Source of the DNA: Hyphococcus flavus
GTDB taxonomy: Bacteria; Pseudomonadota; Alphaproteobacteria; Caulobacterales; Parvularculaceae
Assembly (NCBI RefSeq): GCF_028748065.1
Contig: NZ_CP118166.1
Location: 3,115,501 to 3,179,500, forward strand
Direction of reading: 5' to 3'
DNA: 64,000 nt
Shown here: one piece after another, positions 1 to 64,000 of the stretch
How the letters are laid out: every line of letters begins with the position of its first letter
Position numbering within the stretch: position 1 is the stretch's first letter
Notes under the pieces: generated by a model
What the model was told of the DNA's origin: nothing
Database searches by the model: none
Seen by the model: only the letters and a program-made list of their open reading frames with translations
Position numbers and translations under genes: made by a program

Positions 1-43
1 CATAGGCAAGTTTGGTGGTCTTGATTTCCGCCGTTTCACTCAT
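1..43 (-). CDS. start of next type II secretion gene, probably GspE (partial)
   Basis: An ATG at 43 reads leftwards off the window edge for 14 codons (MSETAEIKTTKLAY) after the gspD stop, 16 bases downstream. Order gspC-gspD-gspE is the usual one, so this is most likely the secretion ATPase GspE. The identity rests only on position; the 14 residues carry no diagnostic motif. Confidence 0.5.
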   Translation of the reverse strand, partial: MSETAEIKTTKLAY

Positions 44-59
44 GAGTTAGCAATTCGAT

Positions 60-2081
60 CTATTGCGGCTGCGCTTGCGGTTCGGCCGCGCCGGTGACGT
101 CATCAATCAGGCGCTCGATTTCTGATACTGGCTGGCCGCTTCTTAACAGTTCTCTGGCGCGCATATAATCCATCTTGCGCTTGGTTGCCGAATTCGCCGT
201 TGCCTGATCGCGAATAATCGTCGGCCTGATAAAAACCATCAGATTTTGACGGCGCCGCTCCCGCGATGAAGACCTGAACAAGTTACCGACACCAGGAATA
301 TCGCCAAGCAGCGGCACTTTTTCTTGCCGCTCTTCGGTTTGGTCATCGATCAATCCCCCTATGACGAGAATCTCGCCATTGTCGACGAGCGCCGTCGTCG
401 TTATCTCGCGCTTGTTTGTAATAAGGTCTGTCGATGTCGAGCTAATCGGTCCGACAATCGAGGAAATTTCCTGCACGATTTCCATCGTCACCGTATCGCC
501 GTCATTTATTTGCGGCGTAACCTCCAGGATAACCCCGACTTGTTCGCGATTAATTGTGCGAAATGCGTTCTGAAAATTGTCGCCAATCGCTTCGCCCGTC
601 GTGATCGGAATTTCCTGCCCAACCTGCAAGCGTGCGGTCTGGTTGTTTAAGGTTAGCACAGATGGCGTTGAAAGAACGTTTGAATCTGAATCGTTCTTTA
701 GCGCTGTCAGAATGCCGCCAAAAAAGTTGCCTTCGCCAAATTCAAAGCCGCCCCCTACTAACAACCCTTGAACGCCCAACAGAGATTGCAGCGCCTGTGT
801 TGCTAGCTGCGATTGCAACCCTTCTGTTGTGGAGTTCGTCGTAACGCCATCATCAACGACAACTGTGGATGTTGTTTCAAATACATTATTGAACCTGCTG
901 CCTTCCAATAACGCAGCTCCTGCAGCAGGAAAGATATTGGGAGCCCCCGACCAATTTGTTGCCGAGAACGGAATCTTATCGCCGGTTAAAAAATACTGCA
1001 CGCCCAGAGCGCGCGCAGCCGTATCGGAAATTTCGACGATGATAGCCTCAACCAACACTTGCGGACGGCGAACATCCAGCTTTTCAATGACGTTTTGCAG
1101 CGTACGCTGGATATTGGCGTCACCGTTAATGATGACGGCGTTAGTAGGGCCATGAAATGATACAGTAGCGCGATTGCGCGTCGCCTGTACTTCGCCCTGC
1201 CCTGCCGGCGCAGCGTTATTGGCGACTTCAGTAAGAAGCGGGGCGAGCTCTTCAGCGCTCGCATGTTTAAGATAAACGACCGTAAGGTCCGACGACTCTT
1301 CGCCGTAGCGATCAAGTTCCGCAATCACCATTTCGAGCCGTCGCATCAATGTCGGTTCCGCACGGATCAACAGAGAATTGCTGGCGTCAACGGGCACGAC
1401 ACTAAACGCGGAGGGCCGCCCGTTCCCTTCTTCCGATAACTCTGCGCCAAGGTCTCTCACCAGCCGTGCAATGTCTGATGCGCTGGCGTGTTCCAGAGAA
1501 ATCGTGCGAAAAATCGTGGAGTCTCGATCCAATTGGCGCAGCACCTGCTGGATCCTGGCGACATTATCCGCCGTATCGACAACGATAATCGAGTTACCGG
1601 TTCGCACGGGGCTCACGACGCCATTCTGGCCGACGATTTGTGCAAGATTCGCCGCCGCCTCACGAGCATCGACATAATTCAAACGAACGATCTGTGTAAC
1701 GAAATCGGACCCGCGTCCCTCGCCAACCTGGCCTGCTGCGCGAGCAGCCTCTTGCAATGGAACGATCCGGTATTTTCCATCACCTGCCGGCGTCGCAACA
1801 AAATCGTTGACCCTCAACATCGCCTGGAACAGTTCCCAGGCTTCGTCCGCACAAAGCCCGCCATTGGGAGGCGACTTGACAGTTACCCTTCCCTGCACCG
1901 TCGGATCCAGTAGAAAAGTACGCCCCGTGCGGATAGCGATTTCATCGATTACGGCGCGAATATCAGCTTCTTCGTAATTGAGCGCTGCGCCGCAATTTTC
2001 CTGCGCCTTCGCTTCTTCTCCAGCGCCAAGCACAATTGCAGCCATCCCGGCGCCAAGCAGCAAGTTCCGTAATTTACTCAT
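60..2081 (-). CDS. gspD: type II secretion system secretin GspD
   Basis: Outer-membrane secretin that forms the exit channel for folded proteins. The 673 aa product has a signal peptide (residues 1-26, ending AKA|QE), an N0 domain with the typical LNYEEADIRAVIDEIA start, then repeated N1-N3 modules (for example IVRLNYVDAREAAANLAQIV and VVYLKHASAEELAPLL), and the C-terminal secretin barrel with the signature VPLLGDIPGVGNLF followed by LMVFIRPTII. Length fits GspD. Its ATG overlaps the gspC stop by 4 bases (ATGA), indicating translational coupling. No pilotin-specific tail is evident. Confidence 0.95.
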   Translation of the reverse strand: MSKLRNLLLGAGMAAIVLGAGEEAKAQENCGAALNYEEADIRAVIDEIAIRTGRTFLLDPTVQGRVTVKSPPNGGLCADEAWELFQAMLRVNDFVATPAGDGKYRIVPLQEAARAAGQVGEGRGSDFVTQIVRLNYVDAREAAANLAQIVGQNGVVSPVRTGNSIIVVDTADNVARIQQVLRQLDRDSTIFRTISLEHASASDIARLVRDLGAELSEEGNGRPSAFSVVPVDASNSLLIRAEPTLMRRLEMVIAELDRYGEESSDLTVVYLKHASAEELAPLLTEVANNAAPAGQGEVQATRNRATVSFHGPTNAVIINGDANIQRTLQNVIEKLDVRRPQVLVEAIIVEISDTAARALGVQYFLTGDKIPFSATNWSGAPNIFPAAGAALLEGSRFNNVFETTSTVVVDDGVTTNSTTEGLQSQLATQALQSLLGVQGLLVGGGFEFGEGNFFGGILTALKNDSDSNVLSTPSVLTLNNQTARLQVGQEIPITTGEAIGDNFQNAFRTINREQVGVILEVTPQINDGDTVTMEIVQEISSIVGPISSTSTDLITNKREITTTALVDNGEILVIGGLIDDQTEERQEKVPLLGDIPGVGNLFRSSSRERRRQNLMVFIRPTIIRDQATANSATKRKMDYMRARELLRSGQPVSEIERLIDDVTGAAEPQAQPQ

Positions 2082-2971
2082 CGCTCATTTCCTAACCCAG
2101 ACAGTGATAGCGATACGGTTTTTGTTTCCCCGCCTCGCTCAACTGTAATTGTTGCATTACCCGACTGGGTGATGTCGTTCATTAAACTCGCTAACGCTCG
2201 CGGATCAGTCGGCGCGGGAGCGCCGTTTATGGATTTCAAGACGTCACCATCTTGAAAGCCGGTCCTGTCAAATACCTGCTGATCATTACCTGCGTAAATG
2301 GCGATCACTAATTCGCCATCCTCACTCCTGGTTGGGCGGAGATTAATCGCTGTCTGCAGGTTTTGGATCGAAACCGCGCCCGAACCGGAGGTTGGCTGCG
2401 ATTCAGGTTTCGGTGGTTCTGAGCGGTTCTCGTTCTCAGGCTGGGTCACACGGGCCTTGCTTTCGAAACGCAAGGACTCCCGGACGCCATTCTGCTCGAT
2501 AATGACCTGGTCGGAATAGACAGCGATCAGCGACACGCCACGGACAATCGTATCGCCAAGGGTGAATCTTTCCTGTTGTCCGTCGGGACGGCGAATGATG
2601 GCGGATGGCTTGTCAGCCGCCGGCCATACTCCGGTAAGCGTAAGATCCAATGCTGTTTCAGCGACATCGGGGGCGATGTCCTCTGTCTGCATTGCTGCTT
2701 CCTCGGCCTTGGGAAACGGACTTTTGACACTCATGGCGGTTTGTGAACCAGAACCAACTGGCGCTATGGATGCGATTGCATCGCCCTGCGGCAATGGCAA
2801 AGGCGCGAAAATTTTCCAGGCTGTCATGGCTAACAGGGCGCCAAGTAAAATGGCGAGCACAGCTTCACCAACGAGCGGAGCCGTTCTGCCCTCCAGAACG
2901 CCTTTCGCCTTTGCAGCCATTCCTGACAGTTCCAACTCAACCAACTTCTGCCGCCTTGCCACCATTTGCAT
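2078..2971 (-). CDS. gspC: type II secretion system protein GspC
   Basis: Inner-membrane clamp protein that links the secretin to the inner-membrane platform. The 297 aa sequence has a cytoplasmic N-terminus, one membrane segment near residues 36-54, a Gln/Pro-rich linker, an HR domain (LTGVWPAADKPSAIIRRPDG and GDTIVRGVSLIAVYSDQVII) and a C-terminal PDZ-like domain (FQDGDVLKSINGAPAPTDP). It overlaps gspD by 4 bases. The start is the outermost of two close ATGs (2971 or two codons later); neither has a strong ribosome site. It is separated by about 215 bases from the TonB-dependent receptor gene upstream, which could hold its own promoter. Confidence 0.9.
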   Translation of the reverse strand: MQMVARRQKLVELELSGMAAKAKGVLEGRTAPLVGEAVLAILLGALLAMTAWKIFAPLPLPQGDAIASIAPVGSGSQTAMSVKSPFPKAEEAAMQTEDIAPDVAETALDLTLTGVWPAADKPSAIIRRPDGQQERFTLGDTIVRGVSLIAVYSDQVIIEQNGVRESLRFESKARVTQPENENRSEPPKPESQPTSGSGAVSIQNLQTAINLRPTRSEDGELVIAIYAGNDQQVFDRTGFQDGDVLKSINGAPAPTDPRALASLMNDITQSGNATITVERGGETKTVSLSLSGLGNER

Positions 2972-3126
2972 GGAATGATTAATCCATCCGCGCTGTAGTA
3001 AACGAAAAGCCTTATCAAAACGATATGCAGCCGCCTATAGAATAGGACGGCTGCATACAAATTTCATTCCAAAATTTTGCGCAAACGCACTGAAATCCTT
3101 AGGATTTTTTGCATTTGCCTGAGGCG

Positions 3127-3176
3127 AGGCAACCGTACGAAGTTCTGTTAAACATTAACTCCCGTTACGGTTGCCT
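3127..3176 (-). terminator. long-stem inverted repeat after the TonB receptor gene
   Basis: Perfect 11-base arms AGGCAACCGTA (3127-3137) and TACGGTTGCCT (3166-3176) enclose a 28-base loop, starting 10 bases past the receptor stop codon. Position suggests termination or mRNA 3'-end protection; no T-tract follows on the minus strand, so a classical intrinsic terminator is not certain. Confidence 0.45.
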
Positions 3177-3185
3177 GAAGACCGC

Positions 3186-5849
3186 CTAGAACTTGGCGGT
3201 CAAGCTAGCGGACAAGCTGCGCCCACGATCATAGGTCAAGAACTCAGTCCGACCGCTCATGGTTGCATTACTGAGCTGATATTCTTCATGTTGAGTGCCG
3301 AGCAAATTCCGTGCGCTCAAACCGATCGTAAAGTCGGTATTAGCGATCTCAACATTTTGACGATAAACCAGATCGAGTTGAACGCCCGGGTTTTCAATGA
3401 TGTCCGGAACGCCTTGCGTCAGGTTACCGCGCTGGAGGATGCGTTCATCAACCCAGCCGACAAGAACGGTGAGCTGATCGTCGTCACCTTCCCAGCCAAA
3501 CTGTGCGTTGAAGATATGCTCCGGCGTGCCTTGCAGGGCAGCTCCATCAAAACCGAACTGTGTTGCATCGATCTCAGTGCGCGTGGCCTGATTTACCGGA
3601 TCGACGATCATGTCGCCGGCATCCACTTTGATTTCCGACTTGGTGTAGGTGTAGTTCACCGCAAACAGCCAGTCGCGACGATCTGTCCAGTCGTTCCATC
3701 CGATACCGAACCGCGTGCGATACTCAAATTCACCACCTAACAGCTCAGCTTTTGGCGTGTTGATAAAACGCGTCTCAAAGGAGTCTGCGCTTGTTGCGGT
3801 GATGAATTCTTCGATCGGATTGTCGATAGTTTTATAAAACCCGGCCAAAGTCAGGAACTGGTTCCTGCCGAGATAAAACTCGTAACGAAGATCATAGTTT
3901 CTGAACTCACTGTCGACAAGGAAGGCATTACCGCGATAAGCGCGATCGCTGTCCGGATCGAAGAACAACGATGGAGCCAGTTCGCGGAACTGAGGCCGGG
4001 CGATGGTATGTGAGTAACCAGCCCTCAATTGCATATCGTCAGTAAAGTTCCAGGTTACTGTTGCAGAAGGCAGCCAGTAATTGTTGTCAATGGCCGCATC
4101 GAAACCGCTTTGATTGCCGATACGATCGAATGTCGTGACGGACTGTTCGCCATCTTCGTAGCGAACACCGACAGTGGTTCTGAACGTCGGGATCAATTCA
4201 GCGTCGATTTGGGCGTAGGCGCCAATCGTCGTTAAATCCGCTTCGTAAGAGGAATCGCCAGTAAGACCCAGATCCACAAGGTTAAATTGCGGCGCCGGGC
4301 CTATGTTATCTGGAGAGAACAGGAAGTCCGGACGGGCGATCTGAGCTTCTGGAGACAATGAGTTGCCGCCGGCGAATTGAAAGGCGGCGAGCTCATAAAT
4401 TCTGTCGTTTTCAGAATACTCGGCGCCAATTGAAATTTCCAACTCACGAGGGCCGGAAAGAGGCACGAAATAAATGAGATCGACACCGCCGCTATAAGTA
4501 TCGTCATCCAGAGCACTGAATGAAATAGGCCTATAGGCGGAAAAGCCTTGGGCTGTAACTTCGGCGCCAAGAAAATCCGCATGGGTGAAGCCGCTTCCTG
4601 GCGTGAGCGAAGTTACAGGATCAAGCAATCGCGTGAGGCTCTGCTCGTATGGGGATTCGCGTTTTGCTTGGGCGATCGCTCCACGCCAGTTAACCTCAAA
4701 CTCATCGGTAAACTGGTGTTCACCTGCTAACTGTCCCATGACAAGTTCGCGTTCAATAAACGAACTCGACTCAACATGAACGAAGTTTTCGGTCAGGCCA
4801 GGCGCCCCGGCGCTGAAACCCTGATCGATTTGGGCCTGCTTATTCGTTGAGTGAATGTACAGACCAGTTGCTGCAACGGAGTTGCCGAACCATTCCAGTG
4901 AGAATGACAGGAGACCGTTTACGGTAGCTTCGTAGTTGGTCTCACGTGTTCTGAAATCCTGTTGGAGACCGCTGTTCACAATCGCCTGACGTGTGGAGAT
5001 TTCTCTAGACCAGCCTGAATCAAACCCAACAGTGCCAACGACGCCAAAGGTTAGATCTTGATTGAGGTCAAAAGATCCGCCGCCATTGATCGATGCTTCA
5101 AAATCCGGACCTAGGGTGCCTTCCTGGATCACAGTGAGAGGCGAATTGGTAAGACCTTCACCAGCCGCTTCAATTTCAGCAGTCGACAGATCGGAAAGCC
5201 GCGTCTGAGAGTCAATGATATCGCCTAAAGCGGTGCCGGAGAGGCTCCGTGTGCCATCGTCATAGCCAAGGTAGTCACGATCGCCGCCATTGACGAAGAT
5301 GCCGTTGCGGCCCGTTGTAACCGTATTAAGGCCGGTTCCCACCTTAACATTCAGGAAAGGCTCTCCAGGATCACGCAAGGTTTGCAGATCAATGATGCCG
5401 CCGCCAAATTCGCCTGGGTAATTCGGCGAGTAAGTTTTTTGAACGGTTGCGCCACCGAGAACATCCGATGGAAACAGATCCAGCGGAACGGCCCGGCGAA
5501 GAGGCTCGGTACTCGGAAGCACGGAACCGTTGAGACGAGCTGAGGAATAGCGGTCACCCAGACCGCGAACGAACGCAAACTTACCGCTAACAACGCTGAG
5601 ACCGCTGAGGCGCTTGAGTGCTTCTGCGGCGTTATCATCGCCGGTTCGTTCAAGGTCATCTGCGGACAAGAACGTCGCAACCTGTGAAGTGGCGCGTTGA
5701 GGGTCCGGGATATTCTGACCACGAACGATGATCTGGTCAGAAATGGTCGGCTGAATAGACAGCCCTTCGTCTTGGGCGTTCGCCACGGTGGGCGATATGA
5801 GCATGGTCGACAAAGCGAGCACGCTTTTAAAGGAAAATGAGGGTTTCAT
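3186..5849 (-). CDS. TonB-dependent receptor next to the type II secretion operon
   Basis: Outer-membrane beta-barrel of 887 aa. A signal peptide (1-25, VANA|QD) is followed by a TonB-box-like DQIIVRG (38-44), a plug domain (residues about 50-190, with NAAEALKRLSGLSVVSGKFAFVRG split over the plug core and GEFGGGIIDLQT), and a long barrel ending in an aromatic residue (LTAKF). The barrel carries the usual LRAGYSHTIARPQFRELAPS motif of siderophore/saccharide-type receptors. It is transcribed 69 bases after the duplicated lipoprotein gene, most likely as one operon, and in front of gspC. Caulobacter has, from memory, a TonB receptor and a secreted lipoprotein beside its gsp genes; the ligand here is unknown. 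Start ATG 5849 is preceded by AAGG. Confidence 0.9.
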   Translation of the reverse strand: MKPSFSFKSVLALSTMLISPTVANAQDEGLSIQPTISDQIIVRGQNIPDPQRATSQVATFLSADDLERTGDDNAAEALKRLSGLSVVSGKFAFVRGLGDRYSSARLNGSVLPSTEPLRRAVPLDLFPSDVLGGATVQKTYSPNYPGEFGGGIIDLQTLRDPGEPFLNVKVGTGLNTVTTGRNGIFVNGGDRDYLGYDDGTRSLSGTALGDIIDSQTRLSDLSTAEIEAAGEGLTNSPLTVIQEGTLGPDFEASINGGGSFDLNQDLTFGVVGTVGFDSGWSREISTRQAIVNSGLQQDFRTRETNYEATVNGLLSFSLEWFGNSVAATGLYIHSTNKQAQIDQGFSAGAPGLTENFVHVESSSFIERELVMGQLAGEHQFTDEFEVNWRGAIAQAKRESPYEQSLTRLLDPVTSLTPGSGFTHADFLGAEVTAQGFSAYRPISFSALDDDTYSGGVDLIYFVPLSGPRELEISIGAEYSENDRIYELAAFQFAGGNSLSPEAQIARPDFLFSPDNIGPAPQFNLVDLGLTGDSSYEADLTTIGAYAQIDAELIPTFRTTVGVRYEDGEQSVTTFDRIGNQSGFDAAIDNNYWLPSATVTWNFTDDMQLRAGYSHTIARPQFRELAPSLFFDPDSDRAYRGNAFLVDSEFRNYDLRYEFYLGRNQFLTLAGFYKTIDNPIEEFITATSADSFETRFINTPKAELLGGEFEYRTRFGIGWNDWTDRRDWLFAVNYTYTKSEIKVDAGDMIVDPVNQATRTEIDATQFGFDGAALQGTPEHIFNAQFGWEGDDDQLTVLVGWVDERILQRGNLTQGVPDIIENPGVQLDLVYRQNVEIANTDFTIGLSARNLLGTQHEEYQLSNATMSGRTEFLTYDRGRSLSASLTAKF

Positions 5850-5918
5850 AACAACAACCTTAATCTGTGTGCGAAAAACGACGAGCGGCGCGCCATTGGC
5901 GCGCCGCAGGTTCGCGAA

Positions 5919-8759
5919 TTAGCAAGGGCTAGATGCGCCGCCGCCGAGGCCGCACGCAAATGTCCACCAGGTGTCGTTGGTATCTTCGACAGCGCCAACA
6001 TAAGTCGTCGTGTCGAAAAAGCCTGCAGGCGTCGTCGTGATCGTCGACAGATCAAACTCTGTGACTGCAGCTTCCGTACCTGAATTGATGAACGGGAACG
6101 TCCCAAGCGCAGGCTGGATCAGACCGTTAGCGTATGGGAACACATTGTTTCCATCCGCACCGACAGAGCCAGTGGCAGCACCTGCCGCGTTAGCGTCGAG
6201 GGCGCCGCCGCAGTCAAAAGCAACAGAGTTGAACGTTGGGTCAACGTTGAGGCCATCATAGGTCCCAGGCGTATTATCGCCAGCGTCTTCCCAGTCGAGA
6301 CACGGTGTTGTGCCGCCAGTGAAGATGACGCCATTGATGAAACGACCGATGTGACCATCATTCATGCGCTGACCTGACGAACGTGAGCCAACAAGCGTGT
6401 AGTTGGCAATCGTCGGGTTGGTTGCCGGAGAGAGCGGGACCCCACTGTTGATGACGCTCGACATCTCAAAGCCGTTGTCGCCGCCGGAAGCACGCTGTCC
6501 AACAATCAGATACTGAACAAAGCCATTCCAGCCATTGTCCGTATCCAGTGAGTCGTCGTCGTTGCCGGTGAGTACGATATGCTTCAGGTTCGCTGTGCCG
6601 CCGAACATCTCGATGCCGTCGTCAGAGTTGTTATGTACCTGCACATAGTCGACCAGCGTGTTGTAGCCGACGCCACCGAACGAAATGCCGTTCAGCTCGT
6701 TACCCATGGTGTTGATAGCGAAGCCGGCATATTTGACCTGAACATACTGCAGTGAGCCGCTGTCATCATCATCCGTGGCGCCGCCATAAAGGGCGTCTGG
6801 GCTAGTCACGCCTTCAATGGCGTTCTGGCACGACGCCGTACCCAGCGTACCCGTACCGCAACGGTTGATTGGAGCCTTACCAAGGATAACAAGACCGCCC
6901 CATTCACCGATAGCATTTGTTGGATCGGCTTGCGTGTCCAAAAGATCAGCCTGTGATGTGAATACTACCGGGTTTGTAGGCAGGCCGTTCGCCATAATGC
7001 GCGAACCGCGGTTTACGACGAGATAGTCCTGACCGCTATTGCCGAAGATCGTGGCGCCTGCCTCGATCGTCAGATCAGCAACATCGCCGCCCGGCGCTGT
7101 ACCGTCTGCACCTTCGTCAACGCCAACATCAACGCGACCGAGAAGCTCGTAAAAGTTGCCGCTTGTCAGTGTCAGATCGTCTCTAATCGTGCCGGAAACA
7201 CCACAAACCAATTTGCCGTTGATAAGACCGGTCTGCTGTGTTGTTCCAAGCGGACATCCTGGATCACCAAAGAGGGCGAAGGTCCAGCCAGTGGCCCAGT
7301 TTGCTGAAACCGATTCAGTCGGGCCGAAAGCGCCGATGTAGTCGGTCATGTCGAAGAAGCCTGCTGGAGCAGTCGTCAGCGTGCTCAGATCAAACTCAGT
7401 AACAGCCGCCTCGTTTGGCCCCGGGAAGAACTCATTCATCAGCGAGCTCATGCCCTGAACGTTGTTAGCGTCAGCCATGAAAGAGCCGTCAGCGGCGCCA
7501 GCAGCATTTGCATCAAACGCGCCGCCGCAATCGAATAGAACCGAATTAAATGTCGGATCGACATTGAGACCGTCATAAGTGCCTGGCGTGTTGTCGCCGG
7601 CGTCTTCCCAGTCAAGGCAAGGCGTTGTGCCGCCGGTAACAATGACACCATTCAGGAAGCGTCCGATATGACCATCGTTGATACGCTGCCCGGATGAACG
7701 AGCGCCGATGATGGTGTAGTTGGCGATCTGCGGGTTGGTTGCCGGCGAAAGCGGAACACCCATATCGCTGATGACACTCGACATCTCGAAGCCGTTGTCA
7801 CCGCCATCATCACGCTGCTGAACGAGCAGATACTGAACGCTGCCGTTCCAGCCATTGTCCGTGTCCAGCGAGTCGTCGTCGTTGCCAGTCAGTACGATGT
7901 GCTTGAGGTTCGCTGTGCCGCCGAACATCTCAATACCGTCATCAGAGTTATTGTGGACCTGCACATAGTCAACGGTCGTGCCATGGCCGACACCACCGAA
8001 AGAGATGCCGTTCAACTCGTTACCCATGGTGTTGATCGCGAAACCTGCAAAGCGAACCTGAACGTAACGCAGCGTACCGCTGTCGTCGTCATCAAGTGCG
8101 CCGCCGTAGAGAGCGTCAGGGCTCGTAACCCCTTCAATTGCGTTCTGGCATGATGCTGTTCCGAGAGTGCCAGTCGCGCAGCGGTTGATCGGCGCACGGC
8201 CGAGAATGACTAAACCGCCCCACTCGCCAATAGCGGAGCCGCCTGAATCTGTCGGATCTACTGCACGGCGTGCAATGTCAGCTTCCGAAGTAAAGACGAT
8301 CGGGTTTGCTGCATTGCCGTCAGCCTCGATCGTGGAGCCACGGTTGACAACAATATAGTCCGAACCGGCGCGGCCGAAGAGTGTTACGCCCGGGTCAATA
8401 ACCAGCGAGCCCATAGTGCCGCCAGCCGCCATGCCGTCGCCGCCCACGTCACTACCAACGTCAACGCGACCATTGATGAAATACGGCAGGCCCAAATTTT
8501 GAAGTCTTAATGTACCAGTGACCGTGCCGCTGAGATCGCAAGCGACAGTGCCGTTTGGTGTTGTTGTTTGGTTGAAGCCGCTCGGGCATGTTCCGCCCTG
8601 GTTGCCGCCGCCGCCGGAGCCGCCGCCATTGCCACCGCCTGAGCCGCCGCCGGAATTGGTAGCGCCAGGCGAAGCGATCTCTTCGCCTTGAGTACAAGCG
8701 GCCAGCGAAAGTGCGGCGCTTGCAAGTAGAACTGCTTTAATCTTGGAGATATTGGTCAT
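5919..8759 (-). CDS. large duplicated lipoprotein, candidate type II secretion substrate
   Basis: Predicted surface or secreted lipoprotein of 946 aa. The signal peptide ends in a lipobox LAAC with Cys22, followed by a Gly/Ser/Asn-rich linker (about 29-53) and two homologous halves (about 58-500 and 501-946). Each half starts with a Cys-containing segment (CPSG or CPLG, then RVDVG), continues with beta-helix-like strands (DYIVVNRGS, NPIVFTS, GEWGGLVILGRAPINRC), an acidic DDDDSG/DGIEMFGG/NDDDSLDTDNGWNG stretch that may bind calcium, and ends with CLDWEDAGDNTPGTYDG. It is the first gene of the probable operon with the TonB receptor. Gene order suggests export through the adjacent Gsp system; that is inference. 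Ligand and function unknown. Confidence 0.8.
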   Translation of the reverse strand: MTNISKIKAVLLASAALSLAACTQGEEIASPGATNSGGGSGGGNGGGSGGGGNQGGTCPSGFNQTTTPNGTVACDLSGTVTGTLRLQNLGLPYFINGRVDVGSDVGGDGMAAGGTMGSLVIDPGVTLFGRAGSDYIVVNRGSTIEADGNAANPIVFTSEADIARRAVDPTDSGGSAIGEWGGLVILGRAPINRCATGTLGTASCQNAIEGVTSPDALYGGALDDDDSGTLRYVQVRFAGFAINTMGNELNGISFGGVGHGTTVDYVQVHNNSDDGIEMFGGTANLKHIVLTGNDDDSLDTDNGWNGSVQYLLVQQRDDGGDNGFEMSSVISDMGVPLSPATNPQIANYTIIGARSSGQRINDGHIGRFLNGVIVTGGTTPCLDWEDAGDNTPGTYDGLNVDPTFNSVLFDCGGAFDANAAGAADGSFMADANNVQGMSSLMNEFFPGPNEAAVTEFDLSTLTTAPAGFFDMTDYIGAFGPTESVSANWATGWTFALFGDPGCPLGTTQQTGLINGKLVCGVSGTIRDDLTLTSGNFYELLGRVDVGVDEGADGTAPGGDVADLTIEAGATIFGNSGQDYLVVNRGSRIMANGLPTNPVVFTSQADLLDTQADPTNAIGEWGGLVILGKAPINRCGTGTLGTASCQNAIEGVTSPDALYGGATDDDDSGSLQYVQVKYAGFAINTMGNELNGISFGGVGYNTLVDYVQVHNNSDDGIEMFGGTANLKHIVLTGNDDDSLDTDNGWNGFVQYLIVGQRASGGDNGFEMSSVINSGVPLSPATNPTIANYTLVGSRSSGQRMNDGHIGRFINGVIFTGGTTPCLDWEDAGDNTPGTYDGLNVDPTFNSVAFDCGGALDANAAGAATGSVGADGNNVFPYANGLIQPALGTFPFINSGTEAAVTEFDLSTITTTPAGFFDTTTYVGAVEDTNDTWWTFACGLGGGASSPC
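5990..8590 (-). repeat. internal tandem duplication of about 440 codons
   Basis: Two long in-frame direct repeats lie inside the lipoprotein gene with a period of about 1320 bases. For example the block around 6527-6650 matches that around 7847-7970 with few, largely synonymous differences. High nucleotide similarity indicates a fairly recent duplication or ongoing gene conversion. Confidence 0.85.
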
Positions 8760-9071
8760 CTGGGAGACCCCCGGAAAAGGATTGCACGCAAAAAGAGGCG
8801 CCCCACGCGCCGTCTATGGGCGCGCATTAGGGGAAGCGTGTAACAGGTGAGTGACGGGATTGTTGCAGTTCGATGACAATTACGGCGCACGAATTGCTCA
8901 GTGTGCGCACGTTGTGCACTTAACGAAACGCACTGGATGCGCTTGTGCGGGCGCACGAATTGCGCAAGTGTGAAAATTCCCTTTTCGGAGCCAACAATTT
9001 AGCATTGCAAGTGACGATTTCATGCAGCACTGCACAAAGGAAACAACGGCTGGAAAGATGCAAACTTTAAG
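8760..9071. promoter_or_regulatory. 312-base divergent intergenic region with 14-base direct repeats
   Basis: Between the lipoprotein gene (minus) and the prepilin peptidase (plus). GGCGCACGAATTGC occurs twice, at 8884-8897 and 8950-8963, exactly 66 bases apart, i.e. about six helical turns, with further GTGCGCAC/GTGCAC-rich palindromic pieces between them. This looks like a regulatory site for one of the divergent genes; no regulator can be named. Confidence 0.4.
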
Positions 9072-9869
9072 ATGACGGACTGGGTTATTTTCGCCACATG
9101 TTTGCTGGCTGGTCTGTTGATCGGCAGCTTTTTGAACGTCGTTATCCATCGCGGCCCGGCGCAATGGAAACTTGTCGATTCGAGCGATCGCGGCACGCTC
9201 GTCTCACCGCGTTCGTATTGCCCGGATTGCAAGGCGCCGATCAGCTCGATCCATTTGATTCCGCTGCTTGGGTTCGCGGTATTACGCGGCAAATGCGCAA
9301 CCTGTGCGTCGAGAATCCCAATTCGATACCCCCTCGTTGAACTCATGGGCGGATTGGCGGGGATTATCGCTGTCGCCATTTTCGGATTCTCAACGACCGC
9401 ACTCCTGGCTGCATTATTTTTCTGGTTTTTGATCGCCCTTTCCTTCATCGATTTCGAGACCGGCTACTTGCCGGACGCTTTAACCATTCCGCTGATAATT
9501 CTCGGCCTGGCGGCCAATGTAATCGACCTTTTCACCAGCTTTCCCAACGCCCTGATCGGCGCCGCTGTCGGCTATCTTGTCTTCCGTCTTATCGGCGCAG
9601 CATTTCATCGCTTGCGCGGGCTGGAAGGACTCGGACAGGGCGACGCCAAGCTGCTGGCTGCATTGGGCGCCTGGCTCGGCTGGCTGGCGCTGGCGCCTAT
9701 TGTCTTTACCGCCGCGATTCTCGCCTTGGGCGCCGTTGGAGCGTTGCGGCTATCAGGCAAAAAGATCGCCGGTGATACGCCGATCCCGTTCGGTCCGGCG
9801 CTTGGCGCGGCTGGCGCGCTCGCCATGGTCGCCAACGGCCTCGACCTGCCTGCCTATTATTGGCGTTAG
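9072..9869 (+). CDS. prepilin peptidase / N-methyltransferase (type IV prepilin leader peptidase family)
   Basis: Integral inner-membrane aspartic protease (family A24) that cleaves and N-methylates prepilins and pseudopilins. The 265 aa protein has the N-terminal zinc tetracysteine (CPDCKAPI with CATC), needed for the methyltransferase part, and the two catalytic Asp motifs: DFETGYLPD and GLGQGDAKLL (GxGD type). At least seven hydrophobic segments are visible. It faces the receptor/lipoprotein operon and the gsp genes, so it probably serves the GspG-K pseudopilins (GspO); use by type IV pili as well cannot be excluded. Confidence 0.92.
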   Translation: MTDWVIFATCLLAGLLIGSFLNVVIHRGPAQWKLVDSSDRGTLVSPRSYCPDCKAPISSIHLIPLLGFAVLRGKCATCASRIPIRYPLVELMGGLAGIIAVAIFGFSTTALLAALFFWFLIALSFIDFETGYLPDALTIPLIILGLAANVIDLFTSFPNALIGAAVGYLVFRLIGAAFHRLRGLEGLGQGDAKLLAALGAWLGWLALAPIVFTAAILALGAVGALRLSGKKIAGDTPIPFGPALGAAGALAMVANGLDLPAYYWR

Positions 9870-10640
9870 TTATTTTCCCTTGAACTGGGGTTTTCGTTTT
9901 TCGAACAGCGCACGCACGCCCTCGGCGCAGTCTTCGGTTGTTATCAAGTCGCGCTGAAACATGGCTTCGAGCGCCATGGCGTTTGGCAGGTCTTTTTGCG
10001 TCGCGGCCCGGAATGCGCGTTTTGTCTGCGCCAGCGCCAGCGGCGCCCGCTGTGTTAACGAAGACGCCCAGTCCAAAGCACTCTTCAAGACCTCGTCTGC
10101 TGGCGTGACGCGATTAACCAATCCCCATTCAAGCGCGCGTGCGGCGTCAAGCTTTTCCGCTTCAATGGCAAGTTGATAGGCGCGGGCGTACCCGACTTGC
10201 TGCGTCAACAATTGCGAAAGCCCGCCGTCGGGCACAAGACCGATATTGGCGAAAGCGCTCATCAGATAGGCGTCCTCGCTCATCACACGCAAGTCACAAG
10301 TCAGCGCCGTCGTCATGCCGATCCCGGCCGCCGGCCCGTTGATTGCTGCGATCACCGGCTTCGGCATCGTCTGTATGGCAATTAAAAACGCCGCATACTC
10401 CGTATTCAGAATTTCTTCGATGCTGTATTCTTCATTGACCGACGTCACGTCCGCCCCGGCGCAAAAGGCTCGCCCCTCGCCCGTGATAACCACGGCCCTG
10501 ACAGCCTTGTCCGTCGCCGCCCGTTTCACCGCCGCCGCCATATCGGCGCGCATCTGTGGGTCATAGGCATTTAGTTTTCCCGGTCGGTTGAGCGTGATCA
10601 GCGCAACAGCATCCTGCGGAATTTCATATTTCACGGTCAT
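9870..10640 (-). CDS. enoyl-CoA hydratase/isomerase family protein
   Basis: Crotonase-fold acyl-CoA enzyme, 256 aa. Visible family motifs: ITLNRPGKLNAY, the oxyanion-hole segments GRAFCAGADV and AINGPAAGIGM, and FANIGLVPDGG. The Glu of the GGGCEL-type hydratase motif is missing and the second catalytic position reads VPDGG, which is the pattern of PaaG-like and Delta3,Delta2-enoyl-CoA isomerases rather than classical hydratases. Probably involved in fatty acid or aromatic acyl-CoA breakdown; exact substrate unknown. Its stop directly abuts the convergent peptidase gene. Start ATG 10640 has AGAGGAAA upstream. Confidence 0.85.
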   Translation of the reverse strand: MTVKYEIPQDAVALITLNRPGKLNAYDPQMRADMAAAVKRAATDKAVRAVVITGEGRAFCAGADVTSVNEEYSIEEILNTEYAAFLIAIQTMPKPVIAAINGPAAGIGMTTALTCDLRVMSEDAYLMSAFANIGLVPDGGLSQLLTQQVGYARAYQLAIEAEKLDAARALEWGLVNRVTPADEVLKSALDWASSLTQRAPLALAQTKRAFRAATQKDLPNAMALEAMFQRDLITTEDCAEGVRALFEKRKPQFKGK

Positions 10641-10761
10641 TGTAATTTCCTCTGACGGATCATGGGCTTGCCTCAGCCATCATCGCCCCTGTCCGCGCCG
10701 ATTGCAAAGCCAGTTGGCAGTGCTTAGGCAGTAGCCTGTGACCCGAGAAAAGGAGACCTGC

Positions 10762-12210
10762 ATGACCGACAGCCGTTTTTTCCGCGAAGCTTGTTTTATT
10801 GGCGGCGAGTGGGTCAGCGCTGCTGGCGACGCCATCAAGGTCAACAACCCCGCCACCGGAGAGATCATCGGGGCCGTGCCGAAACTTGGCCGTGAAGAAA
10901 CCGCGAAAGCAATCGATGCGGCATCGACGGCTTTTCCCGAATGGCGCGCCACCTCGCCCGATGAACGGGCGAAATACTGCATGGCTATTCACGATGCGCT
11001 CATGGACAATCAACCGGCGCTGGGCGAACTCCTGACCATTGAAATGGGCAAACCGCTTGCGGAGGCCAAAGGGGAAATCGCCTATGGCGCCGCGTTCTTT
11101 AAATGGTTCGCCGAGGAAGCCCGGCGGGTTTATGGCGACATCATTCCCTCGCCCTGGGCCGACAAGCGCATTGTCGTCACAAAGGAACCGGTTGGGGTCG
11201 TCGGCTCCATCACGCCATGGAATTTTCCGAACGCCATGATCGCGCGCAAGGCGGCCGCAGCGCTTGCATCCGGCTGCACCATCGTCTGCAAACCGGCGAG
11301 CCAGACGCCGTTTTCGGCACTTGCTTTTGGGGTTATCGCGGAAGACGTTGGACTGCCCAAGGGCGTGTTGAATGTCATCACCGGATCGGCGGCGGCGATA
11401 GCCGATGAATTGTGTGAAAACGATGCGGTTAGAAAAATCACCTTCACCGGATCGACGGAAATCGGCAAATCTCTTTCCGCCAAAGCCATGGCGAAGTTGA
11501 AGCGCGTTTCCATGGAGCTTGGCGGCAACGCGCCGCTGATTATCTTTGACGACGCCGACCTCGATGCGGCGCTTGACGGCGCCATTGCCTGTAAATTCCG
11601 CAACTCCGGACAAACGTGTGTTTGCGCCAACCGCATTCTTGTCCAATCGGGCATCTATGACGCCTTTTCCGAAAAACTTTCCCAAAAGGTGCGGGCTCTT
11701 AAGGTCGGTGATGGTCTGGCGGACGGGACCGATCAGGGGCCGCTTATCGACGACAGCGCTATTCAGAAAGTCGAAGAGCATATTGAAGACGCAACAAGGA
11801 AAGGCGCGTCGATTACTGCCGGCGGCAAGCGCCACGAAAAAGGCGGCACTTATTTCGAGCCGACGCTGCTCACTGACGTCACGGCGGATATGCTGATCGC
11901 AAAAGATGAGACCTTTGGCCCCGTGGCGCCGCTTTTCCGTTTCGATACGGAAGAAGAAGCGGTGAAGATGGCGAACGATACCGAATACGGCCTCGCCTCC
12001 TACTTTTACACCAAAGATCTTGGCCGCGCGTGGCGCGTGATGGAAGCGCTCGAGTACGGCATGGTCGCCGTGAATGAAGGTATCCTGTCGACGCCGACAG
12101 CGCCGTTCGGCGGCGTGAAAGAATCCGGTTTCGGCCGGGAAGGCTCGAAATACGGTCTCGAGGATTACCTCAACATCAAATACGGCCTGTTCGGCGGTCT
12201 TGGAAAATAG
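10762..12210 (+). CDS. gabD: NAD(P)-dependent succinate-semialdehyde dehydrogenase
   Basis: Aldehyde dehydrogenase of 482 aa that oxidises succinate semialdehyde to succinate, the second step of GABA use. Diagnostic segments are the cofactor-binding ITPWNFPNAMIARKAAAAL and FTGSTEIGK, the general-base Glu in MELGGNAPLI, and the catalytic Cys286 in NSGQTCVCANR; the double-Cys TCVC is typical of the GabD group. The start ATG 10762 follows AAAGGAGA at ideal spacing; an in-frame upstream ATG at 10738 lacks this. It is divergent from the crotonase gene. No transaminase (gabT) gene is adjacent. Confidence 0.92.
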   Translation: MTDSRFFREACFIGGEWVSAAGDAIKVNNPATGEIIGAVPKLGREETAKAIDAASTAFPEWRATSPDERAKYCMAIHDALMDNQPALGELLTIEMGKPLAEAKGEIAYGAAFFKWFAEEARRVYGDIIPSPWADKRIVVTKEPVGVVGSITPWNFPNAMIARKAAAALASGCTIVCKPASQTPFSALAFGVIAEDVGLPKGVLNVITGSAAAIADELCENDAVRKITFTGSTEIGKSLSAKAMAKLKRVSMELGGNAPLIIFDDADLDAALDGAIACKFRNSGQTCVCANRILVQSGIYDAFSEKLSQKVRALKVGDGLADGTDQGPLIDDSAIQKVEEHIEDATRKGASITAGGKRHEKGGTYFEPTLLTDVTADMLIAKDETFGPVAPLFRFDTEEEAVKMANDTEYGLASYFYTKDLGRAWRVMEALEYGMVAVNEGILSTPTAPFGGVKESGFGREGSKYGLEDYLNIKYGLFGGLGK

Positions 12211-12587
12211 CGTCATTTTTTGTGCAAAAAACTGGCGCGGCGCCCCCTCTCTCGCTTCTTTGTTTTGGCGCGGCGTCTGGCCTGTAGCCGATTGTTGTAC
12301 AAGTTCCCTGGAATAATTGTTGTGCAACTTTTTGGGTTTAACGACGAACTCCGACAGAACCACATGACGGACTTGACCCGGCATCCAGACAGCATAGTTC
12401 AAAGTATCCGGCAGGGGCCGGCCCCAAGCACTTATTGAATCAGTGTTCTCACTAACAGTGTTGGCATAAATAAACTTCATCCGCGGATAATAAGACCTGC
12501 CGGAAACCCGGGGATAACCTTCCACCGAAACTGGGTTTCCTTTAAATTTTCATCAGATAAGGCGTATTTTCAGAACGCCATTTCGCT
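12211..12587. other. 377-base gap without a convincing gene
   Basis: Between the convergent gabD and glycosyltransferase genes. Short open frames exist on both strands but none has a ribosome site or a recognisable product. A short CCGGAAACCCGGGG-type palindromic patch lies near 12497-12515. Nothing else seen. Confidence 0.5.
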
Positions 12588-13814
12588 TTATGCGTGTGCG
12601 GACTTGTCACGCATTTGCTCTGCGCACGACGCCGAAAAAAGCGCTTTCAATTTCGCTGCTTCCTTGTCCACATCGTGCGCCAGTTCCACACGGCGGCGTC
12701 CTTCCGCTGCTTTGGCGACAAGCAGGTCTTCTGATGAATTGAGCGCTGACCGCAAGGCGCCGATCAGCGCCTTGCGGTCGCCCGCCGGAATGATCCAGCC
12801 GCAACCGTCATCGACAAGTTCCGGTATGCCCGCGATGTAAGTGGATATGACCGGACGGCCGAGCGCCAAGGCTTCCATGATCACCACAGGCAACCCTTCG
12901 GCGAATGTCGGCAGCAGAAAGCATCGCCCGCCTGAAACGGCCTCGCGAACTTTTTCGTTTTCCATCCAGCCGGTGATTTCAACATTTTCCGCAACGCCGC
13001 AGCGTTCGATCTCTGCTTCAATCTCCGCCCGCGATTCTCCGTCGCCGATCAACGTGACTTTGATATCCGGAAATTCGGCCTTCAGCGCAGCAACCGCCGC
13101 CGGGATCTGCGCCTGCCCTTTTTGCGGACAAAGGCGCCCAACGCAGACAATCTCTTGTGTGCGCGGCACGCCGCTGAAATCAAAATCTTTCAGATTGAGG
13201 CCGCAATGCACAATGTGAATTTTTTCAGCCGCTTTGATCGATGAAAACCGGATAATCTGTGACTTACAGAAATTCGAAATCGCGATCACGAAGGCTGCGT
13301 GTTCGATTTTTTCCGGAAAGCTCAACAGTGGTGCATCTGTTAGCTCATCCGGACCGTGCACCGTAAAAGAATAGGACGGCCCGCCCATAATGCGCGCCAG
13401 CATGGCGACCGCCGTTGCATTGGTCGAAAAATGCACGTGCACATGATCGATCTCGTCTCGTTTCGCACGCTGGCGAAAATAGACCGCTTCCAGAAAATAC
13501 GCCGCATGACGAATGAAACCGCCACGCGCATTTTTTTTCAGGCGCCGCCATGGCCCTATCGCTCTCGCCAGTCCGGCGGGATTTGTAAAACACGCGCGAA
13601 TAAATGCACCGAGCAAGCCGAGGGCGTTGCCGGATAATATGTAGCGGGTTTTTTCGATTTCCGCCTTATCCAGCGGATCAACAAGCGCATCATCCCACTG
13701 CCGCATGGCGTATCGCGTAACGCTTATGCCGCGACGCTCCAGCGCCTCGATTTCACGACGAATGAACGTCGTCGAAATCAGCGGATATGTGTTCATGAGA
13801 TAGGCGAGATTCAC
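12588..13814 (-). CDS. GT4-type glycosyltransferase
   Basis: Retaining GT-B glycosyltransferase of about 408 aa, acting at the inner membrane on exopolysaccharide or lipopolysaccharide precursors. The N-terminal domain begins NLAYLMNTYPLISTTFIRREI, as in WcaL/colanic-acid type enzymes. The C-terminal nucleotide-sugar domain has VGRLCPQKGQ, LIGDGESR and the E-x7-E motif EGLPVVIMEALALGRPVI. The start chosen is GTG 13814, preceded by GAAGG; a TTG at 13829 gives five more residues. Sugar and acceptor are unknown, and no other polysaccharide genes are nearby. Confidence 0.8.
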   Translation of the reverse strand: MNLAYLMNTYPLISTTFIRREIEALERRGISVTRYAMRQWDDALVDPLDKAEIEKTRYILSGNALGLLGAFIRACFTNPAGLARAIGPWRRLKKNARGGFIRHAAYFLEAVYFRQRAKRDEIDHVHVHFSTNATAVAMLARIMGGPSYSFTVHGPDELTDAPLLSFPEKIEHAAFVIAISNFCKSQIIRFSSIKAAEKIHIVHCGLNLKDFDFSGVPRTQEIVCVGRLCPQKGQAQIPAAVAALKAEFPDIKVTLIGDGESRAEIEAEIERCGVAENVEITGWMENEKVREAVSGGRCFLLPTFAEGLPVVIMEALALGRPVISTYIAGIPELVDDGCGWIIPAGDRKALIGALRSALNSSEDLLVAKAAEGRRRVELAHDVDKEAAKLKALFSASCAEQMRDKSAHA

Positions 13815-13908
13815 GAGGACAGCCTTCAAACGTCAGCGGAATGCAGTTCACCCACCGTTCTGACGCAGTTTGGTAACCAAACTCTTGATTGAAGCGAAAC
13901 GCTATACT

Positions 13909-14355
13909 TTACGCCGCAACCTTCATCGAAACGATCTTTGTTGGCGTTGACGGCGGCTCGCCGCGATTCATCGCGTCCACATGCTCCATCCCGTCTACGA
14001 CCTTGCCCCAGGCCGTGTACTGACCATCGAGGAACGAAGCGTCGTCAAAACAGATAAAGAACTGGCTGTCGGCGCTATTGGGGTTTTGCGCCCGCGCCAT
14101 GGAGCAAACACCGCGCTGATGACTGACATCATTGAACTCGGCGTCGATGTTCTGACCCGAGCCGCCGGTGCCATCGCCGCGCGGACAACCCATTTGCGCC
14201 ATGAAGCCGTCGATAACGCGATGCGCGCTGAGCCCGTCGTAAAACCCGTCTTCGGCGAGTTCCTTGATCCGCGCCACATGGTTCGGCGCTTTTTCAGGAA
14301 ACATCTCAATCGTGACGTCACCGGTATCAAGGCTTAAAATCAGCTTATCGCTCAT
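13909..14355 (-). CDS. cytoplasmic cyclophilin-type peptidyl-prolyl isomerase
   Basis: Cis-trans prolyl isomerase of 148 aa without a signal peptide. The cyclophilin core is complete: FYDGLSAHRVIDGFMAQ (active-site Arg), GDGTGGSGQNI, MARAQNPNSADSQFFI and the Trp-containing YTAWGKVVDGM. It overlaps the upstream, exported cyclophilin gene by four bases (ATGA), so the two are translationally coupled and give the cell a cytoplasmic and an envelope version from one mRNA. PpiB-like. Confidence 0.92.
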   Translation of the reverse strand: MSDKLILSLDTGDVTIEMFPEKAPNHVARIKELAEDGFYDGLSAHRVIDGFMAQMGCPRGDGTGGSGQNIDAEFNDVSHQRGVCSMARAQNPNSADSQFFICFDDASFLDGQYTAWGKVVDGMEHVDAMNRGEPPSTPTKIVSMKVAA

Positions 14356-15254
14356 CGTTCTATCTTCCCGTCTTTCTTGATTGGCACGCGAATTTCGCAG
14401 ATGTCCTTCACATAGCTGTCTTCGCTCACATCCTCCGTGAGCTGCAGATACTGTTTGAAGGTTTCGCTGCTGGTATTCAGCACCCGGATATTTTCGCGTT
14501 GCGATGCTGGAATATCGGCTTCCAACCGCACGCGAATAATCGGTGTCGGACGGCTGGGCGGCTCGCCGCGCACAATGCGCCGCGTCGCCTCAAAGCCGTC
14601 AACGATCCAGCCCCAGCCGGTATAGCGCTTGTCGAGGTTAAGACGTGAATCGCCAATCATCAAAAAGAACTGACTGTTGGCGCTGTTCGGATCGGTAGCG
14701 CGCGCCATGGACATAACGCCCGGGCAGTGCAACGGCCATAATTTGACAGAATTAGTAGTCAGGAATGACCGCAACCCTTCGGGTTGCGCGGCCGCCGGCA
14801 TGCCGTCCACATACCCAACGCGGGGCGCGATCCGGTCACGGCCGATTTGTGTAAAGCCGCTGACTTCGCTTGCCTCACGCGAAAACTCCGCTTCAAGGTC
14901 AGGCTTGTCTGAACCGCCGGTGCCGTCGCCTTTTGGATCACCACCCTGGGCCATAAAGCCCTCGATCACGCGGTGAAACGTAAGGCCGTCATAAAATCCT
15001 TCGCGGGTCAGTTCCTTGATGCGCTGGATATGGTTGGGCGCGAAGTCAGGACGCAGCTCAATGACCACAAGACCGGCCGGCAGGTCCATGTAAAGCGTGT
15101 TTTCAGGATCGAGCGGACGCCACACATCATCAGGCGCGCTTTGTAAAAATTCCAGCGGAGTTGGCTTCGCCGGTTCGTCATCATCATCGGCAAACGCCGC
15201 CGTCACGCCGAGCGCGGCCAGTGACGCCGCCGCCATAATCGCCAGTCTACGCAT
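14352..15254 (-). CDS. exported cyclophilin-type peptidyl-prolyl isomerase
   Basis: Periplasmic prolyl isomerase of 300 aa. The start is the ATG at 15254, which has GAGGAG upstream and opens a clean signal peptide (MRRLAIMAAASLAALGVTAAFA); a frame extending to 15284 has no such support. Core motifs match cyclophilins: FYDGLTFHRVIEGFMAQGGDP, GDGTGGSDKP, MARATDPNSANSQFFLM and YTGWGWIVDGFE. Compared with its downstream partner it carries an insertion (DRIAPRVGYVDGMPAAAQPE) and a 70-residue C-terminal extension. Probably helps folding of envelope proteins. Confidence 0.9.
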   Translation of the reverse strand: MRRLAIMAAASLAALGVTAAFADDDDEPAKPTPLEFLQSAPDDVWRPLDPENTLYMDLPAGLVVIELRPDFAPNHIQRIKELTREGFYDGLTFHRVIEGFMAQGGDPKGDGTGGSDKPDLEAEFSREASEVSGFTQIGRDRIAPRVGYVDGMPAAAQPEGLRSFLTTNSVKLWPLHCPGVMSMARATDPNSANSQFFLMIGDSRLNLDKRYTGWGWIVDGFEATRRIVRGEPPSRPTPIIRVRLEADIPASQRENIRVLNTSSETFKQYLQLTEDVSEDSYVKDICEIRVPIKKDGKIER

Positions 15255-15327
15255 ATTTACTCCTCGTCGGCCCCTGCCAGCCATATTGGGTCCCCGTCAT
15301 ATAGTGCAAACGGCTTGATTTGCGAAA

Positions 15328-15831
15328 TTACGATGCTGCGAACTTAGCTTTCAGCTTTTCCACCACATGAGCGGGTGCAAAAGCGCTGATATCCCCGCCG
15401 AGCCGTGCGATTTCTTTGACCAGCCGCGAGGCGATGGATTGATAGCGGGCGTCGGCCATTAAAAAGACAGTCTCGATCTCGTCATTCAGGGCCTGGTTCA
15501 TGCCGACCATCTGGAATTCGTATTCGAAATCCGAAACCGCGCGTAGGCCACGGACGATGATATTCGCGTTCACTTCTTCGGCGAATTTCATCAGCAGGCT
15601 TTCAAACGGCACAACCCTGATAGGGACGCCGCTGGCTTTCGATATGCGCGCCATTTCCTGTTCGACCATGGCGACGCGTTCCTGGAGGGAAAACAACGGC
15701 CCCTTGTCGCGATTGATGGCGACGCCAATGATCAGCTCATCGACCAGCTTTACCGCGCGCTCAACGATATCCACATGACCCATGGTCAGCGGATCGAACG
15801 TTCCCGGATAGAGGCCGATCAGTTTTGTCAT
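15328..15831 (-). CDS. coaD: phosphopantetheine adenylyltransferase
   Basis: Fourth step of coenzyme A synthesis: ATP plus 4'-phosphopantetheine to dephospho-CoA. The 167 aa sequence has the nucleotidyltransferase motif [19 protein letters not shown] (TxGH), the [15 protein letters not shown] phosphopantetheine-binding segment and the C-terminal SSxxVKE-like region ([15 protein letters not shown]). Length is typical. Its ATG overlaps the gyrA stop by four bases, a gene order common in alphaproteobacteria. Confidence 0.96.
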
Positions 15832-18587
15832 TCTTCCTCCGCCTCGGCCCCGGTCTCATCGTCTTCATCACCGTCAACATCTTCGATGCGGCCGACAGAA
15901 ACCACATGCTCGTCCTCGCGCGTACGGAAGATGGTAACCCCTTGCGTGTTGCGCCCGGCGATGCGGATGTCGTCGACCGGCGTTCTGATCAACTGGCCGC
16001 CATCGGTGACAAGCATGATCTGATCTGAATCTTCAGTCGGGAACGCCGCCACGACAGGGCCGTTCCTGTCCGTGGTCTGGATCGCGATGATGCCTTTGCC
16101 GCCGCGTCCAGACGTTCTGTATTCGTAGGACGAGGTGCGTTTGCCGTAACCGTTTTCAGTGACAGTCAGGATAAATTGTTCCGCGGCGCCGAGTTCTGCG
16201 AGACGCTCCGGACTGATCGCCACGTCAGGTGTTTCCGTGTCCTCCGGATCTTCAACATCCTGCTCGCCAGCAGCACGGCGCATGGCGGCGGCGTGTTTCA
16301 GATACGCCTTTGCTTCATCGGAAGAAGTATCCACATGGCGCAGCACCGCCATGGAAATGACCGAGTTGCCCTTGTCGAGCTTGATGCCGCGCACGCCCGT
16401 TGATGTACGCCCGGCGAATACGCGCACCGCGTCCACTGGGAAGCGGATGCACATGCCGGCGGCTGTCGTCAGCAACACGTCTTCGTCTTCGCGGCAGACC
16501 TGAACGCCAATGATACGATCACCCTCATCGAGCTTCATGGCGATCTTGCCGTTGCGGTTAACTCGCTGGAAGTCGGAAAGCTTGTTGCGGCGGACATTAC
16601 CGGACTTCGTGCCGAACATGACGTGAAGCTGTTCCCAGGCTTCTTCGTCTTCGGGAAGCGGCAGAATGTTGGTGACGCGCTCGTCAGGCCCCAGAGGAAG
16701 CAAGTTTACAAATGCTTTGCCGCGCGACGTCGGCGCGCCTTCCGGCAGGCGCCATAATTTCAACTTATAGGCCATGCCCGTCGATGTGAAGAACAACAGC
16801 GGCGTGTGTGTGTGACCGACGAAAAGCTGATTGACGAAATCCTCGTCCTTGAACTTCATGCCGGCGCGACCCTTGCCGCCGCGTTTTTGCGCGCGATAGG
16901 TCGAAAGCGCGGTACGTTTCACGTAACCCGCATGGGTAACGGTAACGACCATCTCCTCGCGCGCGATCAGGTCTTCGTCTTCGACCTCGCCTTCCGCATC
17001 GACGATCTCGGTCCGGCGCGGCGTGGCGAACTCATCACGCACGGCCGTCAACTCATCCTTGATGATAGTCATGACACGATCGCGGTTGCGCAGGATGTCG
17101 AGATAATCGGCGATCTTGTCAGCGAGGCCTTTTAGCTCGTCGCCAATTTCATCGCGGCCCAGCGCGGTCAAACGCTGCAGACGCAGATCGAGGATTGCTT
17201 TCGCCTGCTCCTCTGACAGCCGCAGGGTCTTGCCGTCCGTCATCAGGTGACGCGGATCAGCGACCAGTTCGACCAGCGGCGCCAAATCCTTCGCCGGCCA
17301 GTCACGCTCCATCAATTGTTCTTTGGCTGTCGCCGGGTCTGGCGCATTGCGGATCAACGAAACGATTTCATCGATATTCGCAACGGCGATGGCGAGACCG
17401 ACCAACACATGCGCGCGATCACGCGCCTTGTTGAGATCGAATTTCGTGCGGCGGGTGATGACCTCCTCGCGGAAGTCAATAAACGCCGAAAGAATATCAC
17501 GCAGTGCAAGCTGCTGCGGTTTGCCGCCATTAAGCGCCAGCATGTTCACGCCGAAACTCGTCTGCAGTTGCGAATGGCGATAAAGCTGGTTCAGCACCAC
17601 GTCAGGCGCGGCGTCGCGGCGTAATTCGACTACAACGCGGATGCCCTGACGATTAGACTCATCGCGAATGTCGGCGATGCCCTCGATCTTCTTTTCTCGA
17701 ACGAGGCCGGCAATGCGCTCGACCATCAGCGCCTTGTTTACCTGATATGGAATTTCGCTGATGATAATGCCGTAGCGGTCCTTGCGCACTTCCTCGATCG
17801 TCGCGCGGCCGCGCATGACCACCGAGCCGCGTCCCAACAGAAGCCCTGCTTTAGAACCTGCGCGGCCGAGGATGATGCCGCCGGTTGGAAAGTCCGGACC
17901 CGGCACAATTTCGATCAGTTCCTCATCTGAGATTTCCGGGCGATCAATCATCTCCAGCGTTGCATTGACCACTTCACCCAGATTGTGCGGCGGGATATTT
18001 GTCGCCATGCCGACAGCAATGCCGCCAGCGCCGTTCACAAGCAGGTTGGGATAGCGCGCCGGAAGAACAATCGGCTCGCTCTCAGAACCGTCATAGTTCT
18101 CTTGAAACGCGACCGTATCTTTTTCGATGTCTTCGAGCAGCGAATGGGCCGGCTTGCCCATGCGTACTTCCGTATAACGCATGGCCGCTGGCGGATCGCC
18201 GTCAATCGAACCGAAGTTGCCCTGCCCGTCCAGCAACGGAAGACGCATGGAAAAATCCTGCGCCATGCGGACGAGCGCGTCATAAACCGCCTGATCACCA
18301 TGGGGGTGATATTTACCGATGACGTCGCCGACAACGCGTGCAGACTTTTTATATGGTTTGTTCCAGGCGTAACCGTTGCCATGCATCGCCCATAGAATAC
18401 GCCTGTGCACCGGCTTCAGGCCGTCGCGCGCATCGGGGATCGCGCGGGATACAATGACGCTCATGGCGTAGTCGAGATACGACTTGCGCATTTCGTCTTC
18501 GATCGAGATGGAAGACACGCCCTGAGCGGGCATTATGGGTGGCGTTTCGCCGGAATTTTCGTCGTTTTCGCCGTTATCGTCGGCCAC
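15828..18587 (-). CDS. gyrA: DNA gyrase subunit A
   Basis: Type II topoisomerase subunit (919 aa) that cuts and passes DNA to introduce negative supercoils with GyrB. The breakage domain is intact with catalytic Tyr138 in AAMRYTE, and the C-terminal wrapping domain has a GyrA box (QKRGGKGR) and six-blade pinwheel repeats. In the quinolone-determining region ([11 protein letters not shown]) the residue aligned with E. coli Ser83 is Gln99, while the Asp87 equivalent is Asp103. An acidic tail ([18 protein letters not shown]) ends the protein. coaD is translationally coupled downstream. Confidence 0.97.
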
Positions 18588-18703
18588 AGGGTAACCCTTT
18601 GAGAATCAGATGGAAAAGAACGATCCGGCTTAGCATCAGCCCCCTTTAAAGCCAAGCATTCACGCCGGTTTGGGGTCAGTTTATTCGCAGACGTTCTTGA
18701 GCT

Positions 18704-19330
18704 ATGATCTCTGCTAGGAATGTCTTGGAGAAGTTTTTGATTTTACTGCGAAAATATCTCGTGATTTCAATGGCCTCGGCCATATGTCTGATGGCCTGTG
18801 GAAATAATGACCGGAGTGCGGAATCCAGCACATATAAAAGCACTGATTTCGCACCGCTGGCAGAGCAAGGCTGGGCCGATGCGGAAGCGGTTTTTTCATC
18901 CGTTGACGGCGCCGAAAAAGGGCGCGCCCTGTTCAAGAACGCACCCGGTTTGGGCGTAATGATCAGGGTGAGCGTGAGCGGGCTGACGCAGGGCTGGCAC
19001 GCCATTCACCTGCACCAGGTCGCTGATTGCAGCGACGGCGCGGAGGGGTTCAAAGCCTCGGGCGGGCATATCAATCCGGATAATGCAGAGCACGGTTTAT
19101 TGAACCCGAAAGGATATGAAGCGGCGGATATGCCGAACATCTATGCTGGCGCAGACGGAAGCGCGACAGCGGAGGTTTTCAATCCACGGATCACGCTCAC
19201 GGGTGACAATGGCGTTATCGATGCTGACGGTTTCGCGGTGATCGTTCATGAAAGTCCTGACGATCACATGACACAGCCGATTGGCGGCGCCGGCGCGCGC
19301 GTCGCTTGCGCCGCGGTGGCGGCTGGATAA
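18704..19330 (+). CDS. sodC: Cu/Zn superoxide dismutase family lipoprotein
   Basis: Predicted envelope-anchored superoxide dismutase of 208 aa. The hydrophobic leader ends in a lipobox LMAC (Cys32). Copper ligands align at His102 and His104 (IHLHQ), His122 (GGHINP, bridging) and His182 (VHESPDD); Arg199 and the Cys109/Cys201 disulfide pair are present. Of the zinc ligands, His130 and Asp142 are seen, but the His expected three residues before Asp142 is Glu139. So the zinc site is altered. It is followed after 35 bases by the kelch gene, probably in one operon. Start ATG 18704 is tentative; ATG 18770 would leave too short a leader. Confidence 0.82.
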   Translation: MISARNVLEKFLILLRKYLVISMASAICLMACGNNDRSAESSTYKSTDFAPLAEQGWADAEAVFSSVDGAEKGRALFKNAPGLGVMIRVSVSGLTQGWHAIHLHQVADCSDGAEGFKASGGHINPDNAEHGLLNPKGYEAADMPNIYAGADGSATAEVFNPRITLTGDNGVIDADGFAVIVHESPDDHMTQPIGGAGARVACAAVAAG

Positions 19331-19365
19331 GAATTCTGGTGGGGATGTTGCGTAGGGGAGCAAAA

Positions 19366-20424
19366 ATGAAAACCTGGGACAGACGATCATTTCTTGTAGG
19401 GAGCGCGGCGGTGAGCGCCGGTGCGGCAATACCGCTTGCGGCGCGTGCTGACGATCCCATGGGCGCCTGGACGCCGCTGGCGAACATGCCTTTTGCGGTT
19501 CAGGAAATTTATCCGGCCCCGTTTCGCAAAACGGCTGACCCCGCGGCAAATCTTAAACCCTCGCCGTTAAACCTGATCGTCAACGCCGGCGGCCTTGTTC
19601 CCGATGGCGCATTCAACGTCACCGATGCAGTCACCTTTTACGATCCTGCCTATGACGCCTGGGGCTACGGCACGCCTCTGCCCGAACCGCGCCATCACGT
19701 AGCGCTCGTCAACAATAATGGCCTTCTTTACGCCGTCGGCGGCTTCGCGCGTGACGCAAGAGGCGGCTGGCAAATGCGCGGGCAGTGCTGGCGCATTCGC
19801 GATCTGAACGGCCGGTGGGAAACCATGGCGCCCCTCCCGCATCCGCAAGCGGAAATGGCGGCGGTTTCACTTGGCGGTTATCTCCATGTTGTCGGCGGGC
19901 GCGCGCCGGCGGGCAGTCTCAACGCCCAATGGGCTGATCATATCGATACGGACGAACACTGGGTATTCGATGCGGCGGCCAATCGCTGGCTCGATGCGGC
20001 GCCTATGCCGACGCCGCGTAATTCCGCCGCCGGCTGCGTCGTCAATGGCGTCCTTTACGTGATTGGCGGGCGAACCGTGAATGACGGAAACCTCAGCACC
20101 GTCGAAGTCTACGACCCCCTCTCCGATCGCTGGGCGCAGGCGAGCCCAATGCCAAAAGCGCAAGGCGGCCTCGCCGCCGCAGTAATGAACGGCAAGATTT
20201 ACGCCTTTGGCGGCGAATATTTCAATCCGGCTCCGGGCGGCGTTTTCGCCGAAGCCTGGGAATATAATCCTGATACAGATAAATGGCGTGCGGTCGCCGC
20301 CATGCCGAGGCGCCGTCATGGCCTCGGCGCAGTCTCTCTCGGCAACGCCATTTATGTGCTCGGCGGCGCCAGCGGCGTCAGCAGCAACGGCACCAGCAAC
20401 GCGCTCGACCGTTTTGAGATTTAG
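19366..20424 (+). CDS. Tat-exported kelch-repeat protein
   Basis: A 352 aa protein with a twin-arginine signal (MKTWDRRSFLVGSAAVSAG...ARA), so it is exported folded to the periplasm. The rest is a kelch beta-propeller: about six blades with GG pairs and spaced Tyr/Trp, e.g. GLLYAVGGFARDARG, YLHVVGGRAPAG, GVLYVIGGRTVND, GKIYAFGGEYFNP and NAIYVLGGASGV. No catalytic residues of galactose oxidase are evident. Start ATG 19366 has GGGGAG upstream; the frame is open further 5' but overlaps sodC. Function unknown; the sodC neighbour hints at oxidative stress. Confidence 0.8.
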   Translation: MKTWDRRSFLVGSAAVSAGAAIPLAARADDPMGAWTPLANMPFAVQEIYPAPFRKTADPAANLKPSPLNLIVNAGGLVPDGAFNVTDAVTFYDPAYDAWGYGTPLPEPRHHVALVNNNGLLYAVGGFARDARGGWQMRGQCWRIRDLNGRWETMAPLPHPQAEMAAVSLGGYLHVVGGRAPAGSLNAQWADHIDTDEHWVFDAAANRWLDAAPMPTPRNSAAGCVVNGVLYVIGGRTVNDGNLSTVEVYDPLSDRWAQASPMPKAQGGLAAAVMNGKIYAFGGEYFNPAPGGVFAEAWEYNPDTDKWRAVAAMPRRRHGLGAVSLGNAIYVLGGASGVSSNGTSNALDRFEI

Positions 20425-20435
20425 CGGGGCCGCCG

Positions 20436-20903
20436 TTACCGGCTAACCCCAATAATTACGCCCATGCCGGTCACGGCGATGAGGATGGCTGCGGGCACAA
20501 GAGTGATTTGCAGCAAGGCTTCGCGGCCGCTGATGACGCCTGTCCAGGTTTCAAACGGCTGCGCCAGAAATTGTGCAAACGGTTTTTTCTGCACCGGATC
20601 GATGCGCCCGCCCACACGGCTCAGCATATATGGCGTGCCTAGATAAACGCCGAGATAGACAGCGCTGATCGCCACCATGAACAGCGCCTCGCGGTCATTG
20701 CGAAACGTCAGCCAGAAAACAGCCAATATCGCAGCATTGATTAAGGCGAACACCCTGAACACGCCGGCATGAAGGCTGGCGTTTGTTTTGGGCTCGACCC
20801 CGGTTTCGACAAGCGTCAGTTCCGGCTTTTTGTCTGCTTTGACCGTGCGCTCGAGCTCAGCCTCGAAAACAGCGGTTTCCATCGGTACGGCAAGCGGCGT
20901 CAT
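20436..20903 (-). CDS. small integral membrane protein, divergent from nsrR
   Basis: A 155 aa protein of no recognised family with a charged N-terminal cytoplasmic stretch (1-42) and three membrane segments at about 47-64, 72-90 and 131-152. It is transcribed away from the nsrR operon and its start codon lies only 13 bases from a perfect palindrome (20917-20937), so it is very likely repressed by the NsrR-type protein. A role in nitric oxide defence or respiration is inferred from that alone. Confidence 0.65.
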   Translation of the reverse strand: MTPLAVPMETAVFEAELERTVKADKKPELTLVETGVEPKTNASLHAGVFRVFALINAAILAVFWLTFRNDREALFMVAISAVYLGVYLGTPYMLSRVGGRIDPVQKKPFAQFLAQPFETWTGVISGREALLQITLVPAAILIAVTGMGVIIGVSR

Positions 20904-20916
20904 GGCGATTCTCCAT

Positions 20917-20937
20917 AGATGTATTTTATATACATCT
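20917..20937. promoter_or_regulatory. palindromic operator, probably NsrR binding site 1
   Basis: AGATGTAT-N5-ATACATCT, a perfect inverted repeat with 8-base arms, between the divergent membrane protein gene and nsrR. It resembles the AAGATGYATTT-type half-sites recognised by NsrR. AT-rich flanks suit a promoter core. Confidence 0.7.
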
Positions 20938-20970
20938 TTTATATTGCCTTAGAGTACATAATGCAATATA

Positions 20971-20984
20971 TAAGATACATCTTA
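20971..20984. promoter_or_regulatory. second palindrome, probably NsrR autoregulatory site
   Basis: TAAGAT-AC-ATCTTA, a perfect inverted repeat 6 bases before the nsrR ribosome site, sharing AAGATACATC with the half-site of the first operator. Its position fits autorepression. Confidence 0.55.
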
Positions 20985-20999
20985 TTATTGGAGACCTTG

Positions 21000-21440
21000 A
21001 TGCGCCTGAACCTTCAGACCGATTATGCGCTGAGAATGTTGATGCACCTCGCCGTCAATACGGACCGTTTGTGCACCATCACCGACATCGCGACGCGCTA
21101 TTCCATCTCAAAGAACCACTTGATGAAAGTGGCCCATTTGCTGGGCAAGGAAGGCGTCATTGAAACCGTTCGCGGACGCAGCGGCGGTCTCGCCCTCGCG
21201 TTGCCGGCGGAGCATGTGAATATCGGCAAAATTGTCCGGATGATGGAAACCGACCTCGCCATCGTCGAGTGTTTTCAGGGCGACGGCGGCGAGTGCGTTA
21301 TTACGCCTGCGTGCCGGTTAAAAAATGTTTTGAATGAGGCGGTAACGGCGTTTCTCGCCGTGCTCGACACTTATTCGCTGGACGATCTGGTACGGCGTAA
21401 CGCGAAGCTGCGCTTGCTGTTAGCGGAGGACGCAGCGTGA
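21000..21440 (+). CDS. nsrR: Rrf2-family nitric-oxide-sensing repressor, NsrR type
   Basis: Transcription factor of 146 aa with a winged helix-turn-helix (about 25-60, ATRYSISKNHLMKVAHLLGK) and three cluster-binding cysteines at 91, 99 and 105 (ECFQGDGGECVITPACRL), the NsrR arrangement for an NO-sensitive Fe-S cluster. The start ATG 21000 follows GGAGACC; the open frame extends upstream through the operators but that part is not coding. It overlaps the truncated hemoglobin gene by 4 bases. Two palindromes in its leader fit the NsrR consensus. Confidence 0.85.
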   Translation: MRLNLQTDYALRMLMHLAVNTDRLCTITDIATRYSISKNHLMKVAHLLGKEGVIETVRGRSGGLALALPAEHVNIGKIVRMMETDLAIVECFQGDGGECVITPACRLKNVLNEAVTAFLAVLDTYSLDDLVRRNAKLRLLLAEDAA

Positions 21441-21904
21441 CCGAGTTCGTTAATCGGACAGCGGAAGAACGCCGTCAGGAAATTCAGGCGAATGCAGCAG
21501 GTCTTGGCATCGACGATGCTTATATTTCGTTGCTCGTTGACACGTTCTATGAACGCGTTCGCGCCCATCCTCTTCTCGGCCCGATTTTCGAAGAAAAGAT
21601 CGGCGGCAATTGGGGCCCTCACCTTGCGCGCATGAAAGATTTCTGGGCGTCGGTAGCGATGAACGCCGGACGATATTCCGGAAAACCCGTGCCGAAACAC
21701 AAGGCGCTGACGCGCGTGCAGCCCTGGCATTTCAATATCTGGCTCGGGCTTTTTCGCGAGACGCTTGAGGAAACGGCGCCGGCGCCCGCCGCCGTCCCCT
21801 ATTTCATGGAACGGGCGGAACGTATCGCAGAAAGCCTGCAACTGGCGATGTTCGGCTTGCCGGGTCTCGACGCGCAAAAAGCGCAAGCCAACAAACACGG
21901 ATGA
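21437..21904 (+). CDS. group III truncated hemoglobin
   Basis: Heme protein of 155 aa of the 2-on-2 globin family, group III. Recognisable segments are VDTFYERVRAHPLLGPIF, WGPHLARMKDFWASV and the proximal-His helix QPWHFNIWLGLF (His98). Such globins are proposed to handle nitric oxide or peroxide. It is coupled to nsrR by an ATG overlap and followed 3 bases later by the DUF1971 gene, so the three form one NO-responsive operon. Confidence 0.9.
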   Translation: MTEFVNRTAEERRQEIQANAAGLGIDDAYISLLVDTFYERVRAHPLLGPIFEEKIGGNWGPHLARMKDFWASVAMNAGRYSGKPVPKHKALTRVQPWHFNIWLGLFRETLEETAPAPAAVPYFMERAERIAESLQLAMFGLPGLDAQKAQANKHG

Positions 21905-21907
21905 CCA

Positions 21908-22195
21908 ATGCAAACGAAACTCCCCGACGGGCTCATTCGATATGGAGGAACAGCGGACTTCACGGAGGAAACGGTTCCCGCCAAGCTGACTTCAGTTCAC
22001 GATACGAAACCCGGCGTGTGGGGCAAGCTAATCGTGAAGGAAGGCGTGCTCGATTACATCATACCTGGACCGCCTGAAGAACAACTAAGGGTGTGCGCAG
22101 GCGGCTTCGCCGTGATTGAACCGCAAGTCAAACACTATGTGAGGCCGGTTGGCGCTGTTAGGTTTCACGTCGATTTCTATCGCCGACAAAAGTAA
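21908..22195 (+). CDS. DUF1971 / TehB-like small protein
   Basis: A 95 aa single-domain protein with a cupin-like beta fold: LPDGLIRYGGTADFTEETVP, VWGKLIVKEGVLDYI and VIEPQVKHYVRPVG. The domain is known from the C-terminus of some TehB-related proteins and often sits next to globins and NsrR-regulated genes. It closes the nsrR-globin operon. Molecular role is not known; a small-ligand or metal-binding role is a guess. Confidence 0.8.
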   Translation: MQTKLPDGLIRYGGTADFTEETVPAKLTSVHDTKPGVWGKLIVKEGVLDYIIPGPPEEQLRVCAGGFAVIEPQVKHYVRPVGAVRFHVDFYRRQK

Positions 22196-22377
22196 TCTTA
22201 AGGCCGCGCTGTCCCCGCCATTGTGCTGACAGCTTTCCCTACACTACCGGAAATATTCGATAACAAGGTGCATCCACGCGACCAATCACCTGCCCGCTAT
22301 GGTTGGCTCATTGCTCTCTTACGTTATAGGATTGCGCCAGTCAGATGCATTCGGCGGGACTGACGAGGGGCGCAATC

Positions 22378-23829
22378 ATGAAACTGTTTTTCAAAATCAT
22401 CGGCGGGCTTTTTCTGCTTTTTCTTGTCGCCAGCGCGGTCATGGCGGCGATGAACTGGCAAATGGTGATGCAGATCGTCCGCTATAACCCGCTTGTCATT
22501 CCGGCCATGTATGGCGAACCGGCGGACCTCCAAGAAGCCAACGAGCAGGATCTGAAATTCGCCAGAAAGCTCCTGAAATACGACCGGAGTTTTTCCGATG
22601 AAGCGGAAACCAAATTTCTGACGCAACTCGATGCGTTAAACGAACAAGCGGCGACGCTTTCAAAAGCAGAACTTTATCTTGGCGTCGCGCGCGCCGTCGC
22701 CCATGCAGACAATGGCCACACCAATCTTTCGACATATCCGCTTTATAGCGAATTTAATCACGCGAACGTAAAATTCTTCTGGTTCGCCGACGGTCTTTAT
22801 ATTGTGCGCGCACACAACATGTACGCCGATCTGGTCGGCGCGCGCGTGACGGGAATAGGAAACAAAACGCCCGAAGAAATCGTCGGTTCACTCAGCCAAT
22901 ATCTTGGCGGCGCGGCGAACTTCCGACGGCTATATGCAACCTTTCATCTGGAATCGCCGCAGATGATGCACGCGGCTGGCCTCGCCGCCTCGCCTGACGC
23001 CCTGCAACTAACGGTTATTGATCGCACTGGCCAGGAAAGAGACGTTGCTCTTGCCGCCGTCAGCCGTGACGCATCGCTTGATGTTCCGGGGCGCAGACCC
23101 TTCGTGACGCTACAGGCTATACCCATGGACGGTGAAGGCGATGACTGGACGCGCACGCTCAACCTCACCGGCAGCGATGCACCGCTTTATCTTCGCAATT
23201 CGGACGAGAATTTTTTCTGGACCAAGCTCGATAATAGCGGCGTCTATATCCGCCCGCAGTTGCTGCTGAACCGCGATGACGCAGTGCTCGTTGAACAGTT
23301 CGAGGAAGTCTTGGGCGCGTTCAGCGACGGTGAACTCGGCTATATGGTGGTGGATTTACGGTGGAGCCCGGGCGGCGATTACACGCAAGTCATCGATTTC
23401 GTGAAATCCGCGCCAGAAAAACTGAGCGCCGACGGACGTCTTTACATCGTCACCGGACCACAGACATTTTCAGCGGCCATCGTCATGACCGCATTTTTGA
23501 AATATTACGGCGGCGAAAAATCAGTGATCATCGGCGAGCAGAATGGCGACCGGGAGCAATTCTGGGCCGAACGCGGTCCATTGCCTTTTGAGCTGCCGAA
23601 CTCAGGCTTCTCCATCAACTACTCAACGGGCTATCACGACTGGGCCAATGGCTGCGCGGACAGGCATGAATACTGCTTCACGCAGAACATTATTCATGAA
23701 GTGCCGGCGGGTTCGCTTGCGCCTGATGTGATGATTGCTCCCACATTTGCCGACTACGCAAGCGGCGGCGATCTCATCATGAATTACATCTTGTCCGCGC
23801 AAGCACCCCCGGACCAGGAAAGCGACTAG
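22378..23829 (+). CDS. membrane-anchored S41-like peptidase
   Basis: A 483 aa protein with one N-terminal membrane anchor (MKLFFKIIGGLFLLFLVASAVMAA split at residues 1-24) and a C-terminal fold like tail-specific peptidases: MVVDLRWSPGGDYTQ and YIVTGPQTFSAAIVMTAFLK, with putative nucleophile Ser365, then SVIIGEQNGD. No obvious PDZ domain is seen, as in the more divergent S41 members. Start ATG 22378 has GAGGGG upstream. It is monocistronic; substrate unknown. Confidence 0.7.
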   Translation: MKLFFKIIGGLFLLFLVASAVMAAMNWQMVMQIVRYNPLVIPAMYGEPADLQEANEQDLKFARKLLKYDRSFSDEAETKFLTQLDALNEQAATLSKAELYLGVARAVAHADNGHTNLSTYPLYSEFNHANVKFFWFADGLYIVRAHNMYADLVGARVTGIGNKTPEEIVGSLSQYLGGAANFRRLYATFHLESPQMMHAAGLAASPDALQLTVIDRTGQERDVALAAVSRDASLDVPGRRPFVTLQAIPMDGEGDDWTRTLNLTGSDAPLYLRNSDENFFWTKLDNSGVYIRPQLLLNRDDAVLVEQFEEVLGAFSDGELGYMVVDLRWSPGGDYTQVIDFVKSAPEKLSADGRLYIVTGPQTFSAAIVMTAFLKYYGGEKSVIIGEQNGDREQFWAERGPLPFELPNSGFSINYSTGYHDWANGCADRHEYCFTQNIIHEVPAGSLAPDVMIAPTFADYASGGDLIMNYILSAQAPPDQESD

Positions 23830-23832
23830 ACT

Positions 23833-24195
23833 TTAAAACGCATCCATCAGCGGCTGGTAAGCCGTGCGCTCGATGCCCACCGGCATGATGATCCGAATAC
23901 GCTCGCTCTCGCCGATGACGCCATATTCCTCAATCGCCACGGCGCCTTCACGGCCTTCCGCAAGCATGCGTTTTTGCAGTTCGGGATAGACTTTCATCGG
24001 CGCCAGAAAGAACGACGCATAGTTCTTGTAGGGAAAGTCCGCGATCAGCGCATCCGAGCCGGGCAACATCACGCCCGGAAAACTCGCACGCCATGTCGCC
24101 TGTTCGCCCTCTGACAGGCCGTCGATCCGGCAGGCGAGAATGGACCGAAGGCTTTCTTTCGGCGCATCGGGCGGATCGAGATAAACGGCGAGGCG
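23833..24195 (-). pseudogene. GyrI-like effector-binding domain gene, 5' end lost
   Basis: About 120 codons of a GyrI-like/SOUL-type small-molecule-binding domain (SILACRIDGLSEGEQ, YPELQKRMLAEGREG, RIRIIMPVGIE) ending at 23833. Its N-terminal half is absent: upstream the sequence changes at about 24190-24196 into an IS3-family fragment in another frame. The apparent ATG at 24222 lies inside the insertion sequence. No ribosome site precedes it, so this is best seen as a gene truncated by the element. A second, intact GyrI-like gene lies at 34204. Confidence 0.65.
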
Positions 24196-24415
24196 TCCAT
24201 GCCGCCATATTTGGAGCGCCAATTGTAGTAAGTCGCGTTACTGATCCCGTGTTCGCGGCACAGATCGGCAACCGACACACCGCTCTCACCTTGCTTCAGA
24301 ATCGCCAATATCTGCGCGTCCGTAAATCTCGATTTCTTCATCGTCTTCTCCTTCGCTATCAAAAGCCGGAGAAGTCTATTTTTCAACCCAACTATTTTCA
24401 GGGGGGATTACCGCA
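24190..24415 (-). mobile_element. IS3-family element remnant (left end and start of orfA)
   Basis: On the minus strand an IS-end-like sequence TGCGGTAATCCCCCCTG starts at about 24415, followed by the leader typical of IS3 elements, a ribosome site and ATG 24341 of orfA. The orfA start encodes a helix-turn-helix (MKKSRFTDAQILAILKQGE then CREHGISNATYYNW) and breaks off after SKYGGMDAS, about 50 residues, where the rest of orfA, orfB with its DDE motif and the right end are all missing. So this is a deletion remnant fused to the GyrI-like pseudogene. Confidence 0.75.
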
Positions 24416-24535
24416 GCATCTCGCCAGAACTGGACATAAGACTGTCTAGATTTATTAAATCCACATCACATCTCGCGGGTAGCATCGTGAATACGCTAGA
24501 ATCTAATTTTTAGTAGGGACAAACCTGTTAATAAC

Positions 24536-25069
24536 TTATTTTCTTGCGCCAAAACCCTTTTGTCCTTCAAGCAATCTTTCGCCCGAAAGCATAACATACG
24601 TAATTTTGCGACCCTGCCCGCTTGTTGCTTCGAACTCTATAGATGCAAATGCAAGCAATCCCATTTGCTCCGAATAGATAAACCGAACTGATGGCTGATC
24701 TGAATTATCTTTTAATCGATCAATTACTATTCCTTCCACTTTAGTACCAAAAAATGGTTTCTCTACAGTTCCAATTGCTTGAAATGTCGCGCCATTAAGC
24801 TCCCATGATAAGCCCGTTTCCAATATTCCGTCACGAGGGACAGCGAAATATGGATAGCCATCAGAAAATAATAGACAAATAAATTGTGAGTCACTTTTAC
24901 AAGCCAATACAGAAAAAACTCTGTGATCAGTAAACATTTTTTCTTCTTCTATGTCGATTACGGTGGATTTGGGTGGATCAAAGAGAGAAGTATATACGTA
25001 AGGCTGAGCCGTACACGACGACATCCAAACTGATATGATCGCAGCAATAACAACTGAAGTTAACTTCAC
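24536..25069 (-). CDS. hypothetical lipoprotein, AT-rich
   Basis: A 177 aa protein of no recognised family. Starting at GTG 25069 it opens with a classical lipoprotein signal (MKLTSVVIAAIISVWMSSC); an ATG at 25087 would add six residues. The rest is predicted mostly beta. Codon use is clearly more AT-rich than in the neighbours, and it sits next to the IS3 remnant, so it may have come in by transfer. Confidence 0.6.
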   Translation of the reverse strand: MKLTSVVIAAIISVWMSSCTAQPYVYTSLFDPPKSTVIDIEEEKMFTDHRVFSVLACKSDSQFICLLFSDGYPYFAVPRDGILETGLSWELNGATFQAIGTVEKPFFGTKVEGIVIDRLKDNSDQPSVRFIYSEQMGLLAFASIEFEATSGQGRKITYVMLSGERLLEGQKGFGARK

Positions 25070-25232
25070 GTCCACTGTCCCTATCAAAAAATCGATTCAA
25101 GTTCAGTCTTGCTCAAAATATCAGGAAACGCAAAGCTCATGTCCGCTTTGGGTCAACAGCAGACGATTAACTTTAATCCGATACGCCATCCGCGATTGAC
25201 GGCCGCACTGCCCTGCGCTTCAAACCGGGTCC

Positions 25233-26213
25233 ATGAAAATCCTCGTAACAGGTTCATCCGGTCATCTCGGGGAAGCGCTGATGCGGCTTCTCAGGTCTAC
25301 GGCCCATGATGCAATCGGGCTGGATATCAAACCCGGTCCTTATACGGCGCTGGCCGGGTCGATTACGGACGCTGACTTTGCAAACGCACACGTCCGCGAC
25401 GTTGACGCTGTCATCCACACGGCAACGTTGCACAAACCCCATGTGGCGACCCATTCGCGGCAGGATTTTGTCGACGTGAACATCACCGGCACGCTGAACC
25501 TGCTTGAGGCCGCGCGTGAACATGGAGCTGGCGCATTCATCTTCACCAGCACCACCAGCGCCTTCGGTCATGTGCTGCGCCCCGAAGAAGGTGCGCCAGC
25601 CGCATGGGTGACTGAAGAATTGCGCCCGAAACCGAAAAACATTTACGGTATTACGAAGCTCGCGGCGGAACATTTATGTTCGCTGTTTCATGAAAAATAC
25701 GCGCTCAACACGCTAATCCTTCGCACCTCGAGATTTTTCCCTGAAGAAGACGACAGCCGCGCCATTCGCGACGGTTATGACGACCTCAACGCCAAGGTGA
25801 ACGAGTTGCTCTACCGCCGCGTCGATATTGAGGATGCTGCAAACGCACATTTATGCGCGCTTAAACGCGCGGGCGATATCGGTTTCGGGCGATACATTAT
25901 CAGCGCAACGGCGCCGTTTTCTGAAGACGACGCTGCGCAACTGCGCGCCGACGCGCCGTCGGTTGTTCGCCGCCATGTTGCTTTTGATGAGGAATTCGAA
26001 CGCCGCGGCTGGAAAATGTTCCCGTCCCTCGACCGGGTCTATGTCAACGAGGCGGCGCGCCGGGACCTCGGCTGGTCGCCGAAAGTGGATTTCAAGACGG
26101 CGCTTGCGCGCCTTTCATCGGGCGAAAACCCGTTCAGCGATTTGATGAATGACATCGGCAAAAAGGGCTATCACGATCAAGTCTTCGAAGACGGCCCTTT
26201 TCCGGTGGATTAG
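25233..26213 (+). CDS. NAD-dependent epimerase/dehydratase family protein (extended SDR)
   Basis: A 326 aa Rossmann-fold enzyme with TGSSGHLG (7-14) for NAD(P), Asp31 after beta-2 favouring NAD, and the active-site pair Tyr138/Lys142 (NIYGITK). The TSTTSAFG segment supplies the catalytic Ser/Thr. It resembles UDP-sugar 4-epimerase-like SDRs, but without other sugar genes nearby the substrate cannot be given. Monocistronic. Confidence 0.85.
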   Translation: MKILVTGSSGHLGEALMRLLRSTAHDAIGLDIKPGPYTALAGSITDADFANAHVRDVDAVIHTATLHKPHVATHSRQDFVDVNITGTLNLLEAAREHGAGAFIFTSTTSAFGHVLRPEEGAPAAWVTEELRPKPKNIYGITKLAAEHLCSLFHEKYALNTLILRTSRFFPEEDDSRAIRDGYDDLNAKVNELLYRRVDIEDAANAHLCALKRAGDIGFGRYIISATAPFSEDDAAQLRADAPSVVRRHVAFDEEFERRGWKMFPSLDRVYVNEAARRDLGWSPKVDFKTALARLSSGENPFSDLMNDIGKKGYHDQVFEDGPFPVD

Positions 26214-26362
26214 ACTTCTTTGGATTTTCCCGATCTAACAAGCTCCGCTCACCCCGGCGGCCGCGCGCGAAGGCGCGCTTATTATAGCAAAGTCGCATTC
26301 GCGACCGGGCCGGGGCCCAGTCAAACAAAAATGCCGAGCTTCGCCCGACTTTCTTCTTTTTG

Positions 26363-26388
26363 CTGGATCCCGGTTTTCACCGGGATGA
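26363..26388. repeat. dispersed palindromic element, copy A
   Basis: CTGGATCCCGG-TTTTCA-CCGGGATGA, a short imperfect hairpin in the spacer after the SDR gene. A related copy lies at 32365-32392. Such CTGGxTCCCGG...CCGGGATGA units are common intergenic repeats in bacteria of this group. Confidence 0.5.
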
Positions 26389-26431
26389 GCGGTTTAAACT
26401 ACACAAATAGCAAAGCGACCTAATTTTGTTT

Positions 26432-26710
26432 TCAATTCCGGTCTGTAGGCAGGCACTCGGAAAATACCGGATTGCCGACGACCTGGCGGCTCATCCACGC
26501 TTCGCCGGCGGCAATGCAATCGCTTTGCCGTTCATAAACGCCGATGACTTCGGGTTCACTTGTTGGACCTGGGGTAAGGTACCCAAGCGCCGTCCATTCT
26601 TCATAGGCGCCACCGGTTGTTGTGCATGCTGAAATAAAAACAGTAAGCAAAATTGCTGCAACGCGAAAAACTTTTACTGTCGAAACCGCCTCTTTGTAGT
26701 GTGTGTTCAT
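26432..26710 (-). CDS. small hypothetical lipoprotein
   Basis: A 92 aa protein with signal peptide and lipobox (VFISACTTTGG), then a short domain with two further cysteines (SDCIAAGEAWMS and FSECLP) that may pair. The start ATG 26710 fits the signal peptide; the open frame continues upstream to 26845 but runs through a terminator hairpin, so that part is not coding. No family recognised. Confidence 0.6.
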   Translation of the reverse strand: MNTHYKEAVSTVKVFRVAAILLTVFISACTTTGGAYEEWTALGYLTPGPTSEPEVIGVYERQSDCIAAGEAWMSRQVVGNPVFSECLPTDRN

Positions 26711-27078
26711 CTCAGGCGCCTTTCTCAGTTTCAAATTGGCTCCGGACGCAATGTCAGTACGCCTAAATCGCGGCGAGAAGATGGAATTTAAGCAAAAACA
26801 ATTCGGTTCCAAAATAAAATTGTGGAAAAAGTAAAGCCCCGGCAATGCGCGCCGGGGCTTTGGACGAATTCAAATCGAATTCTTTGTCGTTCGAACGCTT
26901 GTCTGCGTTCGGATATTCTTGCTGCGGAGCGCCCCCGCAAGTCATCGGCCCTTAAAACACCGGCCCGATGAACGTCTCCTCTTTTTTGCTTAAGTGATGC
27001 TTCAAAACATCACTTTTGCGAGGAGAAAACAGTTCAAAACACGAAGTTCAGGCAGCTTTTGCCCGAATCAAACGCCGA
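26711..27078. other. 368-base gap with two hairpins
   Basis: Besides the terminator at 26833-26861 it holds a perfect 8-base-arm hairpin AAGTGATG/CATCACTT at 26992-27015, followed by TTTTG on the plus strand. Both may shape the 3' end of the histone-like mRNA. No gene seen. Confidence 0.5.
26833..26861 (-). terminator. strong GC-rich hairpin terminator
   Basis: Arms AAAGCCCCGGC (26833-26843) and GCCGGGGCTTT (26851-26861) with a short loop; on the minus strand it is followed by TTTACTTTTT. Likely ends transcription from the histone-like gene. Confidence 0.7.
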
Positions 27079-27510
27079 TTAACGACGCTTCGTCTTACGT
27101 TTTGCTGTTTTGCGCTTAGCGGTTTTACGCTTTGCGGTCTTACGCTTGGTCGCTTTTTTAGCGGTCTTGCGCTTGGCCGTTTTACGCTTTGCAGTCTTGC
27201 GTTTTGCGGTCTTCCGCTTGGCGGTTTTACGCTTTGCAGTCTTCCGCTTAGCGGTTTTCCGCTTTGCAGTTTTACGCTTCGCAGTCTTCCGCTTGGTCGT
27301 TTTACGCTTTGTAGTCTTGCGTTTAGCGGCTTTTTTCGCGGTTTTCCGCTTTGCGGTCTTCCGCTTGGCCGTTTTACGCTTTGCGGTTTTGCGCTTTGTT
27401 GTCTTGCGCTTCGCCGTCTTCTTCGCCGTAGTCTTACGCTTGGCTGTTTTACGCTTCGCGGTTTTTCTCTTCACCGCTTTTCTTTTGGTCGTTTTTCTTT
27501 TGACCGCCAT
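27079..27510 (-). CDS. Lys/Arg-rich pentapeptide-repeat histone H1-like protein
   Basis: A 143 aa polycation made almost only of Lys, Arg, Thr and Ala: about 25 tandem TAKRK/TTKRK units with occasional AKKA breaks. It resembles the C-terminal tails of bacterial histone H1-like proteins (Hc1/Hc2, AlgP), so it should bind DNA or RNA and compact the nucleoid, but unlike those it has no folded domain at all. A strong ribosome site (CGGAGGTGAACC then ATG 27510) marks it as truly translated. It is transcribed towards a terminator at 26833. Long open frames on the opposite strand are only reflections of the repeat. Confidence 0.8.
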   Translation of the reverse strand: MAVKRKTTKRKAVKRKTAKRKTAKRKTTAKKTAKRKTTKRKTAKRKTAKRKTAKRKTAKKAAKRKTTKRKTTKRKTAKRKTAKRKTAKRKTAKRKTAKRKTAKRKTAKRKTAKRKTAKKATKRKTAKRKTAKRKTAKRKTKRR

Positions 27511-27635
27511 GGTTCACCTCCGAATCATGATTCGAAAGTTGAACAATAACCGAATTTACTAAAAAAGTATTGTTCATGCGCAACGACATGCACGCGCAAG
27601 TTATTTTTTTCGCGTTTTTTGATTCGTTTCAGCGA

Positions 27636-28091
27636 TTAAAATGGAATGTCGTCATCCAACTCATAACTTTGTCCGCCTGAAGAACGGCTTTGGTCTGACA
27701 TTCCGTTATCGTTGTTATCATAACCGCCGCTTGAACCGCTGCGACCGTCCAACATCGTCAATGTCGAGTTGAATCCCTGCAGCACAACCTCTGTTGAGTA
27801 GCGGTCATTGCCGTTTTGATCCTGCCATTTACGTGTTTGCAGCTGACCTTCGAGGTAAACCTTCGAACCTTTCTTCAGATATTGCTCAACAACGCGGCAA
27901 AGACCTTCGTTAAAGATGACAACGCGGTGCCATTCGGTTTTTTCGCGTCGTTCGCCGGTATTTCTGTCTTTCCAGTTCTCTGAAGTCGCAACAGACAGGT
28001 TTGCAATCGGTCTGCCGTCTTTTGTCTGACGAATTTCCGGATCAGCGCCCAGATTGCCCACCAAAATCACTTTATTGACGCTGCCAGCCAT
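27636..28091 (-). CDS. ssb: single-stranded DNA-binding protein
   Basis: A 151 aa OB-fold protein that coats single-stranded DNA in replication and repair. N-terminal [21 protein letters not shown], central EWHRVVIFN and [19 protein letters not shown] are typical, followed by a Gly/Ser/Asn-rich linker and the acidic tip DDDIPF that recruits partner proteins. It is divergent from uvrA, and the shared spacer has a LexA box. Confidence 0.97.
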
Positions 28092-28193
28092 AATTTTCTC
28101 CTGAAATTCGAATTATTGAAGCTCATCGCGCGGATTCGGCGCCCGCTCAACGATTGGTATTCCACAACGTAGATACTTGATTTCCGGACAAAT

Positions 28194-28208
28194 GTTCACA
28201 CCTTGTTC
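28194..28208 (+). promoter_or_regulatory. LexA (SOS) box upstream of uvrA
   Basis: GTTC-ACACCTT-GTTC, an exact match to the alphaproteobacterial GTTC-N7-GTTC LexA consensus, 77 bases before the uvrA start and 102 bases before ssb. It should make uvrA, perhaps also ssb, damage-inducible. Confidence 0.85.
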
Positions 28209-28285
28209 TTGCTGTCAACGCCGATATAAAGACGGACACGCATAACCGAACGCATTCGCCCCTATATAAAGAGACTGAAGCCCGC

Positions 28286-31219
28286 ATGAGTTTGAAATCG
28301 ATCCGCGTCGCCGGCGCGCGCGAGCACAATCTGAAAAACATCACCGTGGAGTTGCCCCGCGACAAGCTGATCGTAATGACCGGCCTGTCCGGTTCCGGCA
28401 AATCATCGCTCGCATTCGATACGATCTACGCAGAGGGGCAGCGGCGATATGTGGAAAGTCTGTCCGCTTATGCTCGTCAGTTCCTGGAAATGATGCAAAA
28501 GCCGGATGTGGACCAGATAGACGGTCTGTCGCCTGCAATCTCCATCGAACAGAAGACGACATCGCGCAATCCGCGCTCAACCGTCGGCACGGTGACGGAG
28601 ATTTACGACTATATGCGCCTGTTATGGGCGCGTGTGGGCGTTCCCTATTCGCCAGAGACAGGTTTGCCGATCACCTCGCAGACCGTGACGGAAATGGTCG
28701 ACCGTTTGATGAATGAAGGCGACGGCGCGCGTTTTTACCTGCTGGCGCCGATCATTCGCGGTCGTAAGGGCGAATATCGCAAGGAATTCGCCGAACTTCA
28801 GAAAAAGGGCTTTCAGCGCGTCAAAGTCGACGGCGAGTATTACGAAATCGCTGACGTTCCGAAGCTCAACAAGAAGATCAAGCACGATATCGAAGTGGTC
28901 GTTGACCGCATTGTCATCAAAGACGGCATTCAATCGCGCCTGGCGGAGTCGTTCGAAACTGCGCTCGAACTCGCCGATGGCATCGCCATTGCGGAGTCCG
29001 CGGATAAAAAAGACGACAAAGACGTACCGCAACGCACAATTTTTTCCGCAAAATTCGCCTGCCCCGTTTCCGGTTTCACCATCGATGAGATCGAACCGCG
29101 TCTCTTTTCGTTCAACGCGCCTGCCGGCGCCTGCCCATCCTGTGACGGGCTGGGTACGGAAATGATATTCGACGAGGAACTCGTCGTGCCGGACGGTTCG
29201 CTCGCGCTGAACAACGGCGCCATCGCGCCCTGGTCGAAAGGCACCTCGCCCTATTACGCACAGACGCTTCAGGCGCTGGCGCGAAAATACAAATTCAAAG
29301 TGACAACGCCGTGGGATGAACTCGACGACATCGCGCAGGACGTGGTGCTGTGGGGCACGGACGATGAAGAAGTGAAGTTCATCTACGCCGATGGCGCTCG
29401 CAAGTTTGAAACCGTCAAACCATTCGAAGGCGTCATTCCCAACCTTGAGCGCCGCTGGCGCGAAACAGACTCAGCATGGGTGCGTGAGGAGCTGTCGCGG
29501 TTCCAATCCATCACCCATTGCGAGAGCTGCAACGGCTTGCGCCTCAAACCCGAGGCCCTCGCCGTCAAGATCGACAAACTGTCGATTTCCGAAGCCACGG
29601 CCTTTTCCATAAAACGCGCGGGCGAATGGTTCGACGGGCTGGAGAAAAAGCTCACCAAGAAACAGATGGAAATCGCCGCGCGCATCCTGAAGGAAATCCG
29701 CGAGCGGCTTTCCTTCCTCAATAATGTCGGGCTCGACTACCTTACCCTGTCGCGCAATTCCGGCACGTTGTCAGGCGGCGAGTCCCAGCGCATTCGTCTC
29801 GCATCACAGATCGGCTCGGGCCTCACCGGCGTTCTTTATGTCCTCGACGAACCGTCCATCGGCCTGCACCAGCGCGACAACGAACGCCTCTTGGAAACGC
29901 TGATGCGCCTGCGCGACATCGGCAATTCGGTGATCGTTGTCGAACATGATGAGGAGGCGATCCGCGCCGCTGACCATGTGGTCGATATTGGGCCCGGCGC
30001 CGGCGTTCATGGCGGCCAGATTGTCGCCGAAGGCGCCGTCAAAGACATCATGAACGCGAAAACCTCGCTCACCGGCGATTACTTGGCTGGGCGCCGCGAA
30101 GTGCCCGTCCCTGCGGAACGCCGTCCGTTCAACAAGCGCAAGGTGATCAAGGTCACGGGCGCCACGGCGAACAACCTCAAAAACGTGACGGCGGAAGTGC
30201 CCATTGGCCTTCTCACCTGCGTCACCGGCGTATCGGGCGGCGGCAAGTCGACCCTAATCATCGAAACGCTGTACAAGGCGGCGGCGCGGCGGCTCTACAA
30301 TTCGAAAGACGCACCCGCCGAACACAAAAACATCGCGGGCCTCGAAAATTTCGACAAGGTCATCGACATCGACCAGTCGCCAATCGGCCGCACGCCGCGT
30401 TCGAACCCCGCAACATACACCGGCGCGTTCACGCCGATCCGCGACTGGTTTGCCGGCCTGCCCGAAGCGAAGGCGCGCGGCTACAAACCCGGGCGGTTTT
30501 CGTTCAACGTCAAGGGCGGGCGCTGCGAGGCGTGCCAGGGCGACGGCGTCATCAAGATCGAGATGCACTTCCTCCCCGACGTTTACGTCACCTGCGACGT
30601 CTGCAAGGGCGCGCGCTACAACCGCGAAACGCTGGAGGTGAAGTTCAAGGGCAAGTCCATCGCCGACGTCCTCGACATGACGGTCGAAGAAGGCGCGGAG
30701 TTTTTCAAAGCCGTGCCGTCGATCCGCGACAAGCTGGAAACGCTCAACCGCGTCGGCCTCTCCTACATCAAGATCGGGCAGCAGGCGACGACGCTGTCGG
30801 GCGGCGAGGCGCAGCGCGTGAAACTGTCGAAGGAACTGTCGAAACGCGCCACCGGCCGCACGCTTTATATTCTCGATGAGCCGACGACCGGCCTCCACTT
30901 CGAGGATGTACGCAAACTGATGGAAGTCATTCAGGAGCTGACCGACGGCGGCAACACCGTCATCGTCATTGAACATAATCTCGACGTCATCAAACAGGCC
31001 GACTGGATATTGGACTTAGGACCCGAAGGCGGTGACGGCGGCGGCGAGATCGTAGCGGCGGGAACGCCGGAAGACGTCGCCAAGATCGCGAAGAGTTATA
31101 CGGGCAAGTTTTTGAAGCCGCTTCTCATGGGCAAGTCAAAAACGACGGCTTCAAAACCCCGCGCCAAATCCGCAACGCCGAAGAGAACTAACGCTAAAAA
31201 GAATAACAGAGCCGCTTAG
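28286..31219 (+). CDS. uvrA: excinuclease ABC subunit A
   Basis: DNA-damage recognition ATPase of nucleotide excision repair, 977 aa. Two ABC modules are complete: first Walker [10 protein letters not shown] (33-41) and signature LSGGESQRI; second Walker [10 protein letters not shown] (about 649-657), signature LSGGEAQRV and Walker [13 protein letters not shown]. Zinc-finger cysteines are present (CPSCDGLG and [16 protein letters not shown] and CDVCKGARY). After the usual end it has a basic tail of about 30 residues ([19 protein letters not shown]). Preceded by a LexA box. Confidence 0.97.
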
Positions 31220-31237
31220 TGTTCAAACCTGGAATTA

Positions 31238-32257
31238 TTAGACCTGCAAGGCTGATATAAGTTTTGCAAGCTGCCGGCCATCAGGATTTCTAAGATCAGC
31301 CCACTGAAACTGTTTTAAAAATAGCGGAAGCTCTGGAGGCCGTTCAGGATTCCCGATTATTACGGGTATTATTTTACAATTACGATTTGCGAACTCGCTT
31401 ATAAAAGCTCGCCTTTCAATATCTTGCCAGGGGCCTAAACCGCTATTTCCAACTATGATTAAACAGGACCCTATGCCAGAAATTGTGTCTTCCAGCACTT
31501 TTTGCCATATGTCACCGGGGCCAATCTGCTCCTCATCCAACCAGGTTCGTATGCCCACATTCTTTAATGCCTCATTCAACGTTCTCACTTGCGCCTTATC
31601 TTGGTTATTATGACATAAAAAAGTAGCCGGGCTTTCTTTGAGTGTATTTTGCTCAATTTTTTTTGTTTCAGGATCGGACAAAATATCAACGTCACGCCTA
31701 CAAGCTGATGAGATCGAGTTTAATATAGAAGTGATTTCTTTAAACTCTTGAGATTCCAAATATTCATTTTCGGCGCTAGCCGTTTTGCACCTGTCACATA
31801 CAAAGGCCGTCCTCATGCCGATATCTATTCCGGTCTTGTCCCAAAAAAAATCATTTATGCAGCCTGTAGTATTGTCGTGATTGCCTCCGATTTGCATTTG
31901 GTATTTTATAATAATTTGGCAGATGAGGTAGGCTACGCCGTTGGACATAGGAAGACCGGTCAGATACGACCATCCCGACAGGGATAAAATATATATGTCA
32001 TCAATACCTTCGAAAAAGTAGTTATTTTCATATGGAATTGCTGTCGCAAAAATGGCCATATCCATTGATTTCAACTCATCCCGCAATGGCTGGCTGAATT
32101 TTGAAATCTCATCATTATACGAAACTTCATCGCTCTCGAAACGAAATTTCGAACCAATTTCGTGAAGCGTGATAAATTTTGAATGCGTATGAAAAAATTG
32201 CATAAAACTGGGAATATGAAGAGGAATGGTATTATCTATACCAATAGCAATTCTCAC
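31238..32257 (-). CDS. TIR-domain protein, candidate antiphage effector
   Basis: A 339 aa protein with a C-terminal TIR domain (about 211-323): ATFLCHNNQDK (beta A), RTWLDEEQIGPGDIWQKVLE (BB loop region), CLIIVGNSGLGPWQDIERRAF with Glu281 at the position of the catalytic Glu of NAD-cleaving TIRs, and KIIPVIIG. The N-terminal domain (1-165) is not recognised; it has a possible metal site around GGNHDNTTGCINDFFWDKTGID and Cys154/Cys157 and could be the sensor or a second enzyme. Start is GTG 32257 with GGGGAA upstream. The gene is far more AT-rich than its neighbours and stands alone, which suggests recent acquisition. Confidence 0.75.
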   Translation of the reverse strand: MRIAIGIDNTIPLHIPSFMQFFHTHSKFITLHEIGSKFRFESDEVSYNDEISKFSQPLRDELKSMDMAIFATAIPYENNYFFEGIDDIYILSLSGWSYLTGLPMSNGVAYLICQIIIKYQMQIGGNHDNTTGCINDFFWDKTGIDIGMRTAFVCDRCKTASAENEYLESQEFKEITSILNSISSACRRDVDILSDPETKKIEQNTLKESPATFLCHNNQDKAQVRTLNEALKNVGIRTWLDEEQIGPGDIWQKVLEDTISGIGSCLIIVGNSGLGPWQDIERRAFISEFANRNCKIIPVIIGNPERPPELPLFLKQFQWADLRNPDGRQLAKLISALQV

Positions 32258-32364
32258 AATATTCCCCTTATTTTAGTTTCGCTGGAATATAAAATATAAT
32301 ATAGTAGTAGTACAAGTGTGTATTAACTAACATAGTATGATTTGCGAAAACGTAATACGCTAAT

Positions 32365-32392
32365 CTGGGTCCCGGTTCGGAGGCCGGGATGA
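32365..32392. repeat. dispersed palindromic element, copy B
   Basis: CTGGGTCCCGG-TTCGGAG-GCCGGGATGA, related to the element at 26363. It marks the right edge of the AT-rich TIR gene segment. Confidence 0.5.
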
Positions 32393-32428
32393 TAATGCTC
32401 GAGAAATTGCCTCACATATCCTCTCCCC

Positions 32429-32779
32429 ATGACCAAACACCGCATCTATACAATGAGCTTCGCCAAGGTTTACCCGCTTTATGTGGCGAAGGCGGAGAAG
32501 AAGGACCGCACGAAAGCGGAAGTTGACAAGATCATCCGCTGGCTGACGGGCTATAGTCCGCAAAAGCTGAATGGCCAGATCAAGAAACAGGTCGACTTTG
32601 AGACATTCTTCGCCGAGGCGCCGAAACTGAATCCGTCGCGGGCGCTTATCAAGGGCGTTGTCTGCGGCGTGCGGGTGGAAGAAGTCGAAGAGCCGCTGAT
32701 GCGCGAGATACGCTATCTCGACAAGCTGATCGACGAACTCGCGCGCGGCAAGGCGATGGAAAAGATCCTGCGTCAATAG
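32429..32779 (+). CDS. DUF2200 family protein
   Basis: A 116 aa cytoplasmic protein matching DUF2200 throughout: [34 protein letters not shown] and [19 protein letters not shown]. Similar proteins occur widely in bacteria; the function is not known to me. Single gene. Confidence 0.85.
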
Positions 32780-32921
32780 GCCGGCGCTCGCCTTATGCGT
32801 GCGCCAGCGGCGCCCATCTGACTGCAACTGACATTTCTGGAGAGTTTTTTCGCCATTCGCGTTGACTTCGTGCAATGCACAACGCATTGGTAAATTATCT
32901 AATTCTGTTGGGGGACTTTCC

Positions 32922-33548
32922 ATGAAGAAACTGCTTGCTGGCCTCGCGGCCGCATTTTTAACGATCGGCAACGCCAGCGCTGCGTTGCTCGTCAGCTTTG
33001 ACTCACTTACGGGCATCAGCAGCAGCGGCGGCTCCAATGACGGCGGCGCCTTCTTTGATACAGGGGTTACCCAAGGGAACGCGTTCGATAATGTAAATAA
33101 CGGCTCCCTGCCAAAGCTGTTCGGCGATACGCTCATTACGTCCGACACGGTGCTCACCAGCACTTCAGGCGCCGGATTCGATTATTTTGCTGACCTCGTC
33201 ACGAATGGCGTTGATGACGTCAATTACAACGCCTTATGGCGAAATGTTGGCGGTTCCCCGGTTCTCGCATCGGTTGGCTCCGGCAATGAATCATTTGTTT
33301 ACGGCAGCGCAAGCTCAGCCAGCCTGAACGGCATCGATTTGCAGGGTTATGTCATCACGTCGATCGTGCTGACGATCACCAACTTTTCCGCGCCGGTCAA
33401 CGCCAACGGCTACAGCATCAACTTTGACTACAAATTAGAGGTTTTCGGCGAACTCGCTGAAGTTCCACTGCCGGCCGCTGCGCCGCTGATGCTGATGGGG
33501 CTCGGCGGTATTGCTGCGCTGCGCCGTCGCCGGTCAAAGACTGCATAG
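32922..33548 (+). CDS. exported protein with VPLPA-CTERM sorting tail
   Basis: A 208 aa protein with a signal peptide (MKKLLAGLAAAFLTIGNASA), a Ser/Gly/Asn-rich beta domain, and a C-terminal sorting signal: VPLPAAAPLM, a hydrophobic stretch and RRRRSKTA. This is the VPLPA variant of PEP-CTERM, processed by an exosortase/archaeosortase-like enzyme in exopolysaccharide-producing bacteria. No exosortase gene is in the window. The start at ATG 32922 follows GGGGGA; the frame extends further 5' without support. Confidence 0.75.
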   Translation: MKKLLAGLAAAFLTIGNASAALLVSFDSLTGISSSGGSNDGGAFFDTGVTQGNAFDNVNNGSLPKLFGDTLITSDTVLTSTSGAGFDYFADLVTNGVDDVNYNALWRNVGGSPVLASVGSGNESFVYGSASSASLNGIDLQGYVITSIVLTITNFSAPVNANGYSINFDYKLEVFGELAEVPLPAAAPLMLMGLGGIAALRRRRSKTA

Positions 33549-33640
33549 CAACACATGCTACTTGGGGGGATAAGCCCCCCAACCTTGACACCGCGCCAGA
33601 CACACCCTCACCATTCACAAAAACCGAAGGGAGGGCCGTC

Positions 33641-34132
33641 ATGCTACGGACAATGAAAGTTCTGCTGATTCTCAGCATTGCTGGCTGGGCGCTGTTGGGC
33701 GCGGTGGAGAATGTGGTTGACTGGAGCGGCACGACGGGGGCCGTGGGCGCGGTCACCTCCATGGCGACGTTCGAGGGCGGCGGCGATAGCTGGAAAGCGA
33801 CATCGAACCCCGTCTGGATCATGGCGGGCTCTATTTTCATCCTTGTCCTGAAAATCATCGCCGGCCTGTTGTGCCTTGCCGGCGCTGCCGCCATGTGGTC
33901 AGCGCGCGCAAGCGACGCCGCAGCGTTCCAGAAATCCAAAAGCCTCGCGCTCGCCGGCTGCGGCGCCGCCATGTTCATGCTGTTCGCCGGCTGGATCGTC
34001 ATCGCCGAGGTCTGGTATGAAACCTGGCGCTCTGACGTCTTTCGCGACCTCGCGCTAAACTCCGCCTTCCGCTATTGCGGCATGATCGGCGTGATGGCGT
34101 TGTTCGTCGGAATGCGGGACGAGGAAGCGTGA
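33641..34132 (+). CDS. DUF2165 small integral membrane protein
   Basis: A 163 aa protein with about four membrane segments (about 6-24, 57-83, 99-121, 142-157) and the conserved NVVDWSGT and VWIMAGSIFI segments of DUF2165. Function unknown. Ribosome site GAAGGGAGGG precedes ATG 33641. Confidence 0.75.
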   Translation: MLRTMKVLLILSIAGWALLGAVENVVDWSGTTGAVGAVTSMATFEGGGDSWKATSNPVWIMAGSIFILVLKIIAGLLCLAGAAAMWSARASDAAAFQKSKSLALAGCGAAMFMLFAGWIVIAEVWYETWRSDVFRDLALNSAFRYCGMIGVMALFVGMRDEEA

Positions 34133-34203
34133 TTTGATTTTGCGGCTTTGCTTTTGCATCTTTGGCGGTACGCCTCGTCAGATATAGAGTTAAGGAGGGC
34201 TCC

Positions 34204-34674
34204 TTGGAATTCACACGCAAGCAGTTGCCGGAGCAGCATTACCTTTACGTTGATCGCGAGACAGCGATGGATGCAAAAGCTATTGGCGAAGCCATGGGCT
34301 CCGGTTTTGGCGAGGTGTTCGGGTTCACCCAAGCCAAGGGCGTGACGCCAATCTCCATGCCGTCATCCATTTATCTGGAAATGCCGACTGACAGTAAGAT
34401 GAAGTTTCGCGCCGCCGTGTTTGTGAGCGCCGATGACGCGGCCAAAGCGGAAGGCAATGTCAAGGCGGACGTCTTAGCGGCCGGCGAAGCGGTAACCGGC
34501 ACACATGTAGGTCCCTACGCTTCACTCAACCAGAGCCATAAGGCGCTGTGGGATTACGTTGAAACGAATAATCTCGGCAAGGCCATGCCGGTGTGGGAAA
34601 TATATGTGGATGATCCAACTAATACGCCGGAAGAAAAGCTGCGCACGGAGATTTATCGTTCTATAGCGTCATAG
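34204..34674 (+). CDS. GyrI-like small-molecule-binding domain protein
   Basis: Stand-alone GyrI-like domain, 156 aa, beginning EFTRKQLPEQHYLYVDRET and containing SIYLEMPTD, GTHVGPYASLNQSHKALWDYV and MPVWEIYVDDPTNTPEEKLRTEIY. Such proteins bind or degrade small toxic compounds, or mimic the effector domain of AraC-type regulators. The start is a TTG at 34204 with AAGGAGG five bases before it; another TTG at 34162 has no such site. Confidence 0.8.
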   Translation: MEFTRKQLPEQHYLYVDRETAMDAKAIGEAMGSGFGEVFGFTQAKGVTPISMPSSIYLEMPTDSKMKFRAAVFVSADDAAKAEGNVKADVLAAGEAVTGTHVGPYASLNQSHKALWDYVETNNLGKAMPVWEIYVDDPTNTPEEKLRTEIYRSIAS

Positions 34675-34688
34675 TCTGACTTCACAGC

Positions 34689-35033
34689 TTAGTCCAACAT
34701 GCGCCGCACGAGCATCTTGCGGCACTGTTCGACTTTCTCATGGGCGAGCAACAGTTCTGTCTTCGCTTTTGAAAGCGCCTGCATGGCGACCTCAACATCA
34801 GAGCCTTTGATCCATCCGGTCAGCGCCTGCACGTCCTCAAGGTTTTCAGACACAAGATTTGCGGTTTCACCTTCCAGCACCTGAAACCGGTGTGAACAGA
34901 AGTCGCCATCCTGCGATTTGCCGCAACTACACATGGCCTGAAGATTTCCGAGATCATTCGTATCGCGCTCGACCGTGACGTCATAGACATTGTCGTCTTC
35001 GGCCATAATTGAAAATTTCAGCGTCTCTTTCAT
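34689..35033 (-). CDS. small SWIM-like zinc-finger protein
   Basis: A 114 aa protein with a CxC...CxH cluster (MCSCGKSQDGDFCSHRF), the SWIM-type zinc-binding pattern, and a C-terminal helical part (ALSKAKTELLLAHEKVEQC). Probably binds nucleic acid or a partner protein; no family name is known to me. Start ATG 35033 has AAGGA upstream. Confidence 0.65.
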   Translation of the reverse strand: MKETLKFSIMAEDDNVYDVTVERDTNDLGNLQAMCSCGKSQDGDFCSHRFQVLEGETANLVSENLEDVQALTGWIKGSDVEVAMQALSKAKTELLLAHEKVEQCRKMLVRRMLD

Positions 35034-35069
35034 TCTTTTTTCCTTTTGACGAAACGGGCGTTGCAATGT

Positions 35070-35888
35070 CTACTGAACAGGCTGCACCGCTGCGCAGGCA
35101 TAAGGCGGCGGCGCCGACGCAATGGCGTGCTGGTCAGAAAACCATTTTTTCTCCAGATCGTCCCAATAGCCTTCGAGATCCTGACCAATCACCCATTCGT
35201 TGAGCGCTTCGTGCAAGGCGTCGCTGTTCTGATCGGTGGCGAACGCTTCAATCGTACGGGTCAGGGCAAATTCGTGCGGCACAGTGAACTTTTTACTTTC
35301 AATGTCTTTCGCCATGTCGAGATAAGGATCGAATAATACGGCGCCGTCGACTTCCCCGCTCTCCATAGCTTCGAGAATCTGGGTGAACGAACTGAACCCC
35401 TTAAGGTCTGATCCTGGAAATTCACCATGAGCGACCATGCCGGAAACGCCGCCATGCTGAAACCCAATCCTGATATCCTTGCTGTTGATACCGCGCAGAG
35501 TTTTGGCCTTTTTCGCCTGGCGCTTCGTCATGATGACGAAATACTCAGTATCGTGATAAGGCAGCGAGAAATCGAGCAACCGTCGCCGCTCGGGCATATT
35601 GGAATAACCGGACGCGATTACGTCCGCCTCGCCTGAAAGCACCGCCTCAGCAAGGTCGCAGAAAGGCTTTTCGACATATTCTATATCAACGCCCAGATGC
35701 GCGCCCAGCCCTTGCGTGGAATCGATTTCAAAACCCGAAAGCGTTCCATCATCCGCCTTAATGACAAAAGGCGAAAGCGCCGCCACCGCCACGCGCAAGG
35801 TCCCACGCTGTTTGATTTCATCAAGATCAGCGGCGATTGCACTCGTCGTAAATAACAGAGCGAGCAAGATCGAAAACAAAATACGCAC
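35070..35888 (-). CDS. periplasmic solute-binding protein, amino-acid type (family 3)
   Basis: A 272 aa periplasmic protein starting at GTG 35888 (GGAAGG upstream), with signal peptide ending TSAIAA|DL. It has the bacterial family 3 binding fold: RGTLRVAVAALSPFVIKADDG, SGFEIDSTQGLGAHLG, GEADVIASGYSNMPERRRLLDFSLPY. No permease or ATPase genes follow, so it may work with a distant transporter or as a signalling subunit. Ligand unknown. Confidence 0.8.
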   Translation of the reverse strand: MRILFSILLALLFTTSAIAADLDEIKQRGTLRVAVAALSPFVIKADDGTLSGFEIDSTQGLGAHLGVDIEYVEKPFCDLAEAVLSGEADVIASGYSNMPERRRLLDFSLPYHDTEYFVIMTKRQAKKAKTLRGINSKDIRIGFQHGGVSGMVAHGEFPGSDLKGFSSFTQILEAMESGEVDGAVLFDPYLDMAKDIESKKFTVPHEFALTRTIEAFATDQNSDALHEALNEWVIGQDLEGYWDDLEKKWFSDQHAIASAPPPYACAAVQPVQ

Positions 35889-35904
35889 AAAAACCCTTCC
35901 GCAG

Positions 35905-36465
35905 TTAGAACAAAGCAATTCCCGCAATATAGCGATGGAGGTAAAGTGCAACGGCTACATAGGCAACGCCGCCGACGGCAATAGCGATCACGTCATTCAT
36001 GACCGGCCCGGCAGCGCGCACAGGCGCCTCGCGGCGCTTGACAGCAATACGGTCAATGACAGCAAAGGCGAGAAACGCGCCAAACAACATCACTGACCTT
36101 ACTTCGCCATTCACCAGCAGATGCGCAAACGCCCAGACTTTCACCCCGGCCAGCATGGGATGTTTTACAGCATTCGCAATTTTACCCGCAGGCAAATAGG
36201 CGGCAGCGAGTAATATGAACGCGACAAGAACGAGGAGATAGGTGACGTGCCGCATCCATAAGGGTGTTGAATACAGCACGCTTGCATCGGCGCCACGCCA
36301 TCCAAAAATAATCAGCACAAACCCGGCCAGCGATATGAGGGAATATAGCCCCTTGTACGGCCCCTCCCCAATCTTGCTGATCATGGCGCCGCGCGGCCCC
36401 CGCGCCAGCGCCGAAAAAAAGTGGGCCCCGAAGAAAATGATCAAACCGAGAATAAACAGCAACAT
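35905..36465 (-). CDS. NnrU family membrane protein
   Basis: A 186 aa integral membrane protein with five to six hydrophobic segments. NnrU-type motifs include FGAHFFSAL, GPYKGLYSLISLAGFVLIIFG, HPMLAGVKVWAFAHLLVNGE and AVIDRIAVKRR. NnrU and its relatives are linked to nitric oxide/nitrite reduction and are also related to isoprenoid-modifying enzymes. Start ATG 36465 has GGGAGA upstream. No denitrification gene is adjacent. Confidence 0.85.
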   Translation of the reverse strand: MLLFILGLIIFFGAHFFSALARGPRGAMISKIGEGPYKGLYSLISLAGFVLIIFGWRGADASVLYSTPLWMRHVTYLLVLVAFILLAAAYLPAGKIANAVKHPMLAGVKVWAFAHLLVNGEVRSVMLFGAFLAFAVIDRIAVKRREAPVRAAGPVMNDVIAIAVGGVAYVAVALYLHRYIAGIALF

Positions 36466-36502
36466 GTTCAGCGTCTCCCAAGTTGAACGAACAGGCGACG
36501 CG

Positions 36503-37030
36503 CTAATCGCCCTCGAACTCAACCAGCGCTGTGACTTTCTTTCCAAGCTTGCGGAGTTTGTCCGACCCGCCAAGATCGGGAAGATCAATCACGAAGGAAC
36601 ACAAAACGACCTCTCCGCCAGCCCGCTCGATCAGTTTAATGGCCGCCGCCGCTGTACCGCCCGTGGCGATCAGGTCGTCGACCAAAAGAACTTTTTCTCC
36701 TTGCTCAATCGCGTCCACATGGATTTCAACCTCATCGACGCCATATTCCAGCTCATAACTCTCGCCGATTGTCTTGTAAGGCAGCTTGCCTTTCTTGCGG
36801 ATCGGCACGAAGCCGATGGAAAGCTGGTGCGCGATAGCGCCGCCAAGGATGAACCCGCGCGCTTCGATGCCCGCCACTTTGTCGATTTTGGCCCCGGCAA
36901 GAGGTTGCACCAGTTCATCCACAGCCCGTCTGAACCCGCGCGCATCGGTTAAAAGCGTCGTTATATCCCGGAACATAATCCCCGGCTTAGGATAGTCGGG
37001 AATCGTACGAATGACGGATTTCAGATCCAT
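36503..37030 (-). CDS. apt: adenine phosphoribosyltransferase
   Basis: Purine salvage enzyme (adenine plus PRPP to AMP), 175 aa. It has [32 protein letters not shown] and the PRPP-binding loop [17 protein letters not shown]. Start ATG 37030 with AGGGGCG upstream gives the normal Apt length; the frame runs on 5' to 37084 without support. Confidence 0.95.
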
Positions 37031-37265
37031 TTGCGCCCCTTGATTTTGCGAGTTGAGAATGACGGAGTCTGTGCTTTCCGGCAAGCTGGGCAGCCATAGA
37101 CGGCCTGGTTCAACCCTTTATTAGGCGCTGGCGAATAAACGACTCACCCCTGAATTCGCTCTTTTTATCCCGCCTGCCTTGCTCTCAACGGCGAAATACC
37201 GAGACTGGCCAGCCGGGGATCAACGCCCAAGACAAACATCGGAATTCACGCGAGGAGGGAAAACC

Positions 37266-39350
37266 GTGAAGAAGTACCTATTATGCGGCATCGCCGCGAT
37301 TGCGCTTGCCGCCTGCGGCGAACAACAGACCGCTTCGAATACGCGCGATCAGCAGAAATCTGAGAACACAACGGTAAAAAACTCCTCGCAAGCCACCGCG
37401 CCTGAACTTGGCGACTGGGGCGTCAAACTGGCGGATATGGATACGGAGGCGGACCCGGGCGACGACTTTTACCGGTACGTGAATGGCAAATGGCTGGATA
37501 CATTCGAAATTCCAGAAGAATTTTCCAGCTACGGATCATTCACCGTTTTGTTCGAACGTTCGGAAGACCGCGTCAAAAAAATCATTGAAGACGCCGCATC
37601 AAGCAGCGCGGCACGCGGCTCCAACGAACAAAAGATTGGCGATTATTATAACGCCTATCTGGACGTTGACGCGATCAATGCTGCAGGCTTTTCGCCAGCC
37701 GCCGATGACCTCGCCACGATCGCCAGCGCTCAATCTCACGAAGACGTTGCGCGTATCATGGGCACGCCCGGCATGGTCGGTAATTCTCCATTCGGCGCTT
37801 TCGTCAATGTCGATTCCAAGCGAACGGATCAGTACATTATTTTTCTCACTCAAGCTGGTCTCGGCATGCCGAACCGCAACTATTATGTAGATGACGGTTT
37901 TGCAGACAAGCGCGACCCTTATCGCGCATACATAACGCAGGTCCTGGGTTTCGCCGGCATGGATGACGCTGCGGCAAAAGCGCAAGCCGTTTACGATCTC
38001 GAACGTCAGATGGCTGAGGTGCATTGGGAGCCGGCAAAACGGCGCAATCGAGACCTGACCTATAACCTTAAGACCAAAGCACAACTAAAGGCATTTGCAC
38101 CGGAAGCGCCGTGGGACGTGCTGCTAGAGGCGGCGGGTTTAGGCGATCAGGAAGAATTCGTCATTCGTGAAGACGACGCCATCGCCACTCTTGCGGAGAT
38201 TTTCGCCGATACGCCGGTTGAGACATGGAAGGCGTACATGACCTTTCATCACCTCAATACCTATTCAGATGTTCTGCCGTCAGAACTGGACGACGCAAGT
38301 TTTGCGTTCTTTGGCACAGCCATCCGCGGCACGCCAAAACAGCGTGAACGCTGGAAGCGGGGTGTCGCCTCCATCAACGGCGCCATGGGCGAAGCCGTCG
38401 GTCAAATGTATGTGGAGCGACACTTCCCGGCAGCGTCAAAAGAGCAGATGCAGGGCCTTGTCGCCAACCTTAGAACTGCACTCGATGAGCGTCTCGACAC
38501 GCTTCCTTGGATGAGTGATGAGACGAAAGAACAGGCGCATGAAAAGCTTGCGAAGTTCACACCAAAGATTGGCTATCCTGACAAATGGCGAGATTATACC
38601 AATCTTGAAGTGACCGGGAGCGATGCTTTCGCGAACTCTAAACAGGCCGCCATTTATGCATGGAACTGGTCCATCTCACGTCTCGGCGGACCGGTCGACA
38701 AGACAGAATGGGGCATGACCCCGCAACGGGTGAATGCATATTATTCTCCGCCGCGAAACGAGATTGTTTTCCCGGCAGCTATTCTTCAGGCCCCGTTTTT
38801 TGATCCAAACGCCGACCCGGCCGTAAACTATGGCGGCATTGGCGCCGTCATTGGTCATGAGATCGGTCATGGCTTCGACGATCAGGGGCGCAAGTCCGAT
38901 GGCGACGGCGTGCTGCGCGACTGGTGGACGTCTGAGGACGCATCCAATTTTCAGGAACTCGCAGATGCTCTTGGCGGGCAATACGCAACTTACGAACCGG
39001 TAGATGGATTCTTTGTGGATCCGGAACTCACCATGGGCGAAAACATCGGAGACGTAGGCGGCCTCGCCATGGCCTATCATGCCTATAAACTGTCGTTAAA
39101 CGGCGAAGAGGCGCCAGTCATTGACGGTTTCACAGGCGATCAGCGGTTTTTCATGGCATGGGCGCAAGTGTGGAAACGCATCGTGCGTGAGGAAGCGTTG
39201 AAGAACCAGGTGAAAACCGACCCGCACTCGCCAGCGCAATATCGTGTTAACGGCGTCGTCCGGAATATGGACGCCTGGTACGATGCATTCAACGTGACTG
39301 AAGGCGACGATCTTTACCTGCCGCCGGAAGAGCGCGTTCAGATCTGGTAA
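37266..39350 (+). CDS. M13 family (neprilysin-like) metallopeptidase, lipoprotein
   Basis: Zinc endopeptidase of 694 aa acting in the envelope. A lipobox (IALAAC) anchors it. The zinc site is HEIGH (531-535) in GAVIGHEIGHGFDDQGR, with the third ligand Glu592 and partner Asp596 in ENIGDVGGLA; the substrate-binding VNAYYSPPRNEIVFPA segment and the C-terminal RVNGVVRNMDAW are typical for M13. Start is GTG 37266 after GAGGAGGGA. Family members degrade oligopeptides; substrate here unknown. A terminator follows at 39383. Confidence 0.92.
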   Translation: MKKYLLCGIAAIALAACGEQQTASNTRDQQKSENTTVKNSSQATAPELGDWGVKLADMDTEADPGDDFYRYVNGKWLDTFEIPEEFSSYGSFTVLFERSEDRVKKIIEDAASSSAARGSNEQKIGDYYNAYLDVDAINAAGFSPAADDLATIASAQSHEDVARIMGTPGMVGNSPFGAFVNVDSKRTDQYIIFLTQAGLGMPNRNYYVDDGFADKRDPYRAYITQVLGFAGMDDAAAKAQAVYDLERQMAEVHWEPAKRRNRDLTYNLKTKAQLKAFAPEAPWDVLLEAAGLGDQEEFVIREDDAIATLAEIFADTPVETWKAYMTFHHLNTYSDVLPSELDDASFAFFGTAIRGTPKQRERWKRGVASINGAMGEAVGQMYVERHFPAASKEQMQGLVANLRTALDERLDTLPWMSDETKEQAHEKLAKFTPKIGYPDKWRDYTNLEVTGSDAFANSKQAAIYAWNWSISRLGGPVDKTEWGMTPQRVNAYYSPPRNEIVFPAAILQAPFFDPNADPAVNYGGIGAVIGHEIGHGFDDQGRKSDGDGVLRDWWTSEDASNFQELADALGGQYATYEPVDGFFVDPELTMGENIGDVGGLAMAYHAYKLSLNGEEAPVIDGFTGDQRFFMAWAQVWKRIVREEALKNQVKTDPHSPAQYRVNGVVRNMDAWYDAFNVTEGDDLYLPPEERVQIW

Positions 39351-39382
39351 TCTCTACTCCAGGTTGGATATTTCTGGGAACA

Positions 39383-39410
39383 GCCCCGGCGTGAATGCCG
39401 GGGTTTTTCT
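39383..39410 (+). terminator. intrinsic terminator after the M13 peptidase gene
   Basis: CCCCGGC-GTGAAT-GCCGGGG followed by TTTTTCTTTT on the plus strand, about 30 bases after the stop codon. Confidence 0.85.
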
Positions 39411-39467
39411 TTTAGCGCTGCCCGCACGGCTTGGCTGAAAGCGCTCCATAAGACTATAACGCCCCTG

Positions 39468-41318
39468 ATGATGAACAAGGAACAAATCCGCGACGCCTTC
39501 AAGCGAGCGCTATTGAGTACGACCCGCGCTCTTTCTGCGCAGAAAGAAGTCGACGTCGCCTTTGGCGGCGATCGAGCGGCTGTTCAGGGAAAGTCAGCCA
39601 GAATTCCCCTGCCCGCGCGCGTGCTTGATGAAGCGTCAGCAGCAATCGCCCGCGGGGAAAGCGATGCAGCCGCGCTACGTCTCGCGCATCATGACGCTAT
39701 CGAGCACCAGCGGCTTATGCCCTCAGGCGCCGACGCAAGGGCTGTGTTTACTGCACTTGAAAACGCCCGCTGCGAGGCGATTGGCGCACGCGCGCTCAAA
39801 GGCGTGGGCGACAACCTTGCTGCATCGCTTGAAAAGATGTTTGCCGACAAAGGGTACGACCGGCTGAACGCTAAAGACGCGGCGCCCATGGCGGAAGTTG
39901 CAGCCTTGATGTTGCGTGAACGATTGACCGGAAGGCCAGCGCCGAAATCCGCCGCAAGCATCATGGAAGAATGGCAGGCGGAACTTGAAACCAGGGCCGG
40001 GACATCTCTCGACGCCCTTGCAGAAGCTGCATCGCTGGATGACCAGGCGGCTTTCGCCGCGCTCGCTCGTGACTTTATTCGAGACCTTGAACTCGATGAT
40101 AATGACCAGGGCGATCAGGATAGCCCCGATGACAGCGACGGCGAGCAGGATCAGGACCAGCCCGAAAACAACAGCGAAGAAGACGATGATGAAACCGGCG
40201 CCGATGAGATGCCGGAAGATCCAGGTTCCGGGGATACGTCGGAAGGCGATGCTGACCTTTCGGAACAGGAACTCGACACAAGTTTTGAAGAAGATGACGG
40301 CGCTGCCGAGAACGCCAAAGTCTCTTCCCTGCGCACGCAATTCGAAGGCGATACCGGCGCCGCGTATAAACCCTATACGACGCAGTTCGATGAAATTGCA
40401 GAGGCTGAAGATCTTTGTGACGCCGAAGAACTGCAACGTCTGCGGCGATCGCTCGATCGTCAACTGGAAAATCTGCACACGGTAGTCGCGCGGCTGGCCA
40501 ACAAGCTGCAACGCAAACTGATGGCGCAGCAAAACAGAAGTTGGGCTTTTGACCTTGATGAGGGCGTACTAGACGCTGCCCGCCTTGCACGGGTTGTGGT
40601 GGATCCCATGCAACCGCTTTCCTATAAGATGGAGCAGGAGCAAGACTTCCGCGATACCGTGGTCACGCTGCTGATCGATAACTCCGGCTCCATGCGCGGA
40701 CGCCCCATCACTATCGCTGCGATCTGCGCGGATATTCTGGCGCGCACTTTGGAACGCTGCGGCGTAAAGGTTGAAATCCTCGGCTTTACGACATGCGCAT
40801 GGAAAGGCGGCAAGTCGCGGGAAAAATGGGTTGACGACGGCCGGCCGGCGAAACCGGGCCGGCTGAACGATCTGCGTCACGTCATTTACAAATCCGCAGA
40901 CGCGCCATGGCGGCGTGCGCGATCTTCATTAGGCCTGATGATGAAAGAAGGCCTCTTGAAAGAAAATATCGACGGCGAAGCACTGATGTGGGCGCATTCA
41001 AGACTACTTGGCCGGCCCGAGGCGCGCCGCATCATGATGGTCATTTCCGACGGCGCGCCGGTGGATGACACGACGTCTTCAGCAAACGGCGGCGCTTATC
41101 TTGAACGGCATCTGCGCGAAGTCATCCACTATATAGAAACGCGCTCTTCCATAGAGCTGCTTGCGATCGGGATTGGTCACGATGTCACGCGCTATTACAA
41201 CCGCGCATTGACTATTGTTGATGTGGATCAGTTGGGTGGCGCAATAATCGATCAACTTGCAGAGTTGTTTGACGAGGAAGCGCAGCGAAGAACAAAAAGG
41301 CGCGGGCGCGCGGCTTAG
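39468..41318 (+). CDS. cobT: cobaltochelatase subunit CobT
   Basis: Subunit of the aerobic ATP-dependent cobalt chelatase that puts cobalt into hydrogenobyrinic acid a,c-diamide. The 616 aa sequence has the N-terminal CobT domain, a long acidic Asp/Glu linker (about 200-285), and a C-terminal VWA domain whose MIDAS motif DNSGSM lies at 404-409, ending in a basic tail. Usually cobS is next door, but here the 5' neighbour is the M13 peptidase. Its stop overlaps the convergent b561-YceI gene by four bases. Confidence 0.9.
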
Positions 41319-42481
41319 TTTGCACGGGCCGCAAAAATTTCAAAGGCGATGCGGACTTCTTGTTGAACCTGCTCATCTTCCAACCAGGCATCGGCAAGAC
41401 CCAATCCAAAATCCGTTCGGATCACGTCAGCGCCTCCTGTCGCCACGGCATTGTCGCCATCGATGATCAGATCAAATCTCAAGGTCACTGGCCGTTCATA
41501 GGATTTAACCGCAAGCATGCCATTTGCTTCATACTGGCCGTCCCCAAGTTGGCGAATAGACGTCGACTGGAAAATGGCTGTGGGATGACTATCCGTGTTG
41601 AACCACTCCTCTCCCGGGATAGTGGAATCCCTTATCGAGTCGCCCGTCATTGCTGACCCGGTCGTCACTGTCACAGTGACAGACGACGCGTTGAGGTCAT
41701 CCTCAAAAAATACAATGTCAGCGCTGAAATCCTGAAATACGCCGGTAAACTGACGTCCTTTTTCCTCGCCAATGAATTTCAATGAACTACGCTCGTAATC
41801 AACAGCCCAATTGCTCTCATTCGATTGCATGGAAGAAACAGAACCCGTGTTTGCGTTCAACGGCGGCGCAAAGCTGTAGACGATACTTCCGGCTATGAGG
41901 ACGGTGAAAACCGCAGCAACGCCTATCCACTGACTTGCACGAAAGGGCGTCATGCTTTGTAAAACATGATCCTTATTAAGAAAGCGGTGTTTCAACGCTG
42001 CGCCCACATGCAGGGCTAGAAGAAACAAAACCCCATAAGCGAAGAGCTCATGAATTTCTTTGAAAAAATCTTCTTTCGTTTCGCTGACGCCAATAGGCAA
42101 ATGCGGAACGGATATCACCCCGAAAAATTTCGTCGGGATATCAGTCGGCGAGGCTGAGACCATCGCCCAGCCTATTAAAGGCGCGCCGATCATCAAGATA
42201 TAAAAACCCAAATGGGCGCTGCGTGCGGCGAGCTTTTCCCATGCAGGCATAGCAGCAGGCAGCGCTGGCGGACGGTGGCTGAGACGCCAGCCAAGCCGGA
42301 ACAGCGAAAGGGCCAGAATGGAAAATCCGAATGATTTGTGAAGTTGGTACAGATCAAACTTGATCGGCGACGCGTAAGGCAGGTTATGCATGTAAAACCC
42401 GCCGGCGATCTGCCCGAGAATCAACAGTGCGATCACCCAGTGAAGGATGATCGCAACCGAACTGTAACGAGCCTCACTCAA
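41315..42481 (-). CDS. cytochrome b561 fused to a YceI domain
   Basis: A 388 aa fusion. Residues 1-185 form a four-helix cytochrome b561 with conserved heme histidines ([46 protein letters not shown]); after a further membrane segment (about 188-206) a periplasmic YceI lipocalin-like domain follows (about 225-388, [20 protein letters not shown] ... [16 protein letters not shown]). YceI domains bind polyisoprenoids such as quinones, so the fusion probably passes electrons between quinol and a periplasmic partner. A separate YceI lipoprotein gene precedes it by 5 bases. Confidence 0.88.
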
Positions 42482-42486
42482 GACGC

Positions 42487-43143
42487 TTACTCGTCAGCCG
42501 GCATGGTGAATTCTGACTCAATAATAATCTCAACCTCATCGCTGACGGCGGGGATGGCGTATGTCATGCCGAATTCCGACCGCTTCACCGTACCTATAGC
42601 TGAAAAGCCGAGCTTATAAACATTACTGCGTTCCTCATAGGCGCCTTTGTTGAACTGAACGTCCAGAGTCACTGGTTTGCTAACGCCTTTGATGGTCAGG
42701 TCGCCTGTCATCGTACCTTCGGTATCGCTCATTCGGTTAAGCGATGTGCTTTCGAACGTGATCTCCGGATGGTTCGCCGTATCAAAAAACCGCTCGCCCT
42801 GCAGGTGACCGTCAAAAACATCGACGCCCGAGTCCACCGAAGTCGCATCAATCGTGACGCTGAGTGACGAATCCTCCGGGTTTTCCGCATCCCAATCGAG
42901 TACGGCATCCCAATCACGCCAGCGCACCCATGGCCGCGAGTACCCCTGATGCATGTAGGAAAATGTAATATAACGATGGCGTTCCTCAGATCGGTACTCT
43001 CCAGACGGCGCACCGAAATCCGCTGCTTCCGAAACACCCGATGCGGGCTGTTCACTCCCGCCTGACTGGCCGTTCGCCGCCTGACCGCATCCAGCCACAA
43101 CCAGAGCCGCTGCTGTAGAGGCGGCAATCATGTTCACTCTCAT
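42487..43143 (-). CDS. YceI family lipoprotein
   Basis: A 218 aa lipoprotein (lipobox VVAGC) with a YceI domain: HRYITFSYMHQGYSRPWVRW, DSSLSVTIDATSVDSGVDVFDGHLQ split over two strands, FFDTANHPEITFESTSL, GDLTIKGVSKPVTLDV and SEFGMTYAIPAVSDEV. It is upstream of, and 5 bases from, the b561-YceI fusion, so both are made from one operon and may share a lipid or quinone ligand. Start ATG 43143 follows AAAGGAC. Confidence 0.88.
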   Translation of the reverse strand: MRVNMIAASTAAALVVAGCGQAANGQSGGSEQPASGVSEAADFGAPSGEYRSEERHRYITFSYMHQGYSRPWVRWRDWDAVLDWDAENPEDSSLSVTIDATSVDSGVDVFDGHLQGERFFDTANHPEITFESTSLNRMSDTEGTMTGDLTIKGVSKPVTLDVQFNKGAYEERSNVYKLGFSAIGTVKRSEFGMTYAIPAVSDEVEIIIESEFTMPADE

Positions 43144-43234
43144 TTTAAGTCCTTTACAGTAATCGAGGGTTCTCAAGCAGCATTTATTTTATTCCATGCC
43201 AATTACAGCAACCATTCACAGGCATGTGAATACC

Positions 43235-43843
43235 TCAATAATAAGAAACGATTTGCGCCATGTCCGGTCGTCCGCGCTCCTTAGGCTCTTCTTTTGCGGT
43301 TCCGATATAGACAAAACCAGCAATGCGTTCGTCATCACCCAATTGCAGAGCATCTCCGACTGCCTCATCAAACGAATACCATTCTGTAAGCCATTGGGCG
43401 CCAAACCCGTACGCTGACGTCGCAATCAAAAGATTTTGGCAGACAGCGCCGCAGGATAAGATTTGTTCCCATTCCGGCGTGCGGTGCGCTTTGTTCACAC
43501 TGGACACCACGCCAATAACGACTGGTGCGCGCAGAAACCTGTCCCCCTCGAAGGCGGCTTTCTCATCGCCTGCGTCGGGCTCATTCATTCTGAAGACTTT
43601 CTCCAGAACATCGCCGAACTTCCTCCGGGCGTCATTCTGGAAGACGATGAAGCGAAAGGGTGTGACACGGCGATGATCCGGTACGCGCGCCGCAATCTCC
43701 AAAAGATCAGCCAGTGTGTCGGCGTCAGGTCCAGGCTCGCCAAGACACCCTGCCGTCGTGGAGCGGCGCAACCGCAGCAACGATAATGTGTCTGTATTCG
43801 GATGCGCTGACGGAAGAACATCGCCAAGATCAGGCTTTTTCAA
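43235..43843 (-). CDS. nitroreductase family flavoprotein
   Basis: A 202 aa FMN enzyme of the nitroreductase fold, closest in pattern to the YdjA type: LRRSTTAGCLGEPGPD, ARVPDHRRVTPFRFIVFQ, CGAVCQNLLIATSAYGFGAQWLTEW split over two motifs, and AGFVYIGTAKEEPKERGRPD. It may reduce nitro compounds or act as a dehydrogenase; substrate unknown. Single gene. Confidence 0.88.
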   Translation of the reverse strand: MKKPDLGDVLPSAHPNTDTLSLLRLRRSTTAGCLGEPGPDADTLADLLEIAARVPDHRRVTPFRFIVFQNDARRKFGDVLEKVFRMNEPDAGDEKAAFEGDRFLRAPVVIGVVSSVNKAHRTPEWEQILSCGAVCQNLLIATSAYGFGAQWLTEWYSFDEAVGDALQLGDDERIAGFVYIGTAKEEPKERGRPDMAQIVSYY

Positions 43844-43969
43844 AATACTTCTCCTCTTTGGGCGCTAACCCTTGGCAAAGGATTTACGCCTGATATGGAG
43901 ATAGACGGTGAGCGCCCCCGACCTCAAGGGCGGTGCTGATAAATATAGAAACCACAGGAAACGCGAGTT

Positions 43970-46183
43970 ATGGCCGGGGCTATCGCCGCATCAGCAGACG
44001 GATTTCTGGACCGGCTCAAGGCAGGCCGCCTGCCCGCGTCGGCAAGCGCCGTTACGCTTGACCAGGCAGGCATGACGGTGCGCGATCTCGCGGCGTTGTT
44101 CGAAAGCCAATTAATCAGCCGGCGTCTCGACCTGGAGGCGCGCAGACTTGGCGCCGAAAAGCGCGGCTTTTATTCCATCGGCTCATCGGGGCATGAAGGC
44201 AACGCCGCCGTCGCGCGAACATTTCGCGTCGATGATATGGCGTTTCTGCATTATCGCAGCGGCGCTTTTTATATCGAACGGGCGGCAAAGGTTCCTGGTG
44301 AAACGCCTGTCTGGAACATGGCGCTCTCTTTTGTTGCATCGTCTGAAGATCCCATATCCGGCGGGCGGCACAAGGTTATCGGATCAAAACCGCTCTTCAT
44401 TCCGCCCCAGACATCGACGATTGCTTCACATCTGCCGAAGGCCATGGGCACGGCTTTTTCGATTGCTTTAGCGCGCACGCAAAAGAAACACGATGCAGAA
44501 CTGCCGCATGACAGTGTTGTGCTGTGCAGTTTCGGCGATGCATCCGCCAATCATTCAACTGCAGTCGGCGCCATTAACGCTGCTGCACACACCGGCTATC
44601 GCGGCCTGCCCTTGCCGCTTGTTTTCATTTGCGAAGACAACGGCATCGGCATCTCCGTCAAAACACCTGAAGGATGGATCGCGGCCAATTACGGCAATCG
44701 CCCCGGCCTGCGTTATATTTACGGTGACGCGCGCGACCCCGTCGACGCCATGCGCGCCGCACGCGAGGCCGAACGCTGCGCCAGAGGCTCACGCAAACCT
44801 GTCTTCCTGCATCTGCGCACCGTACGTTTGATGGGCCATGCAGGCTCCGATCTGGAAAGCGGTTATCGGGATCGCGCCGAGATCGATTCAGAAGCCGATC
44901 AGGACCCGTTGTTGCATGGAGCACGCCGGCTCATTGAGACGGGCGCCATGTCTCTTGAAGATATTGAAGCATTGTACACGGATATATCGGGACGCGTGCG
45001 GCGCGCCATGGAACTGGCGACCACTCGCCCGAAACTGACGAGCGCCAGCGCCGTCACTCAGTCACTCACGCCGCCGCACCGCCCTCGCCGCTCGCTCCGG
45101 CCCGGAAGACTGCAGCCCAAGGCGCCAGACGAGACGCGCGCCAAATCAGAGCCTCAGCATATGTCTCGCCTGATCTCGCTGGCGCTTGCCGAGCAGATGG
45201 AACGGGATGCTAATGTCGTCGTGTTCGGCGAAGATGTCGGCAAAAAAGGCGGCGTTTACGGCGCGAGCGTAAAGCTGCAACCGAAATTCGGGCCGGCACG
45301 GGTTTTTGACAGCATTCTCGACGAACAATCCATCCTCGGCATGGGAATAGGGCTTGCCCATAACGGCTTTTTGCCCGTCCCGGAAATTCAGTTCCTCGCC
45401 TATGTGCATAACGCCGAAGACCAGCTTCGCGGCGAAGCGGCATCACTGTCTTTTTTCTCAAAAGGGCAATACGCAAACTCGATGGTCGTGCGTATCGCCG
45501 GGCTTGCCTATCAGAAAGGATTTGGCGGGCATTTTCATAATGACAATTCCGTCGCCGTGTTCCGCGATATACCCGGCATTGTCCTCGCATGCCCTTCGAG
45601 CGGCGCTGAAGCCGTTAAAATGATGCGAGAGGCGTTTCGGCTGGCGCGAGAGGAAGGCCGGGTTGTCGTCTTTCTCGAACCGATCGCGCTTTATGGAACC
45701 AAAGACCTTCACGATGACGGCGACGGCAAGATGACGGCTGTATTCAATGATATCGAAGGCAGCGCAGCATTCGATACTATCAATGCAATTGGCGATGGCG
45801 AAGATCTCGCTATTATCACCTACGGCAATGGGACGTATCTTTCTCAGCGCGCGTCAAAAACCCTTGCACAGAACGGCGTCAAGGTGCGCATTATCGATTT
45901 ACGCTGGCTTACGCCTCTGCCAATCGATTCCATGATCGATGCGCTCGGCCCCTGCAAGAATGTTTTGATCGTCGACGAGTGCCGCAAGACCGGATCGCCG
46001 AGCGAGGAAATCATTACCGCATTCAGCGACCGCAATCTGACTTTGAATATTTCCCGCGTTACCGGCCTCGATACATTTATCCCGCTCGGTCCCGCCGCGA
46101 ACGAAGTGCTGGTAAGCGAAAACAATATTGTTGAGGCGGCAATGGCCCTTACCTGTGCGGCCAAAAAGAAGGCGGCGGAATAA
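43970..46183 (+). CDS. fused alpha-beta E1 subunit of a 2-oxoacid dehydrogenase
   Basis: A 737 aa thiamine-diphosphate enzyme in which the alpha (about 1-345) and beta (about 395-730) chains of a branched-chain/acetoin-type E1 are joined by a Pro/Arg-rich linker. The thiamine motif GDASANHSTAVGAINAAAHT ends in the alpha part; the beta part has VVFGEDVGKKGGVYGAS, FHNDNSVAVFRDIPG and LRWLTPLPIDSM. No E2 or E3 genes accompany it. Its TAA shares one base with the ATG of a malonyltransferase-like gene, so the two are tightly coupled, and the oxoacid may feed an acyl chain starter. Confidence 0.85.
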   Translation: MAGAIAASADGFLDRLKAGRLPASASAVTLDQAGMTVRDLAALFESQLISRRLDLEARRLGAEKRGFYSIGSSGHEGNAAVARTFRVDDMAFLHYRSGAFYIERAAKVPGETPVWNMALSFVASSEDPISGGRHKVIGSKPLFIPPQTSTIASHLPKAMGTAFSIALARTQKKHDAELPHDSVVLCSFGDASANHSTAVGAINAAAHTGYRGLPLPLVFICEDNGIGISVKTPEGWIAANYGNRPGLRYIYGDARDPVDAMRAAREAERCARGSRKPVFLHLRTVRLMGHAGSDLESGYRDRAEIDSEADQDPLLHGARRLIETGAMSLEDIEALYTDISGRVRRAMELATTRPKLTSASAVTQSLTPPHRPRRSLRPGRLQPKAPDETRAKSEPQHMSRLISLALAEQMERDANVVVFGEDVGKKGGVYGASVKLQPKFGPARVFDSILDEQSILGMGIGLAHNGFLPVPEIQFLAYVHNAEDQLRGEAASLSFFSKGQYANSMVVRIAGLAYQKGFGGHFHNDNSVAVFRDIPGIVLACPSSGAEAVKMMREAFRLAREEGRVVVFLEPIALYGTKDLHDDGDGKMTAVFNDIEGSAAFDTINAIGDGEDLAIITYGNGTYLSQRASKTLAQNGVKVRIIDLRWLTPLPIDSMIDALGPCKNVLIVDECRKTGSPSEEIITAFSDRNLTLNISRVTGLDTFIPLGPAANEVLVSENNIVEAAMALTCAAKKKAAE

Positions 46184-47211
46184 TGAAAAAATCCGCTGTT
46201 GTTATTTTTCCTGGCCGGGGAACCTATGGCAAAGACGAACTCGGCTACCTTTCCCGCTATCATCCAGACAAGGCTGACTTCATCGCGGGCGTCGACCGCT
46301 GGCGCGAAGAAAACAGCCGCGAGAGTGTATCATCGCTCGACAATGCAAAAACTTATTCCGCCGCAAAACACGCTTCCAGCATCAATGCATCGCCGCTGAT
46401 ATACACATGCGCGCTCGCTGATTTCGCAACGATCAATCGCGACGAATTCGACATCGTTGCCGTCTGCGGCAACTCGCTCGGCTGGTATCTAACGCTCGCC
46501 GCTGCTGGCGCCTTGGGCGAGGACGGCGGCATCCGCGTTGTGGATACCATGGGTTCCCTCATGGAATCGGAAGGGGTCGGCGGACAACTAATCTATCCTT
46601 TCGTAGATGCCGACTGGCGTTCGTCGCGGGAAAATGAGCGCGCCATTGGAGAGGCGCTTCATGCTGGCCGCACCGAAGGCAATGCGTACCTATCAATCCG
46701 GCTTGGCGGCATGGCGGTGCTTGCCGGTGATGACGCAGGCATGGCGGCCATGGAAAAATCACTACCGCAAGCAGAAGAACGCTATCCGTTCAAATTGGCG
46801 CGCCATGCAGCGTTTCACACGCCTTTGCTAGAACATGTCTCAGTAAAAGCGTTTGATACGCTTGGCGCTGACCTTTTCCACGCCCCTTCGATACCGATGA
46901 TTGACGGACGCGGCGCAGTCTGGACATCGCACGCGACAGATGTTGACGCGCTTTATCAGTACACGTTCGGTCATCAGATTGTTGAGACGTATGATTTTTC
47001 GAAATCAATCGAGGTGGCGATAAAGGAATTCGCGCCGGACAAATTGATCCTTGCCGGACCTGGCGCAACGCTTGGCGCACCAATCGCACAGGAACTGATC
47101 CGCCACCAATGGCTCGGTCTATCGTCGAAAGCGGATTTTTCAGCGATGCAGAAAGACGATCCGTTCCTGATCGCCATGGGCCGTGATGACCAGCGAAAGC
47201 TGGCGATTTAG
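46183..47211 (+). CDS. FabD-like acyl carrier protein acyltransferase
   Basis: A 342 aa acyltransferase of the malonyl-CoA:ACP transacylase fold. The nucleophile motif reads CGNSLGWY (GxSxG, with Asn instead of the usual His before Ser), and the catalytic His is in AAFHTPLL. The N-terminal FPGRGTYGKDE replaces the classical FPGQGSQ. It is coupled to the fused E1 gene, which suggests transfer of a branched or unusual acyl group to an ACP; housekeeping fabD would normally sit with fabH/fabG. Substrate unknown. Confidence 0.75.
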   Translation: MKKSAVVIFPGRGTYGKDELGYLSRYHPDKADFIAGVDRWREENSRESVSSLDNAKTYSAAKHASSINASPLIYTCALADFATINRDEFDIVAVCGNSLGWYLTLAAAGALGEDGGIRVVDTMGSLMESEGVGGQLIYPFVDADWRSSRENERAIGEALHAGRTEGNAYLSIRLGGMAVLAGDDAGMAAMEKSLPQAEERYPFKLARHAAFHTPLLEHVSVKAFDTLGADLFHAPSIPMIDGRGAVWTSHATDVDALYQYTFGHQIVETYDFSKSIEVAIKEFAPDKLILAGPGATLGAPIAQELIRHQWLGLSSKADFSAMQKDDPFLIAMGRDDQRKLAI

Positions 47212-47213
47212 CT

Positions 47214-48278
47214 TTAGTTCGCTTCCATACTATCCGGGTCGATGCCAAGCGCCTCCATACGTTGGCGCCATCGTTTACGCGCCAGCGCTTGCATATCTTC
47301 GACCTTGTCGAATTCATCCGTAATTTCGAGACCAATCAGCGTCTCAACAACATCCTCCAGCGTGACAAGGCCCTGCAGTGTTCCATATTCATCGACCAGA
47401 ATGGCGATGTGGCTTTTTTCGTGCATCAACTTGTCAAAAACATCGGAGGCTGAAAAATTGTCGAGCAGCGCCAGGCAGTCTCGACGAAAATCTGATAACG
47501 GCCGGTCGAACTCGTCCTTCGCCTGCGCCATCAACAGATCCGCTCTCAAGACAAATCCGGTGACATCGTCCGTGTTTGAGCCATAGATGGGAATGCGCGA
47601 AAACTGCTTGGTCGCGTGATCTGAAAAATATGTTTGTACAGTCATGCTGGCCGGCGCTGAAAAAATAACTGCGCGCGGCGTCATGATGTCTCGAGCCGAC
47701 AAGCGTTGCAGCCGCATCAGGTTAGAAACGATTTTTTGTTCTTTGGCCTGCAACAGCCCTTCTTTCTCGCCAATCTCCGCCATGGCTTCAATTTCATCGC
47801 GGCTGAAAGTGAACACTTTTTTCCCGGACCGGGACATCAACCGCGTCAACCGTTCAGACAGCCAAACAAATGGCAGCAACATGTTGGTAAGCAATTCGAT
47901 CATGGGCGCCATGACCGGCGCTAGACCCCGCCAATGCGTGGCGCCAAGCGTCTTTGGAATAATCTCGGAGAAAACCAGAATTAGTAGCGTCAGAACCGCA
48001 GAGGTCACGCCCACATAGGCGCTGCCGAACACTATCGCTGATTGCGCGCCAACGCCGGCGGCGCCAACCGTATGCGCAATAGTGTTCGCGGTGAGGATCG
48101 CCGCCAGGGGCCGGTCGAGATTGCCGCGCAAGCGTTTGAGTGACTTCGCTCCGCGCGCGCCTTTACGTTCAAGCGTTGCAACATACGAAGGCCGCACAGA
48201 CAAGATGACTGCTTCTGATATGGAACAAAAGAACGAGACCAGGATGGCGAGGAGAAGATAAAAGATCAGGAGGGTCAA
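47214..48278 (-). CDS. CNNM transmembrane / CBS-pair protein (HlyC/CorC family)
   Basis: A 354 aa membrane protein with a CNNM domain of four hydrophobic segments (SFFCSISEAVILSV, VFSEIIPKTLG) and a cytoplasmic CBS pair (about 195-320, MTPRAVIFSAPASM and HIAILVDEYGTLQGLVTLEDVVE). Related proteins carry magnesium or sodium. The start taken is TTG 48278, which is uncertain. It lacks the C-terminal CorC_HlyC domain of longer relatives. Confidence 0.85.
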   Translation of the reverse strand: MTLLIFYLLLAILVSFFCSISEAVILSVRPSYVATLERKGARGAKSLKRLRGNLDRPLAAILTANTIAHTVGAAGVGAQSAIVFGSAYVGVTSAVLTLLILVFSEIIPKTLGATHWRGLAPVMAPMIELLTNMLLPFVWLSERLTRLMSRSGKKVFTFSRDEIEAMAEIGEKEGLLQAKEQKIVSNLMRLQRLSARDIMTPRAVIFSAPASMTVQTYFSDHATKQFSRIPIYGSNTDDVTGFVLRADLLMAQAKDEFDRPLSDFRRDCLALLDNFSASDVFDKLMHEKSHIAILVDEYGTLQGLVTLEDVVETLIGLEITDEFDKVEDMQALARKRWRQRMEALGIDPDSMEAN

Positions 48279-48416
48279 TGTGAGCAGCCGAGTGTCTGAC
48301 GGTGTGTTGGATAATCAGTAGCTTTATTTTGCAGGCAGGAAAAGGTTCGCCGTTGAACTTCAATCGGGCGCAAAGTATCAGCGGGGCGAGCGCCGCGCCA
48401 TGTCATGCTTTCGGGG

Positions 48417-49037
48417 TCAAACTCTAGGCCTGCTGGAAATTGAATAGAGTGATGTCGTAAACAGCCACAAGCAAAGCGACAGGATAAAGCCGCGCTGAAA
48501 AAGCCCGATCATAGGGTGCTCAAGCGCCCCTGCTCCCATCATGTAGAATGACCAGGCCATGCCGGCGCATGCCAATATCCCGAATATGAGCGGCGCCGCG
48601 CGCTTTGCACTCCAGAGTGCGGAAATTCCGATCCATAAGGCTGCCAGAAACGCAAGGATAAACGCCCCAAACGCCGTCCAGTTGTGAATGACCTGAGACT
48701 GGCTTCCCTCGAACGGACATCCGGCGTCACATTGAAATAATCCCGCCGCAACAAAACCTGCGCCCGAGAGGATCAGCAACAGGGCGCCAATAATAGTGAA
48801 ATGATTGAAATGAACCCTCTTCAAAAAGCCGAAGCCAAAAAGGACTATCCCTAGGCCAAAAGGAATAATGCCAATCAAGTTCATATACACCGCATAAGGA
48901 GCGTCCACTGCCGCCAGCTCTGAGATAAACTGCGACCGCATATCATAGCCCGGGGTTATCATCCCCACCGTCACAATCATGACGACGAAAAGAACGCTGG
49001 CGATCAAGCCAGACCATCTGACAAGTTGATTGAACAC
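48417..49037 (-). CDS. DUF998 integral membrane protein
   Basis: A 206 aa membrane protein with six hydrophobic segments and the DUF998 features GYDMRSQFISELAA and GLFQCDAGCPFEG...HNWTAFGAF. The start is GTG 49037 after GAGGAG; the frame runs on to 49130 inside the crp-type gene. It follows the Crp-type regulator by 5 bases and is surely co-transcribed with it, so it may be part of the same response. Function unknown. Confidence 0.75.
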   Translation of the reverse strand: MFNQLVRWSGLIASVLFVVMIVTVGMITPGYDMRSQFISELAAVDAPYAVYMNLIGIIPFGLGIVLFGFGFLKRVHFNHFTIIGALLLILSGAGFVAAGLFQCDAGCPFEGSQSQVIHNWTAFGAFILAFLAALWIGISALWSAKRAAPLIFGILACAGMAWSFYMMGAGALEHPMIGLFQRGFILSLCLWLFTTSLYSISSRPRV

Positions 49038-49042
49038 TTTCC

Positions 49043-49762
49043 CTACTCCTCGCCGATATGCTTTAGCGTCTCCGGCTTCAATACTGTAATGACGCCCGCT
49101 TTTTGGCGAACGAGGCCTTCGCTCTCCCACAGCTTCAACTGGCGATTGACGTTTTCTCGCATCAAACCCGCATGGGCGCCGAGATTGCCCTGGCTCAGCT
49201 TCATGTCGATACAGAGCGAACCGTCATCATCCACATGACCGTAATATTCGCCAAGGCGCAGAAGCGCGCGCGCGAGACGCGGCGCCGCCGGCAAGGTCGC
49301 AATATCTTCCAGAAGGAAATTTGTGTGACGTAACCGCGTACACAACGCAGCGATAATCTGCAGCGCGACGCCATGATTGCGCTCAAGAAAATCGAGGACG
49401 TCGCGCCGATAAAGTCGTAAAGCTCGCGTTTCCTGAAGCGCGCTCGCCGCCGCCGACCTTGCGCCGCCGTCGAAGACGCCCATTTCGCCAAGCACTTCGT
49501 TTTCGCCCATGAAGGCAAGAACTGTTTCCTTGCCGGCGTCGGAATAGCTCGAGATTTTCACGCGGCCCGACAGGATGATATAGAGACAGTCGCTTTCGTC
49601 GCCTTGCGAGAATATCTGTTTGCGCGCGCCAAACACGACAGACTGGGCCGCATCAAGCAAGCCTTTTAGTTTTTCGTCGGTCAGGGCCTCAAAAAAGGGA
49701 TGCCTTTTCAGCTCCCAGATGAGACTGGCCGTCGCAGCAGTTTTTCCGTTCGCCCCGGACAC
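49043..49762 (-). CDS. Crp-type cAMP-responsive transcription factor
   Basis: A 239 aa Crp/Fnr-family activator. The cyclic-nucleotide pocket is conserved against E. coli CRP: Glu93 in GEMGVF, Arg102-Ser103 in ARSAAA, and a C-helix Thr147 in RHTNFLL. The helix-turn-helix GNLGAHAGLMRENVNRQLK holds R202-E203-x-x-x-R207, the CRP recognition residues for TGTGA/TCACA rather than the Fnr ExxSR set, and there is no cysteine cluster. Start is GTG 49762 with GGGAG upstream. Three perfect TGTGA-N6-TCACA boxes lie 0.3-1.0 kb upstream in front of the three microprotein genes, and a class III cyclase gene is next to them. Confidence 0.85.
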   Translation of the reverse strand: MSGANGKTAATASLIWELKRHPFFEALTDEKLKGLLDAAQSVVFGARKQIFSQGDESDCLYIILSGRVKISSYSDAGKETVLAFMGENEVLGEMGVFDGGARSAAASALQETRALRLYRRDVLDFLERNHGVALQIIAALCTRLRHTNFLLEDIATLPAAPRLARALLRLGEYYGHVDDDGSLCIDMKLSQGNLGAHAGLMRENVNRQLKLWESEGLVRQKAGVITVLKPETLKHIGEE

Positions 49763-49835
49763 CCTTATTCTCCCGTATCAGGCGGGTCCTTGAGCAGGTT
49801 CTAGCGGAAATTTCCACGATTGTCGCGCCGCAACG

Positions 49836-49865
49836 AAAAAAGCGGCGCGCTAAATAGCGCGCCGC
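49836..49865 (-). terminator. terminator of microprotein gene 1
   Basis: GCGGCGCGC-TAAATA-GCGCGCCGC (9-base arms, 49842-49865) followed by a T6 tract on the minus strand. Confidence 0.9.
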
Positions 49866-49920
49866 AGTTTGCAATAGCGGACCGGAACGGGGCGTGTCCC
49901 GGCCCCCAGGAGGGTATCGG

Positions 49921-50007
49921 CTAGCGGGTGGCCGTGAAAATGCTCGAAACACCAAGAGCCGCATTCATGCCGATAAATCCGATAAGAATGACTTCAATAA
50001 CGCCCAT
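49921..50007 (-). CDS. 28-residue hydrophobic microprotein, copy 1
   Basis: Too short for ordinary gene finders. It starts MGVIEVILIGFIG, continues MNAALG, then VSSIFTATR and TAG: a single membrane-helix-sized peptide (residues 3-24) with Glu5 and Asn15 inside and a C-terminal Arg. A ribosome site GGGAGAGA lies 3-11 bases before the ATG. Two paralogs follow at 50242 and 50536; all three have exactly 28 codons, and most base differences between them are at third positions, which is the mark of protein-level selection. Own promoter with a Crp box at 50084 and own terminator at 49842. Function unknown; a small regulator or subunit of an inner-membrane complex is a guess. Confidence 0.85.
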   Translation of the reverse strand: MGVIEVILIGFIGMNAALGVSSIFTATR

Positions 50008-50056
50008 GGTTCTCTCCCGTTTCTCGCGCCGGTCTCTCCCGACCGCCGATGATCAG

Positions 50057-50099
50057 AGAATGGCGGAGATTGAGATTTCGCGCTGTGATGGGCGTCACA
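50057..50099 (-). promoter_or_regulatory. Crp box and promoter of microprotein gene 1
   Basis: TGTGATGGGCGTCACA at 50084-50099, an exact TGTGA-N6-TCACA. If the centre is -41.5, a CATTCT hexamer occupies -12 to -7 (50062-50057) and transcription starts at A 50050, a class II activation layout shared with the other two copies. Confidence 0.8.
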
Positions 50100-50146
50100 G
50101 GCTGGCGCGATATCTTATATGGACGCTGATTCACGGCATTTATTGT

Positions 50147-50188
50147 AAAAAATCGGCGCCTCCATCCCCCAGGCTGGAAGCGCCGATT
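50147..50188 (-). terminator. terminator of microprotein gene 2
   Basis: AATCGGCGC (50151-50159) pairs with GCGCCGATT (50180-50188); a T6 tract follows on the minus strand. A second nested GC hairpin (GGGACCGG...CCGGTCCC, 50195-50224) lies between it and the stop codon. Confidence 0.85.
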
Positions 50189-50241
50189 AAGTGTGGGACC
50201 GGAGCGGGGCGATGCCCCGGTCCCGCTTGGGAACTGTTTGC

Positions 50242-50328
50242 CTATCGAGCCAGAGTGAAAAGGCTTGAAACGCCGAGGGCTGCGTTGATGCCGATGAAAC
50301 CGACCAGGATCACTTCGATAACGCCCAT
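50242..50328 (-). CDS. 28-residue hydrophobic microprotein, copy 2
   Basis: Paralog of copies 1 and 3 with the same 28-codon length: MGVIEVILVGFIG, INAALG, VSSLFTLAR and TAG. It differs from copy 1 at six residues, all conservative or at the C-terminus. Ribosome site GAGGAGAAA before ATG 50328. Own Crp box at 50405 and own terminator at 50151, so it is a separate transcription unit. Confidence 0.85.
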   Translation of the reverse strand: MGVIEVILVGFIGINAALGVSSLFTLAR

Positions 50329-50377
50329 GATGTTTCTCCTCTTTCTCTTTCGGTCTCTCCCGACCGCCGATGTTTGG

Positions 50378-50420
50378 AATTTAGAACGCCTCCCTTTTTT
50401 GCGCTGTGATGGCCGTCACA
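50378..50420 (-). promoter_or_regulatory. Crp box and promoter of microprotein gene 2
   Basis: TGTGATGGCCGTCACA at 50405-50420. With its centre at -41.5, TAAATT sits at -12 to -7 (50383-50378) and +1 is A 50371. The leader is 43 bases, as in copy 1. Confidence 0.85.
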
Positions 50421-50456
50421 CCTTGGGTTCTTTTATATAACTAATTGATTTTACTA

Positions 50457-50491
50457 TATAAAACGGCGCGCCGCTGATAGCGGCGCGCCGT
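50457..50491 (-). terminator. terminator of microprotein gene 3
   Basis: ACGGCGCGCCGCT (50463-50475) and AGCGGCGCGCCGT (50479-50491) form a 13-base stem with a GAT loop, followed by TTTTATATA on the minus strand. Another hairpin without T-tract (CGCAACGC/GCGTTGCG, 50510-50534) precedes it, right after the stop codon. Confidence 0.85.
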
Positions 50492-50535
50492 GGTCTCCCC
50501 CTGCATTGGCGCAACGCGAGGGCCTGGCGTTGCGT

Positions 50536-50622
50536 TTACCGGCTGACCGTGAAGAGGCTGGAGGCGCCAAGGGCGGCATTGAGGCCGATGAAACCGACGA
50601 GGATGATTTCGATGATACCCAT
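50536..50622 (-). CDS. 28-residue hydrophobic microprotein, copy 3
   Basis: Third paralog, 28 codons: MGIIEIILVGFIG, LNAALG, ASSLFTVSR and TAA. The residues identical in all three copies include Met1-Gly2, Ile4-Glu5, Gly10-Phe-Ile-Gly13, Asn15-Ala-Ala-Leu-Gly19, Ser21-Ser22, Phe24-Thr25 and Arg28. Ribosome site AGGAGAAAG precedes ATG 50622. It is the copy closest to the cyclase gene and has its own Crp box at 50702 and terminator at 50463. Confidence 0.85.
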   Translation of the reverse strand: MGIIEIILVGFIGLNAALGASSLFTVSR

Positions 50623-50674
50623 TGTCTTTCTCCTGTTTCTTCCGGCTTGTCGTTTTCCGACCGCCGATGAGAGA

Positions 50675-50717
50675 AAGATAGCCAAAGGCCCGATTTCAGG
50701 CTGTGATGCCCGTCACA
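50675..50717 (-). promoter_or_regulatory. Crp box and promoter of microprotein gene 3
   Basis: TGTGATGCCCGTCACA at 50702-50717; with its centre at -41.5, TATCTT occupies -12 to -7 (50680-50675) and +1 is A 50668, in the same CATCGG context as in copies 1 and 2. Confidence 0.85.
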
Positions 50718-50814
50718 GGCGTGGCGAATTCGTTAAAAAAGTCTGAATTTGCCCGAAAGACATCGCCGGAACGGCTATTTCAATAATAATTACAGTGGGT
50801 TAGAAAATTTCCGC

Positions 50815-53058
50815 CTAGGCTGAATGGCGCTTTGCCTCAGCCCGCTCACAGAAAATATCGAGCGCCGCGTCGAGACCGAAGGTATTTCCCTGTCTGCAGG
50901 CGTTGAAATGGTCGAGGGCGGCAAAGGCTTCACCCTCCTCAAGGGCTACGACACCGGCTTCAAACGAACGGCGGAATGACTGGAAATCGGACCTGGCCGC
51001 AACAGTTTCATCGCCGACCAATGCGAAGATCACCGTAGCGTCCGTGCGCCCTTTAACCGTAAAGGCGCCGAGCGGTACGGCAGCGAAATCCGGGATGCGG
51101 TCGCGAGTCTCGTCCGACATGATGATCGGCACTCCATATTGCTTGGTAAGGGACTCGAGACGAGAGGTGAGGTTCACCATATCGCCAAGCATGGAATATT
51201 CGAGGTGATCTTCTGAGCCAAAGTTGCCGACGCGCGCTTCGGCCGTATGCAGACCGATGCCGATTTTGATTTCCGGCACGGGAAGCTGTTTCTTCGAACG
51301 CCACATCTGATTAAGTTTTTCGAGCGACTGCAGCATTTGCAATGATGCGCGCGCCGCCTGTTCGGGGTGATTGTCCACATCGATCGGCGCATTCCACATA
51401 GCGGCAAGACCGTCACCCATATATTTGTCAACGAGCCCTTTGTGTTCGGTGACAATACGTGTCATCGGCGTGAAATACTGGTTCAACAACGTCGTCACAT
51501 CAGGCGGAGACATTTGTTCCGAGATCGACGTAAAGCCGCGTATGTCAGAGAAGAACGCCGTGATCTCGCGCGACTCACCTTCAAGCTTCAACAGGCTCGG
51601 ATCACGTTCTAGACGATCGAGAATGAGCGGCGACAAGAACTTGCCGAAAGCACCGCGAATAAATTTTCTTGCAATCTGCTCCTGCTGGAACATGACAACA
51701 AATGCGCCCATGAACGCAGACGTGACAACGAGCCCGGGCGATACCGGATCGATCAGCATGCGCGACGCGCTGAACGCAAGATACGTACCGGCGAAAACCG
51801 CCAGCGTCATGATCAGCCAGATCGTAAAGCCAATTGCCGCCGACATCCGCGGCAAAATAATCAGCAGGATGACTGTCACCAAAATGGCGGCGCCGATCTC
51901 AATCGGGCGCATCAGATCCCAGGCGCGGAACAGCGTGTCGCCGGAAAGCGCTTGCTCAATAACTTCCGCATGGATGTGCACGCCCGGGCGCTCATCGCCA
52001 AGCGGCGTGATGAGCACATCGCGCAACCCTTCAGCCGAGGCGCCAATCATCACGACACGCCCCTTCACAGCGTCCCTTAAGGAAGCCGCATCATTCTCAA
52101 GAACGTCAACCACAGAAAGACGCCGCTTGGCGACACTGTCAGGTTTCGAATAATGCACCCAAAGCTGGCCGTCTTCGGTGGTCGGAAAACGCAACCGGCA
52201 AAGCACAACTTCTGACACCGACTGTCCGGCGATCCCGGTCACGTGTGCGCGGCAGGCGCCGTTTTCGGCGGCGCGAACAAATTCCGGCGGCGCAAAAGAT
52301 GGATCCAGTTTCGGCGCGCCAACTCGCAATGCTTCGAGCGCGAGGCTAGGATAAATCTCTGTTCCATCACAGGCGAGCGCAATCAGCGGTACGCTGCGGA
52401 CGATGGCGTCATCGGAAAGCGCGGCGCGGGCAAAACCCTCACCACTCGCCGCCGAACGAAAAATCGGTAGCGGCGGAACAACCTGACGGAAGCTTGGCGC
52501 TACACGCGCAAGGTCCTGCGCCCGCATGCCTTGTACGCGGGAGGCTTCGAGCGCTGGTGGACAAGTTCCCGTTGACGCACCTGCTCGCGCCGTCAAATGC
52601 ATCACCGTTGGCGCGGCGGCAAGCGATGCCGCAAGCCGCGCATCATGATCGACAGCCGTCAAATCTGAACCTGAAAGCTCAGAGACGATTGGCGAAAGCA
52701 CCGGCGAATCAACCCAACTGCCAGAGACGAGATTCGGACTGGTCCTGTCTGGTTCGGCGAAGATAACGTCGAAAACGATAACCGCAGCGTCTGCAGCGTT
52801 GAGTTTATCGACGATGTCGGCAAAGCGATGGCGCGGCCACGGCCACTGCCCGTATTTTTCGAGCGCCGCATCATCTATCTCAACGATCTTGACCGGATCC
52901 TGGTCATAAGTACGCGGCGCCAAACGCTGATACTGATCAAACAACCGGTCGCGCGCGACATTTACCAGTCCGGGCTGTTGAAAGATGACGGCGAGCGCCA
53001 AAGCAGCGCCGATCAGGCCGGCGATACGTGGTCCGAAAAAACTGCGCCCGCCCATCAT
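50815..53058 (-). CDS. CHASE2-domain class III adenylate cyclase
   Basis: A 747 aa sensor cyclase. An N-terminal membrane anchor (about 10-28) is followed by a periplasmic CHASE2 domain (about 30-370, VKIVEIDDAALEKYGQWPWPR ... GRVVMIGASAEGLRD), three membrane helices (about 385-465), and a class III cyclase domain. Metal-binding Asp residues are seen in FSDIRGFTSISEQ and YMGDGLAAMW, and the Lys in DKYMGD plus the EYSMLGDMVNLTSRLE segment fit an adenylate cyclase of the IIIb type. It lies 4 bases behind the FecR gene. Its product, cAMP, should activate the Crp-type protein encoded about 1 kb downstream. Confidence 0.88.
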   Translation of the reverse strand: MMGGRSFFGPRIAGLIGAALALAVIFQQPGLVNVARDRLFDQYQRLAPRTYDQDPVKIVEIDDAALEKYGQWPWPRHRFADIVDKLNAADAAVIVFDVIFAEPDRTSPNLVSGSWVDSPVLSPIVSELSGSDLTAVDHDARLAASLAAAPTVMHLTARAGASTGTCPPALEASRVQGMRAQDLARVAPSFRQVVPPLPIFRSAASGEGFARAALSDDAIVRSVPLIALACDGTEIYPSLALEALRVGAPKLDPSFAPPEFVRAAENGACRAHVTGIAGQSVSEVVLCRLRFPTTEDGQLWVHYSKPDSVAKRRLSVVDVLENDAASLRDAVKGRVVMIGASAEGLRDVLITPLGDERPGVHIHAEVIEQALSGDTLFRAWDLMRPIEIGAAILVTVILLIILPRMSAAIGFTIWLIMTLAVFAGTYLAFSASRMLIDPVSPGLVVTSAFMGAFVVMFQQEQIARKFIRGAFGKFLSPLILDRLERDPSLLKLEGESREITAFFSDIRGFTSISEQMSPPDVTTLLNQYFTPMTRIVTEHKGLVDKYMGDGLAAMWNAPIDVDNHPEQAARASLQMLQSLEKLNQMWRSKKQLPVPEIKIGIGLHTAEARVGNFGSEDHLEYSMLGDMVNLTSRLESLTKQYGVPIIMSDETRDRIPDFAAVPLGAFTVKGRTDATVIFALVGDETVAARSDFQSFRRSFEAGVVALEEGEAFAALDHFNACRQGNTFGLDAALDIFCERAEAKRHSA

Positions 53059-53062
53059 CAGC

Positions 53063-55486
53063 TTACGGGTTTGGGACCGTTAGTGGCATGCCTTCGATCT
53101 CCCCCCGGCCCTGACCGCCTGCGGCCGTAAAGTTGAAATAGAGGTCAGCCGTTTCGCCAGCGCCGACCTGGGCGCCGTCCCGCAGCAACAACAGCATCGA
53201 CGTAATATTGTTTCCGCTGAAGTCAGATCCGTCAAAACCGAAAACACCAACGCCGGACGCTGCATCGTCAAAGCTGACCGCATTCAACATCTCGGTAAAA
53301 TTGACATTCTGCATTGAACTAAAGAGCGTCACGTCCACTGAAACATAAGACGACCCGCCGCCTAACGTTCGGTTCGCGAAATTGATATCTATTGACGCTT
53401 CAGCATCCCCAAATCCGAATTCTGTTGGTGTCTGCAGATTTGCAAAGCTGTCCGCAGGACCGTCCGACGTGCCGTCGTAAAAGAAAGTCCCTGTTCCTAG
53501 CGCGCCAGCTTGCGCCTCCAGGCCAGCAATCGTGGATATCACATTGCTGCCTGCGCGGTTTTGGTTGAACAAAAATAAATCACTGTAGAGATGGTTCCCG
53601 CCTTCATCTGCAAGGATAGATGCAATGCTAGCGCCCAGCCCTTCAATATTCTCAAAAATCGCCTGCCCTTTCAGCAAGTCAGGGTTACTGCTAAGCGGCC
53701 CCAACGGATAAAACGCGAGGCCGAAGAGCCCGCTGTCAATTGACGCCGTTTGATCAAGCGAGATGTACGTTGTTGACACCTGGCCGCCAATCGTCGGATC
53801 GGATTCAGCCGTCACGGCGATGAAGGAATTACCGCCGCCCACGGTCCGGTTGTCGAAGTTAACTTCAATCTGGGCAAAAGATACGCCGCTCAAGAATTGC
53901 GGGCTGCCCAGCGTTGATATCACGCGATCGCCGCTGCCGCTCAAGGTCGATGTCCCTGATGACATGACGCCGGCAAGCTCATTCGTCGTGGCGGCAAAAC
54001 CCAGATCAGAGTCAAAAAACGCCAACTGGCCCTCGCCGGGCAAGAATTCGAGATCAGAGGCGGCGCCGAGAGCAATATAGGTAACTCCCTGACCGTCCTC
54101 AGCGCTTACATCGATATCAACGTCAGCCGTCACCGTATCGCCAACGCCCTGACGGATGGTGAATGTGAACATCTCTGTCAGGAAGACAGCAAGATCGTTG
54201 TCGCCGTTCGCAAACGGCACGCCGTAGCTTTGCAGGACAGCTGCCAGATACGCGTTCTCAATCTCATCCGGCACGTTGAAATCAAAGTCATCAACGGTGA
54301 GATCGTTTGGATCGGATACGGAGAAATCCAGCTTGATAAATGAAGCTAACGCTTCAGGCGCGACCGTTCGGTTCGACCAGTCCACATGAATCTGGATCAG
54401 CGCCACACCCTCGTCCTGCAGGGTCTGACCTGAACCATCGTCTGTGAACAACTGCGCCGGCGCGAGGGCAAGAATGTGTCCGTCACCTGCGGCCTGCCTG
54501 CCGGCGAAGTCATCCAGCACGTCCAGCGGCAGGATTTCACCAACGTCGATCGTCATTGGCGGTGGGTCCATGGGATCCATCGGATCTTGAGGATCCTGCG
54601 GATCGTCTTCTTCGTCGTCAAACGGCTGTTCCGGTTTCTGCTCGGTCTGCTCGTCGGAACCATCGTTTCGGTCTTCAGAATTCTGCTTGTTTGTCTCCGC
54701 TTCCTGTGCGCCCTGGCCAGAATCCCCAAGCGCGTTACCGGCATATTCGAGTGCTGTGCCATCACCCTCAGGGACGACCGGCACAAACGCCTGGTAAATA
54801 CGGCGCAAGAGTTCCGGATCTGCGCGGAAAGGTTCGGACACGCCGTCAGGACCAATGCGCACGGCGAATCCCGGTCTCTTCAGAACCGCCTCGATTGCAT
54901 CGCGATTGTCGTCGGTCCAGAATTGAACAAGCCCTTTAGGTGCGAGGCCGGTATTGTCGCGAACAGGCCCCTCAAGAAGCGCGTAAACAACGCCGTCAAT
55001 CTCAGCGAGGATGACGTTCGTGCCGCGCACCCCCATGGTGACGCCGGTCTCTTGAATTTCGACTTCTGTTGCACCCGGTTCAGTGTCGCGGCCAGAGGAG
55101 AATCGAAACCCACCGCGGAAAAAGTTGACGACCCGCCGCCTACCGGCGCCGCGCGCATCAAAAAATTCGCTGATCTGCGATTCCGAATTCGGCGAAAACG
55201 TATATGTGCTCCAGTCGCAGAGCTTTAGCTGCATGTGCGAGTCGTCGCCGGTGCTGACCGTGTCGCCGCTGAACATGTCCGCGCCGCTTGCGGGCCGGAA
55301 AAGACCGTCGGCGTTTTGTCTGTCGACATTCACCAACGGGCCGACAACGGCTGTGGCGTTGCCCGCTTTTGGATCATCCGTATTGCGATCAAAACATTCT
55401 GCGGCCTGCGCCAATGACGGGGCAAGGGACAACACTGCCGCCGACGCGGCGATTTTCAGGGCGCTCATATATCTGTTGCGTGACAT
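53063..55486 (-). CDS. exported FecR-domain protein
   Basis: An 807 aa periplasmic or surface protein. After a signal peptide (ending AQAA) comes a FecR domain (about 40-165, GDTVSTGDDSHMQLKLCDWS, TGVTMGVRGTNVILAE), an acidic low-complexity linker (about 255-320, with DPQDPQDPMDPMDPPP) and a large beta-rich region with repeated FDNRTVGGGNSFIAV/FANRTLGGGSSYVSV-type motifs, probably a FecR-associated beta-sandwich repeat. It sits between the barrel gene and the cyclase gene in one operon and may carry an extracellular signal to the CHASE2 domain. Start ATG 55486 follows AGGGGGAT. Confidence 0.8.
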   Translation of the reverse strand: MSRNRYMSALKIAASAAVLSLAPSLAQAAECFDRNTDDPKAGNATAVVGPLVNVDRQNADGLFRPASGADMFSGDTVSTGDDSHMQLKLCDWSTYTFSPNSESQISEFFDARGAGRRRVVNFFRGGFRFSSGRDTEPGATEVEIQETGVTMGVRGTNVILAEIDGVVYALLEGPVRDNTGLAPKGLVQFWTDDNRDAIEAVLKRPGFAVRIGPDGVSEPFRADPELLRRIYQAFVPVVPEGDGTALEYAGNALGDSGQGAQEAETNKQNSEDRNDGSDEQTEQKPEQPFDDEEDDPQDPQDPMDPMDPPPMTIDVGEILPLDVLDDFAGRQAAGDGHILALAPAQLFTDDGSGQTLQDEGVALIQIHVDWSNRTVAPEALASFIKLDFSVSDPNDLTVDDFDFNVPDEIENAYLAAVLQSYGVPFANGDNDLAVFLTEMFTFTIRQGVGDTVTADVDIDVSAEDGQGVTYIALGAASDLEFLPGEGQLAFFDSDLGFAATTNELAGVMSSGTSTLSGSGDRVISTLGSPQFLSGVSFAQIEVNFDNRTVGGGNSFIAVTAESDPTIGGQVSTTYISLDQTASIDSGLFGLAFYPLGPLSSNPDLLKGQAIFENIEGLGASIASILADEGGNHLYSDLFLFNQNRAGSNVISTIAGLEAQAGALGTGTFFYDGTSDGPADSFANLQTPTEFGFGDAEASIDINFANRTLGGGSSYVSVDVTLFSSMQNVNFTEMLNAVSFDDAASGVGVFGFDGSDFSGNNITSMLLLLRDGAQVGAGETADLYFNFTAAGGQGRGEIEGMPLTVPNP

Positions 55487-55495
55487 GTTATCCCC

Positions 55496-56914
55496 CTAAA
55501 ACGCGAACCGTTTGGACAGCAGCAATGCTGTCTTGTGCGTCTTGTAATCGAAATTCAAAAGATTTGAGTCGACCGTCTCGTACTCATACTGAGCGATGAT
55601 ATTGATATCCTTGATGCCCTCGGGCGCGCCGGGGAAGAACAAAGACAATGGCGCGCCGACAGTGGCGCGCGCGCGATAAAGCCATTCTTCTCTGACCGTC
55701 GATGGGCTGACAAACGCATCAACGCCGTCATACTCAGACCGTTCCGCCCACGCGCCAAGCAATGTGAAGGCGCCACGGCCTATCAGCCAGCTATGCTGAA
55801 CATTAGCGCCATAACGTTCGTATGACTCACATCCCGAAGGAGCAGAAGGCGTTAGCGCCGCCGAACAAGAAGCAATTCCTTTCTTGTCCATATAAAGCCC
55901 TTCGACGGAAACCGTTTGCGTTGTGCTTAACCGCCACGCCGTGCCCGCGCGCGTACTAAGGCGCCGCCCTGAGCGTAATGCGCCAGAGCCAAAATTCGTC
56001 GTGGCGCGGAAGTCTTCATCTTCGCCGCGGAAAGAAACATAGGAACGGGTTTTGGGATTCCAGCGGTAGGCGATTTCCAGCTCACCGCCATAGGTCGCAA
56101 GATAGTCTTCACCCTCGAGCCAGTAAAACCCGCCGCGCAAACGCGGCGTGAATGACCAGTTGCCGGAATACCAGGTGCCGCCAAGCGCTATTGTCGTAGC
56201 GTCAAGATCAAGCCTGTCCACTTCATGCTTGTCGGAATGATAGTAGGTGGCTTCCGCATGTAGCGTATGACCTTCCTGCGTCCCAAGGTCATGAACAAGC
56301 CGTCCTTGTGCGGATAATACATAAGCCCAATCGCCGTCGCGCGCCTCAGCCGGTAAGTTGCCCAAGAAAGACTGTACCATGCCGCTCGACGGCGCCTGGT
56401 TGCGGTTGCGGTCCCAATCGATCCCTGTGGTCAGCGTCAGCGACCCGCGCGTCTGGCGTTGTTCGTACTTTATCCGGTTGAGATAAGTCTCAGCTTCCGC
56501 GCGAAGTGGCGCCGGCAACATGTTGCTATCAAGCGCGAGCTCAAGTTCGTAACGCGCGCGATCAAAAAGCCCGAGGCGGTAAAGAACAAGGCCATAGAGA
56601 ACGCGCACGTCATGCATGGCCGGATCGATCAACAAAATCCGCTCAAGCGTGGCGCCAGCTTCCTTCAAGTCGCCAGCCGCGATTTGCTGACGTGCATAAG
56701 CGATGTTGAGTTGAATGTTCTCCGGCGCAGCAAGAACCTGCTCAAACGGTATGGTGATCGCTGTGCGATCAGCCCTCTCCGCCTCACGCCGCTGGTTTTC
56801 GAGCAAATCCCGTTCAATCGCTTCACGCGCCGACTCTTCCGGCTCCTGCGCGAGTGCGGCGGAACTTAAGACCAACAATGATAACGCTGATCCGGCCCAA
56901 TATTTTACCGGCAT
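55496..56914 (-). CDS. TPR / outer-membrane beta-barrel protein (SLAM-like, DUF560 type)
   Basis: A 472 aa outer-membrane protein: signal peptide (ALAQ), TPR-like helices (about 60-150, NIQLNIAYARQQIAAGDLKEAG and RVLYGLVLYRLGLFDRARYELE split over two repeats) and a barrel of about 14 strands ending in a Phe (LLLSKRFAF). Layout resembles surface lipoprotein assembly modifiers, but a lipoprotein client is not obvious; the FecR protein downstream is the natural partner. Start ATG 56914 has GAGGGGCGAG upstream. First gene of the cyclase operon. Confidence 0.75.
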   Translation of the reverse strand: MPVKYWAGSALSLLVLSSAALAQEPEESAREAIERDLLENQRREAERADRTAITIPFEQVLAAPENIQLNIAYARQQIAAGDLKEAGATLERILLIDPAMHDVRVLYGLVLYRLGLFDRARYELELALDSNMLPAPLRAEAETYLNRIKYEQRQTRGSLTLTTGIDWDRNRNQAPSSGMVQSFLGNLPAEARDGDWAYVLSAQGRLVHDLGTQEGHTLHAEATYYHSDKHEVDRLDLDATTIALGGTWYSGNWSFTPRLRGGFYWLEGEDYLATYGGELEIAYRWNPKTRSYVSFRGEDEDFRATTNFGSGALRSGRRLSTRAGTAWRLSTTQTVSVEGLYMDKKGIASCSAALTPSAPSGCESYERYGANVQHSWLIGRGAFTLLGAWAERSEYDGVDAFVSPSTVREEWLYRARATVGAPLSLFFPGAPEGIKDINIIAQYEYETVDSNLLNFDYKTHKTALLLSKRFAF

Positions 56915-57137
56915 ATCTCTCGCCCCTCGACATTGTGCGCAACGCAAATGCGGAAAAAATCACCGCACCGCAACAAACGCAAAAACCCCAGTCCCAAGCT
57001 GATGAACGCTGTCATGCGCTCAGCTATGCAATTTTCAGTCTTAACTCGACTATGCCCTTTGACACTCTTTACTAGCAACTCTTTTTTAGCTTCGCTGAAG
57101 AGGTTTATTTGTAATAAAACTGACGCGTTTACACGGC

Positions 57138-57539
57138 TTAGCGATGCAAAAAGAGCTGATAAATCAGGAAATAATGGGTCAGGTGATGAACCATCTGATC
57201 GAGACCGAAAGGAATCCAGAACGACTGTTTTGTCATGTCTGTAAACCGGCCCAGCATGAACGGGCTCGACTTGATACGATCCATCGCGAAATGCGCGGTA
57301 AAATCGATCAGCGCAAGGACCCATAAATCCTTGTTGACCACCATGACGATGGCCAATGTTGTTAGCGCGTGCACAAAAACATGGACCGTTAACGGAAGAA
57401 TATACCCAAGACCCACCTTGGTCTTGCCGTTCACCATCCATCCGGTCTGCAAGATGTAATCGCCGATCAGTTGTTTTACCTGAAACACAATGAGCATCAG
57501 GAAAATGAACTGAACGTCAGATAATCCAGCAAAATCCAT
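57138..57539 (-). CDS. DUF3307 membrane protein
   Basis: A 133 aa protein with four hydrophobic segments and the DUF3307 pattern QVKQLIGDYILQTGWM, LTVHVFVHALTTL, DFTAHFAMDRIKSS and DQMVHHLTHYFLIY. Its His and Asp residues in the helices suggest a metal-dependent membrane enzyme, but function is unknown. Start ATG 57539 follows GGGGGGAG. Confidence 0.85.
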   Translation of the reverse strand: MDFAGLSDVQFIFLMLIVFQVKQLIGDYILQTGWMVNGKTKVGLGYILPLTVHVFVHALTTLAIVMVVNKDLWVLALIDFTAHFAMDRIKSSPFMLGRFTDMTKQSFWIPFGLDQMVHHLTHYFLIYQLFLHR

Positions 57540-57910
57540 ACTTTACCGCTCCCCCCGCAATCGGCGCCTTAGCGGGATCCGCCTTATTCTAAGCGCACTT
57601 AAATTGCGTGCCGCTCCCCCTTGTTGCGGAGAACGCGCACAGATTGCATGGCAATCTGCCCCGCCCGCCACAGATCAAAAGGTTACGCTTATATCTCTTC
57701 CAGATGCAAGGAGCCGTTAAACATAATTTGTTAGTAAAAAATGCTGTTTTTAGAGTGAGAAGCTTCAGTTTTAACGGATCAAAAGATTCATCGGGCGGAA
57801 GAACAATCATCGTTTATTTAAGCCGATTTTGCAGGATTGTTCGCGTTTCAAAGCTGGATCGCTTTAACTTTATTTTGTATGACGATTAAGAGGGTGACCC
57901 GGGGGTTTAG
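57540..57910. promoter_or_regulatory. 371-base spacer with a palindrome before the redox operon
   Basis: CAGATTGC-ATG-GCAATCTG (57640-57658) is a perfect inverted repeat with 8-base arms, about 250 bases before the redox operon. The rest is AT-rich and should hold its promoter. No TGTGA-N6-TCACA box was seen here. An open frame to 57889 has no ribosome site and is not called. Confidence 0.45.
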
Positions 57911-60370
57911 TTGGATAGCGTAAAGATCGCCATTGTGGGATCTGGACCCGCCGGCTTGAGCGCAGCCGGCCGCGCGTCCGCTCGCGGTGTTTCTCATGTG
58001 CTGTTAGAAAAAACCGGCCACCTGTCCGACACGATCTTCAAGTATCAGCGCGGCAAATACATCATGTCGACGCCGGATCAGTTACCGTTACGTTCCGATA
58101 TCGCCTTCGAAGCCGGGTCGCGTGAAAGCATCATTAATCGCTGGGACAAAGATGCGGATACGCTGAACGTCAATGTCCGGTTGAATTCCGAAGTGACCGC
58201 AATCCAGGGCTCGCGCGGAAACTTTCAAATCAGCCTAGCTGACGGCGCGACCATTAAGGCTGAGTACGTTGTTCTCGCCGTTGGTGTTCAGGGCAATCCT
58301 AACAAACTCAATAATCCGGGTACCGATCAGCCTTTTGTTCAGTATCAGCTGGACGACCCCAAAGAATATTACGATGAAAACATTATTGTCATCGGCGGCG
58401 GCGACGCCGGCATCGAAAACGCCCTTGGCCTCGCGGACCCAAGGCAGGGCAATATCGTCACATTGCTGCAACGCGCGGACGGATTTCCCCGGTCCAAAGA
58501 AGCAAATGTTCAAGCGCTTTATTCGGCTCGGGATCAAGGCCGCCTCGACTTTATCACTGAAGCTTCGCTAATCCGTGTTGAACAAGGCGGCTCCGGTGAG
58601 AGCTTGTGGGTGGCGGTCGTCGACACCAAAGACGGTGAAGCACGCCTCCCCTGCGACCGGATCATCGCACGCCTTGGCGCCGCACCGCCGCGCCGGTTTG
58701 TCGAAGCTGCTGGCGTGCAATTCACCGGGCCCGACCGCGAAGCTTTCCCTGTGCTCACGCCGCAATATGAAAGCACGGTGCCCGGTCTATATATAATCGG
58801 CGCGCTTGCTGGCTTTCCGCTGATCAAGCACTGCATGAATCAGGGTCATGATGTCGTTGAATTCATATCCGGCAACACGGAATTACAACCGCCGGATACG
58901 CCCCTGCTTGAGGAACTGTTCAAAGACGCCCCCGTTAAACGTAGCGTCGATGACTGGATTGTTTACATCCGTGATCGCATCGAACTTTTGAATGATGTTT
59001 CGCCCTTGCAGATGCGCGAATTTTTGTTGGCGTCGCAAGTGCACTACAAAAGACGCGGCGACGTCATTATGAACCGCAACGATATCGGTTCGTCGATATT
59101 CGCCATCATCGATGGAACTGTAGCCGTCGAGGTTGATCCGAAAAATCGCAATAAAACGATCCCTATTCACGCCGGAAATATTTTCGGCGAGCTGGGACTG
59201 ATTTCCGGGCGGCGTCGCACCGCGACCGTGCGCGCAGATGAGCCGGTGATGATTCTGGAAATCCCGCGTAATGCGACGCTGAAACTGATGGCGTCGGTGC
59301 CCGGCGTAAAACGGCGCATGGACCGGATCTCTACAGAACGGCAAGTCGGACAGATTTTCGGACAACTGCTTCCCGCTTCGGCAGTTGCTGAGATTGTCGA
59401 TAATGCAGAGATTTTACCGCTGAAAGCCGGTGACGCATTCATCAACGAAGGCGAACGGTCCACAGACATTTTCATTATTCGATCCGGCAGCGCCGTTGTC
59501 GAAAAACGAATTGGCAACAAGGACGTCTTTTTGTCTTACGTGCTCGCCGGCAACTATGTCGGCGAGATGTCGCTGTTCTACGATGGTTTACGCACGGCGA
59601 CAGTGCGCGCCGCTATAAAGTCAGAAGTCGTGCGCCTGCCCGGTGAAATGTTCGAACGGTTATTGAACAACAACCCGGACCTTTACCGCGCAGTCGAACG
59701 ACTTGTCGCCAGCCGTCGCAAGGTCAACGATTATATTGAAGCCAAACGCGAAAGCTTTTCATCTGTCGTCGACATGCACACCTCGGTTGCGCGGTTTCTA
59801 CTGGAAGAAGAAGGCCTTTCAGAAGCAACCGATGCGCTCGTCATTGATGAAACGCTCTGTGTTGGATGCGACAATTGCGAGAAAGCGTGCGCCGACATTC
59901 ATGAAGGCATTTCACGGCTTGATCGCGAAGCCGGTAATTCATACGCCTATATTCACGTCCCGACGTCGTGCCGCCACTGCGAACATCCTCACTGCATGAC
60001 CGATTGTCCGCCAGACGCCATTCACCGCGGCCCCGACGGCGAAGTCTTTATCGATGAAAAATGCATCGGATGCGGCAACTGCCAGCGTTATTGCCCTTAC
60101 GGGGTTATTCAGATGGCGGCGATCCCGCCAAAAAAACCGAGCCTTTTGTCGTGGCTGACTTTCGGTCTTGGCCCTGGTCCCGGCGAACCGGATCAGGATT
60201 GGATCAAAGACAACCAGAAAAACGACAATCCGCCGAAACTCGCGGTGAAGTGCGATATGTGCGCCGGCATCAAGGGCGGACCTGCTTGCGTTCGCGCCTG
60301 TCCTACCGGCGCCGCAGTACGCATTTCGCCTGACGAATACCTTTCCCTTGCCGGCGAGGCTCAGGAGTAG
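57911..60370 (+). CDS. FAD oxidoreductase fused to two cNMP-binding domains and a four-cluster ferredoxin
   Basis: An 819 aa fusion. Part 1 (1-330) is a thioredoxin-reductase-like FAD/NAD(P) protein (KIAIVGSGPAGLSAAG, NIIVIGGGDAGIENALGLA) without the CxxC redox pair. Part 2 holds two cyclic-nucleotide-binding domains (about 376-460, FGELGLISGRRRTATV; about 500-583, GEMSLFYDGLRTATV). Part 3 (from about 649) has four cysteine clusters of the DmsB/HybA type (CVGCDNCEKAC, CRHCEHPHCMTDCP, CIGCGNCQRYCP, CDMCAG...CVRACP). Start is TTG 57911. It leads an operon with a cytochrome b and two multiheme cytochromes, so it probably passes electrons from NAD(P)H or a carrier to the membrane, gated by cyclic AMP. 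Confidence 0.85.
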   Translation: MDSVKIAIVGSGPAGLSAAGRASARGVSHVLLEKTGHLSDTIFKYQRGKYIMSTPDQLPLRSDIAFEAGSRESIINRWDKDADTLNVNVRLNSEVTAIQGSRGNFQISLADGATIKAEYVVLAVGVQGNPNKLNNPGTDQPFVQYQLDDPKEYYDENIIVIGGGDAGIENALGLADPRQGNIVTLLQRADGFPRSKEANVQALYSARDQGRLDFITEASLIRVEQGGSGESLWVAVVDTKDGEARLPCDRIIARLGAAPPRRFVEAAGVQFTGPDREAFPVLTPQYESTVPGLYIIGALAGFPLIKHCMNQGHDVVEFISGNTELQPPDTPLLEELFKDAPVKRSVDDWIVYIRDRIELLNDVSPLQMREFLLASQVHYKRRGDVIMNRNDIGSSIFAIIDGTVAVEVDPKNRNKTIPIHAGNIFGELGLISGRRRTATVRADEPVMILEIPRNATLKLMASVPGVKRRMDRISTERQVGQIFGQLLPASAVAEIVDNAEILPLKAGDAFINEGERSTDIFIIRSGSAVVEKRIGNKDVFLSYVLAGNYVGEMSLFYDGLRTATVRAAIKSEVVRLPGEMFERLLNNNPDLYRAVERLVASRRKVNDYIEAKRESFSSVVDMHTSVARFLLEEEGLSEATDALVIDETLCVGCDNCEKACADIHEGISRLDREAGNSYAYIHVPTSCRHCEHPHCMTDCPPDAIHRGPDGEVFIDEKCIGCGNCQRYCPYGVIQMAAIPPKKPSLLSWLTFGLGPGPGEPDQDWIKDNQKNDNPPKLAVKCDMCAGIKGGPACVRACPTGAAVRISPDEYLSLAGEAQE

Positions 60371-60372
60371 AG

Positions 60373-61245
60373 ATGCCGGGCAACACACATATGCGCTCAA
60401 GCGATCTGCCCATCTCTCACGAAGGGTTTTTGGAACATAAAAGGTTCCGGTATCTCAAACTCTCGCTTGTGATCATTCTCGCCAGCGTGATTGTCTATTT
60501 CGTCGCCGATGTCGGCGCTCGACACAATGGCGGCACCTGGCTCGGCTATGTCCTCGGCACGATTTCAGCGCTGCTGATTGTCTGGCTGATGTTTCTCGGC
60601 ATTCGCAAACGCGCGGCAACGCCCGGCAAATGGAATCTAAAGGGGTGGACGTCTGCACACGTCTATCTCGGTTCATCGCTTTTAGTACTGGCGACTCTGC
60701 ACACCGGCTTCCAGTTTGGCTTGAATGTTCACACGCTTGCCTACGCGCTGATGGTGATTGTCATCGTTTCCGGCTTTTTCGGCATCTATTACTACGCCGT
60801 GGTTCCGCGCCGGATGAGCGATAATCGCGCCCATCGCACACAGAAAGATTTGCTCGACGCGATCAGGGCCCTCAACCGCGAACTGACCGAAGCGGCGCAA
60901 CCGCTCGATCCGAAATATGTGAAAGAGGTCAAGCGCGCAATTCGGAAAACAAAAATCAAACCGGGATTATTCACGCCGATTTCCGGCGCTCAAAAACAAT
61001 GCGCTACCACAAAAGCCGCCAAACGCCTGCGCCGCGCCATGGATACGGCTGACGAAAGCATGCGCAGACCGCTGGAAACCGTCGTCGCTATCTTGGAGCG
61101 CAAGTCGGCGCTGCTGCTTCGCACGCGCCGGCACATCCGCAACAAGACGCTTTTGCAGTTATGGCTGTATTTCCATGTGCCGCTTTCATTTGCGCTGCTT
61201 GCAGCACTGATGGCGCACATCATTTCCGTCTTTTTCTATTGGTGA
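60373..61245 (+). CDS. cytochrome b-like integral membrane electron-transfer protein
   Basis: A 290 aa membrane protein with five hydrophobic segments (about 28-47, 55-75, 90-108, 112-135 and 263-288). Histidines are placed for two b-type hemes across the helices (AHVYLGSSLLVLATLHTGFQ, LYFHVPLSFALLAALMAH). A long charged cytoplasmic loop (about 140-245) separates helix 4 from helix 5. It starts 3 bases after the FAD-ferredoxin gene and 8 bases before the FHA-cytochrome gene, as the membrane link between them. No recognised family name. Confidence 0.75.
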   Translation: MPGNTHMRSSDLPISHEGFLEHKRFRYLKLSLVIILASVIVYFVADVGARHNGGTWLGYVLGTISALLIVWLMFLGIRKRAATPGKWNLKGWTSAHVYLGSSLLVLATLHTGFQFGLNVHTLAYALMVIVIVSGFFGIYYYAVVPRRMSDNRAHRTQKDLLDAIRALNRELTEAAQPLDPKYVKEVKRAIRKTKIKPGLFTPISGAQKQCATTKAAKRLRRAMDTADESMRRPLETVVAILERKSALLLRTRRHIRNKTLLQLWLYFHVPLSFALLAALMAHIISVFFYW

Positions 61246-61252
61246 GGCGGCA

Positions 61253-63082
61253 ATGTCGATCAGGGTAGAATTTATCAGAAGAAGGCCCGGCGGACGCGTC
61301 ACCGTGCGCCCGACCATCTATGATAAGTCAGAAGTCTCCCTTGGGCGCGCGACGGATTGTGATGTTCATCTCTCCGATTTGCGCGTCGGCCTTCATCACG
61401 CACGACTAATTCAGCTCTCCGCCGACAAGGTTCGCATTGAGGCGAATGGTGATCACCGCGTGCGCGTTAACAACAGCCAGATTCGCCGCCGCGATATCTC
61501 ACTGAACGACGGATCGGTTATCCGTATCGGCCCTTACCAGCTAACGGTCGGCAAAACCGAAACACGCGGCGATCTCCTCGTCTCGATCGAGCTTGTAGAA
61601 GCGCCAACGCCTATTCGTGACAAGCGCGATGAGAAAGCCGTTTTCTCCATGCGCGGTTATGCGCCTGACAAACGGCTCACGGCATGGTCCCTATACACCC
61701 TGATCTTCGCAGTCTTTTTGATCCTGCCCATCGTTCTTCACTTCCGCGCCGCCGAACCCGAAGCTGATAGCGCAACGGCAAAACTGGCGCTTGCAAGCAA
61801 TCAGCACTGGCTCGCCGGCGGCATGTCATCGGCTCACGCCAATCTCGTTGAGGATTGCCGCGACTGCCATGTGGAACCGTTCACGCGTGTAAAGGACGAA
61901 GACTGCCTCACCTGTCACGAGGAAGTGCGCGACCACGCCGATCCCTTGTCGCTGCACGCATCGCGACCGATAACCGAAGGCAGCGAAAAGTGGCTGGCGA
62001 GCCTTCGTACTGGGCTTAACATCCCTGAGGGCCGCTGTGGCTCATGTCACTTCGAACATAATGGCGAGACAGGCGTTCTGCCATCGGACTCTCAGCTTTG
62101 CGTCGATTGTCATGCCGAAATGGATCAGCGTTTTGCAGAAACGGACCTCGTAAACGTTTCCAACTTTGGCCGGCGTCACCCGGAATTCAAACCACTGATC
62201 GTTTTAGATCCGCAGGCGGATGACGGCGCTATGAAACGCGTTTCCCTGGTCGATAGACCGAAAGAAAACAACGGGCTCGAATTTCCGCATGATTTTCACC
62301 TGAGCGATGATGAAGTCATCCGAAAGCTTGAAACCTTGCCGGCGAACTTACGCATGCGCTACGGCGATGAACTTGATTGCGTTGACTGTCATACAATCGA
62401 TGCCGCTGGCGCTTATGTGGAACCCATAGAAATGGAAACCCACTGCAGCGATTGTCACTCACTCGCCTTCGCCACCAGTGACGATACCGTTCGTAATCTA
62501 CCCCATGGAGAACCCGAGGAAGTACGTGAAACGCTGCAGGATTTTTATCTGGCGCAGGCGACGCAATTGCTGCTTGGCGATCAGCCCTCTGGCGTTCTCG
62601 AGCGCCAACTCAGTTCTGAAGCGCGTTCACGCCGCGAACGTCTCCGCGCGCAGGCGTTTGCCAACGCCGAGCGTAACACCGACGCAATGATCCAGAGAAT
62701 ATTCTCAGAAGAAGGCGTCTGCACGAAGTGTCACGAGAATGAAGACCCGGCTGCGCGCGCTGCGGTTGCAAGTAGCGACTTGCCGGAATTCACACCAGTG
62801 CGGCTGACGAACCGATATCACCCCATGGCGGATTTCAACCATGCCGCGCATGAAACCGGCGAAATCAACTGCTCGACCTGCCATAAAGCGGAAACATCCT
62901 CGGAATCCGCTGATGTTTTAATGCCCTCGATCACCGTTTGTCGGGCTTGTCATGACGATACAAGCGGCCGGACAGGTATCGCTTCGGATTGCTTAACCTG
63001 CCATGCTTACCATGATGACGACCTGAAAGCGCCGATAATGCAGCCGGCGCGTCTTCAGCGTGACGCCATGAGAACGCCGTAA
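61253..63082 (+). CDS. FHA domain - membrane anchor - decaheme cytochrome c
   Basis: A 609 aa fusion. N-terminal cytoplasmic FHA domain (about 25-110; SLGRATDCDVHLSDLRVGLHHA has the phosphothreonine-binding GR...S...H-type pattern), a membrane helix (about 144-163), then a periplasmic region with ten CxxCH heme sites (CRDCH, CLTCH, CGSCH, CVDCH twice, CSDCH, CTKCH, CSTCH, CRACH, CLTCH). FHA domains bind phosphothreonine, so heme-domain activity or assembly may be tied to Ser/Thr kinase signalling. TAA shares a base with the next ATG. Confidence 0.88.
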   Translation: MSIRVEFIRRRPGGRVTVRPTIYDKSEVSLGRATDCDVHLSDLRVGLHHARLIQLSADKVRIEANGDHRVRVNNSQIRRRDISLNDGSVIRIGPYQLTVGKTETRGDLLVSIELVEAPTPIRDKRDEKAVFSMRGYAPDKRLTAWSLYTLIFAVFLILPIVLHFRAAEPEADSATAKLALASNQHWLAGGMSSAHANLVEDCRDCHVEPFTRVKDEDCLTCHEEVRDHADPLSLHASRPITEGSEKWLASLRTGLNIPEGRCGSCHFEHNGETGVLPSDSQLCVDCHAEMDQRFAETDLVNVSNFGRRHPEFKPLIVLDPQADDGAMKRVSLVDRPKENNGLEFPHDFHLSDDEVIRKLETLPANLRMRYGDELDCVDCHTIDAAGAYVEPIEMETHCSDCHSLAFATSDDTVRNLPHGEPEEVRETLQDFYLAQATQLLLGDQPSGVLERQLSSEARSRRERLRAQAFANAERNTDAMIQRIFSEEGVCTKCHENEDPAARAAVASSDLPEFTPVRLTNRYHPMADFNHAAHETGEINCSTCHKAETSSESADVLMPSITVCRACHDDTSGRTGIASDCLTCHAYHDDDLKAPIMQPARLQRDAMRTP

Positions 63083-64000
63083 TGAGTTATATTCGTTTCA
63101 TAGTCCCGATAGTGACAGCACTGTTCGCGCTTTCGACTGCTCACGCGCAAAACTCGCCAGTGCCGTTCGTTGACGGCCTCAGCCACACTGGCGTGCCGAG
63201 TTGTTCTACCGCAGGCTGCCATGGCGATCAGGTCACGGGCGACGGCGTCGGGCCTGTGGTAGGCCAGAACGAATATTTCCATTGGGCTTCGCGCGGGGAA
63301 AAAGGCGCGCATTCACGCGCCTATGAAGTCCTGCTGGAACCTCACGGCAAACGCATCGCCGCCAATCTTGGCATTGGCCCTGCTCATCAGTCTCCCATTT
63401 GTCTTGATTGCCATGCGGACAATGTACCGGACGACAAACGCTCGCAGCGTTTTCAGATCAGCGATGGCGTCGGTTGCGAAGCTTGTCATGGCGGCGCGCA
63501 GAACTGGCTGGCGTTTCACCGTATTGGCGCAGGTCATCAACAGAACATCGAAGCCGGACTTTATCCCACCGAAGAGCCTGTCGCCCGCGCTAAACTCTGT
63601 ATGGGGTGTCACCTTGGGTCGAGCTACGAAAATCAGTTCGTCTCGCACCGGCTGATGGGCGCCGGCCATCCGCGCATGAAATTCGAACTTGATCTTTACA
63701 CCACCATTCAAAAACATCACGTCGTCGACGACGATTATCGTGAGCGCAAAACCGTGGCGCCGGGCGCGCAGGTCTGGGCTATCGGTCAGGCCATGGGGCT
63801 TGAGCGTACGCTGGAACTCTTGCTCGATAACGATACCGGCTCAGCGGGCGTATTTCCTGAGCTCGTCTTTTTCGATTGCCATTCCTGCCACCAGCCGATT
63901 TCCGAAGGCGTCGGTCAGTTAAGCTGGCGCGCGAACCCCGGTCGTGCGCTCGGTCCGGGATCGCCAATTCTGAACGACGCCAATCTCATCATGTTGCAAG
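63082..64000 (+). CDS. multiheme cytochrome c, c554-like (3' end outside window)
   Basis: Reads 306 codons to the window edge. Signal peptide MSYIRFIVPIVTALFALSTA then HAQ, and five heme sites so far: an unusual CSTAGCH (CX4CH) near the N-terminus, then CLDCH, CEACH, CMGCH and CHSCH. The arrangement and the QFVSHRLMGAGHPRMKFEL segment resemble tetraheme c554-type cytochromes. It is coupled to the FHA-decaheme gene and is probably its redox partner. Confidence 0.8.
   Translation, partial: MSYIRFIVPIVTALFALSTAHAQNSPVPFVDGLSHTGVPSCSTAGCHGDQVTGDGVGPVVGQNEYFHWASRGEKGAHSRAYEVLLEPHGKRIAANLGIGPAHQSPICLDCHADNVPDDKRSQRFQISDGVGCEACHGGAQNWLAFHRIGAGHQQNIEAGLYPTEEPVARAKLCMGCHLGSSYENQFVSHRLMGAGHPRMKFELDLYTTIQKHHVVDDDYRERKTVAPGAQVWAIGQAMGLERTLELLLDNDTGSAGVFPELVFFDCHSCHQPISEGVGQLSWRANPGRALGPGSPILNDANLIMLQ

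What the first reader, a model, noticed from the sequence alone, without database searches (positions are those of the whole stretch)
49921..50622. Three tandem 28-codon genes for near-identical hydrophobic microproteins
Seen: three short frames of exactly 28 codons on the minus strand (49921-50007, 50242-50328, 50536-50622) with their own ribosome sites. Between copies, most substitutions are synonymous (e.g. Ser21 is TCG, TCA and TCC; Gly10 is GGA, GGT and GGT; Asn15 AAT, AAC and AAT) while the peptide keeps Gly10-Phe-Ile-Gly13, Asn15-Ala-Ala-Leu-Gly19 and Phe24-Thr25. Inference: translated, selected single-helix membrane peptides. I recognise no described family.
Basis: partly seen in the sequence, partly recalled or inferred. 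Interest (0 to 1): 0.9.

Follow-up and report, generated by a model that had tools for sequence, protein, structure and literature searches.

The report
cAMP-switched tandem membrane microprotein genes
Three tiny tandem genes, each encoding a 28-residue membrane-spanning peptide, appear to be switched on by a cyclic-AMP receptor and sit between the cyclic-AMP-making enzyme and that receptor, so they probably feed back on or carry out this signalling circuit.

Summary
The three 28-codon ORFs are real and under purifying selection: 16 boxed copies from 9 genomes give pN/pS 0.30 in frame; the window copies differ by dN 0.10-0.15 against dS 1.2-2.5. Each ORF is a separate transcription unit: a perfect TGTGA-N6-TCACA Crp-type box, a -10 exactly 21 bp after it in 17 of 18 copies (class II spacing), 5' stem-loop, SD, ORF and terminator. 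Only 8 such boxes exist in the 3.47-Mb genome; three are here. The units lie between a CHASE2 cyclase (with FecR and TPR partners) and a Crp-type regulator, an order seen in nine genomes of the genus and one of another. In nine further genomes a different CHASE2 cyclase goes with a boxed relative. Matches were found only in Parvularculaceae; none in Pfam (one peptide) or NCBIfam (four). Eight transcripts also carry a covarying 3' hairpin with an invariant GCCCCG loop, so an RNA role is open. Best reading: a cAMP-Crp-induced single-helix microprotein acting as feedback or output of the circuit. Translation, target and sign are inferred.

The parts
50702..50717 (-). Crp-type box of unit 1, TGTGACGGGCATCACA
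   Evidence: distance to the -10 gives class II (-41.5) spacing
50675..50680 (-). -10 element of unit 1, TATCTT; predicted start of transcription about 50668
   Evidence: prediction
50536..50622 (-). microprotein gene 1, MGIIEIILVGFIGLNAALGASSLFTVSR
50463..50491 (-). intrinsic terminator-like hairpin of unit 1
   Evidence: 3 found in the region; shuffles mean 1.4
50405..50420 (-). Crp-type box of unit 2, TGTGACGGCCATCACA
50378..50383 (-). -10 element of unit 2, TAAATT; predicted start about 50371
   Evidence: prediction
50242..50328 (-). microprotein gene 2, MGVIEVILVGFIGINAALGVSSLFTLAR
50195..50224 (-). 3' UTR hairpin of unit 2 with GCCCCG loop, covarying stem
50147..50188 (-). terminator-like hairpin plus T run of unit 2 (read by eye and by folding; not called by the scan)
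50084..50099 (-). Crp-type box of unit 3, TGTGACGCCCATCACA
50057..50062 (-). position of the -10 in unit 3, CATTCT (the one exception to TA at this place); predicted start about 50050
49921..50007 (-). microprotein gene 3, MGVIEVILIGFIGMNAALGVSSIFTATR
49879..49905 (-). 3' UTR hairpin of unit 3 with GCCCCG loop
49842..49865 (-). intrinsic terminator-like hairpin of unit 3
49043..49762 (-). Crp-type regulator (cNMP-binding plus Crp HTH)
50815..53058 (-). CHASE2-domain class III cyclase, most likely an adenylate cyclase
53063..55486 (-). FecR-domain protein, likely partner of the cyclase
55496..56947 (-). TPR protein next to it on the same strand

Best explanation
The three ORFs are tandem, separately transcribed, Crp-activated genes for a single-helix inner-membrane microprotein of about 27-30 residues. 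Seen in the sequence: coding selection, Crp-type boxes with fixed promoter spacing, terminator-like hairpins, and a recurrent position between a CHASE2 cyclase and a Crp-type regulator. Inferred: when the cyclase senses its signal, cAMP-Crp switches the microgenes on. The peptide enters the inner membrane, with its conserved Glu5, Asn15, Gly19 and Ser21-Ser22 available for helix contacts, and docks on the transmembrane part of the cyclase (or of its membrane partners), damping it. That would be a negative-feedback loop like that of MgrB on PhoQ, with extra copies adding dose. Steps not shown: translation, cAMP dependence, membrane insertion, the binding partner, and the sign of the effect.
For: Selection. 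Promoters: TA of the -10 exactly 21 bp after the box in 17 of 18 type-A copies, in 9 of 9 boxed type-B copies (G026's box is 2 bp shorter), and in 2 of 2 units of G053. Only 8 perfect boxes in the genome, 3 here. Order cyclase - microgene(s) - Crp in nine genomes of the genus, the own one counted, and in G031 (in G025 across a contig break). In eight genomes a second cyclase type (about 630 aa) has a boxed microgene 1.1-3.2 kb past the cyclase gene; in G011 the microgene is on another contig. Co-occurrence in the genus: of 18 genomes with a Crp match at E<=1e-40, 16 have a boxed microgene, G026 has it with the shortened box, and in G024 none was found; of the 10 without a match, one (G010, 88% complete, with a type-B cyclase) has it. 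The cyclase keeps FSDIRGFT, DKYMGDG and VNLTSRLE, and 21 of its 29 solved matches are named adenylate or adenylyl cyclases. The regulator matches solved Crp proteins and has RENVNR in its HTH. Of 19 family genomes that I picked as holding the window's cyclase type, 10 have the microgene, 6 a related calcineurin-like phosphoesterase on the cyclase contig, 3 neither, none both.
Against: No direct test of interaction or effect. Cyclases of 610-690 aa related to type B in G000, G020 and G027 have neither box nor microgene in the 13-15 kb read (L103-L105), so the link is not universal. A paralogous branch (group 2) sits without a Crp palindrome beside histidine-kinase and TonB-receptor genes. The regulator's best NCBIfam model, CRP, scores 82 bits against a cut-off of 266, so its ligand is inferred. 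The microgene/phosphoesterase contrast follows genus borders, and the own genome has six calcineurin-like hits. Conserved RNA hairpins may mean that part of the function lies in the RNA. Unit 3 has a poor -10. Predicted folds leave the 16 bases before ATG unpaired with mean probability 0.50, 0.22 and 0.35 in units 1, 2 and 3.
Confidence: 0.42

Rival explanations
1. Output, not feedback: the microprotein is an effector of the cAMP regulon that tunes another membrane target (a transporter, protease or envelope complex), as AcrZ or KdpF are held to do.
For: The family also occurs at histidine-kinase/TonB-receptor loci with other promoters, so the target need not be the cyclase. Type-B loci hold other boxed genes.
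Against: Recurrent linkage to two cyclase types rather than to one effector gene.
Confidence: 0.27
2. Dual-function RNAs: the ~200-nt transcripts act by base pairing (GCCCCG loop in the 3' hairpin) and the peptide is a second product, as in VcdRP of Vibrio cholerae.
For: In 8 of 18 copies the 3' hairpin covaries: 13 cells changed on both sides (0 of 500 shuffles as high), 5 of 10 pairs with such a change (37 of 500 as high), and the loop GCCCCG is invariant. A 5' stem-loop is also seen (weaker).
Against: The ORF itself is under clear amino-acid selection with free synonymous sites. The number of pair types in the 3' hairpin is not unusual (230 of 500 shuffles). No target was sought or found; pairing between sibling transcripts was weaker than in shuffles. 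Hairpins may only be stabilisers or processing sites.
Confidence: 0.17
3. Type I toxin-like membrane peptides (as DinQ, TimP, and, recalled, TisB, Ibs and Ldr), tandem copies being common in some of them.
For: Short, hydrophobic, tandem, intergenic. DinQ is a toxic single-TM peptide with antisense RNAs (search listing); TimP a toxic small membrane protein (search listing).
Against: No sigma-70-like site on either strand in 49750-50830, so no sign of an antisense RNA; but the scan also missed the units' own promoters, which lack a -35, so this is weak. The 5' UTR is short (43-46 nt). Crp-type boxes and position recur over species.
Confidence: 0.08
4. Not translated; conserved only as DNA or RNA.
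For: Strong RNA structure around the ORF.
Against: Frame-specific pN/pS 0.30 against 1.1 and 1.6; SDs; homologous peptides with other UTRs in type-B and group-2 loci.
Confidence: 0.03

Closest known systems
MgrB (47 aa) and PhoQ/PhoP in E. coli (PMC8404706, abstract and section list seen)
   Same: A small membrane protein in the regulon of the system, its TM region contacting the membrane sensor; negative feedback.
   Different: 28 aa with hardly any extramembrane part, tandem copies, partner would be a cyclase not a kinase; feedback here is inferred. Sequences were not compared directly.
VcdRP/VcdP of Vibrio cholerae (PMC8672173, abstract and section list seen)
   Same: A CRP-controlled short transcript with a 29-aa ORF; a section heading says four consecutive cytosines are needed for its RNA part.
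   Different: vcdRP is repressed by CRP and VcdP binds citrate synthase; here the boxes are at the activating class II distance and the peptide is a predicted TM helix.
CHASE2 adenylate cyclase + FecR + TPR clusters (Campylobacterota, PMC9239204; Sinorhizobium CyaD1/D2/K and Clr, PMC13001267 and PMC5498481; passages seen)
   Same: Same cyclase type; FecR/TPR partners in the cluster or regulon; Crp-family output in Sinorhizobium.
   Different: None of the passages seen mentions a microprotein gene. The Campylobacterota clusters mostly hold a phosphodiesterase, as do several other Parvularculaceae here.
KdpF, AcrZ, DinQ (search listings only; sizes partly recalled)
   Same: Very small single-helix regulators or toxins.
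   Different: Other hosts and partners; sequences not compared.

Membership tests
Small feedback membrane protein of a signalling system (MgrB-like working) | Gene activated by the output regulator of the system | tested here: inconclusive
   Crp-type boxes at fixed -41.5 spacing; not shown by experiment
Small feedback membrane protein of a signalling system (MgrB-like working) | Single TM helix | tested here: met
   Hydropathy only; 28 aa leave room for one helix
Small feedback membrane protein of a signalling system (MgrB-like working) | Binds and alters the membrane sensor | not testable with these tools
   Needs two-hybrid or pull-down and a cAMP assay
MgrB sequence family | Match to a curated family model | tested here: inconclusive
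   No match of any family: one peptide in Pfam at E<=0.001, four in NCBIfam at E<=1; I did not check that these libraries hold an MgrB model
Type I toxin | Antisense RNA antitoxin overlapping the unit | tested here: inconclusive
   0 sigma-70-like sites on either strand, but the scan missed the units' own promoters too
Type I toxin | Toxic when expressed | not testable with these tools
   -
Dual-function sRNA | Conserved RNA structure outside the ORF | tested here: met
   3' hairpin covariation in 8 of 18 copies, chosen by eye as one lineage
Dual-function sRNA | Base-pairs with target RNAs | tested here: inconclusive
   Only sibling pairing tried, negative in 4 of 4 genomes; no target search
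Class II Crp-dependent promoter | Box centred about 41.5 bp upstream of the start, overlapping the -35 (definition recalled) | tested here: met
   By sequence: 17 of 18 type-A copies with TA at the fixed place; start sites predicted, not mapped

The most novel reading that the evidence does not exclude
A new family of 27-30-residue single-helix microproteins acts as the built-in damper of membrane CHASE2 adenylate cyclases, made under cAMP-Crp control from tandem, structured, dual-function RNAs, and in this genus stands where related bacteria keep a phosphodiesterase. It would be, as far as my searches show, the first microprotein brake on a class III cyclase.
Probability: 0.27. Interest if true: 0.82.

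Novelty: new variant of a known kind. Interest (0 to 1): 0.62.

Why it matters
Small membrane proteins are mostly known as modulators of kinases and transporters (recalled). No title or abstract start in the listings describes one for a bacterial adenylate cyclase; searches listed nothing. The listings showed 15 of 20, 10 of 53 and 10 of 233 papers, so this is not a full check. A self-contained circuit (sensor cyclase, Crp, one to three microgene copies) that recurs in ten genomes would make two open matters testable: what the transmembrane part of class III cyclases is for, and how cAMP signalling is damped. The 28-residue size also makes it a minimal case of TM-helix recognition.

Tried and rejected
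Rfam: nothing reached a gathering score; best atpB RNA, 21.1 bits against 37.4, over part of unit 3, taken as chance. Plasmid collection: no match. Sibling-RNA pairing between the first-type G-run and the second-type C-loop: weaker than shuffled controls in 4 of 4 genomes tried (cofolding does not model loop-loop kissing). Tree of 18 units: 2 of 15 inner branches well supported, so copy history rests on the 3' UTR types, not on the tree. 5' stem in single-sequence folding: z below -1.8 in 14 of 18 copies, near zero or positive in G003_1, G020_1, G025_1 and G031_1 (mononucleotide shuffles). Structure prediction was not run: the peptides are under 30 aa and no complex prediction is offered. Paper searches without results.

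Full report
What is there. Three minus-strand ORFs of 28 codons lie at 50536-50622 (copy 1), 50242-50328 (copy 2) and 49921-50007 (copy 3). Copies 1 and 3 are 79% and 82% identical to copy 2. The whole genome (G000, 3.47 Mb, one contig) holds these three, a more distant copy at C1:1787521 (58% identity) and one weak hit at E=0.26. The named relatives of the neighbouring Crp gene are Parvularculaceae, Marinicaulis flavus among the closest; the organism of the window itself is not named.

Coding selection. From loci of 10 genomes I took 18 ORFs that have a Crp-type box; the 16 of exactly 28 codons (9 genomes; two 29-codon copies dropped) were compared pairwise by Nei-Gojobori counting. In frame, pS is 0.49 and pN 0.146 (ratio 0.30), with pN<pS in 120 of 120 pairs. 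The two other sense frames give ratios 1.10 and 1.58, the antisense frames 1.26, 0.61 and 1.91. Between the three window copies dN is 0.13, 0.15 and 0.10 against dS 1.2, 1.8 and 2.5. Pairs are not independent, but the contrast between frames is plain. Invariant in 21 aligned boxed peptides: Glu5, Phe11, Ile12, Leu18, Gly19, Ser21, Ser22. Hydropathy fits one transmembrane helix.

Each ORF is its own transcription unit. Upstream of every window copy lies TGTGAC-N4-ATCACA (three sites on the coding strand, each also matched on the other strand with 3 mismatches; 6 matches against a chance mean of 0.44). The palindrome TGTGA-N6-TCACA occurs at 8 places in the whole genome, three of them here (the reversed control pattern occurs once per strand). 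In 18 type-A copies a hexamer starting TA begins exactly 21 bp after the box in 17; the exception is window unit 3, CATTCT. That places the box at about -41.5, the class II position (recalled from E. coli Crp). Of the five other boxes in the genome I looked at four in both directions, and two have TA at that distance in one direction; the fifth was not fetched. The predicted 5' UTR is 43-46 nt. Terminator-like hairpins follow units 1 and 3 (3 in the region against 1.4 in shuffles); unit 2 ends in a hairpin with a T run that the scan did not call.

The neighbourhood looks like one cAMP circuit. Upstream on the same strand are a TPR protein, a FecR-domain protein and a CHASE2-domain class III cyclase; downstream is a Crp-type regulator. 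Of 29 distinct solved chains matching the cyclase at E<=1e-8, 21 are named adenylate or adenylyl cyclases, and it keeps FSDIRGFT, DKYMGDG and VNLTSRLE (that these are the catalytic motifs is recalled). The regulator matches solved Crp/Fnr proteins, E. coli CAP among them; its best NCBIfam model is CRP but far under the cut-off, 82 against 266 bits. Its HTH reads RENVNR, which fits the Arg-Glu...Arg of E. coli Crp that reads TGTGA (recalled). That cAMP is the ligand is thus inferred. In nine genomes of the genus, the own one counted, and in one genome of another genus (G031), one to three boxed microgenes lie between orthologues of this cyclase and this Crp (in G025 across a contig break, where a second copy is cut by the contig end and was not used).

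A second cyclase type has it too, in part. Shorter CHASE2 cyclases (about 630 aa) lie in a different locus with M48-peptidase, VWA and other genes. In nine genomes I found a boxed microgene of the same family with its -10 again 21 bp after the box: G005, G006, G009, G010, G012, G016, G019, G026 on the cyclase contig, 1.1-3.2 kb past the cyclase gene, and G011 on another contig. G026 has a box 2 bp shorter, and in G016 the ORF runs on past 60 residues. Against this, related cyclases of 610-690 aa in G000, G020 and G027 have neither box nor microgene in the 13-15 kb read (L103-L105); the one of G004 is cut by the contig end (L106); those of G024 and G001 were not read. G053, of another genus, has two more boxed units, but its peptides match only weakly (E 0.08 and 0.096; none at 0.01). 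In the genus, 18 of 28 genomes have a Crp match at E<=1e-40. Of these, 16 have a boxed microgene, G026 has it with the shortened box, and in G024 none was found. Of the 10 without a match, one (G010, 88% complete) has one.

Taxonomic reach. With the profile A2, 29 of 62 family genomes match at E<=0.01, 27 of them among the 28 of the genus. The profile was built from members; the single-peptide search (29 of 100 at E<=0.1, own genome counted) is the independent one. In 398 genomes drawn from the order 28 match at E<=1e-4, all in this family; in 385 from the class, only the own genome (profile A1). No Pfam match for one peptide and no NCBIfam match for four.

A paralogous branch (group 2). Relatives of 28-39 residues without a Crp palindrome (MGVxEIxLIxFIAxN...) sit near a hybrid histidine kinase, a receiver-kinase or a TonB-dependent receptor (Pfam on L042, L043, L047 and L052; the other loci judged by eye from ORF starts) and often near a soluble protein of about 130 aa. 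A GTGA-N6-GTGA direct repeat stands upstream in four loci. This supports a wider role of the family at membrane signalling loci and weakens an exclusive link with cyclases.

Phosphoesterase contrast. From I picked, by E-value and ORF length, 19 family genomes with the window's cyclase type. Ten have microgenes; six have a related calcineurin-like phosphoesterase (E<=1e-10) on the cyclase contig, seen directly after the cyclase in the five that I read; three have neither; none has both. A further genome with a cyclase fragment (G034) has the phosphoesterase. In Campylobacterota most such clusters also hold a phosphodiesterase (PMC9239204, passage). The contrast follows genus borders and the own genome has six calcineurin-like hits, so it is a hint only.

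RNA features. The 3' UTRs suggest two types kept across species: a first type (G000 copy 1 and the first copies of G027, G022 and G003; 4 of 18) with a GCAACGC/GCGTTGC stem and GCAGGGGGAGA, and a second type (8 of 18, window copies 2 and 3 among them) with a CCGG-rich stem. Two more first copies share only the G-run, and four copies (G007, G020 twice, G031) were not placed. Window copy 3 is thus most simply a duplicate of the second type. In the 8 second-type hairpins 92.5% of 80 cells pair (0 of 500 shuffles as high), 13 cells show changes on both sides (0 of 500), 5 of 10 pairs have such a change (37 of 500), further pair types are not unusual (230 of 500), slid versions fall to 33-54%, and the loop GCCCCG is invariant (the register was set by eye on these sequences). 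The 5' stem, in 11 of 18 copies used, has weaker support: one of five pairs compensatory (402 of 500 shuffles as high), covariation score reached by 14 of 500. An RNA function alongside the peptide is therefore open.

Mechanism. Seen in the sequence: selection on the peptide, Crp-type operator and fixed promoter geometry, genomic linkage. Inferred: cAMP-Crp activates the units; the peptide enters the inner membrane; it binds the transmembrane part of the cyclase or its partners; it damps the cyclase. I give membership in the cAMP circuit about 0.85 and damping of the cyclase about 0.4. Rivals are an output peptide on another membrane target, a dual-function RNA, and a type I toxin.

Known comparators. 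MgrB works in this way on PhoQ (PMC8404706, abstract). VcdRP is a CRP-repressed RNA with a 29-aa peptide acting on citrate synthase (PMC8672173, abstract). Sinorhizobium CHASE2 cyclases feed Clr and use an outer-membrane partner (PMC13001267, PMC5498481, passages). Nothing that I saw of these mentions a cyclase-linked microprotein.

Noticed in passing
L042, L043, L044, L045, L047, L048, L051, L052 (group 2 loci; own genome C1:1787521); L116, L121, L129, L131: Paralogous 28-39-aa microproteins without a Crp palindrome, near histidine-kinase or TonB-receptor genes and often a ~130-aa soluble protein; a GTGA-N6-GTGA direct repeat stands upstream in the last four loci named.
   Followed up: partly
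L109, L110, L111, L112, L114: In other genera the CHASE2 cyclase is followed by a calcineurin-like phosphoesterase in the place where the microgenes sit here; none of the genomes had both at the cut-offs used.
   Followed up: partly
L096-L102, L107: Second CHASE2 cyclase locus with several Crp-type boxes (mostly TGTGCG or TGTGAG types), many with a -10-like TA at 21 bp, near M48-peptidase, VWA and CsgG-like genes: perhaps a compact local regulon.
   Followed up: partly
window 50195-50224 and 49879-49905: Covarying 3' hairpin with an invariant GCCCCG loop in second-type transcripts; first-type transcripts carry GGGGGAGA. Sibling pairing was not supported by cofolding.
   Followed up: partly
window 46183-47211: 342-aa protein without a Pfam match at E<=0.001, next to a fused E1 dehydrogenase (43970-46183); its homologue lies near the cyclase-Crp locus in L034-L039.
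   Followed up: no
G000:C1 482828, 1535020, 1954157: Three more CHASE2 proteins in the own genome; the one at 1954157 has neither Crp box nor microgene within the 15 kb read (L103).
   Followed up: partly
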